From the NCBI GenBank assembly GCA_903939765.1, contig CAJAIK010000116.1:1-42154 (forward strand): a stretch of DNA of 42,154 nucleotides, in the 5' to 3' direction. The notes below the pieces were generated by a model. It was not told the DNA's origin, did no database searches, and saw only the letters and a program-made list of their open reading frames with translations. A program made the position numbers and the translations under genes. The number at the start of each line of letters is the position of its first letter. Position 1 is the first letter of the stretch. Positions 1 through 42,154 of the stretch are shown one piece after another. The DNA is from an uncultured Chlorobiaceae bacterium (lineage in GTDB: Bacteria; Bacteroidota; Chlorobiia; Chlorobiales; Chlorobiaceae).

Positions 1-60
1 CTTTAACCTCTTTTGATGTGTGTCTTAATAACATAATTTAATAGTCTCCGTTTTCCCTCA

Positions 61-1695
61 TTACTGTGTCACGTAACTGGCCGCAAGTCCTGCACCGTTT
101 CCGGCCTTTTCCCATGGTGCCTTGATCAGCTTCCATACCGGGTTGTTCACCATACGGTCGATATCTTTGTAGAAGTTTACCGCACCTTCAAAGCCAGTGT
201 AGGGGCCGCCGTAATCGTAGCTGTGAAGCTGTTTGAGCGGAATACCCATCTTCTGTACCACATACTTCTCCTTGATACCGGCGCAGAAAATATCCGGCTT
301 GTAGATTTCGATCAGCTTTTCAGACTCGTAATGGCTCAGGTCATCAACAACCAGTGACTTTTTGGTCATCTGTTTCATCATACCCTCATAGCCATTGATT
401 TCAAGCCCTTTCTCTTTCAGTGCCTCAAGCTCCGCTTCGGTTTTTCTCGGATTGAAGAGTTCCGGATCGGGCACTACTTTCAGCTCTTCAATGTTCTTGC
501 TGTCGGCATCAATCTTGATACCCGGCAGTACGTGACGCCCTTCATAGTCATCGCGGTGAGCAAATTCGTATCCTGCAGCCACCGTTGTCATGCCAAGCTC
601 GGCAAAGAGATCCTGGTAGTGATGGGCACGTGATCCACCCACAAAGAGCATGGCCGTTTTGCCAGTCGTTCTCGGCAGGATTTCATCAATAACCGCTTTC
701 ACCTTCGGAGTCTCTTCGGCAATCACCTCTTCGACCTTGGCCTTCAGCTCATCGTCACCAAAATATTCTGCAATTTTGCGGAGCGACTTTGCGGTCGATT
801 CTGCCCCGACAAAGTTCACCTTCATCCACGGAATACCATACTTCGTCTCCATCATGTCACCCATGTAGTTGATGGAACGGTGACAGAGGATTACGTTGAG
901 ATCAGCGGTGTGAGCATTTTCAATCTGCCTGACCGTTGAGTTGCCGCTGAACGAAGCGACCAGCGTAATGCCGACCTTCTCAAAAATGCGTTCAATTTCA
1001 AAAGCGTCACCGCCGATGTTATATTCACCAAGCAGGTTCAGCTTGAACTTGCCCACGCTTGGCGTATTGTCGCGACCAACCATGTGCTTGAAAACACCGT
1101 TGTTGGCAATGTGGTGACCAGCCGACTGGCTCACGCCCCTGTACCCTTCGCAACTGAAACCAAAGACGTTGCAGTCACCAAACTTCTCACGCATCTCTTT
1201 TGATGCCGCATGAACGTCATCACCAATAAGGCCAACCGGACAGGTCGAGAAGATGGCAATCGATTTCGGATGAAAGAGGTCATAGGCCTCCTGGATTGCC
1301 ACTTTCAGCTTCTTTTCACCGCCGAAGACCACATTCTCTTCCTGCATGTCAGTCGAAAAGCAGTAGGGGATATAGTTTGCATCCATCAGCGACTCGGTTC
1401 TCGTCTGGTTACGGCGGGTCAACCAGGCATAAAAGCTGCAACCGATCGGGCCGTGCACGATGTTGACAATATCACGGGTAGGGCCGAGCACCACACCTTT
1501 ACATCCAGCATAAGAACATCCACGCTGGGTTATGATGCCTGGCACGGTACGCACGTTTGCCTGTACTTCTGGAATGATTTGCGGGTCATTGACAATGATC
1601 GACTTTGCCCGTTTTTTTGCGACCTTGGTCGGGTATTTTTGTATCAGCTCCTCCCTGACTTTGGAAGGATCTGGAAAATGTATGTTCGCCTCCAT
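61..1695 (-). CDS. nifD: Nitrogenase MoFe protein alpha chain
   Basis: This 544-residue protein is the alpha subunit of the molybdenum nitrogenase, which binds the FeMo cofactor and shares the P-cluster with NifK. P-cluster cysteines are visible in GCSYAGCKG, HGPIGCSFYAW and STCPVGLIGDD. The cofactor cysteine lies in VILCHRS and the cofactor histidine in KQLHSYDYGGPYTGFEG. The protein is longer than the proteobacterial type; the extra residues around 380-430 fit the long-form NifD of green sulfur bacteria, clostridia and methanogens. The ATG at 1695 is preceded by a GGAGAG ribosome site. The gene lies 38 nt after nifI2 in the nifH operon. nifK should follow beyond the left edge. The motifs GYEFAHRDDYEGR and YDYGGPYTGF argue for Mo rather than V or Fe-only nitrogenase. 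Confidence 0.97.
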   Translation of the reverse strand: MEANIHFPDPSKVREELIQKYPTKVAKKRAKSIIVNDPQIIPEVQANVRTVPGIITQRGCSYAGCKGVVLGPTRDIVNIVHGPIGCSFYAWLTRRNQTRTESLMDANYIPYCFSTDMQEENVVFGGEKKLKVAIQEAYDLFHPKSIAIFSTCPVGLIGDDVHAASKEMREKFGDCNVFGFSCEGYRGVSQSAGHHIANNGVFKHMVGRDNTPSVGKFKLNLLGEYNIGGDAFEIERIFEKVGITLVASFSGNSTVRQIENAHTADLNVILCHRSINYMGDMMETKYGIPWMKVNFVGAESTAKSLRKIAEYFGDDELKAKVEEVIAEETPKVKAVIDEILPRTTGKTAMLFVGGSRAHHYQDLFAELGMTTVAAGYEFAHRDDYEGRHVLPGIKIDADSKNIEELKVVPDPELFNPRKTEAELEALKEKGLEINGYEGMMKQMTKKSLVVDDLSHYESEKLIEIYKPDIFCAGIKEKYVVQKMGIPLKQLHSYDYGGPYTGFEGAVNFYKDIDRMVNNPVWKLIKAPWEKAGNGAGLAASYVTQ

Positions 1696-1733
1696 GTAGC
1701 TCTCTCCGTTTACACCTTTTAAATATTGCTCTG

Positions 1734-2111
1734 TTAGTTCAGCGCTTCATCACCCTGTTCGTTGGTTCTGACCCTTATGGTTTCGACAATCGGCGTTACA
1801 AAGATCTTGCCGTCACCGGGTTTACCGGTCTGGTTGGCCTTGATGATTGTATCGATTGCACTCTGGCACAATTCATCAGGAACAACAACGGTAAGAATCC
1901 TTTTAGCCACAAGCCTCGGTGCGTTGCCAAGCTGGGCAATAGCTTCAGGATGACCTTCAGCAGCTCCATTAAGAATATCATAATGAACCAGGCCCTTGCC
2001 GCGACCCATCACCCTTCCGGTAGCGGTGAATGCCGGAATACCTGCATCGATAAGCGCCTTCTTGGTTGCGTTCACCTTGTTGATCCGTATGACTGAAATA
2101 ATCTCTTTCAT
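1734..2111 (-). CDS. nifI2: Nitrogenase-associated PII-like protein NifI2
   Basis: This 125-residue PII (GlnB) family protein lies between nifH and nifD. In methanogens NifI1 and NifI2 form a complex that binds dinitrogenase directly and switches activity off when ammonium is available, controlled by 2-oxoglutarate and ATP; the same role is inferred here. The start MKEIISVIRINKVNATKKAL and the C-terminal GKPGDGKIFVTPIVETIRVR match the PII fold, and the T-loop region is the variable NifI2 type rather than the uridylylated GlnB type. Its ATG (2111) directly abuts the TGA of nifI1, and an AAAGGAGG ribosome site lies inside the end of nifI1, so the two are probably translationally coupled. Confidence 0.93.
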   Translation of the reverse strand: MKEIISVIRINKVNATKKALIDAGIPAFTATGRVMGRGKGLVHYDILNGAAEGHPEAIAQLGNAPRLVAKRILTVVVPDELCQSAIDTIIKANQTGKPGDGKIFVTPIVETIRVRTNEQGDEALN

Positions 2112-2468
2112 TCAAGCCTCCTTTGCTGACGCAAGCATTGGTTCTGTTTCTCTTTCACCGGAGCTTATCGTGTAAACCTCCTCTACGCCTGAAATGAAGA
2201 TCTTTCCGTCACCGAACTTTCCTTCCGGGCCTGACTTTGCATTCTCCATGATGGCTCGTATCACAAAATCCTTGTCATTGTCGGGTACCACAACGAAGAG
2301 CATCTCTTTGGGGATTTCGTCATAGACCACATCGCCAACGCGCAGACCGCGCTGCTTGCCTCGTCCGACAACCGAGATTTTCGTTACAGCCGGGAATCCT
2401 GCATCGAGCAGTCCCTGCATGACATCATAAACCTTTTCCGGTCTGACGATTGTTCTGATCATTAACAT
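2112..2468 (-). CDS. nifI1: Nitrogenase-associated PII-like protein NifI1
   Basis: This 118-residue PII-family protein is the partner of NifI2. It begins MLMIRTIVRPEKVYDVMQGL and carries the NifI1-type stretch KISVVGRGKQRGLRVGDV, followed by YDEIPKEMLFVVVPD and GKFGDGKIFISGVEEVYTI. The open frame extends upstream across nifH, but the ATG at 2468 is chosen because an AGGAG site lies 9 nt before it and all PII homology begins there; ATG 2462 is an alternative. It begins 19 nt after the nifH stop codon and its TGA touches the nifI2 ATG. Role by family: nitrogen-responsive, reversible inhibition of nitrogenase together with NifI2. Confidence 0.93.
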   Translation of the reverse strand: MLMIRTIVRPEKVYDVMQGLLDAGFPAVTKISVVGRGKQRGLRVGDVVYDEIPKEMLFVVVPDNDKDFVIRAIMENAKSGPEGKFGDGKIFISGVEEVYTISSGERETEPMLASAKEA

Positions 2469-2487
2469 ACGCGTGTACTCCTGTTTT

Positions 2488-3324
<837 letters not shown>

Positions 3325-3400
3325 TTAGGTTTTTGCCGCCGTTATCATCAACTCTTCAGGCGTTACATCTATTTCTCCTGAATTGTTATGCTTTTATTAA

Positions 3401-3415
3401 GCAAGATGCGTGCCA
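3401..3415 (-). promoter_or_regulatory. Sigma-54 promoter of the nifH operon
   Basis: Read on the minus strand the sequence is TGGCAC-N5-TTGC, followed by T, which fits the sigma-54 consensus (-24 GG and -12 GC, correct spacing). It points at nifH and predicts a transcript start near 3389, about 77 nt before the nifH ATG. The window also encodes a NifA-type sigma-54 activator (31059-32726), the expected partner. I did not find a TGT-N10-ACA NifA upstream site in 3420-3980. Confidence 0.9.
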
Positions 3416-3854
3416 AAGTGGAAGTTTTTCAAAAATTAGATTTCGGAAAAAACAGGGAAGAGGGCGCAAAGCGGCATGGCTGAAGGGTTTCAACCTTTTT
3501 TTGAGGAGCTGATTTTTTATTTGCGGGGTTGAATTTTTTAGACGCAACGCTATGATGCAAGGCGAAAAGTCCTGCAAATCGGTAGGAAAGGGGCTGAAGC
3601 TACATTATTGTATGAAATGTCGGATTTTAGAAAGGCGTTTTTTTGGCAGCAATTCTCATTGCCTCTCCGAAAAATCAATTATTCTCCTGTTGCTTGCCTC
3701 TTCAATACTCGGCGAGAGGCTGCATGTTGGCCAGCAGTGAGAGGTAAATCTACAAAAATGTATGAAATTTGATCTTGTATCGCAGGAGCGCGGCTTAAAT
3801 TTTTGTCTGAGTCACTATCTTTTCTGTTGTGAAGTTGTCCATGCACATCCCCTG
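3416..3854. other. Non-coding region upstream of the nif operon
   Basis: No convincing gene is seen here. The short open frames lack ribosome sites and protein-like composition. An inverted repeat ACATT-N9-AATGT lies near 3601-3619, and the ten-base string TGTATGAAAT occurs there and again near 3760; both could be activator sites for nifH, but this is a guess. Confidence 0.4.
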
Positions 3855-4031
3855 TCATGCCCTGAGATGATGGAGTTGTTCATCCTCCCATCCCACGGCC
3901 ACTTGCAGTACCTCGTGAAGTTTGGCCAGCGTGATCGTGTCGGGTACCAGGATGCGCCGCCATATCGGAGGCTTTGAGCCAAGCAACGTTGCTTTTAACT
4001 GAAAAGTGGCCTGTGGTACCCTGGTTTTCAT
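3855..4031 (-). pseudogene. Fragment of a pRiA4b ORF-3-like protein
   Basis: On the minus strand an AAAGGGAGG ribosome site precedes ATG 4031 and a 58-codon frame ending in TGA at 3855. The product contains PPIWRRILVPDTITLAKLHE and VGWEDEQLHHLR, the typical N-terminus of plasmid pRiA4b ORF-3-like proteins, which are found with mobile elements and are normally two or more times longer. The homology stops at the TGA and the sequence beyond does not continue it. This looks like a decayed gene end at the left border of the accessory island. Confidence 0.75.
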
Positions 4032-4535
4032 AACCCTCCCTTTATAAATATTAACAGTGGCGATACTCGCTCACTGACGATTATACAGTGTGGCGCCATT
4101 TTTTTTACAGCTCATGAAATATAAGCCACACCAGCCATTTGAGTCAACAAAATTCAATGGTCTGCCAACCATACTTGTTGTTTTTTTCTGTCAATTAATT
4201 TTTCCAAACCTGAGGCCCACGATAAAAAAAGAGCTTATTGCCTCTACCTGAACCGATGCTGAATCGACTGAGACTTCAGTGTAATACGAGAAGCTGCACA
4301 AAAAGAGTGCGGACATTTTTCGTGAATTTTATGGATAAAGCCTCAATAAAAAGTAAATTGCGATGTGTATTACAGACTGCGCCCAGTTGCCATGAACATG
4401 CGTGTAACAGGTTTTTATTCAGATGTAATGTGCATGTCGTCACGTTTGGTTTGATCGTAAGTTTTTCCGAAGAAGAGGTTCGCAGAGGGTAATCTGACTG
4501 TTTTACGCTTCATCTCTCAACTCAAGGAAACAATT
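4032..4535. other. Non-coding region before the adaptor gene
   Basis: AT-rich, with no supported gene. It contains AATAAAAAGTAAATTGCGA at 4345-4363. A copy with one mismatch sits at 15761-15779, 45 bp before the first gene of the CHAT unit. An AAGGAA ribosome site precedes the ATG at 4536. Confidence 0.4.
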
Positions 4536-5129
4536 ATGCCGTTCTTCTCTCCAAAACCAGTCTGCCGGAAATTTTTCACCTACGCAACAAAAACGCTCGA
4601 CTTCAGTGGCCTCTCTGTAGGCCTCTCTTCCTCAGAGTTGGCCGATTTTGATCTCAAGCTTGGCCAGTTCAAGCTCTCACCCGAATTTGTGAAAGTATCA
4701 GAGAAGCTTATGGTTATGGATTTGCAGCAGTATGATCTCTGCCAGACTATTGCCAATATCAGGGACAAAAGCGAGCGCGACAGAATGTTCACTCAACTTG
4801 CAGAGATCAAGATGGAGATGATGCGCATGGCCGCAAACCCGGAAACTTACGAGAACCGGGAGTCAAGCCTGAAGCAGAGCGAAAGGGAGGGAATAACAGA
4901 AACCAGTATTTATTCGCCTTTCAGTAACTCAGGCAATAATATCCTGCAACTGCTCGATAATCCTGCTACCATTGGCGAAGCCTTTATTGACGCCGCAAAG
5001 TTGCCCTTCAGGGGTGACGACAAAGTTCGGTTTCAACAAAAAAGGCAGAGATACATTGATGGATTGAGTGATTATGAGAGGCCTCGCTGGGTTGGCGAAA
5101 TGAAAAACTTTCTTGCACAGTATATCTGA
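4536..5129 (+). CDS. Small adaptor-like protein with C-terminal shared module
   Basis: This is a 197-residue protein of unknown function. Residues about 25-110 are helical and charged (for example DLQQYDLCQTIANIRDKSER and EIKMEMMRMAANPETY). A polar linker follows. Residues about 139-197 are a module starting LLDNPATIGEAFIDAAKLPF and ending RPRWVGEMKNFLAQ. The same module forms the N-terminus of the proteins at 5164 and 10658. A short domain shared by adaptor and effector genes in one cluster is how homotypic recruitment domains of bacterial conflict systems are usually recognised; that reading is inference. The ATG is 35 bp before the next gene and the ribosome site is AAGGAA. No enzyme motif, signal peptide or membrane segment is visible. 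Confidence 0.7.
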   Translation: MPFFSPKPVCRKFFTYATKTLDFSGLSVGLSSSELADFDLKLGQFKLSPEFVKVSEKLMVMDLQQYDLCQTIANIRDKSERDRMFTQLAEIKMEMMRMAANPETYENRESSLKQSEREGITETSIYSPFSNSGNNILQLLDNPATIGEAFIDAAKLPFRGDDKVRFQQKRQRYIDGLSDYERPRWVGEMKNFLAQYI

Positions 5130-5163
5130 CACTGTTTCGTAATACACTGAAAATTCAGAATCT

Positions 5164-6114
5164 ATGACCGTTGAAGAGATCATCAAAATGCTCGATAATC
5201 CGGCGACCATTGGCGACGCTTTGCTTGAAGCGGCGAAGTTGCCGTTCAGGGGTGATGACAAGGTGCGCTTTGAACAAAAACGGCAGAGATATATTGATGG
5301 ATTGAGTGATCATGAAAGACCACGCTGGGTTGGTGAAATGAAAAACTTATTGTCACTCTGCGATGATTCATTTGACGACGACTCAGCCGAAGATGATTCT
5401 CGTGAGTCATGTCCCAGATGGCATCATTTGGATAAAAAAGATCTGAAAAATGCCTTTAGAGACTTATGCCTTGATCAAAAACAAAAAGTCAAGGTTGTTT
5501 TGATTGAGCCGAACTTGAATGCGTATTCGCTTCAACTTCATAACATTTTGTACTCATACTATAGACATGAATTTCGTCTACCTCAAAGTCGCATAAAAGG
5601 GAGCATAAAAGGAAGTCTGGACGATTATTTGAATATTGTAAATAAAAAATATCGCGAAAAACATTTTATGCACTATATGCGAAAATATTTTGGCATTACT
5701 AATGTCACATTAGAGCAAATTCCTTCCTGTTTTAAAAAGAAGGAAGAGAGAAAGCCTGAAGCTCATTTTATTGTGCAAAAGGTAACTTCTGATTTCAATT
5801 TTTCTGATTTCAATAAATATTACAAGTTATGGACCAATTTACAACCTGAAAAAACAATCATTCTTTTTATTCACCTAAAAGAACTACCAAAAGAATCTGC
5901 ACATTCTCCAGGTTTATCGAACTATTGCCTGTGTCGTTGTCATGAACATGAACAAGTGGTCGGTGAAGATTTTCAGGCATTATTTGGTGGGAAATCATTT
6001 GAACCTGGATATATCAAATTATGTAACTGCGATCCGATGACGTTCGCTGATGCAGTAGAAAAATTACAATTATTTGAAAATAGTGAAGACAAATCTAACA
6101 ATGGAAAAATATAA
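5164..6114 (+). CDS. Adaptor with shared module and probable inactive STAND-like domain
   Basis: A 316-residue protein. Residues 1-63 are the shared module (MTVEEIIKMLDNPATIGDAL to ERPRWVGEMKNLLSL), nearly identical to those at 4536 and 10658. After an acidic linker, residues about 98-310 form an alpha/beta domain with hydrophobic strands (KVKVVLIEP, HFIVQKV, EKTIILFIHLKEL) and no complete Walker A motif. This resembles the inactive STAND domains described with MoxR/vWA conflict systems, but I assign it from pattern only. Cysteine/histidine-rich segments (YCLCRCHEHEQ) are notable. Its end overlaps the MoxR gene start by 14 bp, implying one operon. Base composition drops to strongly AT-rich in the C-terminal half, unlike the neighbours, which suggests a separately acquired domain. 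Confidence 0.65.
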   Translation: MTVEEIIKMLDNPATIGDALLEAAKLPFRGDDKVRFEQKRQRYIDGLSDHERPRWVGEMKNLLSLCDDSFDDDSAEDDSRESCPRWHHLDKKDLKNAFRDLCLDQKQKVKVVLIEPNLNAYSLQLHNILYSYYRHEFRLPQSRIKGSIKGSLDDYLNIVNKKYREKHFMHYMRKYFGITNVTLEQIPSCFKKKEERKPEAHFIVQKVTSDFNFSDFNKYYKLWTNLQPEKTIILFIHLKELPKESAHSPGLSNYCLCRCHEHEQVVGEDFQALFGGKSFEPGYIKLCNCDPMTFADAVEKLQLFENSEDKSNNGKI

Positions 6115-7198
6115 TTTCTACAAAAATAGGGTAGAAGAAAACAAGAGGTTTAAGTCGGACGAACCCCCCTGGTTGCCATTCGAGTTGAGTCGGGATGAGC
6201 AGTTTCCCATGCTTAAACGTGACGAAGATCACCAATCTACGGGTACTATCAAACGGGGCAAAGAGTATAACCCTTCGGAGGCGTTGATACATGCGGTCAA
6301 TGTGGCGTTGATGCTGCATAAACCCCTGCTGCTGACCGGTGCACCCGGAACAGGAAAGTCCGATCTTGCCTGGCATCTTGCTCACCATTTTGGCTGGGGA
6401 GAGGTTGAACATTTTGCAACACGAACCGATTCTGTGGCAACAGATCTGCTCTACCGGTACGACAGCCTTGCCCATTTCCAGAAAGTGAATATTAAAAAAG
6501 AGTGTAGCGAGGAATTGACTGCGGCTCAAATTGAAGAGATGTTTATAACCTATGTTGCGCTTGGCCGGGCGATCTGTGACTCAATCGGTTACAATGATGA
6601 AAAAGTTTCCAAACGCAGGGTTGTACTTATTGACGAAATCGACAAGGCACCCCGCGACTTGCCGAACGATATCCTGACAATTATTGAGGAGATGAGCTTT
6701 GAAGTGCCGCAACTGAAAACAGCCGATGGCATAAAATATCCAAGAAAAGAAAAACCAATTTATAAAAAAATAGGCAATGAAGAGTTGAAGCCGGTGGTCA
6801 TCCTCACCAGCAATTCTGAAAAGACCCTGCCCGAAGCCTTTCTTCGCCGTTGTGTCTTTTTTCATATTCAAATGCCAGGCCCCATAGAATTGATGGAAAT
6901 TATGCTGGCAAAAAAATCGATTTTACCCGGTATCAAGAAGCAAGAGTGCGGTGAGTTTATCAAACTCTTTTTTACGATTCATGAACTGGTTAAAGGCAAA
7001 AAACCAGCCACACACGAATTGATTTTATGGATATGGTGGATGCGAAAGCATGGGTTTATACCAAGTGACATTTATCACTATGATAAAAATGCGGCAAGTT
7101 CCAAAACCCTGCTGAGCGGAATCTCTGTTTTGGTCAAGGAGGTTGATGATTGGGAAAAGATTACCAAGGCCATAACAACCAATACTCTCAAGTACTGA
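6101..7198 (+). CDS. MoxR-family AAA+ ATPase
   Basis: A 365-residue ATPase. Walker A is LLLTGAPGTGKSDLAWHLA and Walker B is RRVVLIDEIDKAPRDLPNDI. Sensor 1 is VVILTSNSEKTLPEAFLRRC, with an arginine finger-like FLRRC typical of MoxR proteins. MoxR ATPases usually work with vWA-domain partners; the next gene has such a region. The ATG at 6101 is chosen over an upstream in-frame TTG (6074). It overlaps the preceding gene by 14 bp, and its TGA overlaps the next ATG (TGATG at 7196-7200), so translation is probably coupled. Inferred role: ATP-driven assembly or remodelling switch that licenses the TIR effectors. Confidence 0.88.
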   Translation: MEKYNFYKNRVEENKRFKSDEPPWLPFELSRDEQFPMLKRDEDHQSTGTIKRGKEYNPSEALIHAVNVALMLHKPLLLTGAPGTGKSDLAWHLAHHFGWGEVEHFATRTDSVATDLLYRYDSLAHFQKVNIKKECSEELTAAQIEEMFITYVALGRAICDSIGYNDEKVSKRRVVLIDEIDKAPRDLPNDILTIIEEMSFEVPQLKTADGIKYPRKEKPIYKKIGNEELKPVVILTSNSEKTLPEAFLRRCVFFHIQMPGPIELMEIMLAKKSILPGIKKQECGEFIKLFFTIHELVKGKKPATHELILWIWWMRKHGFIPSDIYHYDKNAASSKTLLSGISVLVKEVDDWEKITKAITTNTLKY

Positions 7199-10059
7199 TG
7201 ACGGATACGCTGGCAACATATATTTCAGCAAACCGTCACTATCCGTTTGATGAGTTTTTTTCAATCCTGCAAGACCAGGGTTTCAGCTTTGGTGTCGATA
7301 CCTTTGAAACGGCACATTATGTCGTTATAAAAGCCATTGAGTCGGGTAATCTGGAGCGGCTCGATCTATGGTTATGTCCCGTTCTGGCTCATTCTGCCGA
7401 GCAGCAGGCAACATTTTTTGAACTCTATAAACGCCTCTTTATCCCTTTTCTCGAAGAGCAGTCTGAAGCTCTAGAAAAGGAAGAAAAACCTTCAATATCA
7501 GAGGTGCAGAGCGATGCTGCAACAAAAGCGGCCCCTCCCCGGCAAAGAGAGATGGACGCTGAGGAAGAGAATGAAAAAATTGTGGCCTCACTTAAAGCCC
7601 GAAGCAGCGGGTCATACATGCTTGAACGGTTTGTACAATCGACGGAGATTGAGAGCGATCCTGTGTCGCTCAGGGTTGTGCGTCAACTTCGCTACACGGA
7701 ACAGTCAGGCCGTTGTTCTTTTGATATCGAAAAAACGATTTGTCAAACCATTCATGAAGGGGGCATGGCCAAGCCGGTTTATACTGCGGATCGTCGCCAT
7801 ATCGAATATCTGATGTTGATTGACCGTCACAATTTGCGTGATCACAAGGCCCATCTCCATAACAACCTCTATGAGACTCTGAAAGCAAACAATATCTTTG
7901 TTGAACGTTTCTATTTCGATAACTCTCCGCTACTATGCCGTAATGAACATCATCCTGCTGGCATTGACCTGTCGGAAATTCTGAGTCTTCACGAACATGC
8001 GGCGCTCATGGTTTTTACCTATGGGCTCCAATATATTGATACGCTTCATCTTCGTATGTTCGAATGGGCTGATATTTTCAAACATTGGCAGCACCGCTAT
8101 TTTTACAGTTCAGTGCCTCCTGTCCTCTGGGGTGAGCGTGAGCGACTGTTGCAAGAGGTATTTCCCTTTGTATTGCCCTTTTCAGTTGAGGGAATGCAGG
8201 TTATGGCAGCCGATCTTTCGCATGCCTCCAATATTGACTCTGATTGCCTTAGATATTGGCAAGAGAGCGCCGATTATTCATTAGTGCCGATAAAAACCGG
8301 AGGCAAAAAGCTCGACTACATCGGGTTGTTTTTCAGCGCAGAGATAAAGCGCTGGATTGCTGCCTGTGCGATCTACCCCGAACTTGACTGGAATCTGACC
8401 CTTGCATTGGGCAAGATGTTTTCTACAGAAAAGAGTGTATTGCCTTCATACAAGAATATTAGCCAGTTGCTGCGTCTCAACTGGTTCACAAAAGGGACTA
8501 TTCCTGTTGCTTTTCGTTTGGCACTTCAGCAGCAGTGGCTGAGTTTGCAAGAGCGAGCCCAGGTGTATCAATTTTTGTACGATCAGCTCGCCCAGAACCT
8601 TCCACTCAAGGGCGAACCAGATTATGAGCAATGCTCCCTGCAACTTGCCGTTTACGAATTGCTTGCCCAAACAGATAAAGAGCTGTTCGAGAAAAAAGCA
8701 AAACAATTAGTCAATACTCTTGAGCAGGCGACGGATCTGCCCGACATGGTGAGCATTCATCTGATCAATGAGCACGAGTACTGTCCGGTATTTTTTGAAA
8801 TTCCGGATGATGTTTTGCGACTTATGGATATCGACCCCTCACTTATCAGACGCCGAGCTATCCCAAAAAATGTTTTTATTAGCTTTGCTTATAAGGATGT
8901 TGAGCGGGTTCGTCCGATTGCAGATGAGCTTGCAAAAATTGGCTGGTGTGTTTTCTGGGATCATAAAATTCCGCCTGGGATAAAATGGCCTGGATATCTA
9001 AAAGAAAAGCTGGATGAGTCACATTGTGTGCTTGTTGTTTGGTCACGTGATTCAATCAATTCCAATTGGGTTCATGCAGAAGTTGATGAGGCTCAAAAAC
9101 GGAATATTCTGATTTCGGTGCTTATTGATGATGTTGAGCCTCCATTTGGGTTCAGGAGTATTCAGGCGGCTGATCTCTCTGACTGGAATAATGACATAGC
9201 ACATCCGCAATTCCAGCAATGTCTTGAGGCAATTAATTCAAAAATTCCTCCTCGTAACTTTGTGCGCATACCCGCAGGTAAATTTACCATGGGGAGCCCG
9301 AAAGGTGAAGCGCAGCGAGATAATGATGAAACGCAGCACCAGGTCAAGGTGAGTGAGTTTTATCTTTGTAAATATGCGGTCACACTTGCCGAGTTTAAAA
9401 AATTTATTGAAGAATCAGGGTATCAGACAGAGGCTGAAAAAGCAAACAGCAGCAGGATTTGGGATGGCAAGGAATGGAAAGACAAAGAGGGCATCAACTG
9501 GCGGCATGGCGTATCGGGCAAGGCAAGGGAGGAAAATGAGCACAACCATCCGGTTTTGCATGTGAGCTGGAATGATGCCGTAGCCTATTGCAAGTGGATG
9601 TCGGATAAGACCGGAAAGTGCTTGCGTTTGCCGACAGAATCTGAGTGGGAATATGCTTGCCGGGCAGGAACAACCACACCGTTCAATACCGGTGAAAACC
9701 TGACAACCGATCAGGCAAATTATGACGGCAACTATCCGTATAACAGTAATCCGAAAGGGCTGTATCGGAAAAATACGGTTGCGGTTGACAGCTTTGCTCC
9801 CAATGCGTGGGGTTTGTATAATATGCATGGTAATGTGTATGAGTGGTGCAGTGACTGGTACGGAGACAAATATTACGAGGAGTGCAAGCAGAAAGGTACG
9901 GTTGAAAACCCGGAAGGAGCGCAAACCGGTTCGTACCGTGTCTTGCGTGGTGGCCTCTGGCGCAGCTATGCGGGGTACTGCCGGTCGGCTTATCGCAACC
10001 GCGCCGCCCCCGCCTACCGCTACGCTTTTGTTGGCTTCCGCCTGGTCTTCGTCCCGTAG
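7198..10059 (+). CDS. vWA-like/TIR/FGE-sulfatase fusion, DGR variable protein 1
   Basis: A 953-residue multidomain protein. Residues 1-85 are a helical N-terminus and about 86-135 a charged linker. Residues about 195-330 are a vWA-like region (EYLMLIDRHNLRDHKAHLHN, a degenerate metal-site strand), as in the vWA-MoxR-associated proteins. Residues about 555-665 are a TIR domain: KNVFISFAYKD, WCVFWDHKIPPG, and SINSNWVHAEVDEA with the likely NADase glutamate. Residues about 685-953 are a formylglycine-generating-enzyme-like (C-type lectin fold) domain: FTMGSPKGEAQRD, LRLPTESEWEYACRAG, NMHGNVYEWCSDWYG. The last 44 codons are the DGR variable repeat VR1. ATG 7198 overlaps the MoxR stop. No signal peptide or membrane segment is seen, so it is probably cytoplasmic. 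Inferred role: sensor (variable lectin-like tip) fused to a toxic TIR effector. It is unlikely to be a true sulfatase-activating enzyme. Confidence 0.88.
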   Translation: MTDTLATYISANRHYPFDEFFSILQDQGFSFGVDTFETAHYVVIKAIESGNLERLDLWLCPVLAHSAEQQATFFELYKRLFIPFLEEQSEALEKEEKPSISEVQSDAATKAAPPRQREMDAEEENEKIVASLKARSSGSYMLERFVQSTEIESDPVSLRVVRQLRYTEQSGRCSFDIEKTICQTIHEGGMAKPVYTADRRHIEYLMLIDRHNLRDHKAHLHNNLYETLKANNIFVERFYFDNSPLLCRNEHHPAGIDLSEILSLHEHAALMVFTYGLQYIDTLHLRMFEWADIFKHWQHRYFYSSVPPVLWGERERLLQEVFPFVLPFSVEGMQVMAADLSHASNIDSDCLRYWQESADYSLVPIKTGGKKLDYIGLFFSAEIKRWIAACAIYPELDWNLTLALGKMFSTEKSVLPSYKNISQLLRLNWFTKGTIPVAFRLALQQQWLSLQERAQVYQFLYDQLAQNLPLKGEPDYEQCSLQLAVYELLAQTDKELFEKKAKQLVNTLEQATDLPDMVSIHLINEHEYCPVFFEIPDDVLRLMDIDPSLIRRRAIPKNVFISFAYKDVERVRPIADELAKIGWCVFWDHKIPPGIKWPGYLKEKLDESHCVLVVWSRDSINSNWVHAEVDEAQKRNILISVLIDDVEPPFGFRSIQAADLSDWNNDIAHPQFQQCLEAINSKIPPRNFVRIPAGKFTMGSPKGEAQRDNDETQHQVKVSEFYLCKYAVTLAEFKKFIEESGYQTEAEKANSSRIWDGKEWKDKEGINWRHGVSGKAREENEHNHPVLHVSWNDAVAYCKWMSDKTGKCLRLPTESEWEYACRAGTTTPFNTGENLTTDQANYDGNYPYNSNPKGLYRKNTVAVDSFAPNAWGLYNMHGNVYEWCSDWYGDKYYEECKQKGTVENPEGAQTGSYRVLRGGLWRSYAGYCRSAYRNRAAPAYRYAFVGFRLVFVP
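9928..10059 (+). repeat. DGR variable repeat VR1
   Basis: These 132 bp end exactly at the TAG of the 7198 gene. Aligned without gaps to the template at 10346-10477 there are 18 differences, every one at a template adenine, and none at the 104 non-adenine positions. The changes are A to T, C or G and cluster in AAC/AAT codons. They alter, for example, GGNWNSNAR to GGLWRSYAG. The final 30 bp before the stop contain no adenine and are identical in template and targets, as expected for the initiation region of mutagenic homing. Confidence 0.95.
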
Positions 10060-10180
10060 TCAGTTGGCTGCTCATTCCGCTCTTTACTTTGAGCAAAGAG
10101 AGAGCTGACAAAAGAGTTGAGAACAGCAGCGAGGGACGAGCGGCTGTGCACAACTCTTTTTCGTCAGTGAACGACACCGT
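10060..10180 (+). other. Conserved post-VR1 block with nested hairpins
   Basis: This block, with the terminator after it, is over 90 percent identical to the sequence after VR2 (12413-12533). It holds CTCTTT/AAAGAG arms at 10080-10085 and 10095-10100 (alternative CTTTG-AG-CAAAG), then a long stem AAAAGAGTTG (10110-10119) with CAACTCTTTT (10151-10160), inside which ACAGC pairs with GCTGT. Hairpins just after the variable repeat are known target-recognition elements in DGRs; that role here is inferred. Confidence 0.65.
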
Positions 10181-10207
10181 GCCGCCTTGTGGCGGCCGGT
10201 TTTTTTT
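10181..10207 (+). terminator. Rho-independent terminator after VR1 gene
   Basis: The stem GCCGCC-TTGT-GGCGGC is followed by CCGG and a run of eight T. It should end the transcript of the adaptor/MoxR/TIR operon before the DGR template. The same hairpin, with loop TCGT, follows VR2. Confidence 0.9.
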
Positions 10208-10345
10208 GCCGGGAGCGCCGAGCCCCAGCACGGCATCCTGTTTCACGCCATTGGTGCCCTTTATAGTGTATACCAACGCAAGAGAATTCAGAAAAAATGC
10301 GTATAGTGCGTGGTCTGCACGTGATAAGAAAGGGCATCAATCGTG
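10208..10345. other. Non-coding leader of the DGR template
   Basis: No gene is seen between the terminator and the template. A TATAGT hexamer at 10302-10307 could be a -10 box for a template RNA, but no good -35 box sits at the usual distance. The sequence is not shared with the regions before VR1 or VR2, which sets the left boundary of the template at 10346. Confidence 0.35.
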
Positions 10346-10477
10346 GGTTCGAACCGTGTCTTGCGTGGTGGCAACTGGAACAGCAATGCGAGGAACTGCC
10401 GGTCGGCTAATCGCAACAACGACACCCCCGACAACCGCAACGCTAATGTTGGCTTCCGCCTGGTCTTCGTCCCGTAG
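10346..10477 (+). repeat. DGR template repeat (TR)
   Basis: A 132-bp non-coding copy of the 3' ends of the two FGE-sulfatase genes, rich in AAC/AAT triplets exactly where the genes vary. It has no start codon or upstream protein context; read in the VR frame it would encode GGNWNSNARNCRSANRNND and then the constant VGFRLVFVP. It differs from VR1 at 18 and from VR2 at 10 sites, all template adenines, out of 28 adenines available. It is therefore the template whose reverse transcription, with adenine-specific errors, rewrites the VRs. It lies between the two target genes, with no reverse transcriptase gene next to it. Confidence 0.95.
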
Positions 10478-10559
10478 CTCAAAGTAAAGTCGGATGACTG
10501 CCTCTGAACAGATTGATGGCCCTGTCCCTGTAATTTTCAGGGCAAATAGCAGACAATGC
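10478..10559 (+). ncRNA. Putative DGR template-RNA spacer
   Basis: This would be the structured 3' part of a template RNA. It starts with CTCAAAGTAAAG (10478-10489), the exact reverse complement of a string conserved after both VRs. It then has GCCCTG (10519-10524) pairing with CAGGGC (10538-10543), with an alternative CCCTG/CAGGG pairing. In the Bordetella phage DGR the RNA just after the template is needed to prime cDNA synthesis; by analogy this stretch is the candidate. A transcript has not been shown. Confidence 0.45.
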
Positions 10560-10619
10560 AATGCCCGTTGTTGGTAGGACGAGCCGGATAGCCGTTTCGA
10601 AGACTACGGGCATTTTTTT
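10560..10619 (+). terminator. Terminator after DGR template region
   Basis: AATGCCCGT (10560-10568) pairs with ACGGGCATT (10606-10614), followed directly by five or more T. The loop can form smaller internal hairpins. It would close a short stand-alone template RNA of roughly 300 nt. Confidence 0.75.
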
Positions 10620-10657
10620 ATCCTGAAAAAGAGTCAAAGGATCGCTCAGAAATAATA

Positions 10658-12412
10658 ATGAGTATGACTGTTGAAGAAATTATCAGGATGCTCGATAATC
10701 CTGCAACTCTTGGCGACGCTTTACTCGAAGCGGCGAAGTTGCCATTCAGGGGTGACGACAAGGTCAGGTTTCAACAAAAAAGGCAGAGATACATTGATGG
10801 ATTGAGCGATCATGAACGGCCTCGCTGGGTTGGCGAAATGAAAGCTTTTTTGTCGTTGTACGAGCCGTCCAGTATTGACAAGAGAGCAGAGATGCCAGTC
10901 AAGGCGAATTGCAATGAGTTCAAGACTGATATTTTTATAAGCTATACCCGCAAAGATCTGAAACGGGTTGAGCCAATAGTCAAAGAGCTGCAAAAACATG
11001 GCTGGAGCGTTTTTTGGGATATGGATATTCCTCCGGGGGAGACATGGCGGAGTTATATCAAGAAGAGGCTGGATGAATCACGCTGCGTGCTCGTTGCCTG
11101 GTCTCACCTTTCCATCGGTTCCAAATGGGTCATTGCTGAAGCAGATGAAGCAGATAGACGGGGTATTCTGGTTCCAGCGCTTCTTGATGCTGTTGAGCCT
11201 CCATTTGGATTAAGCCATATTCATGCGGCTGATCTTTCTGACTGGAAAAATGACAGTTATCATCAAGCATTCAAGGAACTCGTGAATGCTGTTACTTCAA
11301 AAATATCTTCTTCAACACCAGCTCTCCCGGATACAACACCGGGTAGGGCGCCAGATACGGTTTCAGCTCCAGTAAAGGTATCCTCAACGTCGAAGCTGCA
11401 GCCGCTGCGTGCGAGGGTTGAAAAAGGGATATCAGCAGTTGCAGGCATAAGAATATGGCCAGCCCACAGCCAGCGAACAGCAATTGCCGTTGCGGTGGTC
11501 ATGATGGTTCTTCTTGCGGGTTTTGCCTATCGATATTTCAAAACTGAGCCACAACCACCGGTGCAGGCAACTGTTCAATCAGAGCGAGCATTAAGAGCAG
11601 TGCCAGCAAACTTTGTTCTGATACGCGGAGGCGAGTTTACGATGGGGAGCCCTGCGAATGAGCCTGATCACGAAAGCGATGAGACCCAGCATCAGGTGAA
11701 GGTGAGTGATTTTTATCTGTGCCGTTATGCGGTGACTGTTGCCGAGTTCAGGAAATTCGTTGAAGCATCGGGGTATCAGACTGATGCCGAAAAAGGAGAT
11801 GGCAGCTATGCCTGGGATGGTAACGCATGGCAGAAGAGAGCGGGAATAAACTGGCGTTATGGAGTCTCAGGTAGTGTGCGACCTCAGAGTGAAGAGAACC
11901 ATCCGGTTTTGCATGTGAGTTCGAAGGATGCTATAGCTTATTGTGACTGGTTATCGAAAAACAGCAATAAAAAATTCCGGTTGCCGACAGAAGCGGAGTG
12001 GGAATATGCTTGTCGGGCAGGAACTACAACGCCGTTCAATACCGGTGAAAACCTGACAACCGATCAGGCAAATTATGACGGCAACTATCCGTATAACAAT
12101 AATCAGAAAGGACTCTACAGGCAGAACACGGTTGCTGTCGACAGTTTTGCGCCCAATGCGTGGGGGTTGTATAACATGCATGGTAATGTGTATGAGTGGT
12201 GTAGTGACTGGTACGGAGACAAATATTACGAGGAGTGCAAGAAGAAAGGTACGGTTGAAAACCCGGAAGGAGCGCAAACCGGTTCGTACCGTGTCTTGCG
12301 TGGTGGCAGCTGGAGCAGCAATGCGGGGAACTGCCGGTCGGCTTATCGCTACCGCGACACCCCCGACGACCGCAACGCTGATGTTGGCTTCCGCCTGGTC
12401 TTCGTCCCGTAG
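10658..12412 (+). CDS. Adaptor-module/TIR/TM/FGE-sulfatase protein, DGR variable protein 2
   Basis: A 584-residue protein. Residues 3-67 are the shared module also found at 4536 and 5164. Residues about 90-200 are a TIR domain (TDIFISYTRKDLKR, WSVFWDMDIPPG, and SIGSKWVIAEADEA with the likely catalytic glutamate). Residues 201-270 are a Ser/Thr/Pro-rich linker. One transmembrane helix is at about 274-294 (AIAVAVVMMVLLAGFAYRYF). Residues about 315-584 are the FGE-sulfatase (C-type lectin-like) domain (FTMGSPANEPDHES, FRLPTEAEWEYACRAG, NMHGNVYEWCSDWYG), ending in VR2. The likely topology is TIR inside, variable lectin domain outside. The FGE half is nearly identical at DNA level to that of the 7198 gene, so one arose by duplication. 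ATG 10658 follows an AAAGGA site; ATG 10664 is an alternative. Confidence 0.88.
   Translation: MSMTVEEIIRMLDNPATLGDALLEAAKLPFRGDDKVRFQQKRQRYIDGLSDHERPRWVGEMKAFLSLYEPSSIDKRAEMPVKANCNEFKTDIFISYTRKDLKRVEPIVKELQKHGWSVFWDMDIPPGETWRSYIKKRLDESRCVLVAWSHLSIGSKWVIAEADEADRRGILVPALLDAVEPPFGLSHIHAADLSDWKNDSYHQAFKELVNAVTSKISSSTPALPDTTPGRAPDTVSAPVKVSSTSKLQPLRARVEKGISAVAGIRIWPAHSQRTAIAVAVVMMVLLAGFAYRYFKTEPQPPVQATVQSERALRAVPANFVLIRGGEFTMGSPANEPDHESDETQHQVKVSDFYLCRYAVTVAEFRKFVEASGYQTDAEKGDGSYAWDGNAWQKRAGINWRYGVSGSVRPQSEENHPVLHVSSKDAIAYCDWLSKNSNKKFRLPTEAEWEYACRAGTTTPFNTGENLTTDQANYDGNYPYNNNQKGLYRQNTVAVDSFAPNAWGLYNMHGNVYEWCSDWYGDKYYEECKKKGTVENPEGAQTGSYRVLRGGSWSSNAGNCRSAYRYRDTPDDRNADVGFRLVFVP
12281..12412 (+). repeat. 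DGR variable repeat VR2
   Basis: The terminal 132 bp of the 10658 gene. An ungapped comparison with the template shows 10 differences, all at template adenines. Five of these substitutions are identical in VR1 (the A to T at template 10352, AGG to GGG, one AAT to TAT, and AAC to CGC at two bases). This indicates a shared, already mutated ancestor or convergent outcomes. The adenine-free 3' end is identical to the template. Confidence 0.95.
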
Positions 12413-12533
12413 TCAGTTGGCAGCTCATTCCGGCCTTTACTTTGAGCAAAGAGATAGCTGACAAAAGAGTTGAGAACGGCAGCGAGGGACGAGCGGCTGT
12501 GCACAACTCTTTTTCGTCAGTGAACGACACCGT
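12413..12533 (+). other. Conserved post-VR2 block with nested hairpins
   Basis: The second copy of the block after VR1. It keeps CTTTACTTTGAG (12435-12446), the CTTTG-AG-CAAAG hairpin and the long AAAAGAGTTG/CAACTCTTTT stem. Differences from the VR1 copy are few. The CTCTTT arm is changed, so only the inner hairpin is common to both copies. Confidence 0.6.
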
Positions 12534-12561
12534 GCCGCCTCGTGGCGGCCGGATTTTTTTT
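12534..12561 (+). terminator. Rho-independent terminator after VR2 gene
   Basis: GCCGCC-TCGT-GGCGGC, then CGGA and a run of eight T. It is a copy of the terminator at 10181. The 178 bp between it and the next gene hold nothing recognised apart from two AGTGTAT strings near 12690-12710 that may belong to the toxin-antitoxin promoter. Confidence 0.9.
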
Positions 12562-12739
12562 GCCAGGAGCGCCCGGGCTCCGGCTCGGCATTTTGTGTTC
12601 TGTCGGTTGATGCCCGGAAATCCTGCATTTCTATAAAATGGGGTTGCTGGCGTGTCTCTCAATGTGCGTTGTTCTTTTTCGTGGGATTTAGTGTATCATT
12701 GAGTGTATGTGTTTTTCATTTTCATCAAGGAATATAATT

Positions 12740-12937
12740 ATGGACAGGCTTTTGATAGACAAGGCAATGGAAATGCCGCCCATTCAACGGGTTGCATTGG
12801 CCGAGTTGCTTCTGGCAAGTATTGATCATGAAGAGGATGAAATCAGCGAAACCTGGATAAGCGAGGTTAATGAACGGATGAAAGCTGTACATGAAGGGCG
12901 TGCAACGTTGCTCGATTTTGAATCGTTATTGCCGTGA
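12740..12937 (+). CDS. Addiction-module antitoxin (RelB/ParD-like component)
   Basis: A 65-residue protein beginning MDRLLIDKAMEMPPIQRVAL, with LLASIDHEEDEISETWISEV. This is the pattern of the 'putative addiction module component' antitoxins (about 65-75 residues) that pair with ParE/RelE toxins. ATG 12740 is preceded by AAGGA; an upstream ATG at 12707 has no such support. The last codon overlaps the toxin start in GTGA. Expected role: neutralise the toxin at 12934 and repress the promoter. Confidence 0.85.
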   Translation: MDRLLIDKAMEMPPIQRVALAELLLASIDHEEDEISETWISEVNERMKAVHEGRATLLDFESLLP

Positions 12938-13227
12938 AGCTGAGCATTCATGAATTAGCCGCCAAAGAACTGCTTGATGCGGTGAAGTGGTATAATCAAC
13001 TTCAGGATGGCCTTGGAAAGCGCTTTCAGGATATGGTGGTTTTGCAAGTTGGTAAAATCAGGAAAAACCCGGAATGGTTTCCACGAGAAAGTAAAGATAT
13101 TTTAAAGGCTTATATCCCAAAGTTTCCCTATAAAATTCTTTATTCGGTAGAAGGAGACTCTGTCGTGATTTGGGCAATAGCTCATATGCACAGAAAACCG
13201 TGGTATTGGCAATCAAGAATACGGTAG
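12934..13227 (+). CDS. RelE/ParE-family toxin
   Basis: A 97-residue protein starting at GTG 12934, which overlaps the antitoxin stop (GTGA). The layout KLSIHELAAKELLDAVKWYN, then FPYKILYSVEGDSVVIWAIA and HMHRKPWYWQSR is the ParE/RelE toxin fold, whose members poison gyrase or cut ribosome-bound mRNA; which applies here cannot be told. The pair looks intact. Confidence 0.88.
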   Translation: MKLSIHELAAKELLDAVKWYNQLQDGLGKRFQDMVVLQVGKIRKNPEWFPRESKDILKAYIPKFPYKILYSVEGDSVVIWAIAHMHRKPWYWQSRIR

Positions 13228-13356
13228 ACTCAATAGTCAAACTTTGGATTTTTTACCAAGACTGAAAACGCAATGGTTCGCTGGCGACGTTTTTTTTCTG
13301 CCAGACATCCCTCAAAATCAACATTGATAAACTCATTCAGTAAACAGGGAGGAGAA

Positions 13357-14263
13357 ATGAATGGGCAATGGCAAGGCAAGCAGTTGTTCAAGTGGTCAAG
13401 CGTACGCCGCATGTTGGTTATTTATTGTCTGGCTGGGCTCGCTCTTGCAGGTATAACGTCGGCAGAGATGCAGGCCGCGCAGGAATCATCGGGTTTTGTT
13501 TACATCCGGGGCGGGGAATTTGCGATGGGCAGCCCCGCAGGCGAAGTTGGCCGGGTGTACGACGAGACCCACCATCAGGTGAAAGTCGGTGACTTTTATT
13601 TCAGCATATATCCCGTAACGGTTGGCAGGTTTAAAGCATTTATCGAAGCATCAGGCTATCGGAGTGAGGCGGAAAAAGCGGGCGACCGTTGCAACTGGCG
13701 GTATGGGGTATCTGGCCGTAAGCGCCCACAGTCCGAATACAACCATCCGGCACTCTACGTGAGCTGGAATGATGCGGTGGCCTATTGCCGGTGGATGACC
13801 GCCAAAACAGGAAAGCACTTCCGGTTGCCAACTGAAGCGGAATGGGAGTATGCCTGCCGGGCAGGAACCACCACCCCCCTTCAATACCGGAGAGAACCTG
13901 ACAACTGCGCAGGCCAACTTTGATGGCATCTATCCTTACAAAAGTAATCGAAAGGGAATTTCCAGAAAGAATACCGTTGCTGTTGATGCTTTTGCTCCCA
14001 ATGCGTGGGGTTTGTACAACATGCACGGCAACGCATGGGAGTGGTGCAGCGACCTTTATGACGAGAGCTACTATGAAACATGCAAAGCTGCGGGCACCGT
14101 TGTCAACCCTCCCGGGCCAGCAGGCGATTCCACCGCAAACCACATTCTTCGCGGTGGCGGCTGGAACTACAGTGCGAAGTTCTGCCGGTCAGCCTCTCGC
14201 CATAATGACATTACGGCCAATCGTTACAACTACGTTGGCTTCCGGGTGGTTGTGGTGCCATAG
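13357..14263 (+). pseudogene. Secreted FGE-sulfatase-like protein, frameshifted
   Basis: A GGGAGGAG site precedes ATG 13357. Residues about 15-40 (RRMLVIYCLAGLALAGITSA) are a signal peptide. Then comes an FGE-sulfatase domain: FAMGSPAGEVGR, FRLPTEAEWEYACRAG. In a C6 tract at 13874-13879 one extra C shifts the frame, and the first frame stops at 13923. The domain continues in another frame (PFNTGENLTTAQANFDG, NMHGNAWEWCSDLYD, VGFRVVVVP) to TAG at 14263. Removing one C restores a full domain of roughly 300 residues. Possibilities are a true pseudogene, a slippage-controlled gene or a sequencing error. The 3' end does not follow the DGR template: it differs at many non-adenine sites. Confidence 0.8.
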
Positions 14264-14344
14264 GCGGTTTTTGTTACGCCGATTGCAGGTCCGGTGATTA
14301 ATTGCTATACACCAGTACTCTATCCACAGCTTCAGGAGGCAGTA

Positions 14345-14578
14345 ATGACTACCAGCACCGTCTTTATCAATAATCGCTCTCAGGCCGTACGATTGCCCGT
14401 GAATGTCCGGTTACCGGAAAACGTTAAAAAAGTAAGCATTCGGGTAAAAGGTAATGAGCGAATAATTGCGCCCGTTGGCCAGACTTGGGACAGTTTTTTC
14501 CTTGAGCCGGAAAGGGTAACGGATGATTTTATGGAGGAGCGTGACGCAGGGGAGCAGCCAGAGCGGGAGGCTTTGTAA
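14345..14578 (+). CDS. vapB: VapB-type antitoxin (AbrB/MazE fold)
   Basis: A 77-residue protein, MTTSTVFINNRSQAVRLPVN, with later DSFFLEP. It has the N-terminal swapped-hairpin DNA-binding fold seen in VapB antitoxins. ATG 14345 is preceded by CAGGAGGCAGTA. The TAA overlaps the ATG of the VapC stub (TAATG at 14576-14580). Since the partner toxin is truncated, this is an orphan antitoxin. Confidence 0.85.
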   Translation: MTTSTVFINNRSQAVRLPVNVRLPENVKKVSIRVKGNERIIAPVGQTWDSFFLEPERVTDDFMEERDAGEQPEREAL

Positions 14579-14694
14579 TGCTACGCTATCTTCTTGATAA
14601 AAATATTGTTATCTATACCTTGAAGCGTCGTCCGATCGAGGTACTTGACGTTTTTAACAAAAATGCAGACAGAATGGCCATCTCAAGAGTTTGA
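14578..14694 (+). pseudogene. Truncated VapC (PIN-domain) toxin
   Basis: It reads MLRYLLDKNIVIYTLKRRP and continues to a TGA at 14692-14694, 38 codons in all. LLDKNIVIYTLK is the first PIN motif with the catalytic aspartate. VapC proteins are about 130 residues, so the other catalytic acids are missing. The 3' part seems to have been lost where the next toxin-antitoxin pair begins. Confidence 0.85.
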
Positions 14695-14769
14695 TGATTT
14701 TTTATGCAAAGTGTGGTCACTTCATCTATATTCTTACTTGTAAGGAATTCCAACCAACAGAAAGCCGAC

Positions 14770-14994
14770 ATGCACATCGCGAGAATTACCTCTAAAGGCC
14801 AGACCACTATCCCCGTCTCTATTCGTAAAGCGGCTCATTTGAATGTTGGCGATACTTTGACGTTTGAAGTCAAGGGAGATTATCTCCTGGTCAGAAAAAT
14901 AAAAGTGTCGAACGATGAATATCTGAAAGGAGTTTCAGAAACTATCAATGAATGGTCCTCACCAGAAGATGAGGAGGCTTGGAGTGCACTTTGA
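14770..14994 (+). CDS. AbrB-family antitoxin
   Basis: A 74-residue protein starting MHIARITSKGQTTIPVSIRK, the AbrB/SpoVT swapped-hairpin motif, with LNVGDTLTFEVKGDYLLVRK. The acidic C-terminus (SSPEDEEAWSAL) would bind the toxin. The start is chosen by homology; the upstream ATG at 14704 gives an atypical N-terminus. It overlaps the MazF-like gene by 11 bp. It probably represses its own operon. Confidence 0.87.
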   Translation: MHIARITSKGQTTIPVSIRKAAHLNVGDTLTFEVKGDYLLVRKIKVSNDEYLKGVSETINEWSSPEDEEAWSAL

Positions 14995-15325
14995 GCCTTA
15001 CGATGTTGTTATCGTTCCATTTCCCTTTACCGACAAGCTTGCAGTAAAACGTCGGCCAGCATTGATCATCTCCAGCCACTCATTCAATGATGATCGCCAT
15101 AATCATCTTATTTTGGCCATGATAACCACTGCAAAAAACAGTGAGTGGGCCAGTGATATTCAGTTGCATGACTGGCAGAGTGCAAATTTGACAGTGCCCT
15201 GTAAGGTTCGCTTCAAGCTCTTTACCCTCGACAAGCGACTTGTCATTCAGCGTTTGGGGAGTTTGTCGCCAACCGATCAGGATTCTGTAAAAGCGGCAAT
15301 AACTCATTATCTTGTAAATCGTTGA
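14984..15325 (+). CDS. MazF/PemK-family toxin
   Basis: A 113-residue predicted endoribonuclease. FEPYDVVIVPFPFTDK is the MazF N-terminal signature, followed by KRRPALIISSHSFN and LTVPCKVRFKLFTLDKRLV. GTG 14984 is preferred because homology begins right there and a GAGGAGG-like site precedes it; the ATG at 14948 would add 12 unusual residues. It overlaps the AbrB-type antitoxin gene by 11 bp, the normal coupling of these pairs. Confidence 0.87.
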   Translation: MHFEPYDVVIVPFPFTDKLAVKRRPALIISSHSFNDDRHNHLILAMITTAKNSEWASDIQLHDWQSANLTVPCKVRFKLFTLDKRLVIQRLGSLSPTDQDSVKAAITHYLVNR

Positions 15326-15415
15326 GCATAAAGACGAGAAAAAGAAAATATTGAAAAAATCTGCTGGTTATTCAGGTTATCAAAGTTGGGCATCGCAAAG
15401 ATCAATATTAAAAAA

Positions 15416-15599
15416 TCAATCCGTAGATTTTGTGATTCTCAGTTTACCGGCAATCTTTTCTTGTGTTAAGCCTTATACTCTCGTCTGACTGACGAAGGAG
15501 CACCATTGTCCTGAACTGTTCATACCCTTCATCAAATGACTCCGCAAACTCTGGATCCAGAGCTTTTTGCTCGTCGATAAATGCCTGTAGCTCATCCAT
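15416..15599 (-). pseudogene. Frameshifted XRE-family antitoxin remnant
   Basis: On the minus strand AAGGAGGAGG precedes ATG 15599. The frame reads MDELQAFIDEQKALDPEFAE, then SFDEGYEQFRTMVLLRQ, the N-terminus of HigA-like helix-turn-helix antitoxins, and stops at 15444. In the next frame GLTQEKIAGKLRITKSTD continues the helix-turn-helix to TGA at 15416. One frameshift plus an early stop has broken it. The sequence upstream (FWSTCFMKEEEK in one frame) might be a trace of the HigB-like toxin end, but this is weak. The rest of 15326-15823 holds no gene. Confidence 0.75.
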
Positions 15600-15823
15600 C
15601 TCTTTTTTCCTCCTCCTTCATAAAACAAGTGCTCCAAAAATTATTAACGGGGCTTTTCCCGCAGAATTCTTTAAAACAGGCTTTGCGTAACACTCAAGCT
15701 GCCCCTTTTCAAAGGTATCGACTGTTTCAGATAATATCAGTAAACTCCCCAAAAAAGTGAAATAAAGAGTAAATTGCGACACTATCGCAGCATCCCTCCC
15801 AAACCTGCAACGAGAGCCCGATC

Positions 15824-16291
15824 ATGGATGATGATATTGTCTACTCCGTGCCGCCGTCAAAAAGTGACGAAGAGCTTGAAAAAGGCTTTGTAGCGGCGAT
15901 TATTGACCAGCCGAAACTGCTTGACGAGCTGGCCAAACAACTGGTGACGTTGAATCTTGCCATTCCCGGTCTGTATGCCACGGCACTGAAGCTGATTGGC
16001 GGTGATGATGCAGTGGTGAACTCGGCCATCATGATTATTGGTGCATTTGTCTGCTGGTTCATTGCGCTCGCATTGAGCCTTTTCAGCCTGAGACCGCGCA
16101 AATGGAAGGTTGACCGAAGCAAACTGCGCAGCAACATACCCGTCGCACCGGGCCAGCCGCTGAGCATTGAGGAGTTTTTTATGGCCACGGCAACGTATAA
16201 ACGACGTCTGCTTGCTCTGGCAACGCTCTTCTCTTTTACCGGTATATGCCTTGCCGGACTCACCATTTTTTGTACCACCCATAAACCATAA
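15824..16291 (+). CDS. Small two-helix membrane protein of unknown function
   Basis: A 155-residue protein. The N-terminal half is soluble and acidic (DEELEKGFVAAIIDQP). Transmembrane helices lie at about 68-90 (AIMIIGAFVCWFIALALSLF) and 127-150 (LLALATLFSFTGICLAGLTI). I do not recognise the family. It is the first gene before a zinc-ribbon protein and a CHAT-protease/STAND gene, so it may be the membrane partner of that unit. A motif shared with the region before 4536 lies 45 bp upstream. Confidence 0.65.
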   Translation: MDDDIVYSVPPSKSDEELEKGFVAAIIDQPKLLDELAKQLVTLNLAIPGLYATALKLIGGDDAVVNSAIMIIGAFVCWFIALALSLFSLRPRKWKVDRSKLRSNIPVAPGQPLSIEEFFMATATYKRRLLALATLFSFTGICLAGLTIFCTTHKP

Positions 16292-16295
16292 AGCC

Positions 16296-16556
16296 ATGCA
16301 GGAGAGCATGAAACGCCAGAAGATTCGCTGCTGGCAGTGCAAAGAGATTTTTTCCCTGCTGATCGACACCGCAGGAGAGCCGACCCTCACGCGGGCCTGC
16401 CCCTACTGCCATGCACCGCTCAAGCTTGCCTTTGGTGGTGAACCACAGAACATTATTACGGTGATGCGGGGAGCAGCCAGGTCGCAGCCGCAAGAGATAA
16501 CCGTCTACCAGCTCCCGGAAATTCTTGAGTCGTCAGATCCCTCTTTGCTACACTAA
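16296..16556 (+). CDS. Zinc-ribbon protein of unknown function
   Basis: An 86-residue protein with CWQC (about 12-15) and CPYC (about 34-37), a four-cysteine zinc ribbon. It has no other known domain. ATG 16296 lies 4 nt after the upstream stop; ATG 16308, following AGGAGAGC, is an alternative start. It is 12 bp before the CHAT gene and clearly in the same operon. Confidence 0.7.
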   Translation: MQESMKRQKIRCWQCKEIFSLLIDTAGEPTLTRACPYCHAPLKLAFGGEPQNIITVMRGAARSQPQEITVYQLPEILESSDPSLLH

Positions 16557-16568
16557 CCTGTTGTTGTT

Positions 16569-18440
16569 ATGATTGAACCGCTTATACTCAGGCCGGACGA
16601 AGGCATCCTCACCCGCTACCCTGAACTGGCGAAGTTGGCCGCTGAGCTTTCGGAGGTCTATGCCGATCAGGAAAAACTTGTGACCGATAACGCCTTGCAG
16701 CTCATTGGAACCCTCTTGTGGCGTGCGCTCGATGCTGACGAGGCATTCCTGCAGGCCAGAAAGCGGGCAGGGCAGCATCTTCTGCCCATCGTCATTGAGA
16801 GCGGCAAACCGGAGATCCTGCACCTTCCGTGGGAAACGCTCTATCATCCTGAATCTGGTTTTCTTGGCCGCAGTGAGGGCTTTACCCTGTCGCGAGCCGT
16901 GCCCCCCACCGGAGCAGAGTTGCCCGCCATTGAAGATGGGCCGTTGAGAGTGCTGCTTTTTACCGCATTGCCTGATGACATTGGGGAAGAGGAGCAGCTT
17001 CGCATTGAGGAGGAGCAGGCGCTGGTGCTTGAGGCGCTTGGCCAGTGGCGGCAGAGCGGCCATGTACTGCTTGAAATGCCGGATGACGGGCGATTCAGTG
17101 AGTTTACCCACCAACTTCACCACTTCAGGCCGCACCTTGTCTATCTCAGCGGCCACGGCACCTTCAAAAAAGATTACCGCAACCATAACGACCGGGGATA
17201 CTTCCTGTTTGAGAGCGACAACGATGGAGGTGAGCTGGTTGATGAAGAGCAACTTGCAGCGGTATTTACCGGCACAACCGTGCAGGCGGTGATTCTCTCG
17301 GCATGTCACTCCGGCAAGGCATCGTCAGCCAGTTTGAACAACGGGTTGATGCAGAGGCTTGCCGACAAAGGCATCCCCCACGTTATCGGCATGAGGGAAT
17401 CTATTCTTGATCGCGCCGGGCTTCAGTTTGCCCGTGCCTTTCTTGGCGCATTGATGCAGCAGCAGAGCATTGCCGCCGCTTTGCAGCAGGCGCGGCGGGC
17501 CATCGTGCTGCCTCTCCGTGATGATGAGGAATTTCGTCAATCACCATTGGCTTTAATCTCGCTGGGGCAGTGGTGCCTGCCGATGCTGCTCAGCCATCAG
17601 TGTGATCGCCAGTTGGTCACCGGTCGCTTTACTCCGCAGCCGATGCGCCCGACCAATCATCGAAACAAGACTTTTAAGCAGCTCTCTTTACCGGACAGGT
17701 TTATCGGGCGACGCCGTGAACTGCGCAAGATACAGCGTTCTTTCCGGGAAGGAACAACCAGGGCTCTTCTGCTTGTTGGCGCTGGAGGAATGGGGAAAAC
17801 AGCCCTCGCAGGCAAGCTTATTATGAACCTCAAAGCTGATGGTTATGAGGTGTTTTGCCTCTCTTTTCGTCCAGAAAATAATTGGCGCTTCATGCTTTCG
17901 TCTCGTATCCCGTTTTCTCTTGATGACAAGCGAAGAGAAGCTTATGAAAAAGAAATTTCTAATCAGAAAGATCTTGTATTTCAGGCAGAATGTTTGTTTT
18001 CATTGTTACTTGAGCAGTTCGATGGAAAAGTGGCTTTATTGTTTGATAACCTTGAATCCGTTCAGGATCCCTCGACTTGCACTCTTACTGATATCGAGCT
18101 GTCCGAATTGATTACTATGGCGCTTGATTTGCAGGTAGATGGATTGTGGGTACTCCTCACCTCCCGATGGGCACTGCCGGAGTGGCGTGAGCAGCTCTAT
18201 CCACTTGGCAAACCGGTCTATCGCGACTTTCTTGCGGTTGCGCAACAGCAGAAGCTGCCAAAAGAGTTTTTGACTGACTTCAAACGTTTGCGTCAGGCTT
18301 ATGACCTGCTCGGAGGTAACTACCGGGCGCTTGAGTTTTTTGCTGCCGCCTTGCAGAAGATGAATACCCTTGAAGAAGAGCTGCTTGTTGCATCGCCTTC
18401 GGCAGGCGACAGAGGAGATACAAACCAACATGCTGCTTGA
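16569..18440 (+). CDS. CHAT protease-STAND NTPase protein (5' part of split gene)
   Basis: A 623-residue product. The caspase-like CHAT domain spans about 90-335, with the catalytic dyad His196 (VYLSGHGTF) and Cys246 (VILSACHSGKAS). A STAND/NB-ARC NTPase follows from about 375: Walker A GAGGMGKT at 404-411, Walker B KVALLFDNLE ending near 496, and LWVLLTSRWALPEW as sensor. After EEELLVA the frame runs into unrelated residues and stops at 18440, while the natural continuation (RLRQATEEIQTNMLLERV) is in another frame, so a frameshift lies near 18390. Family role: sensor-activated protease in bacterial programmed cell death or defence. Whether this copy is functional depends on the frameshift. 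Confidence 0.85.
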   Translation: MIEPLILRPDEGILTRYPELAKLAAELSEVYADQEKLVTDNALQLIGTLLWRALDADEAFLQARKRAGQHLLPIVIESGKPEILHLPWETLYHPESGFLGRSEGFTLSRAVPPTGAELPAIEDGPLRVLLFTALPDDIGEEEQLRIEEEQALVLEALGQWRQSGHVLLEMPDDGRFSEFTHQLHHFRPHLVYLSGHGTFKKDYRNHNDRGYFLFESDNDGGELVDEEQLAAVFTGTTVQAVILSACHSGKASSASLNNGLMQRLADKGIPHVIGMRESILDRAGLQFARAFLGALMQQQSIAAALQQARRAIVLPLRDDEEFRQSPLALISLGQWCLPMLLSHQCDRQLVTGRFTPQPMRPTNHRNKTFKQLSLPDRFIGRRRELRKIQRSFREGTTRALLLVGAGGMGKTALAGKLIMNLKADGYEVFCLSFRPENNWRFMLSSRIPFSLDDKRREAYEKEISNQKDLVFQAECLFSLLLEQFDGKVALLFDNLESVQDPSTCTLTDIELSELITMALDLQVDGLWVLLTSRWALPEWREQLYPLGKPVYRDFLAVAQQQKLPKEFLTDFKRLRQAYDLLGGNYRALEFFAAALQKMNTLEEELLVASPSAGDRGDTNQHAA

Positions 18441-19383
18441 GCGGGTCTATAGCCACAGAACGGTAGCAGAACAGCAGTTGCTCCACAGTCTGGTGGCTTA
18501 CGAGGTGCCAGTAGCTTTTGAAGGGGTCAAGGCTCTTGTGCTTGATGAGCTTGAGCAGCCCGAAAATGCTCTGGATGCGCTGCTCTCGGTGTCACTGATT
18601 GAGCGAACGGAGAATAAAGCCTGGCAAACCGAAGAATTTCTGGTCTCCCCATTGGTGCGCGACTGGCTGCTGCAACATGAGGTTGCAATGGTTTCCAGTG
18701 AGCAGCTTCAGCGAGCTGCCGGATATTTGCAGTGGCTTCTTGAAAATGAGCGGCGAACCGTTGAGCAAGCAATCGTTACCTACGCGGCACTCATTGCCGC
18801 TGATATGAACGAAGAAGCTTACCGAATAACGCTTGATTGGATTGTTGGGCCTATGAATCGAGCTGGTCTGTATCAAACCTTGCTCGATACATGGCTGGCG
18901 CCGGTTTGCTCATCAACCCGTCATACAACTCTTGCTGAAGGGTTCGGGCAGATTGGTAAGCAGCATCACCATATTGCTCAGTATGACACCGCACTCGACT
19001 ACTTGAAACGCTCGCTGGCTATAAGGCAGGAAATCGGCGACAAGTCGGGCGAAGGAACCACGCTCAATAACATTTCGCAAATTTATGATGCCCGAGGTGA
19101 CTATGACACCGCTCTCGACTACTTGAAACGCTCGCTGGCTATCCAGCAGGAAATCGGCGACAGTGCCGGATTATGCGCAACGCTGTTCAATATGGGGCAT
19201 ATCTATTTGCAAAATGAAGAGGTACCCAATGCTATAACTTCATGGGTAACAGTTTACCAGATGGCCAAACCAATGAACTTGGCACAGGTATTACAGGCAC
19301 TGGAAAACCTTGCCCCGCAAATAGGCTTGCCGGGTGGCCTCAATGGCTGGGAGCAGTTGTCGCAGCAGATGGGTGAGGGCTAA
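18430..19383 (+). CDS. STAND helical/TPR sensor region (3' part of split gene)
   Basis: The C-terminal part of the CHAT-STAND-TPR protein in a shifted frame. Winged-helix/helical residues (YEVPVAFEGVKALVLDEL) are followed by TPR-like repeats. Two consecutive units, YDTALDYLKRSLAIRQEIGD and YDTALDYLKRSLAIQQEIGD, are nearly identical in protein and DNA with a 120-bp period. TPR arrays in such proteins are ligand-sensing arms. If translated separately it could start at ATG 18430 (overlapping the first part by 11 bp, with GGAG 12 nt upstream). The coding-like sequence in this frame extends back to about 18394, so a frameshift within one gene is more likely. Confidence 0.75.
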   Translation: MLLERVYSHRTVAEQQLLHSLVAYEVPVAFEGVKALVLDELEQPENALDALLSVSLIERTENKAWQTEEFLVSPLVRDWLLQHEVAMVSSEQLQRAAGYLQWLLENERRTVEQAIVTYAALIAADMNEEAYRITLDWIVGPMNRAGLYQTLLDTWLAPVCSSTRHTTLAEGFGQIGKQHHHIAQYDTALDYLKRSLAIRQEIGDKSGEGTTLNNISQIYDARGDYDTALDYLKRSLAIQQEIGDSAGLCATLFNMGHIYLQNEEVPNAITSWVTVYQMAKPMNLAQVLQALENLAPQIGLPGGLNGWEQLSQQMGEG

Positions 19384-19469
19384 TAGGCGTTCACTTCCCA
19401 TCGGATTCTTTTATACCTTGGGCTTCAATTTTGAGCATTTTTAACAGGATATGAAGAGAGGAACTCCAC

Positions 19470-19610
19470 TTGTCGCAACTTGAACACATTGAAGCTATAG
19501 AAAAGCGCCTCTGGAATGCGGCGGATACTCTGCGGGCCAACTCGAACTATGCGAGTAACGAGTACTTTTTGCCGGTCATGGGGCTGATTTTACTGGAAGC
19601 GCAGTTTTGA
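19470..19610 (+). pseudogene. 5' stub of type I methyltransferase subunit HsdM
   Basis: TTG 19470, after GAGAGGAACTCCAC, opens 46 codons reading [20 protein letters not shown], then [20 protein letters not shown], ending LLEAQF and TGA. This is the N-terminal helical segment of HsdM (normally about 500 or more residues). The rest is missing, and a C5-methyltransferase cassette follows at once. The break is at the codon after PVMGLI, where homology should continue with FLRHA-like residues. Confidence 0.8.
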
Positions 19611-19621
19611 TGGTGTCTGGT

Positions 19622-19650
19622 TTTTGACTATACTTGCCATAATGTCAAAA
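19622..19650. promoter_or_regulatory. Inverted-repeat operator before the C5-methyltransferase
   Basis: TTTTGAC (19622-19628) and GTCAAAA (19644-19650) form a perfect 7-bp inverted repeat with a 15-bp centre, 23 bp before the methyltransferase ATG. The TTGACT inside it may be a -35 box. The methyltransferase has an N-terminal helix-turn-helix, and related enzymes (M.SsoII, M.EcoRII) repress their own genes, so autoregulation is inferred. Confidence 0.55.
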
Positions 19651-19673
19651 TATTTCCAGTGGAGACGGCTATC

Positions 19674-20951
19674 ATGAATACGACGCAAAGCTTTTCATTG
19701 TTACGCCAGAAGGCAGGCTTGTCCATCGACAAAATTGCCCATATTACCGGGTACAGCCAGAGAGAGGTGTATCGCTGGGAGAAAAACGAGGTTGTACCCA
19801 GGAAGATTGTTCTTGACCAGCTCACAAGGATTGCCCAGCCATTGTCGGTTTATGGCAAAGGCTTTTCAAGCTTTACCTTCATTGATCTTTTTGCCGGTAT
19901 TGGAGGCATGAGAAAAGCTTTTGAAGAGCTTGGAGGCAGGTGCATTTTTACAAGCGAGTGGGATAAATATTCCCGTCAGACCTATCTTGCCAATTACGAG
20001 TGTGATCATGAAATTGGCGGTGATATAACCAAAATTGATGCCTGGGATATTCCGTCACATGATATTCTGGTAGCGGGTTTTCCCTGCCAGCCGTTTTCAA
20101 TTGCAGGAGTTTCCAAAAAAAATGCTCTTGGCAAACCTCATGGATTTGCTGACAAAACGCAGGGGACACTGTTTTTTGATGTGGCCAGAATTATTGAGTA
20201 CCATCGACCAAAGGCGATCCTGCTTGAAAATGTCAAGAATCTTCAGCGTCATGACAAGGGAAAAACTTTCGAAGTTATCAAGGAGACTCTCGCAGAGTTG
20301 GGATATTATTTTGACTGGAAAATTATTGATGCCGGTCACTGGGTACCCCAGCATCGGGAGAGAATATTTATTGTTGGTTTCCGGGAGGATTGCGGATTCA
20401 GCTTTGACCGTTTTGCTCTGCCAACCGGCAGCGAGCGCCCGGTCATAGAAACCATATTGCATTCTGAAAACGGCATGGAAGATGAGGAACCTCCCTATAC
20501 CATCGGCCCATTGGCAAGAATATCTGACCGCTACACCCTGTCGGATCATCTTTGGCACTATCTTCAGCAGTACGCTGAAAAACATCGAGCCAAAGGTAAT
20601 GGATTTGGATTTGGTCTTGTCGGGCCTCATGATGTAGCCAGAACACTTTCAGCAAGATATTACAAGGATGGTTCAGAGATACTGGTGAAGCAGGATGGAA
20701 AAAATCCCCGCCGGCTCACCCCGAGGGAGTGTTCACGGCTGATGGGCTTTGACACTCTGAGTGGGAACAGTTTTGTGATCCCTGTTTCGGATACCCAGGC
20801 TTACCGGCAGTTTGGAAATGCTGTTGTTGTGCCTGTGGTCAGGTCAGTAGCCCGATATATGCTTGAGTACCTGATGGATGGTGTTTCATCTGATCAGTTG
20901 CGTTTTGATTTTGGTGTTCTGATGTCTGAAAATGCTGTTCATTATGGCTGA
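19674..20951 (+). CDS. DNA (cytosine-5) methyltransferase with N-terminal HTH
   Basis: A 425-residue protein. Residues 1-60 form an XRE-like helix-turn-helix (LSIDKIAHITGYSQREVYRW). Then the C5-methyltransferase motifs: I FIDLFAGIGGMRKAFEELGG, IV GFPCQPFSIAG with the catalytic cysteine, VI LLENVKNL, VIII PQHRERIFIVGF, X YRQFGNAVVVP. ATG 19674 follows GGAG with 9-nt spacing. The neighbours (Vsr and an MvaI/BcnI-like nuclease) suggest a 5-base CCNGG-type target (CCWGG or CCSGG); the exact site is not proven. It protects host DNA from the nuclease at 21395. Confidence 0.93.
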   Translation: MNTTQSFSLLRQKAGLSIDKIAHITGYSQREVYRWEKNEVVPRKIVLDQLTRIAQPLSVYGKGFSSFTFIDLFAGIGGMRKAFEELGGRCIFTSEWDKYSRQTYLANYECDHEIGGDITKIDAWDIPSHDILVAGFPCQPFSIAGVSKKNALGKPHGFADKTQGTLFFDVARIIEYHRPKAILLENVKNLQRHDKGKTFEVIKETLAELGYYFDWKIIDAGHWVPQHRERIFIVGFREDCGFSFDRFALPTGSERPVIETILHSENGMEDEEPPYTIGPLARISDRYTLSDHLWHYLQQYAEKHRAKGNGFGFGLVGPHDVARTLSARYYKDGSEILVKQDGKNPRRLTPRECSRLMGFDTLSGNSFVIPVSDTQAYRQFGNAVVVPVVRSVARYMLEYLMDGVSSDQLRFDFGVLMSENAVHYG

Positions 20952-21474
20952 TGTTGTTTCATCGGAAACACGAAGTCGCATGATGTCCGGCATCAGGTCT
21001 AAAAACACCATTCCTGAAATGATGGTACGAAAAGGAGTTCATGCAAGGGGGTTCAGGTTCAGGCTTCATGTTCCGGGATTGCCGGGCAAGCCTGATCTTG
21101 TTTTTCCGAAATACCGTGCAGTTATTTTTATACATGGATGTTTCTGGCATGCCCATGAATGCGCACTTTTCAAGTGGCCGGCAACAAGAAAGGATTTCTG
21201 GAAAGAGAAGATTGGCAAAAACAGATGCCGTGACCTTGCTGTTATGGATGAACTTGCACGGCAAGGCTGGAGGGTTCTGCTTGTCTGGGAGTGTGCCCTG
21301 AAAGGCAAGGAGCGAAGGCCAATTGACGAAATTGTTGATTCCTGTGCGGAATGGCTGCTTTCAAGCTCAACAAAACGTGAAATCAGGGGGCAACATGCGA
21401 CTATCGACACTGCAATCACTCATGCGAAACAAGGGTTGCCGGACGATGTACTCGAAAGTACTCTCCGCAAATGA
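20944..21474 (+). CDS. vsr: Very short patch repair endonuclease (Vsr)
   Basis: A 176-residue protein, MADVVSSETRSRMMSGIRSK, then GKPDLVFPKYRAVIFIHGCF with WHAHEC, the Vsr active region and zinc site, and FWKEKIGKNRCRD. It nicks 5' of the T in T:G mismatches produced by deamination of 5-methylcytosine, so it follows C5-methyltransferase genes. The start overlaps the methyltransferase stop by 8 bp. The C-terminus extends about 35 residues past the usual end and overlaps the next gene by 80 bp. Confidence 0.93.
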   Translation: MADVVSSETRSRMMSGIRSKNTIPEMMVRKGVHARGFRFRLHVPGLPGKPDLVFPKYRAVIFIHGCFWHAHECALFKWPATRKDFWKEKIGKNRCRDLAVMDELARQGWRVLLVWECALKGKERRPIDEIVDSCAEWLLSSSTKREIRGQHATIDTAITHAKQGLPDDVLESTLRK

Positions 21475-22726
21475 CAACCGGAAGCAGCAGGTATATTTCG
21501 GCGGGGATTTTCAGGCGATCAATATTATTCCCTTTGATTCCATAGCACCTGATCCCGACAAGTCTCATATATTCAAGGCATTACTCAATTTCTGGTGGCT
21601 TTCCGACGAAGGAAGTGTGCACAATGCACCCCGAGCCCAACTCATTCTCTATCCCCAATATCCGGAAGTCAGGTTTTCCGGTTTCCTTCAGGGCTGTTCG
21701 GCCGCCCCGTCAGAACTCATGGATGAGCGCCTGAGACTGGCAGGGCGTATCCTTTTCCTCGGTATATGTTCTGACGGCAAAATTATCGGTTATCTCTGTC
21801 ATCCGGATAGTGAACTTGCAAGGGAGTTTGCTTCACTTGCTGAACTACCCCGAAGCGGGGTTTTTCAGGAACCTGGTCTCGATATCAGCTCGATTGATGA
21901 AAGAGGGTTACTCATCGAGAAACTAAGGGAAATTCATCTGACTGGCTGGATTCGTTCAAGAAAACTGGGCGGCAACGGTGCGACATTACCCTGCGAAGCT
22001 CCAAATTGCGGAGGGATGACACTCGAAGCCGAACTTGATATTCTCCCCAACAGCCGTTCAGAACCTGATTATCTTGGCTACGAGGTAAAACAGTACAGCG
22101 TCAGCAACTTTCAGCGTATCAACAGTGGTGTCCTGACTCTTATGACCCCCGAGCCAACAGGCGGGTACTACAGGAGTGCGGGCATTGAAGCGTTTATTCG
22201 GAAATTCGGTTATCCCGATATGACGGGTGCGTCTGGTCGTGGAGACCGGTTCAATTTTGGAGGTATTCACAAGGTGGGCGAGTATCACCGTCTGACAAAC
22301 CTTCAGATAGTGCTAAAGGGGTTTGACTCGATCAAGGGAAAGATCATAGATGCAACGGGAGGAATAACTCTGATGAACAGAGAAGGTGAAGAGGCTGCGG
22401 TGTGGGGATATGATGCACTTATGACCAAATGGAACCAGAAGCATAATAAGGCGGTATACATTCCCAGTCAATGCGTTCAGTCACCGGAACGAAAATACTG
22501 GTATGGAAACCTGATACGCATAGGCACCGGAACGGATTTTATCAAGTACCTGCAAGCTATGGCAGAAGGCAAGGTATATTATGATCCGGGTATCAAACTT
22601 GAGAATGCATCAACCAGGCCACGCACGAAACAACGCAGTCAGTTCCGCATAAAGTCAGTCAATCTCCCGGCGCTCTATCACCGTATGGATAGTATTGATT
22701 TGTGCGAGGGGCAAGCAGTATCATAG
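21395..22726 (+). CDS. MvaI/BcnI-family type II restriction endonuclease
   Basis: A 443-residue protein starting MRLSTLQSLMRNKGCRTMYS after an AGGGGGCAAC site. LEAELDILPNSRSEPDYLGY and then EVKQYS hold the nuclease core (acidic residues plus E-x-K) of the MvaI/BcnI family, monomeric nickase-like enzymes cutting CCWGG or CCSGG. It is longer than MvaI because of an N-terminal region (residues about 20-190: LNFWWLSDEGSVHNAPRAQL and onward). With the methyltransferase and Vsr it forms a complete restriction-modification operon. The family call comes from context and core motifs. Confidence 0.82.
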   Translation: MRLSTLQSLMRNKGCRTMYSKVLSANDNRKQQVYFGGDFQAINIIPFDSIAPDPDKSHIFKALLNFWWLSDEGSVHNAPRAQLILYPQYPEVRFSGFLQGCSAAPSELMDERLRLAGRILFLGICSDGKIIGYLCHPDSELAREFASLAELPRSGVFQEPGLDISSIDERGLLIEKLREIHLTGWIRSRKLGGNGATLPCEAPNCGGMTLEAELDILPNSRSEPDYLGYEVKQYSVSNFQRINSGVLTLMTPEPTGGYYRSAGIEAFIRKFGYPDMTGASGRGDRFNFGGIHKVGEYHRLTNLQIVLKGFDSIKGKIIDATGGITLMNREGEEAAVWGYDALMTKWNQKHNKAVYIPSQCVQSPERKYWYGNLIRIGTGTDFIKYLQAMAEGKVYYDPGIKLENASTRPRTKQRSQFRIKSVNLPALYHRMDSIDLCEGQAVS

Positions 22727-22895
22727 TGATTTCCCTGTATCGCAAGGGGGTACAGGAATAACGGAAAGGCGGTCATTCGCTTTATCGACGCAATTGGCCC
22801 GAATAAAGGGCGTTACGTCCATAACTTGCGTCAATATCTTCCGTGAAAAATCTCTAAAATATTGCTTTAAAATATTTTACAATATTGACGCTGTT

Positions 22896-22935
22896 TGTCA
22901 AAATGTCAATAAAGTGTCAATAGAATGCTCAATAC
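22896..22935 (+). repeat. Short direct repeats before the AlbA_2 gene
   Basis: TGTCAA-type units start at 22896, 22904, 22915 and 22926 (the last is TGCTCAAT), the final three at an 11-bp period, about one helical turn. They lie in an AT-rich stretch 25-60 bp before ATG 22958 and could be a repressor array. They resemble the GTCAAAA half-site at 19644. Confidence 0.45.
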
Positions 22936-22957
22936 CTTGTAATAAAGCCTGAAACGG

Positions 22958-24101
22958 ATGAAGAAAAAGCAGCTCATGGATCTCATTGCCCTTGGTGAGG
23001 GTTTCACAACCGAGTTCAAGCGGTCGGGCACGTCGAATCTTGGCCGTGAGATCTGTGCTTTTGCCAATGCTACCGGCGGGGTGATTCTTATTGGTGTGGC
23101 GGATAATGGTGAGATCACTGGTGTTGATGACCTTAACCGTCTCAAGTCGGAGGTTCAGACAACTGCCCGTTCCGCTGAACCTCCTATAGCAGTTGATATT
23201 GCAGGTGTTGACAGGGTTCTGTGCGTCACAGTGCCGGAGCAGCATGGCAAACCCTATTCGTTCGGGGGCAAGTTTTTTATGCGTGAAGGTGCATCATCTC
23301 AGCAGATGTCTCGCGAGGAGATACGAAAATTTTTTTTCAGGGAGGGGTTGATTCATTTTGATGAAACACCCTGCGACCGCTTTTCGATTCCGGATGATTT
23401 GACAAGTGACGCCTGGAAACTTTTTCAGCGTCGGGCAAAAATTCCGGCGGATATGGAGCCTTTGACAGCGCTTGCCAATCTGCACCTCCTCAAGGATGGT
23501 TCTATGGCCCATGCTGGCGCTTGGCTGCTGGCAAAGGATATTCGGAAATATACCATCAGCGCTGATGTTGCCTGAGCCTTGTTTCTTGGTACCAATTGTC
23601 AGCCCCGGCGGCCTGCCTGCCGGCATGACCGAGGCTGATCTTGGCTTCAAGAGTATTCCCCGAAATCCGCTCTTGTTCGGGATGCTGCACCGCATGGAGG
23701 CGGTTGAGCATATCGGCTCAGGAATCCGGCGTATCCGCAATTTGTGCAGCGATTATGGGGTTGCTGAACCGCAGATTGATGTTTCGGAGCACTGGTTTAC
23801 TGTTACGTTTCCGCGCCTTGGCGTTCAAGTTGAAAACCAACAGCCAGAGTCAACCCCTCATGTAACCCCTCATGTAACGAAGCTTATATTAAGTTTGGTT
23901 GGGGAGATGAATCGGGATGAACTGATGAAGAAAGTTGGTCTAAAGGATCGTAAGTATTTTATGGGCAGCTATCTGAAGCCTGCCTTTGATGCTGGCTTTG
24001 TAGAAATGACTATCCCGGATAAACCGCGTAGCCGGGTTCAGTGTTATCGGCTCACCCAGCGAGGAATCGAGCTTCAACAATCAAAGCAGGAGCGCCTGTG
24101 A
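22958..24101 (+). pseudogene. AlbA_2 (Schlafen-like) DNA-binding protein, broken
   Basis: The first 205 codons encode an AlbA_2 domain: GEGFTTEFKRSGTSNLGREI, ICAFANATGGVILIGVADNG, HGKPYSFGGKFFMREGASSQ. After KYTISADVA a TGA (23573-23575) replaces the usual cysteine codon. ALFLGT then continues in frame for only a few codons. From about 23591 a different frame gives VPIVSPGGLPAGMTEADLGF, then HRMEAVEHIGSGIRRIRNLC and a winged-helix C-terminus ending in TGA at 24101. Compared with intact relatives about 80 codons of the middle are missing. So there is one nonsense mutation and one internal deletion. Such genes commonly sit between hsdM/hsdS and hsdR. Confidence 0.85.
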
Positions 24102-24187
24102 CCCCATCGCCCTACACCGAAGACTTTCTCATTCAGCAAACAACGGCGGAGTATCTGGAACATCAGCTCGGTTGGCAGTCGAGCTGA
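24098..24187 (+). pseudogene. 5' stub of a type I restriction subunit hsdR
   Basis: GTG 24098, overlapping the AlbA_2 stop, opens 29 codons reading TPSPYTEDFLIQQTTAEYLE, then HQLGWQSS and TGA. This matches the first 27 residues of the full hsdR at 25474 (TPSPYTEDSLVQQTTADYLE) with about 84 percent DNA identity over 83 bp. It is the start of a second, diverged hsdR cut off by the inserted ATPase gene. Confidence 0.9.
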
Positions 24188-24205
24188 TGAAAGTCGTTGC
24201 CAGTC

Positions 24206-25258
24206 TTACCCGTTCTCCTTCGTTCCCCTCGACGAAAGAGCCCTCTTCACCATTTTCTCTACATTCGGTTCCATTTTTACTGGCAACAACACAATGTCAG
24301 GATGATTTTGGGCATAAACACGAAATATTTCGTCGGCAAATGCCTGGCCTATAGCCAATACCTCATCAAAGTCAAAAATGACATGCTTGAACTTCTCTAT
24401 ACGAGCCAACAGCCTTTTAGCCTGGGATCGAGAGACAAGTTTTTCATTTTCGTATTGTGCTAACCGAACAGGAATAACTGTTTTGTTAAACTGAAATTCA
24501 TCCGGTCCGGCATAATCATCAAAAACCGTCTGGATATCACGCGTTGAATCACGCTTGACAAGCATATATACTGTAGTGCCAGATTCATTGTCAGAAAAAT
24601 CGGTCTCCAGAATAAAATCAAATGGTAATTGATCATCATGACGAAAACTCACCCCTTTTGAATCGATTCGGAATTCATCAAATACACGCGAAGTAAAGAA
24701 TATCCCTTCTCCTGTGTGATTATCCGGATCTGTCGTCAATTTTCCTTTAGATAATTCAAAGCGAGCCTGGCGCTCATCGTTTAAATTGCATAATCTCTTG
24801 ATTTTCCTGAAAATGCCCTCTCCATCATCAGCCACCATGATGATGATTTTTTCCTTGTCTCTTATAGCGGAGATAGAAACATGTTGCCCGCCAGAATGAT
24901 CAATGACGTTATTTACCATCTCGGTAAATCCATATTGGCTTATGTCGACAATGTTGTCAGGCAATCCTTCAACGATAAATGCATAGTGATCCCTCCAGAC
25001 GTCATCTTCTGTAAATTCATCTTCGAGTTGAAACAGTGACTTGTACTCCCTTACATCCCCTAAAAAATATCTCTTTCCCTTTCCCGTACCGTCAGATTTC
25101 AAGCGCTCATCTTTTTCCAGAAGTTTTACATGGTTATTTACTGCTTGAGGAGTGATAGAAAATATTTTGGCAATATGTTTACAAATATCAGCAGGATGAT
25201 GCCTGACATCCCTGACGATTTGGCGCCGTATGTTCTCGCCTCTTTCTTTATTATTCAT
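24206..25258 (-). CDS. HTH-GHKL ATPase with STAS-like (DUF4325) domain
   Basis: A 350-residue protein on the opposite strand to its neighbours. Residues 1-75 are a winged helix (IFSITPQAVNNHVKLLEKDE). Residues about 100-230 are a histidine-kinase-type ATP-binding domain: N box FTEMVNNVIDHSGGQ, G1 VADDGEGIF, G2 HTGEGIFFTSRVFD. There is no phospho-acceptor histidine domain. Residues about 270-345 are a STAS-like DUF4325 domain (SQAKRLLARIEKFKHVIFDF, VLAIGQAFADEIFRVY). Proteins of this layout occur in defence and mobile loci; the function is unsettled, perhaps anti-sigma-like switching. It lies exactly between the hsdR stub and the intact hsdR, so it arrived by insertion or recombination. Confidence 0.82.
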   Translation of the reverse strand: MNNKERGENIRRQIVRDVRHHPADICKHIAKIFSITPQAVNNHVKLLEKDERLKSDGTGKGKRYFLGDVREYKSLFQLEDEFTEDDVWRDHYAFIVEGLPDNIVDISQYGFTEMVNNVIDHSGGQHVSISAIRDKEKIIIMVADDGEGIFRKIKRLCNLNDERQARFELSKGKLTTDPDNHTGEGIFFTSRVFDEFRIDSKGVSFRHDDQLPFDFILETDFSDNESGTTVYMLVKRDSTRDIQTVFDDYAGPDEFQFNKTVIPVRLAQYENEKLVSRSQAKRLLARIEKFKHVIFDFDEVLAIGQAFADEIFRVYAQNHPDIVLLPVKMEPNVEKMVKRALSSRGTKENG

Positions 25259-25280
25259 GAGCCATACTTGATGAAAATAG

Positions 25281-25314
25281 TTTTCTTAAAGGATAATTTT
25301 TTTTTCTTAAAGGA
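25281..25314. repeat. Paired direct repeat upstream of the ATPase gene
   Basis: TTTTCTTAAAGGA occurs at 25281-25293 and 25302-25314, a 21-bp step (two helical turns), 23-56 bp upstream of the minus-strand ATPase ATG. It may be a binding site for its HTH domain. Confidence 0.5.
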
Positions 25315-25473
25315 CAAGGGGCCCTTCGTTTTTTTAATGCCTGATAAATGGGGCGATTTTGATGTAAACGATAAATGTGTGATGCTTTATTCGGTCAGAT
25401 ACGTTAATTTCAGGGCAAACATGCCAGCAAGAGTAATCACTGAAAAGGTGGCGACATTGAAACCGCAGAGCCT

Positions 25474-28400
25474 ATGACCCCATCGCCCTATACCGAAGAC
25501 TCTCTTGTTCAGCAAACAACAGCGGACTATCTGGAGCAGCAACTTGGCTGGGAGTCGGTCTATGCCCATAACCGCGAGGATTTCGGCCCTGAAAGTCTCC
25601 TTGGGCGCAGGGATGATAGGGAGGTGGTGCTGACGCGCATTCTACGGGCTAAGCTGATGGAGCTGAATCCGGGGCTGCCCGACACGGCTTATGATGACGG
25701 GCTGCGCCAGATTGTGACGACCACGGCGACGCAGACGCTGCTGGCGACGAATCGTGAGAAGTATACGCTCTTTCGCGACGGGGTGATGGTCACCTTTCAG
25801 AATGAGAAAGGGGAGCGCCTGAAGCAGCGGTTGCGGGTGTTCGACTTTGATGAGCCGCTGAACAACCATTTTCTCTGTGTGCGGGAGCTCTGGATTCGCG
25901 GAGACCTCTACCGGCGGCGTCCTGATATTGTGGGCTTTGTCAACGGTTTGCCGCTGCTTTTTATGGAGTTCAAGAATATCGGCAAGGATATTCGCTCGGG
26001 TTACGAGAGGAATTTCAAAGATTATACCGCTACCATCCCGCATATCTTTCATCACAACGCTTTGCTCATTTTTGGCAATGGCCATAAGGCGAAGCTTGGT
26101 TCCATTACCAGCCGGTGGGAGCATTTTCATGAGTGGAAGCGGCTTGCCGAGCGTGAGCCGGGGGTTGTGGAGATGGAGACCTTGCTCAGGGGGTTGTGCG
26201 AAAAGGGTAATTTTCTGGATCTCTTTGAGAACTTCATTGCCTTTGATGACTCTTCGGGAGGTACCAAAAAGATTGTTGCCCGCAACCACCAGTTTCTCGG
26301 GGTGAACCGTGCCCTTGAGGCGGTTGTGGAGCGCAGAGAGCGTCAGGGGAAACTTGGCGTTTTCTGGCATACCCAAGGCTCGGGGAAGAGCTATTCGATG
26401 CTCTTTTTTACGCGCAAGGTGCATCGCAAGCTTGGCGGTAACTTCACCTTTCTGATTCTCACCGACCGTGACGATCTCGATACGCAGATTTACAAGAGCT
26501 TTGCCGGTTGCGGTGTGGTGGATAACGACCGCGACCCGTGCCGCGCTTCGAGCGGGCAGCACCTTTGCGACTTGCTCGGGCAGCACAAGAAGTATGTTTT
26601 TTCGCTGATCCAGAAGTTCAATATGGAGGTGAAGCCGGAGGAGAGCTATACCAGCCGGGACGATATTATTGTCATTACCGATGAGGCGCACCGGACGCAG
26701 TATGGGATGCTGGCGCTCAATATGCGCAATGCGCTGCCGAACGCCAGTTTTATCGGCTTTACCGGTACGCCGCTCTTCAAGGATGACGAGATTACCCGTC
26801 GTGTATTTGGTGATTATGTTTCGACCTACGATTTTCAGCGGGCGGTGGACGATAAGGCGACGGTGCCGATCTATTATGATGCCCGTGGTGAAAAGCTTGG
26901 CGTTGCGTTGGGTGATCTGAATGAGCGCATTGCCGCTAAGCTTGAGAGCCTTGAGATTGACGATATCAATGTTGCCCAGCGGCTTGAGACTGCTCTTCGG
27001 CGCGATTATCATATTATAACCGCCGGTAAGCGCCTCGACCAGATTGCCCGGGATTTTGTACAGCACTATTCCAACGGCTGGGAGTCGGGCAAGGCGATGA
27101 TGGTCTGTATCGACAAAATCACCTGTGTGCGCATGTATCTCTTGATTGAGTTTTACTGGCAGGAGCGCCTCGGGAAGCTGGAGCGTGAGCTGCCTTCGCT
27201 TGCCGACGAGCAGGAGGAGATTCAGCTTCAACGGAAGATTGCGTGGATGCGCGAAACCCTCATGGCCGTTGTGGTGAGCGAGGAGCAGGGTGAGGTGGAG
27301 AAGTTTCGCAAGTGGGATCTCGATATTCTTCCTCACCGTCGGCTCATCAAGGAGGGGATGGAGCTGCCGGACTCTATGAAGACGAAACCCCGGTTCCGGA
27401 ACATGCAGCGCATGGCCCTTGATGATGCTTTCAAGGAGGAGGAGCACCCTTTTCGAGTTGTTTTTGTTTGCGCGATGTGGCTGACCTGTTTTGACGTTCC
27501 GAGCCTGGCGACCATCTATCTCGACAAGCCGCTCAAGGCGCATACGCTTATGCAGGCCATTGCTCGGGCCAATCGGGTCAATGAGGGAAAGAACAACGGC
27601 CTTATTGTGGACTATTGCGGCATTCTTCGCCACCTGCGCCATGCGCTGGCCACCTTTGCCGGTGTGGGTGACGATGGGCATGGAGGCAGCGGAGGTGAAA
27701 ATGATCCGGTAAGGCCTGATGAGGAGCTGCTTGCTGATCTTGTTGACGCGATTACGGTTATCCGCTCTTTCCTTGTCGGGCGCGGCGCCTCTCTCGATGA
27801 TATTATCACCAAAGGCGGTTTTGAGCGCAATGCCGCCATTCTTGCAGCCAAGGAGGCGGCCAACGAGAATGATGAGAGCCGCAAGCGTTTTGAGGTGATG
27901 TGCCGGGAACTCTTCAAAAAGTTCAAGGCTTGTATCAATATTGAGGGGATCAATGGAGTGCGGGCCGCTTACCATGCCATCACGATGGTTTACAGGAGCC
28001 TGCAGGAGGATCGTGAGCAGGCCGACATTTCCGACATCATCCGGCAGTTTCATTACCTTGTTGATGCGGTTATTGAGGTGATACCCGGCTCGGTTGGCGA
28101 AACGCAGGAGCCGTTTGATATCAGTAAAATAGACTTTGAGCGGCTTCGCAAGGAGTTTGAGCGGAGCCGGGTCAAGCGCACAGCCGTGCAGAACCTCAGT
28201 CAGGCGATTGACAACAAACTTCGGCGGCTTATGGAGCGGAATCCGCTTCGCACCGATTTTCAGAGCCACTATGAGGGTATTGTTAAGGCCTACAATCGGG
28301 AGAAAGATCGAGTGTCGATTGAGGGTACTTTTGAAGAACTGGTGCGTCTGGTGCAGGAGCTTGATCAGGAGGAGAGCCGGGCTATGCGCGAAGGGCTGTC

Positions 28401-28728
28401 GGAGGAGTCGCTCGCTATTTTTGACCTCTTGAAGAAACAGGAGTTGAGCGCGCAGGAGAGAGGTCGAATCAAGAGGGTGGCGAAGGAGCTTCTTGAAACG
28501 CTGAAGGCTGAAAAGTTGAGGATAGACCATTGGCAAGAGAAAGAGTCAACCCGCGATGCGGTGCGCACGGCAATCGAGGATTTTCTCTGGAGCGATGATA
28601 CCGGTCTTCCGGTTGAGTGTTATACAGAAGCGGAGGTTAAAGAGAGGGCAGAAGAGATTTTCCGTCATGTCTATCGAGCCTACCCGACTATTCCTTCGCC
28701 ATTCTATGAAAACACAGTGGCGGCATAA
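25474..28728 (+). CDS. hsdR: Type I restriction enzyme R subunit
   Basis: A 1084-residue motor/nuclease subunit. The nuclease core is RRRPDIVGFVNGLPLLFMEF followed by KN, a PD-(D/E)xK site at about residue 150. Helicase motifs are FWHTQGSGKSYSMLFF (I), VITDEAHRTQYG (II), FIGFTGTPLF (III), and the late motif LMQAIARANRVNEGKNNG (VI). The C-terminal helical region for complex assembly is present, so the gene looks complete. ATG 25474 lies in CTATGACC and is homologous to the stub start. HsdR works only with HsdM and HsdS; neither is intact in this window, so it is an orphan here unless they are encoded elsewhere. Confidence 0.95.
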   Translation: MTPSPYTEDSLVQQTTADYLEQQLGWESVYAHNREDFGPESLLGRRDDREVVLTRILRAKLMELNPGLPDTAYDDGLRQIVTTTATQTLLATNREKYTLFRDGVMVTFQNEKGERLKQRLRVFDFDEPLNNHFLCVRELWIRGDLYRRRPDIVGFVNGLPLLFMEFKNIGKDIRSGYERNFKDYTATIPHIFHHNALLIFGNGHKAKLGSITSRWEHFHEWKRLAEREPGVVEMETLLRGLCEKGNFLDLFENFIAFDDSSGGTKKIVARNHQFLGVNRALEAVVERRERQGKLGVFWHTQGSGKSYSMLFFTRKVHRKLGGNFTFLILTDRDDLDTQIYKSFAGCGVVDNDRDPCRASSGQHLCDLLGQHKKYVFSLIQKFNMEVKPEESYTSRDDIIVITDEAHRTQYGMLALNMRNALPNASFIGFTGTPLFKDDEITRRVFGDYVSTYDFQRAVDDKATVPIYYDARGEKLGVALGDLNERIAAKLESLEIDDINVAQRLETALRRDYHIITAGKRLDQIARDFVQHYSNGWESGKAMMVCIDKITCVRMYLLIEFYWQERLGKLERELPSLADEQEEIQLQRKIAWMRETLMAVVVSEEQGEVEKFRKWDLDILPHRRLIKEGMELPDSMKTKPRFRNMQRMALDDAFKEEEHPFRVVFVCAMWLTCFDVPSLATIYLDKPLKAHTLMQAIARANRVNEGKNNGLIVDYCGILRHLRHALATFAGVGDDGHGGSGGENDPVRPDEELLADLVDAITVIRSFLVGRGASLDDIITKGGFERNAAILAAKEAANENDESRKRFEVMCRELFKKFKACINIEGINGVRAAYHAITMVYRSLQEDREQADISDIIRQFHYLVDAVIEVIPGSVGETQEPFDISKIDFERLRKEFERSRVKRTAVQNLSQAIDNKLRRLMERNPLRTDFQSHYEGIVKAYNREKDRVSIEGTFEELVRLVQELDQEESRAMREGLSEESLAIFDLLKKQELSAQERGRIKRVAKELLETLKAEKLRIDHWQEKESTRDAVRTAIEDFLWSDDTGLPVECYTEAEVKERAEEIFRHVYRAYPTIPSPFYENTVAA

Positions 28729-28747
28729 TTTTAAACACGTTGAAACG

Positions 28748-29710
28748 ATGATGCAGAAAAAACAGTTGGGCAATACGGATATGCACCTGACCCCCATCGG
28801 ATTTGGCAGTTGGGCCATCGGGGGTGCCGATTGGTCCTACGGGTGGGGTGCGCAGGATGATGGCGATGCCATAGCGGCAATTGAGCGTGCGGTTGAGCTC
28901 GGTATCAACTGGATTGATACGGCGGCGGTGTACGGGCTTGGCCATTCGGAGGAGCTGGTGGGTAAGGCGGTTGGCGGCATGAAGCAGAAGCCCTATATCT
29001 TTACCAAGTGCTCGATGGTCTGGAATGCGGAGCGTCAGGTTAGCTTCAGTCTCAAGGCTGACTCAATACGGCGAGAGTGCGAGGCGAGTTTGAAGCGCTT
29101 GCAGGTGGATGCCATTGATCTTTACCAGATTCACTGGCCAAATCCTGAGGCTGACCTCGAAGAGGGATGGACGGAGATGGCCCGTCTGCAGGAGGAGGGG
29201 CTGGTGCGTCATATCGGCGTTTCGAATTTCACGGTTGAGCAACTGCGCAGGGTGATTTCTCTTGCACCTGTAGCCTCCCTTCAACCACCATACTCGATGC
29301 TGCGCCCGGCAGTTGAACATGAGCTTCTGCCGTTTTGCTTCGAACAGAATATTGGCGTTATTGTCTATTCTCCGATGCTTTCCGGTATGTTGACCGGAGC
29401 AATGACCCGTGAACGGGCGGCTAACTTTTCACAGGATGACTGGCGTCGTCAAAACAAGGAGTTTCAGGAGCCGCGTCTCTCGGCAAATCTTGAACTGGTT
29501 GAGCTGCTTAAACGGATTGGTGCACCTCATGGCCGTTCTGCCGGTGAGGTGGCTATTGCCTGGACGCTGCGTAACCCGGCGGTGACCGGAGCTATTGTTG
29601 GCGGGCGCAATGCTGCACAGGTTGAGGGAATTATCGGGGCTGGGGAGTTCAGGCTCAGCGGGGAAGAGATCGATGCTGTCGGGCTATTTATTGCTGATAT
29701 GGCGAAATAG
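28748..29710 (+). CDS. Aldo/keto reductase
   Basis: A 320-residue NADPH-type oxidoreductase with a TIM barrel. The catalytic tetrad is visible: Asp in NWIDTAAVYG, Tyr in VYGLGHSEE, Lys in IFTKCSMVW, His in LYQIHWPNPE. The cofactor-binding end is NPAVTGAIVGGRNAAQVEGI. The starts ATG 28748 or 28751 fit the family N-terminus (QKKQLGNTDMHLTPIGFGSW); the open frame runs back over hsdR without support. It lies 19 bp after hsdR. The substrate cannot be told. Confidence 0.93.
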   Translation: MMQKKQLGNTDMHLTPIGFGSWAIGGADWSYGWGAQDDGDAIAAIERAVELGINWIDTAAVYGLGHSEELVGKAVGGMKQKPYIFTKCSMVWNAERQVSFSLKADSIRRECEASLKRLQVDAIDLYQIHWPNPEADLEEGWTEMARLQEEGLVRHIGVSNFTVEQLRRVISLAPVASLQPPYSMLRPAVEHELLPFCFEQNIGVIVYSPMLSGMLTGAMTRERAANFSQDDWRRQNKEFQEPRLSANLELVELLKRIGAPHGRSAGEVAIAWTLRNPAVTGAIVGGRNAAQVEGIIGAGEFRLSGEEIDAVGLFIADMAK

Positions 29711-29884
29711 AGGGGAAGTGTGTCGCTGTCAGAAATTTTTCAGGATATTCTCCGATTGTGAAACTTTTAGCATATCAAGAAGCATTAAGTTGATGAAAAT
29801 AATTGTATTGCATTACGTATTATATCGCGTAAATTGCCAGCTCAGTTTTTAATTTTTTGTAAATCACAAGAGAGTCAGGTGAAA

Positions 29885-30907
29885 ATGAGTTTGTTCAGTA
29901 ATCTGTACCGGGATATTGCTATTGATTTCGGAACAACGAATACGTTGATTTTTATCCACGGTTTGGGCATTGTTTTAAATGAGCCGTCAATTGTTGCCCG
30001 TGAATTCAATACTGGAAAGGTTCTTGCCATAGGGCAGGATGCCCTTATTATGAGCGATAAAATTCATACCGGTATTGTCACCGTTCGACCACTTTTCAAT
30101 GGTGCAATTGGTGACTATCAGGCAATGCAGGAGCTGATAAGAGGGCTGATCAACAGGACAAAAACACGTTTTTCGTACGGCATTAACCGTATGGTTATCA
30201 GTATTCCTTCTGGTATTACTCCTGTTGAAAAAAGGGCCGTGCGTGACTTTGCCCAGCATGTTGGCGCCAGAAAAGTTTATCTGGTAACAAACGCCATGGC
30301 CGCGGCCATTGGTCTCGGGCTTGAGGTGAGGGAGCCTATGGGCAACATGGTTGTTGATATCGGGGGTGGTACAACGGAAATTGCCGTTATGTCGCTCAGT
30401 GGCATTGCTTCCGGCGAATGTGTGAAGGTTGCTGGTGCAGATATGAACAATTTGATTACCCGCCACCTCCGTGAGGAGTATAATATGGCTGTAGGAGAGC
30501 TTACTGTCGAAAATATCAAGACAACCATTGGTTCTGCCTATAAGCTTGATAAAGAGCTGTCCATGAATGTCAGGGGTATATGCCTTGAGTCAGGTCTTCC
30601 TGAAGTGAGAAAGCTCAGTTCAGAAACCATCAGGGAGGTTATTGCCACCCCGCTTAACCAGATTGTCACGTCGATTAAAAAAAGCCTTGAGGCTTTGGTC
30701 ACTAAACCGGAAATTTCGGTTGACATTTTTGATCGCGGCCTCTTCCTTGTCGGAGGTGGTGCGCTCATCAAGGGTATTGACAAAAAAATCCATGAGGAGA
30801 CCAATGTTCCTGTTCATATCTGTGAAGAGCCTCAGACTATCGTGGTAAGGGGAGCTGGAGAGATTCTTGAAAACCTTGAAAAGTATAAGGGACTGTACAC
30901 TACCTGA
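29885..30907 (+). CDS. mreB: Rod shape-determining protein MreB
   Basis: A 340-residue bacterial actin. DIAIDFGTTNTLIFIHGLGI is the phosphate 1 loop, NMVVDIGGGTTEIAVMSLSG the phosphate 2 loop, and LFLVGGGALIKGIDKKI the adenosine motif. It polymerises under the membrane to guide cell-wall synthesis. ATG 29885 is chosen by homology, with CAGGTGA just upstream. It stands alone, without mreC or mreD next to it. A strong terminator follows. Confidence 0.95.
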   Translation: MSLFSNLYRDIAIDFGTTNTLIFIHGLGIVLNEPSIVAREFNTGKVLAIGQDALIMSDKIHTGIVTVRPLFNGAIGDYQAMQELIRGLINRTKTRFSYGINRMVISIPSGITPVEKRAVRDFAQHVGARKVYLVTNAMAAAIGLGLEVREPMGNMVVDIGGGTTEIAVMSLSGIASGECVKVAGADMNNLITRHLREEYNMAVGELTVENIKTTIGSAYKLDKELSMNVRGICLESGLPEVRKLSSETIREVIATPLNQIVTSIKKSLEALVTKPEISVDIFDRGLFLVGGGALIKGIDKKIHEETNVPVHICEEPQTIVVRGAGEILENLEKYKGLYTT

Positions 30908-31002
30908 TTTTGGCGCAAAGAGCTTTGGCAAGGAAATGCTTGCTGATCAGATGATCCGTTTCAGGTCGGTAGTGGTTGTTTAAGGAGTCAGTCGGAGTGT
31001 AG

Positions 31003-31056
31003 GCAGAACGGGAAGCAAGTGGTTATCACCCTTGCTCCCCGCTCTGCTTGTTTTTT
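31003..31056 (+). terminator. Terminator between convergent mreB and nifA
   Basis: A long imperfect stem starts GCAGAACGGGAAGCAAG (31003) and pairs with CTTGCTCCCCGCTCTGC (ends 31047), followed by TTGTTTTTT. It stops mreB transcription just before the 3' end of nifA (31059). There is no T run on the other strand. Confidence 0.88.
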
Positions 31057-31058
31057 GT

Positions 31059-32726
31059 TCAGGGACGAAATTTCCGGTAGTCTATATCGAACTTTTTTAT
31101 CCGGAGCCCCATGATGCGGTCTGAAAGGCCGAGCTGCACTGCGGCACGAGTCATATTGCCTTTGGTGCGTTTGAGTGCCTCCATGATCATCTCTTTTTCT
31201 ATCGCATCGAGTTTCTGCTGCAGCGATCCGGTATAGGGTGTCCCGCTCGACTCAGCCGTCTGGAGTGTCGGCGGGAGATGGTAGCCGTGGATCACGTTAT
31301 CTTCGCTTAAAATGACCGCTCGCTCAATGCAGTTTTGCAATTCGCGGACGTTGCCTGGCCAGTGGTAGCGCATCAGCATGTCGATTGATGTTGTCGAGAT
31401 TCGCCTGATTCCCCTCTGGTTTGCCGCGTTGTATTTTTCTACAAAATAATCGGCAAGCAGCAGGATGTCGGTCTTGCGTTCACGAAGCGGGGGAACGGTT
31501 ATGGGAAAAATGTTCAACCGGTAATAGAGGTCTTCGCGGAAGAGTCCGTTGCGTATCAACTCTTCAAGATTGCGGTTTGTTGCAGCAATGACCCGAACAT
31601 CAACCTTGATGGTTTTGGAGCCTCCCACCCGCTCAAACTCCTTTTCCTGTATGATTCTGAGCAATTTGGCCTGAACGGCCAGGCTGAGCTCGCCGACTTC
31701 ATCAAGAAAGATGGTGCCGGTATGGGCAAGTTCAAACCGTCCCTGTCTGGTTGCCGATGCTCCGGTGAAGGCGCCTTTTTCATGCCCGAAAAGCTCGCTT
31801 TCAACAATGCTTTCCGGTAATGCCGCGCAGTTAAACTTGATGAATGAGCGGTCGAACCGTTGGCTTTTAAAGTGAATGGCGCTCGCTACCAACTCTTTTC
31901 CGACCCCGCTCTCTCCAAGGACAAGGGTGGTTGCATTGGTTTTTGCGATTTTGTCGATCATTTTGTAGAGCGATATCATCGGTTTTGCGTTGCCGATGAT
32001 ATTTGCCGGGCGCTCGGCTTCTGAAATACTCTCTTCGTCGTGCTTTTCCACTCTGTGAGTCGGCCTCAATGGAGGCGTCCCTGTGATGGTGCTCCCCTGC
32101 GTTTTTTTTTCGTTCTCTTCGTGTGCAAGCTGTTTGATGCGCACGGCCTGTGAAATCATGGATGCGATAATTGAGAGCTGGTCAACATAGTGCTGGAGCA
32201 TCTCTCTCTGCACCTCTCCCGCTTTTGCTTTTTTGTTCAGCCCGTTGGTCACGGCGGGCTCCAGTTGACGGTCGGCGCTCAGGGTACCAATAATTTCTGT
32301 GCCCGCCTTTATTGGAATGCAGATAAAACAGAGGCTCTCTTTTTTTGCCTTGCTTCGTGACCGGGTGCGGTCGAGAAAGAGCGGTTCATCATTGATGCAG
32401 GGAACAATGACCGCTTTTCCGCTTTTTACGACGTGACCGATCACACCTTCGCCGATCTGGTAACGCCCTCTCTCCTTCTCTTTTTCGGTCAGCCCGAATG
32501 ATTCGTTGATCACAATTTCGCCGCTGTCGCGGTTAAGGATGGTGATCATGCCTCTGAGCATGTTCATGTTCTCCGACATGATGAAAAGAACAAGCCGTAA
32601 CACCTTGTTGATGTCATCTTCGTTGGTTATTGTCCTGCTGACTTCAGCAAGCAGACTGATACTGCTGTGCTCCTGTTCCTGTGCTATGAGCATGATGCTT
32701 GTCGTATGATGATCATTGTTTGACAA
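31059..32726 (-). CDS. nifA: NifA-type sigma-54-dependent transcription activator
   Basis: A 555-residue protein. The GAF domain at about 20-190 (ISLLAEVSRTITNEDDINKV, RYQIGEGVIGHVVKSGKAVI) is typical of NifA. The AAA+ domain at about 245-475 has Walker A LGESGVGKELVASAIH and the sigma-54-contact loop ELFGHEKGAFTGAS. A C-terminal Fis-type HTH follows (TKGNMTRAAVQLGLSDRIMG). It should drive the nifH promoter at 3401-3415. The frame can start at TTG 32726, overlapping the nifV stop by 14 bp, or at ATG 32693. The nifV-nifA operon layout supports the NifA call over other sigma-54 activators. Confidence 0.9.
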   Translation of the reverse strand: MSNNDHHTTSIMLIAQEQEHSSISLLAEVSRTITNEDDINKVLRLVLFIMSENMNMLRGMITILNRDSGEIVINESFGLTEKEKERGRYQIGEGVIGHVVKSGKAVIVPCINDEPLFLDRTRSRSKAKKESLCFICIPIKAGTEIIGTLSADRQLEPAVTNGLNKKAKAGEVQREMLQHYVDQLSIIASMISQAVRIKQLAHEENEKKTQGSTITGTPPLRPTHRVEKHDEESISEAERPANIIGNAKPMISLYKMIDKIAKTNATTLVLGESGVGKELVASAIHFKSQRFDRSFIKFNCAALPESIVESELFGHEKGAFTGASATRQGRFELAHTGTIFLDEVGELSLAVQAKLLRIIQEKEFERVGGSKTIKVDVRVIAATNRNLEELIRNGLFREDLYYRLNIFPITVPPLRERKTDILLLADYFVEKYNAANQRGIRRISTTSIDMLMRYHWPGNVRELQNCIERAVILSEDNVIHGYHLPPTLQTAESSGTPYTGSLQQKLDAIEKEMIMEALKRTKGNMTRAAVQLGLSDRIMGLRIKKFDIDYRKFRP

Positions 32727-33873
32727 AAAGGTTGTTGTGGTAGATCTCTTCCACTTCTGTTGGCTTCAATGCCCGTTTTTTTTCACTGGCCGCAGTGCGG
32801 ACAATGGCAAGAAGATGGTTTGCTTTATCTCTTGTCATGGCAATTCCCCTGCCCGCAAAAAAATGTTGCAGGGAGGCGCTCCCCGAGTGTTTTCCGATTA
32901 CCAGTTCGCTCTTGTCGCGACCAACCTGATCGGGGAGAAAGGGCTGGTAGGAGAGCGGATGTTTCAGCAGTGCCGCACAGTGAATACCCGATTCATGCTG
33001 GAATGCCGATTTCCCTACAACCGGCTTCTGATCCTCGATTTTTCTTCCTGCGGCCCTGCTTACTGCCGTGCAGAGATGTGAAAGCTTTCTGGTATCAATG
33101 CCTGTTTCATATTTTCCCGAGAGCTTCAGCGCTATGGCAAGCTCTTCGAGCGCGGCATTTCCTGCCCGTTCGCCAAGCCCTGTAACCGAAACACTGACGG
33201 CCTTGCATCCCGCTTCCAAAGCGGTAAAGGCATTGGCGGTTGCCATGCCGAGATCATTATGGGCATGAAATTCAAGCGCAGTATGGCTTGCTGATTGCAG
33301 AAAGCTTACCAGTTCCATTATTGACGTTGGTGTAGCGATGCCGACCGTATCGGCAATTCTCACCCGGTCGGCCCCGCACGCTTCGGCATCGAGCATGAAG
33401 CGTTTCAGCATCTCAGGCTCTGCCCTTGTAGCATCCTGTGCGCCAACGCTCACAAAATCGAAATAGTGTTTTGCTCTCGGAATAAGCTCCTGCAACTGCT
33501 CTTCTATCCATGCGTAATCCCTCCCCATAAGCTCAAGGTATAACCGGGAGAGAGGAAAGCTGATATGAACCGCCTCGGTGCCGCAGAGGCATGCATCCTC
33601 AATGTCCTGCCATTTTGCCCGAGCCCAACTAGTCAGGCGCAGTGGCAGCTTTTGAGTCACAATTGTTCTGATTGTGCTCCGCTCGTCGCTGCTGATGGCG
33701 GGGTAGCCAATTTCGAGTTCATCGACTCCGGCATCAGCAAGCAGGGAGGCAATATCAATTTTTTCCGCACTGCTGAAAACAACACCAGGGGCCTGTTCGC
33801 CATCCCTGAGCGTTGTATCAATAATCCACGGCCTGATGGCGGAATGAGACTCTTTGCGGCTCTCTATGCGCAT
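32713..33873 (-). CDS. nifV: Homocitrate synthase
   Basis: A 386-residue enzyme that condenses acetyl-CoA with 2-oxoglutarate to give homocitrate, the organic part of the FeMo cofactor. Visible are IIDTTLRDGEQAPGVVFSSA (active-site start), the metal-binding LEFHAHNDLGMATANAF, VSVTGLGERAGNAALEE and GIHCAALLKHP. It could be confused with isopropylmalate or citramalate synthase, but the length, the lack of the regulatory C-terminal domain and the link to nifA favour NifV. No clear sigma-54 promoter was found upstream. Confidence 0.92.
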   Translation of the reverse strand: MRIESRKESHSAIRPWIIDTTLRDGEQAPGVVFSSAEKIDIASLLADAGVDELEIGYPAISSDERSTIRTIVTQKLPLRLTSWARAKWQDIEDACLCGTEAVHISFPLSRLYLELMGRDYAWIEEQLQELIPRAKHYFDFVSVGAQDATRAEPEMLKRFMLDAEACGADRVRIADTVGIATPTSIMELVSFLQSASHTALEFHAHNDLGMATANAFTALEAGCKAVSVSVTGLGERAGNAALEELAIALKLSGKYETGIDTRKLSHLCTAVSRAAGRKIEDQKPVVGKSAFQHESGIHCAALLKHPLSYQPFLPDQVGRDKSELVIGKHSGSASLQHFFAGRGIAMTRDKANHLLAIVRTAASEKKRALKPTEVEEIYHNNLFVKQ

Positions 33874-34396
33874 ATTCTGATGATTTCTTCAGTGAACAAG
33901 AGATTCTGCCAGGAAAATTGCCAGACAGTTTGAAATTTAAGTGCCTCGGTCATTCAGCCTAAATAAATAAGGCTATAATAAAAAAATATAATAAAATTTC
34001 AGACATTTTTGTATCGTTGCATGACTTTTTATCACAAAAGCGTCGCCGCACCACTTTTTTGTGATATTCGGGGGGTGAAGTACAAGGTACGAGGTGTGAG
34101 AGTGTCTTGATAGTTAAAGGGTACGTTTTATTTGCCTGTTAATTTCAGAAACAAAAGTGCAGCTTGAATAGCTTTTAAGCATTTGTCATTTAGCCGGGCT
34201 TCTGGCGGCTATTCGGCAACCTTGTGAAGAAACGAGAGATGAATCAAAAAATACATTGAGATGGTTATGATCTTTTCAGCCGTAAAACGGATATCTATAA
34301 TTCTGAAGGTTTGCCAGATGACTTGTGTGTTATTTTTGTATAATGATGCGTGTATTTCCTGAAACAAGCCCAATGATCATGCTTGAACTTCATGCT
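33874..34396. other. Divergent intergenic region between nifV and ackA
   Basis: About 520 bp, AT-rich, with no supported gene. It contains a weak AGCCT-N9-AGGCT hairpin near 33957-33975 flanked by A/T runs. Promoters for nifV (minus) and ackA (plus) must lie here, but none is clear by eye. Confidence 0.5.
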
Positions 34397-35599
34397 ATGA
34401 ATCAGAAAAAAAAGATTTTAGCGATTAACACAGGTTCATCAAGCATCAAGTTTTCGCTTTACGAAACCGGTGAGGTTGAAAAGCTTCTGTGTACCGGTTC
34501 GCTGACGCGGATTGGCCATGAGGGTGGAGCATTTTCTGTAACGGATGGGCATGCAAGCTCTCTTGCGAGTGAAAGCGTTGCTGTACCGGATCATAATGCA
34601 GCCTGTGCTTATCTCTCTAATTGGGTACTGAAACAGGGTGAAGCGTACAAGCCTGATGCCATCGGTCACCGCATGGTGCATGGCGGCCCCCGATACTCGA
34701 GCCCGCAGGTGGTTTCTCCTGAGCTTATTGCTTCACTTGAGGAGCTGGTTCCCTATGCTCCCGAGCATCTTCCACAGGCTTTGAAGGCCGTCAGTCAGGC
34801 CTCGAAACTCTTTCCCGGAACGCTGCAGGTGACCTGCTTTGATACCTCGTTTCACTCCTCCATGCCACCCGTCGCGCGCTTCTACCCTCTGCCGGAGTCG
34901 ATTCGCAGCGAGGGGGTGCAGCGTTACGGTTTTCATGGGCTCTCCTATGAGTATCTGCTGGGCGAGCTTGAACGGCAGGGGGGGCGTGATGTGGCACAGG
35001 GAAGAATCATCCTTGCCCATCTGGGCCATGGCGCCAGCATGGCCGCCGTCAAAGAGGGCAGAAGCATCGATACCACCATGGGATTTTCTCCTGCGGGCGG
35101 GCTCGTGATGAGTACCCGTACGGGGGATCTCGATCCGGGGGTGATTCTTTTTCTTTTGCAGCAGGATAAAATGAGTGCTGCACAGATCAAGGAGATGGTA
35201 AACCGTCAATCGGGGCTGCGTGGCATTTCAGGAATCAGTGATGACATGCAGGTGCTGCTTTCGATGGAACGGCAGAACCTTAAAGCCCGCGAAGCTGTTG
35301 ATATGTTCTGTTACAGGGCAAAAATGTCTATAGGCTCTTACGCCGCGGTGATGGGTGGCCTGGATACCCTTGTTTTTTCAGGGGGGATAGGTGAACATGC
35401 CGCTGAAATTCGAGGCCGTATTTGCGAAGGACTTGATTTTCTGGGTATTGCTGTTGAGTCGTCCCGTAACGATGTTTCGTCACCGGTTATTTCGCCTGAT
35501 GGCAGCGCGGTTACTGTCAGGGTTATTGCAACAAACGAAGAGCTGATGATTGTCCGGCACACTTTGGCTATTCTTGCCGGCACGGTTAACCGCCCGTAA
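34397..35599 (+). CDS. ackA: Acetate kinase
   Basis: A 400-residue enzyme interconverting acetyl phosphate plus ADP with acetate plus ATP. KILAINTGSSSIKFSLYETG is the N-terminal phosphate motif; also seen are GHRMVHGGPRYSSPQVVS, CFDTSFHSSMPPVA, GFHGLSYEYL, ILAHLGHGASMAAVKEG, LVFSGGIGEHAAEIR. ATG 34397 is chosen by homology; the upstream in-frame starts have no clear ribosome site. It lies 34 bp before the phosphoketolase gene, so acetyl phosphate made by that enzyme is turned into acetate and ATP. Confidence 0.96.
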   Translation: MNQKKKILAINTGSSSIKFSLYETGEVEKLLCTGSLTRIGHEGGAFSVTDGHASSLASESVAVPDHNAACAYLSNWVLKQGEAYKPDAIGHRMVHGGPRYSSPQVVSPELIASLEELVPYAPEHLPQALKAVSQASKLFPGTLQVTCFDTSFHSSMPPVARFYPLPESIRSEGVQRYGFHGLSYEYLLGELERQGGRDVAQGRIILAHLGHGASMAAVKEGRSIDTTMGFSPAGGLVMSTRTGDLDPGVILFLLQQDKMSAAQIKEMVNRQSGLRGISGISDDMQVLLSMERQNLKAREAVDMFCYRAKMSIGSYAAVMGGLDTLVFSGGIGEHAAEIRGRICEGLDFLGIAVESSRNDVSSPVISPDGSAVTVRVIATNEELMIVRHTLAILAGTVNRP

Positions 35600-35633
35600 C
35601 GCAGCTTCTTCTTAATTTAAAACCCTTGAACGT

Positions 35634-38021
35634 ATGGATCACTTTCCACTTTCTCCTGAAAGCCCGCTATCGGTTGATGAACTGCAGCGTATCGATGCTT
35701 ACTGGCGTGCGGCGAACTATCTTTCTGTCGGGCAGATCTACCTGATGGACAATCCGCTGCTCCGCGAACCGCTGAAGCCTGAGCAGGTCAAGTCGCGTCT
35801 TCTGGGGCACTGGGGGACAACTCCGGGGCTGAATTTTATCTACGTGCATCTGAATCGCGCGATTTGCCAGCGCGACCTGAACGTGATCTACCTCGCCGGG
35901 CCGGGGCATGGTGGTCCCGCTCTGGTGGCCAATGTCTGGCTCGAAGGCACCTACAGCGAGTATTACCCGAATATTTCGGAAGATGCGGCTGGTATGAAGA
36001 AGTTGTTTCGGCAGTTCTCTTTTCCGGGGGGCATTCCGAGCCATGTTGCGCCTGAAACTCCTGGTTCCATTCATGAAGGGGGGGAGCTCGGTTATGCCCT
36101 TTCCCATGCTTACGGCGCGGTTTTTGACAACCCCGATCTGATTGCAGCCTGTGTCGTGGGTGATGGTGAAGCTGAAACGGGCCCTCTTGCCACATCGTGG
36201 CATTCGAACAAGTTTCTCAATCCAGCCCGTGACGGAGCTGTTCTGCCGATTCTGCATCTGAACGGGTATAAAATTGCCAATCCTGCCTTTCTTGCCCGTT
36301 TGCCGCACGATGAGCTGGAGAGTCTGATGATTGGGTACGGGTACAAGCCCTATTTTGTTGAAGGTTCCGATCCTGAAATTATGCATCAGGAGATGGCCGC
36401 CTTACTTGACACCTGTTTTGATGAAATTGCTGAAATTCAGTGCGAAGCACGGGAGCATGGAATGACGGAAAGGCCGTCGTGGCCCATGATTGTGCTGCGC
36501 TCTCCAAAAGGGTGGACTGGCCCGAAAGAGGTTGACGGTAAAAAAACCGAGGATTTCTGGCGTTCCCATCAGGTGCCTTTTTCAGCGGTGCGCGAAAATC
36601 CTGCCCACCTTGCGCTGCTTGAAGAGTGGATGAAGAGCTACCGCCCCGAAGAGCTGTTTACTGCTGAAGGTGCCCTGAAGCCGGAACTGAGAGAGCTTGC
36701 ACCCAAAGGGCAGAGGCGGATGGGCGATAACCCTCATGCCAACGGAGGATTGCTTTTGAAGTCACTGCATCTGCCTGATTACCGGGAGTATGCGGTCTCT
36801 GTCTCTTCTCCGGGCTCAGTCAGGGCTGAAGCGACAAGGGTGATGGGGTCGTTTTTACGGGATGTCATGAAACAGAACGAGCATGACTCCAATTTCAGGG
36901 TATTCGGGCCTGATGAAACCGCGTCCAACAGGCTTGGATCACTTTTTGAGGTTACCGACCGCACCTGGATGGAGAGTGTTATGCCCTATGACGAAAGTCT
37001 TTCACGGAACGGCAGGGTTATGGAGATCCTTTCGGAGCATACCTGCCAGGGCTGGCTTGAGGGCTACCTGCTGACTGGCCGGCACGGTTTTTTCTCCTGT
37101 TATGAGGCCTTTATCCATATCATCGATTCGATGTTCAATCAGCATGCAAAGTGGCTGAAGATAACCAATGATGAAATTCCCTGGCGTCGTCCCATCGCCT
37201 CGCTGAACTATCTGTTGACCTCCCATGTGTGGCAGCAGGACAATAACGGCTTTTCTCATCAGGATCCCGGTTTTATTGATCATGTGGTGAACAAGAAAGC
37301 TGATGTGATCCGGGTCTATCTTCCGCCTGATGCCAATACGCTGCTTTCGGTTACTGACCACTGTCTGCGTTCGCGCAACTATATCAATGTGATTGTTGCC
37401 GGCAAACAGCCCGCATGGCAGTGGCTCGACATGGATGCTGCTGTCCGGCACTGCACCAGTGGCATTGGTATATGGGAGTGGGCCTCAAATGACTCTGCAG
37501 ATGGAGAGCCGGATGTGGTCATGGCCTGCGCAGGGGATGTTCCCACGCTTGAAACGCTCGCCGCTGTCGATATTTTAAGGGAACAAATACCTGACCTCAA
37601 GATTCGTGTGGTCAATGTTGTTGATCTGATGACCCTTCAGCCATGCGAAGAACATCCTCACGGGCTGAAAGAGCGGGATTTCGATGATATTTTTACCACC
37701 GACAAGCCGATTATTTTTGCCTATCACGGTTATCCCTGGCTGATTCACCGTCTGACTTACCGGCGTACCAACCATAAAAATCTGCATGTCAGGGGGTACA
37801 AGGAGGAGGGTACAACCACTACGCCGTTTGATATGGTGGTGATGAACGATCTTGACCGGTTTCATCTTGTCGCCGACGTTGTGGAGCGGGTCCCCCGTCT
37901 CAGGCAGCGGGCAGCTTACGTGAAACAGCATGTTCGCGACAAGCTGATCGCCCACAAGGAGTATATCCGTAAATACGGAGAGGATATGCCGGAAATCAGG
38001 AATTGGCAATGGACGAGGTAA
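35634..38021 (+). CDS. xfp: Xylulose-5-phosphate/fructose-6-phosphate phosphoketolase
   Basis: A 795-residue thiamine-diphosphate enzyme cleaving xylulose 5-phosphate or fructose 6-phosphate into acetyl phosphate and glyceraldehyde 3-phosphate or erythrose 4-phosphate. Seen are [80 protein letters not shown] (ThDP site) and [19 protein letters not shown]. Length matches the family (about 790). It forms an operon with ackA. Its end overlaps possible early starts of corA. Confidence 0.97.
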
Positions 38022-38068
38022 GGGGAGTGCTGACTGGTCAGAAGCCGGGTAAACAAGAGCGCAGTGTT

Positions 38069-39196
38069 ATGACAGCCAAAAAGAGTGTGCGACGCAAGGG
38101 AAAAGCAGTTCATGCATCGTCCAGACCCATAAAAAAGGTGATGCGCAACCTTTCAAGAACGATAGGGCAGCCGGCAGGGTCATTGCTTCATATCGGCGAA
38201 CAGAAAACGGCGAATTGCATCATAACGGTTTTTGGTTACGATGAAGAGCGTGAATTTCACATGCCGGTGAAGAGCGTTGCCGAATGTGCGGAATGGATAG
38301 ATCAGCAGCGGGTTCTCTGGATCAACATTGACGGACTGCATGATGTGTCGGTTATTGAGGAGGCCGGGAAGCTGTTCAGTATTCATCCGCTGATCCTTGA
38401 AGATATCCTGCATACCGATCAGCGCTCTAAACTTGAGGATTTTGAGAGTTATCTCTTCCTGGTGCTCAGAACACTTGAACTTGAAGAGATAACCAATGCT
38501 GTTGTTGATGAGCAGTTGAGCATGCTGATCGGAAAAAATTTTGTTTTCACCTTCCAGGAAAAACCGGGAGACATGTTTGATGCGGTACGGGAGCGAATCA
38601 AGAGCCCTGGGACAGGGATCAGAAAACGGGGGGCTGACTATCTTGCCTACGTCCTTATTGATGCTATTGTAGACAGTTATTTTACCGTTCTTGAAGAGCT
38701 TGAAGGCCGTATCGAACTGCTTGACCAGGAGCTTTTCACAACATCCGGCCGGGAAACCTTTGAATCGATCTATACTCTGAAAAAAGAGCTTATTCTTTTA
38801 AGGAAATCGGTAAGGCCGATGCGGGAGATCATCAACAGCATCAGCCGGGATCATTACAAGGTTATTGATGATGAAGCAACCTGGCCGTTTTTCAGGGATG
38901 TCTACGACAACGTCATCCTGATCAACGAAACCATCGAAACCTATCGCGATATCGTTCTCGGCATGTACGATACCTGGCTGGCGATAGTCAATAACAGGAT
39001 GAACGAAATCATGAAGGTGCTTACTACGATCGCCACCATTTTCATGCCGCTCTCCTTCCTGGCCGGACTCTATGGTATGAACTTCCGCTATATACCCGGT
39101 CTTCAGTGGGAGTGGGGATTTTTTGCACTGCTTGGATTCATGGGGTTCACGGTTGCCGCCATGATGGTTTATTTTCGCACGAGAAGGTGGTTTTAA
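38069..39196 (+). CDS. corA: CorA-family magnesium/cobalt transporter
   Basis: A 375-residue inner-membrane channel. The N-terminal cytoplasmic domain includes WINIDGLHDVSVIEEAGKLF and HPLILEDILHTDQRSKLEDF, then the long helix. Two C-terminal membrane helices (TIATIFMPLSFLAGLYGMNF and FFALLGFMGFTVAAMMVYF) flank the signature YGMNF. ATG 38069 is chosen; in-frame starts at 38003 and 38009 overlap xfp. The N-terminus is rich in basic residues (KKSVRRKGK). Confidence 0.94.
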   Translation: MTAKKSVRRKGKAVHASSRPIKKVMRNLSRTIGQPAGSLLHIGEQKTANCIITVFGYDEEREFHMPVKSVAECAEWIDQQRVLWINIDGLHDVSVIEEAGKLFSIHPLILEDILHTDQRSKLEDFESYLFLVLRTLELEEITNAVVDEQLSMLIGKNFVFTFQEKPGDMFDAVRERIKSPGTGIRKRGADYLAYVLIDAIVDSYFTVLEELEGRIELLDQELFTTSGRETFESIYTLKKELILLRKSVRPMREIINSISRDHYKVIDDEATWPFFRDVYDNVILINETIETYRDIVLGMYDTWLAIVNNRMNEIMKVLTTIATIFMPLSFLAGLYGMNFRYIPGLQWEWGFFALLGFMGFTVAAMMVYFRTRRWF

Positions 39197-39208
39197 GGGG
39201 AGAGTAAG

Positions 39209-39246
39209 CAGCCAGAAAAAGAGCGCTCGATTTCCGGCTGGTTATT
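39209..39246. terminator. Possible terminator between corA and the FISUMP gene
   Basis: CAGCC-A-GAAA pairs with TTTC-C-GGCTG around a GAGCGCTC palindrome, followed by GGTTATTCT on the plus strand. The T run is poor, so this is a weak call. It lies between two convergent genes. Confidence 0.4.
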
Positions 39247-39270
39247 CTGTTCATGAGGGGTGGACGATGC

Positions 39271-39933
39271 TCAATCTTTGATACACCTCACGGCAAAACC
39301 CTGCGTTTTGCTGCTCGATATACGGTAGACGGCTGAATAGCTGTTGAACATCTCGCGATACCAGGCGGAAAAGTTGTTGTCCTCGGTTGATGTCCAGAAA
39401 CTGCTGTTGGTGCCGAAAAGCGAGAAACTGCCATTGCTGCTGCGGTATCCTGATGGAATGGCCGTAAATCCTGTTCTGTTGTCGGCGCCGACCAGCGGCT
39501 CACGCCAGAGTACCTCTGATTTCAGTTTTGTGCCTGCCGCTTTTTCGCCTCCAAGGGCTGTAACCAGTTCTTCCCATTCGCTGTCTGAGGCAACATGCCA
39601 GCCTGCGGGAGCGAGTCCCCTTGGGTCGTTGACGGCAAACCAGTTGTACAGTTTTCCATAGGTAACGCCGTTTTCGCTTCTGTTTTCATAATAACACCAG
39701 GCACCTGTTTTAAGCTGGCCCCACTCCACAGGATCGTCTACCTGCGGAATCGGGTCACCGTTGCGGTAATTGGCGGAGCTGAGGTTCTCAGCCATCCATT
39801 GCCGTGTGGCGATCGTGACGGTTTTAAACGGGCGTTGCACGGCAGAGAGCTCTTTTGCTGTTATAAAAAAGGCAAACAGGGCGAAAACCATGAAAATTGG
39901 CGCGGCCAAGGGTGTTTTGTTGCTACTTTTCAT
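39271..39933 (-). CDS. Secreted FISUMP-domain protein
   Basis: A 220-residue protein with a signal peptide (about 10-32, PLAAPIFMVFALFAFFITA). It then has the Fibrobacter succinogenes major paralogous domain: TIATRQWMAENLSSANYRNG, TYGKLYNWFAVNDPRGLAPA, GWHVASDSEWEELVTALGGE, NGSFSLFGTNSSFWTSTED, FAVRCIKD. These domains are common in secreted proteins of Bacteroidetes and Chlorobi, and the role is not known. It resembles the lectin-like FGE fold loosely but shows no DGR repeat. Confidence 0.87.
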   Translation of the reverse strand: MKSSNKTPLAAPIFMVFALFAFFITAKELSAVQRPFKTVTIATRQWMAENLSSANYRNGDPIPQVDDPVEWGQLKTGAWCYYENRSENGVTYGKLYNWFAVNDPRGLAPAGWHVASDSEWEELVTALGGEKAAGTKLKSEVLWREPLVGADNRTGFTAIPSGYRSSNGSFSLFGTNSSFWTSTEDNNFSAWYREMFNSYSAVYRISSSKTQGFAVRCIKD

Positions 39934-40243
39934 TATGTTGAAAGTCTAAAGTTTCATTCAAGACCTGTTTATTGAGAGAACTTTCCCGAAAAAGGAAATT
40001 AGCTTATTTTTACGGCAATCCCTTCTTTTCAAAGAGGCATTTTTTCTTTTTGGGATTTGAAGCATCCTGACTTTTTATGGTGTTTCCTGATATTATTACT
40101 TATATTTTTCAGAAGTATTCTGATGTAATTAACGTCCGGAAGCATAAAAAGGTTGTGTTTGAACAGGTCGGGGTATTGCGCAACAGTGCGCGGTTCCATG
40201 AAAAAAAAAACACATGGAATGCTAACATAAACGATTGAATGTA
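39934..40243. other. Non-coding region between FISUMP gene and RNase R
   Basis: No supported gene; a minus-strand open frame here looks like chance. TTCCATG (40193-40199) and CATGGAA form an inverted repeat around a run of ten A, a candidate hairpin or protein site just before rnr. Promoters for both divergent genes should lie here. Confidence 0.45.
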
Positions 40244-42154
40244 GTGGCAAGAGAACGTTTTAAACGAAAATCAAGACCTTCCGGCAACAAGGGTCATCGC
40301 CCTTCTGTGCAGTTTACCGGAGAGAGGGTGAAGCCGAATGATCATATTCTTATCAACGAGTTTCTTTTCAGGCGGGGAGAGAGTTCTCTTGCGGCTGAAA
40401 TTGTTACCTTTTTTGCTGATCATGACGGTGAGCGATTCAAGTCGGTAGAACTGGCCAAAGCCCTTGGGTATACCGAATCAAAGCAGCTTCCCGGTTTCTG
40501 GTATGTGCTGCACAAATTGCAGGAAGAGGGAGCTATTGACAAAGACTCCAATCGCTGTTACGGCATGTCGGGCACGGAGGCAACCACCTACGAAGATCAT
40601 CTTGAGCTGGCCAAGCCCTTCCCTCTTCCAGGCAAGAAGCAGTACACGGTGAAGAGCTATACCGGCCATATCACAACGCATCCCAATGGCTACGGCTTTG
40701 TTGATGTTGAGGGATTCGATGATGATATCTTCATCAAGGCCGGAGATATGGGCCTCTCCATTCATGGCGACGAAGTCGAGGTGCTTGTTTCGAAGGTGCC
40801 GGATACCTATTCCTCAAAATCCACACCCCATCAGCGTTGTGAAGGCACGGTACAGAAGGTCCTTTCGCGCCGCATCACCACCATTGTCGGCACGCTGACC
40901 AAGGCTAACCGCAAGTTTGTGCTTAAGGCTGATGACCGCAAGCTGCTTCCGGAAATTATTGTGCCAATCAAGAACGCCCGCAAGGCGGTTGATGGTCAGA
41001 AGGTGCTTGTCGGGGAGCTTGATTTCAGCAAGGAAGGGCAGATTCAGGCCAAGGTGCTTGAGATTCTGGGTACTGCTGGCGACTCGGCGGTTGAAGTGAG
41101 CGCCATTGCCCGAAGCCGTGGCATTGACGAAACCTTCGATAAGCCGCTGCTCGATTTTGCAGCCTCCATTCGTGAGGGAATTACCGACGAGGATCTCAAA
41201 GGGCGTCTCGATATCCGCGACAAGGTTGTCTTTACCATTGACCCTGTCGATGCGAAGGATTTTGACGATGCACTCTCGATTGAGATGCTTGACGATGGGC
41301 AGTATAAAATAGGCGTTCATATTGCTGATGTATCGCACTATGTGCCTGAAAATTCTCCCCTCGACCGTGAGGCGCTCAAAAGGGCCACTTCGGTCTATCT
41401 GGTTGACCGGGTGATTCCGATGCTGCCGGCACGGCTTTCCGAACAGATATGCAGTCTCAACCCCGGTGTTGACCGGATGGCATTTTCGGTCTTCCTGACC
41501 ATCACGAACGAGGGTGAAGTGACCAAGCACGAGTTCCAGAAAACGGTTATTCACTCCAAACGTCGTTTTGCCTACGAAGATGTCGAGGAAATTCTGAAGC
41601 GGGGCAAGGGTGATTTTGTTGATGAGTTGCAGGCGCTCGACCGCCTTAGTGTTATCTTGCGCGACAAGCGCTTCAAGCATGGCGGGCTCGATTTTGAAAC
41701 CGAAGAGGTACGCTTCAAACTTGGCAGCAAGGGTGAGCCGCTTGAGGTGATGAAGAAGGAGCGTCTCGGCAGCCATCGGCTTATTGAGGAGTTTATGCTC
41801 CTTGCCAACCGCAAGGTGGCCAAATATCTGACCAAGACCTTCAAGGAGAACAAGAAGGAGCCCCAGCCGGTTATCTACAGGGTGCATGGCGCTCCCCAGC
41901 AGGAGAAGGTGCTCATTCTTGCCAACTTTGTCAAGAGGCTGGGCTTTGAGCTCAAACTGAACCGGGGCAAAGAGGGACCGATTGTTTCAGCCTCAGCGCT
42001 TCGGCAACTTTTGCAGCAGGTAAAGGGATCCAATATTGAGTTTCTGGTCAGCGAACTGGTGCTGCGCTGCATGTCGAAGGCGGTCTATACCGGCGACAAT
42101 GTGGGCCATTACGGTCTTGGCTTTGAGCATTTCACCCACTTCACCTCGCCTATC
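40244..42154 (+). CDS. rnr: Ribonuclease R (partial, 3' end outside window)
   Basis: 637 codons are open to the right edge. The N-terminus is basic ([20 protein letters not shown]), followed by a winged-helix region and cold-shock domains ([40 protein letters not shown]). The RNB catalytic domain begins near residue 320 with [18 protein letters not shown] (metal-binding aspartates) and [20 protein letters not shown]. The product is a 3'-5' exoribonuclease that digests structured RNA. GTG 40244 is the likely start, with TTG 40235 as an alternative; no strong ribosome site is seen. Family members are 700-800 residues, so roughly 100-200 codons are missing. Confidence 0.94.

Follow-up and report, generated by a model that had tools for sequence, protein, structure and literature searches.

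In a clade of DGRs that carry an HRDC protein, the sequence directly after the template repeat (TR) is complementary to a site just downstream of the VR of each target gene. We refer to the two elements as the guide and the guide target. We show below that the complementarity is exact and restricted to true targets, that the two elements evolve by compensatory change at a fixed spacing, and that the trait is confined to HRDC DGRs that have neither Avd nor a DNA hairpin. We consider it likely, with a probability of approximately 0.75, that the post-TR guide serves RNA-guided homing; the identity of the pairing molecules is inferred, and there is no experiment on the guide clade.

The window, the whole stretch of DNA analysed, is contig C116 (42,154 nucleotides) of a 2.98-Mb draft genome, and its closest matches within the genome set are Chlorobiaceae. 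The TR (10346-10477), on the forward strand like the other DGR features described here, lies between two genes encoding TIR and FGE-sulfatase domains that end in VR1 and VR2. Target gene 1 (7150-10059; CLec-type, true start not established) gave Pfam matches to TIR_2 (E 5.6e-21) and FGE-sulfatase (E 3.6e-66) and carries VR1 (9928-10059) at its 3′ end. Target gene 2 (10658-12412; TIR_2, E 1.7e-23; FGE-sulfatase, E 5.7e-65) carries VR2 (12281-12412) in the same position. The TR is 86% identical to VR1 and 92% identical to VR2, and all of the mismatches, 18 and 10 respectively, fall at TR adenines; a remote VR on contig C27 differs from the TR at 19 adenines and at no other position. Two criteria for a DGR are thus fulfilled, namely a TR/VR pair differing at TR adenines only and a CLec/FGE-type variable protein with the VR at the C-terminus of the FGE-sulfatase domain. 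The TR has no RT or accessory gene on its own contig: no match to an RT gene was found there, neither HRDC nor Avd was found within its 42 kb, and two RT genes adjoin the other TRs of the genome. A search of the window against Rfam gave no hit at gathering thresholds.

Other features were noted around the target genes. An FGE-domain gene spread over two overlapping frames (13273-14263), apparently frameshifted, has a VR-like 3′ end that is 69% identical to the TR; this degenerate FGE copy (14146-14263) has no guide target and is not the obvious target of any TR. A MoxR-like AAA ATPase is encoded upstream (6074-7198) and a CHAT-NTPase protein downstream (16569-18440) of the TIR-FGE targets, and these neighbours resemble the conflict-system settings of clade 5 DGRs (PMC10907252). 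At 19659-21474 a C5 cytosine methylase is followed by a look-alike of a Vsr-type endonuclease, suggesting a possible restriction-modification island beside the DGR, the Vsr part of which is inferred from sequence alone. A large, near-identical inverted repeat, AAAAGAGTTG...CAACTCTTTT, is found 3′ of both guide targets (10110-10160 and 12463-12513) and is followed by terminator-like stems, and the other VRs of the genome have an analogous but different inverted repeat, CCAACATTTTGG...CCAAAATGTT.

An earlier note had claimed that CTCAAAGTAAAG (10478-10489) starts directly after the TAG of the TR, and that its exact reverse complement CTTTACTTTGAG occurs at 10082-10093 and 12435-12446, 22 bp after VR1 and VR2. 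Both claims held, except that the exact match is 13 nt and not 12, as the G of TAG pairs too. The guide, GCTCAAAGTAAAG at 10477-10489, is the exact reverse complement of the guide targets, CTTTACTTTGAGC, after VR1 (10082-10094) and VR2 (12435-12447); at VR1 the pairing partner lies 35 nt after the VR, which is the mode of the family. Looser similarity extends beyond the 13 nt, to approximately 25 nt, the post-TR sequence GCTCAAAGTAAAGTCGGATGACTGCC resembling the reverse complement of the whole post-VR stretch, GCTCAAAGTAAAG..CGGAATGAGC(A/T)GCC. Because the longest match in 2550 shuffled post-VR sequences was only 10 nt, chance is excluded for the 13-nt match. When the whole genome was searched for CTTTRCTTTGAGC, five occurrences were found, at four post-VR sites and, inverted, at the post-TR site, and nowhere else; the reversed control had none.

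The guide stands at the 5′ end of the sp, the structured non-coding RNA region that follows the TR (10478-10618) and has a TGAACAG block and a 3′ stem ending in a T run; the extent of the transcript is inferred. Directly 3′ of the guide is a mini-hairpin, AGTC-GGAT-GACT (10488-10499), read from the sequence; in the sp alignment of relatives the letters of its stem change and the pairing is kept (AGCC-GGAT-GGCT and others). The sp was aligned in 48 relatives, with the TGAACAG block conserved, and the copies of the TR-sp stretch on contigs C87 and C16 are 84% and 81% identical to that of the window. RNAalifold run on the full sp alignment yielded two weak stems only and no clean consensus. In predicted folds the guide was only modestly open (0.48 unpaired, compared with 0.41 for the rest of the sp). 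The sp segment CGAAGAC (10598-10604) complements GTCTTCG, which lies close to the 3′ end of the TR, and is a candidate for a primer-template duplex; similar segments are paired in the predicted folds of C87 and of one relative, L100.

A search of the same genome with the TR-sp sequence detected two further TRs, on C87 and C16, each beside a DGR-type RT, together with five further VRs. The three TRs carry three different guides, GCTCAAAGTAAAG, GCTCAAAAGCAAAG and GCTCAAGAGTAAAG. After the C16 VR comes a sequence that complements the C16 guide exactly over 19 nt, and the C87 VRs match the C87 guide with one wobble or a 1-nt bulge. HRDC is present in both of these complete DGRs (PF00570, E 3.8e-14 and 5.4e-14). 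VRs on contigs C27 and C55 retain guide complementarity, the guide target of the C27 VR differing by one G-U. As the C27 VR differs from the window TR at adenines only, the orphan TR acts in trans or did so in the past. It is presumably served by one of the two complete DGRs, C87 or C16, and this service is inferred. The orphan TR (10346-10618) is the parent of VR1, VR2 and the C27 VR with zero non-A mismatches, an instance of trans-acting DGR parts in one genome.

The earlier note would have been refuted by a lack of conserved complementarity in related DGRs. That check was run and the refutation failed: complementarity is conserved throughout a whole RT clade, with massive compensatory change. 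A scan with the two RTs of the genome gave 79 loci, of which 63 had A-specific TR/VR pairs, 83 pairs in total. Nearly all of the 63 loci have the same arrangement in other letters, for example CTCATGAGTAAAGCCG, GCTCAAATTGTGGC, CTTAAAAGGAAGGAT, GCTCAAAGGAATAGCCG and CACATAAGAAAGCC, and the approximately 60 related DGR loci that share it are found in Chlorobiota, Bacteroidota and single Pseudomonadota, Planctomycetota and Calditrichota genomes. Among 51 non-redundant TRs, exact complementarity to their own post-VR sequence ran at its longest over a median of 13 nt and over at least 10 nt in 40, a length reached by 3.8% of foreign post-VR pairs, 0.08% of shuffles and no same-sense control. When 36 distinct guides were aligned with their targets, 91.7% of cells were paired, compared with 65.3% after column shuffling and 32-46% with slid partners. 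In these 36 rows both sides had changed in 160 cells where 48 were expected, a result seen in 0 of 500 shuffles, and at the core positions 307 of 324 cells were paired, compared with at most 193 of 324 when whole-row partners were shuffled. Registers were picked by best match, which favours pairing, and the foreign-pair control used the same rule. The distance from the VR to the paired G, before CTCA, had a median of 34 nt (interquartile range 31-35, mode 35).

The mismatches between guide and target, read as sp RNA against the target sense strand, comprised 14 G-U and 4 A-C (p=0.015); the test is small, and the rows are related by descent. This lean towards G-U favours pairing between an RNA strand and the target sense strand, whether as DNA or as mRNA. 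Approximately nine loci in the clade have fewer than 10 exact nt (L082, L083, L085 and L108 among them), some of them with a wobble or a 1-nt bulge and some unexplained.

Of the 129 rows in an RT tree, 50 had at least 10 nt of complementarity, and 49 of these fell in one 60-row clade (SH-aLRT 100). The sole outside row, L159, is placed among BPP-1-like phages, shows its match only with the wider search range used there, and was not counted as genuine. Early branches of the guide clade (L243, L249, L254 and L281) have only 8-9 nt. All guide-clade loci tested had HRDC (69/69) and no detectable Avd, as did the early branches, where absence of Avd means absence in tblastn with three Avd queries; among BPP-1-like loci, Avd was present in 52 of 53. 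The small HRDC protein gene lies directly upstream of the RT gene in the guide clade, and it is to the HRDC-type DGRs that the guide element belongs; 'accessory loci (avd or HRDC)' have been named previously (PMC3240598).

A guide common to all DGRs was rejected, as BPP-1-like and other viral, divergent chromosomal and plasmid DGRs are without long complementarity, with rare exceptions. For BPP-1 and 61 other viral DGR loci, matches were not longer than in shuffles in nearly all cases. Approximately 35-40 divergent chromosomal DGR loci likewise had no long complementarity, rare exceptions apart, and no guide complementarity was found in six plasmid DGRs (cyanobacterial, Alteromonas and Prosthecochloris). 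Among these, the cyanobacterial plasmid DGRs tested bear Avd. A 9-mer in BPP-1, CTTGGCGGG (p ~0.03), was dropped because it is not kept in relatives. One exception among the viral loci is a contig with a distant RT (L178, 4607-4735), on which the post-TR region has a 14-nt complement to a site 57 nt after the VR.

The guide targets had also been described as lying inside a hairpin. This is only weakly true at VR1, where a 6-bp stem (CTCTTT/AAAGAG) encloses a 9-nt loop; approximately 4 bp can form at VR2, and the stem is not conserved. In the guide class, folding of the post-VR DNA did not exceed that of shuffles (mean z -0.1), whereas in BPP-1-like DGRs the mean z was -2.57, and a perfect stem of at least 6 bp follows the VR in 7% of the former and 82% of the latter. 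A DNA hairpin as a conserved element was therefore rejected for the guide class.

In BPP-1, five IMH mismatches set directionality (PMC3240598). In the family studied here, the last 30 nt of TR and VR showed no non-A difference in 57 of 83 pairs, and the window TR and both of its VRs are identical at non-A positions and so have no IMH/IMH* mismatches. Since the TR and VR 3′ ends are mostly identical in the guide clade, a BPP-1-type IMH/IMH* difference cannot give directionality there. The guide complement is present only after targets and never after the TR. It is thus plausible, as the earlier note suggested, that the complementarity distinguishes template from target. In these traits the guide clade is the opposite of the Avd-bearing BPP-1-like DGRs, which have the hairpin and lack the complementarity.

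The guide class shares with the BPP-1-type DGR (Bordetella phage, RT and Avd) A-specific transfer from TR to VR, a DGR-type RT, structured post-TR RNA and an element just downstream of the VR. BPP-1 relies on the IMH/IMH* difference and on a DNA hairpin that is GC-rich and has a GRNA loop (PMC3240598), and its relatives are without post-TR/post-VR complementarity. In the guide class, by contrast, hairpins do not exceed chance, the IMH difference is mostly absent, HRDC takes the place of Avd, and there is complementarity between RNA and target. In most BPP-1-like DGRs (L111-L177) a different sp segment, (A)GTGGTCA at about sp 48-56, exactly complements the VR IMH, TGACCAC, and fits the differing TR IMH* less well; we take this segment to end at the BPP-1 priming adenine. 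In L162 a matched change is seen, with TGACCACA in the VR and TGTGGTCA in the sp. It is possible that the sp segment at the start of the cDNA in BPP-1-like DGRs pairs better with target than with template. This would amount to RNA-target pairing of a second kind, of which specialists may already be aware.

The window also shares features with the RT clade 5 conflict-system DGRs (Thiohalocapsa PB-PSB1 and others, PMC10907252), which are chromosomal, with several loci per genome, trans activity, and TIR and FGE/CLec targets beside a MoxR-like ATPase; membership of clade 5 has not been established. In group II introns, whose RTs are related, a short RNA segment of the retroelement RNP pairs with the DNA target (EBS-IBS). 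The guide class differs in having no intron or splicing, in a guide that lies outside the copied sequence, and in information that replaces a repeat instead of being inserted, and the comparison is one of analogy only.

In the mechanism that we propose, the post-TR sequence would be the 5′ end of the structured sp segment that follows the template in the DGR transcript, and the guide would be the initial ~13 nt of this segment (as many as ~20 in relatives), base-pairing with the target sense strand just downstream of the VR. The cDNA copied from the TR is antisense and would anneal to the VR sense strand, with the guide annealing 3′ on the same strand. In this way guide RNA, the remainder of the sp and the cDNA joined to it would together form a single antisense strand, colinear with the target on which it lies. 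In BPP-1 the sp RNA folds and binds the RT-Avd complex, and an internal sp adenine primes the cDNA within the TR 3′ end (PMC12875486). If this priming scheme holds in the guide clade, the guide would stay joined to the cDNA as RNA, in an arrangement that can be likened to the RNA primer preceding an Okazaki fragment. Such a model would fit two points given in PMC12875486, the lagging-strand preference and the Okazaki-like intermediate that Naorem et al. proposed. The priming site and sp length are extrapolated by analogy from BPP-1, whose accessory protein differs. Guide pairing would place the cDNA, select targets in cis and in trans, and spare the TR, because what lies downstream of the TR is the guide and not the sequence with which it pairs. 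Since HRDC domains, which are found in RecQ-type helicases, bind nucleic acid, a helper role for HRDC in pairing would be a natural, though untested, assumption. That pairing guides homing, as had been suggested, is well supported by conservation, but there is no direct evidence that the guide pairs or that it acts in homing.

The rival that survives best, though we regard it as unlikely, is that the guide has as its partner not DNA but the target mRNA, in its 3′ untranslated region, and so either recruits the RNA complex to a transcribed gene or regulates the target. Pairing with target mRNA would yield the same covariation, the guide target lies just past the stop codon in probably transcribed sequence, and a preference for G-U suits RNA-RNA as well as RNA-DNA pairing. 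Against it, the fixed distance of ~35 nt to the VR is not needed for mRNA pairing alone, and it leaves unexplained why the element replaces the DNA hairpin and the IMH difference.

Complementarity alone does not say which strands pair, and the cDNA might instead start further downstream and copy the guide, the DNA complement of which would anneal to the antisense target strand. This is very unlikely, as cDNA synthesis in BPP-1 is initiated by an sp adenine inside the TR 3′ end (PMC12875486), the mismatches favour the opposite strand reading, and the cDNA would need to switch target strands at the VR end. Very unlikely too is intramolecular folding, in which a single transcript would span VR1 and the TR and a long-range stem would close the template region. 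The gap between VR1 and TR is just 286 bp in the window, which would allow for it; however, an RT gene and ~1.6 kb intervene in C87 and C16, C87 also has a VR downstream of its TR, and the VRs on C27 and C55 keep the complementarity, so that the stem in cis is rejected because trans VRs carry the guide target.

The remaining two rivals are all but excluded. A post-VR DNA hairpin or cruciform as in BPP-1, with the post-TR match as a by-product, has in its favour the 6-bp stem at VR1 and the loop-specific recognition known in BPP-1 (PMC3240598), but neither VR2 nor the family retains the stem (z -0.1, compared with -2.57 in BPP-1-like DGRs) and the complementarity co-varies with the post-TR sequence. 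A functionless relic of an inverted duplication, similar through descent or copying, would suit the imperfect similarity to ~25 nt in Chlorobiota, but not the 36 different guides in several phyla, each matched by its own targets with sharp boundaries and spacing; neutral drift would break the complementarity, and copying the guide into the post-VR site would itself require RNA annealing there.

No earlier description of a guide in HRDC-type or other DGRs was found in the open-access literature searched, which did not include subscription papers and preprints on DGR RNA. How the mutagenized cDNA finds and enters its target is incompletely understood (PMC12875486). This is the least understood step of the DGR cycle, and the covariation of guide and target gives a directly testable answer to it for a whole clade. 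On a bolder reading, which we would neither press nor discount, Avd-less HRDC DGRs form a separate mechanistic class in which an RNA guide of ~13 nt outside the template picks the target, guide RNA and mutagenized cDNA make up a single antisense strand that anneals to target DNA in single-stranded form, and targets could be reprogrammed by rewriting the guide and its complement. RNA-guided homing, if true, would account both for the sparing of the TR in the absence of IMH mismatches and for the recognition of remote VRs in trans. It would also supply a simple rule for predicting targets and for retargeting the system. DGRs would then be split by accessory protein into two modes of target recognition, Avd with a DNA hairpin and HRDC with an RNA guide.
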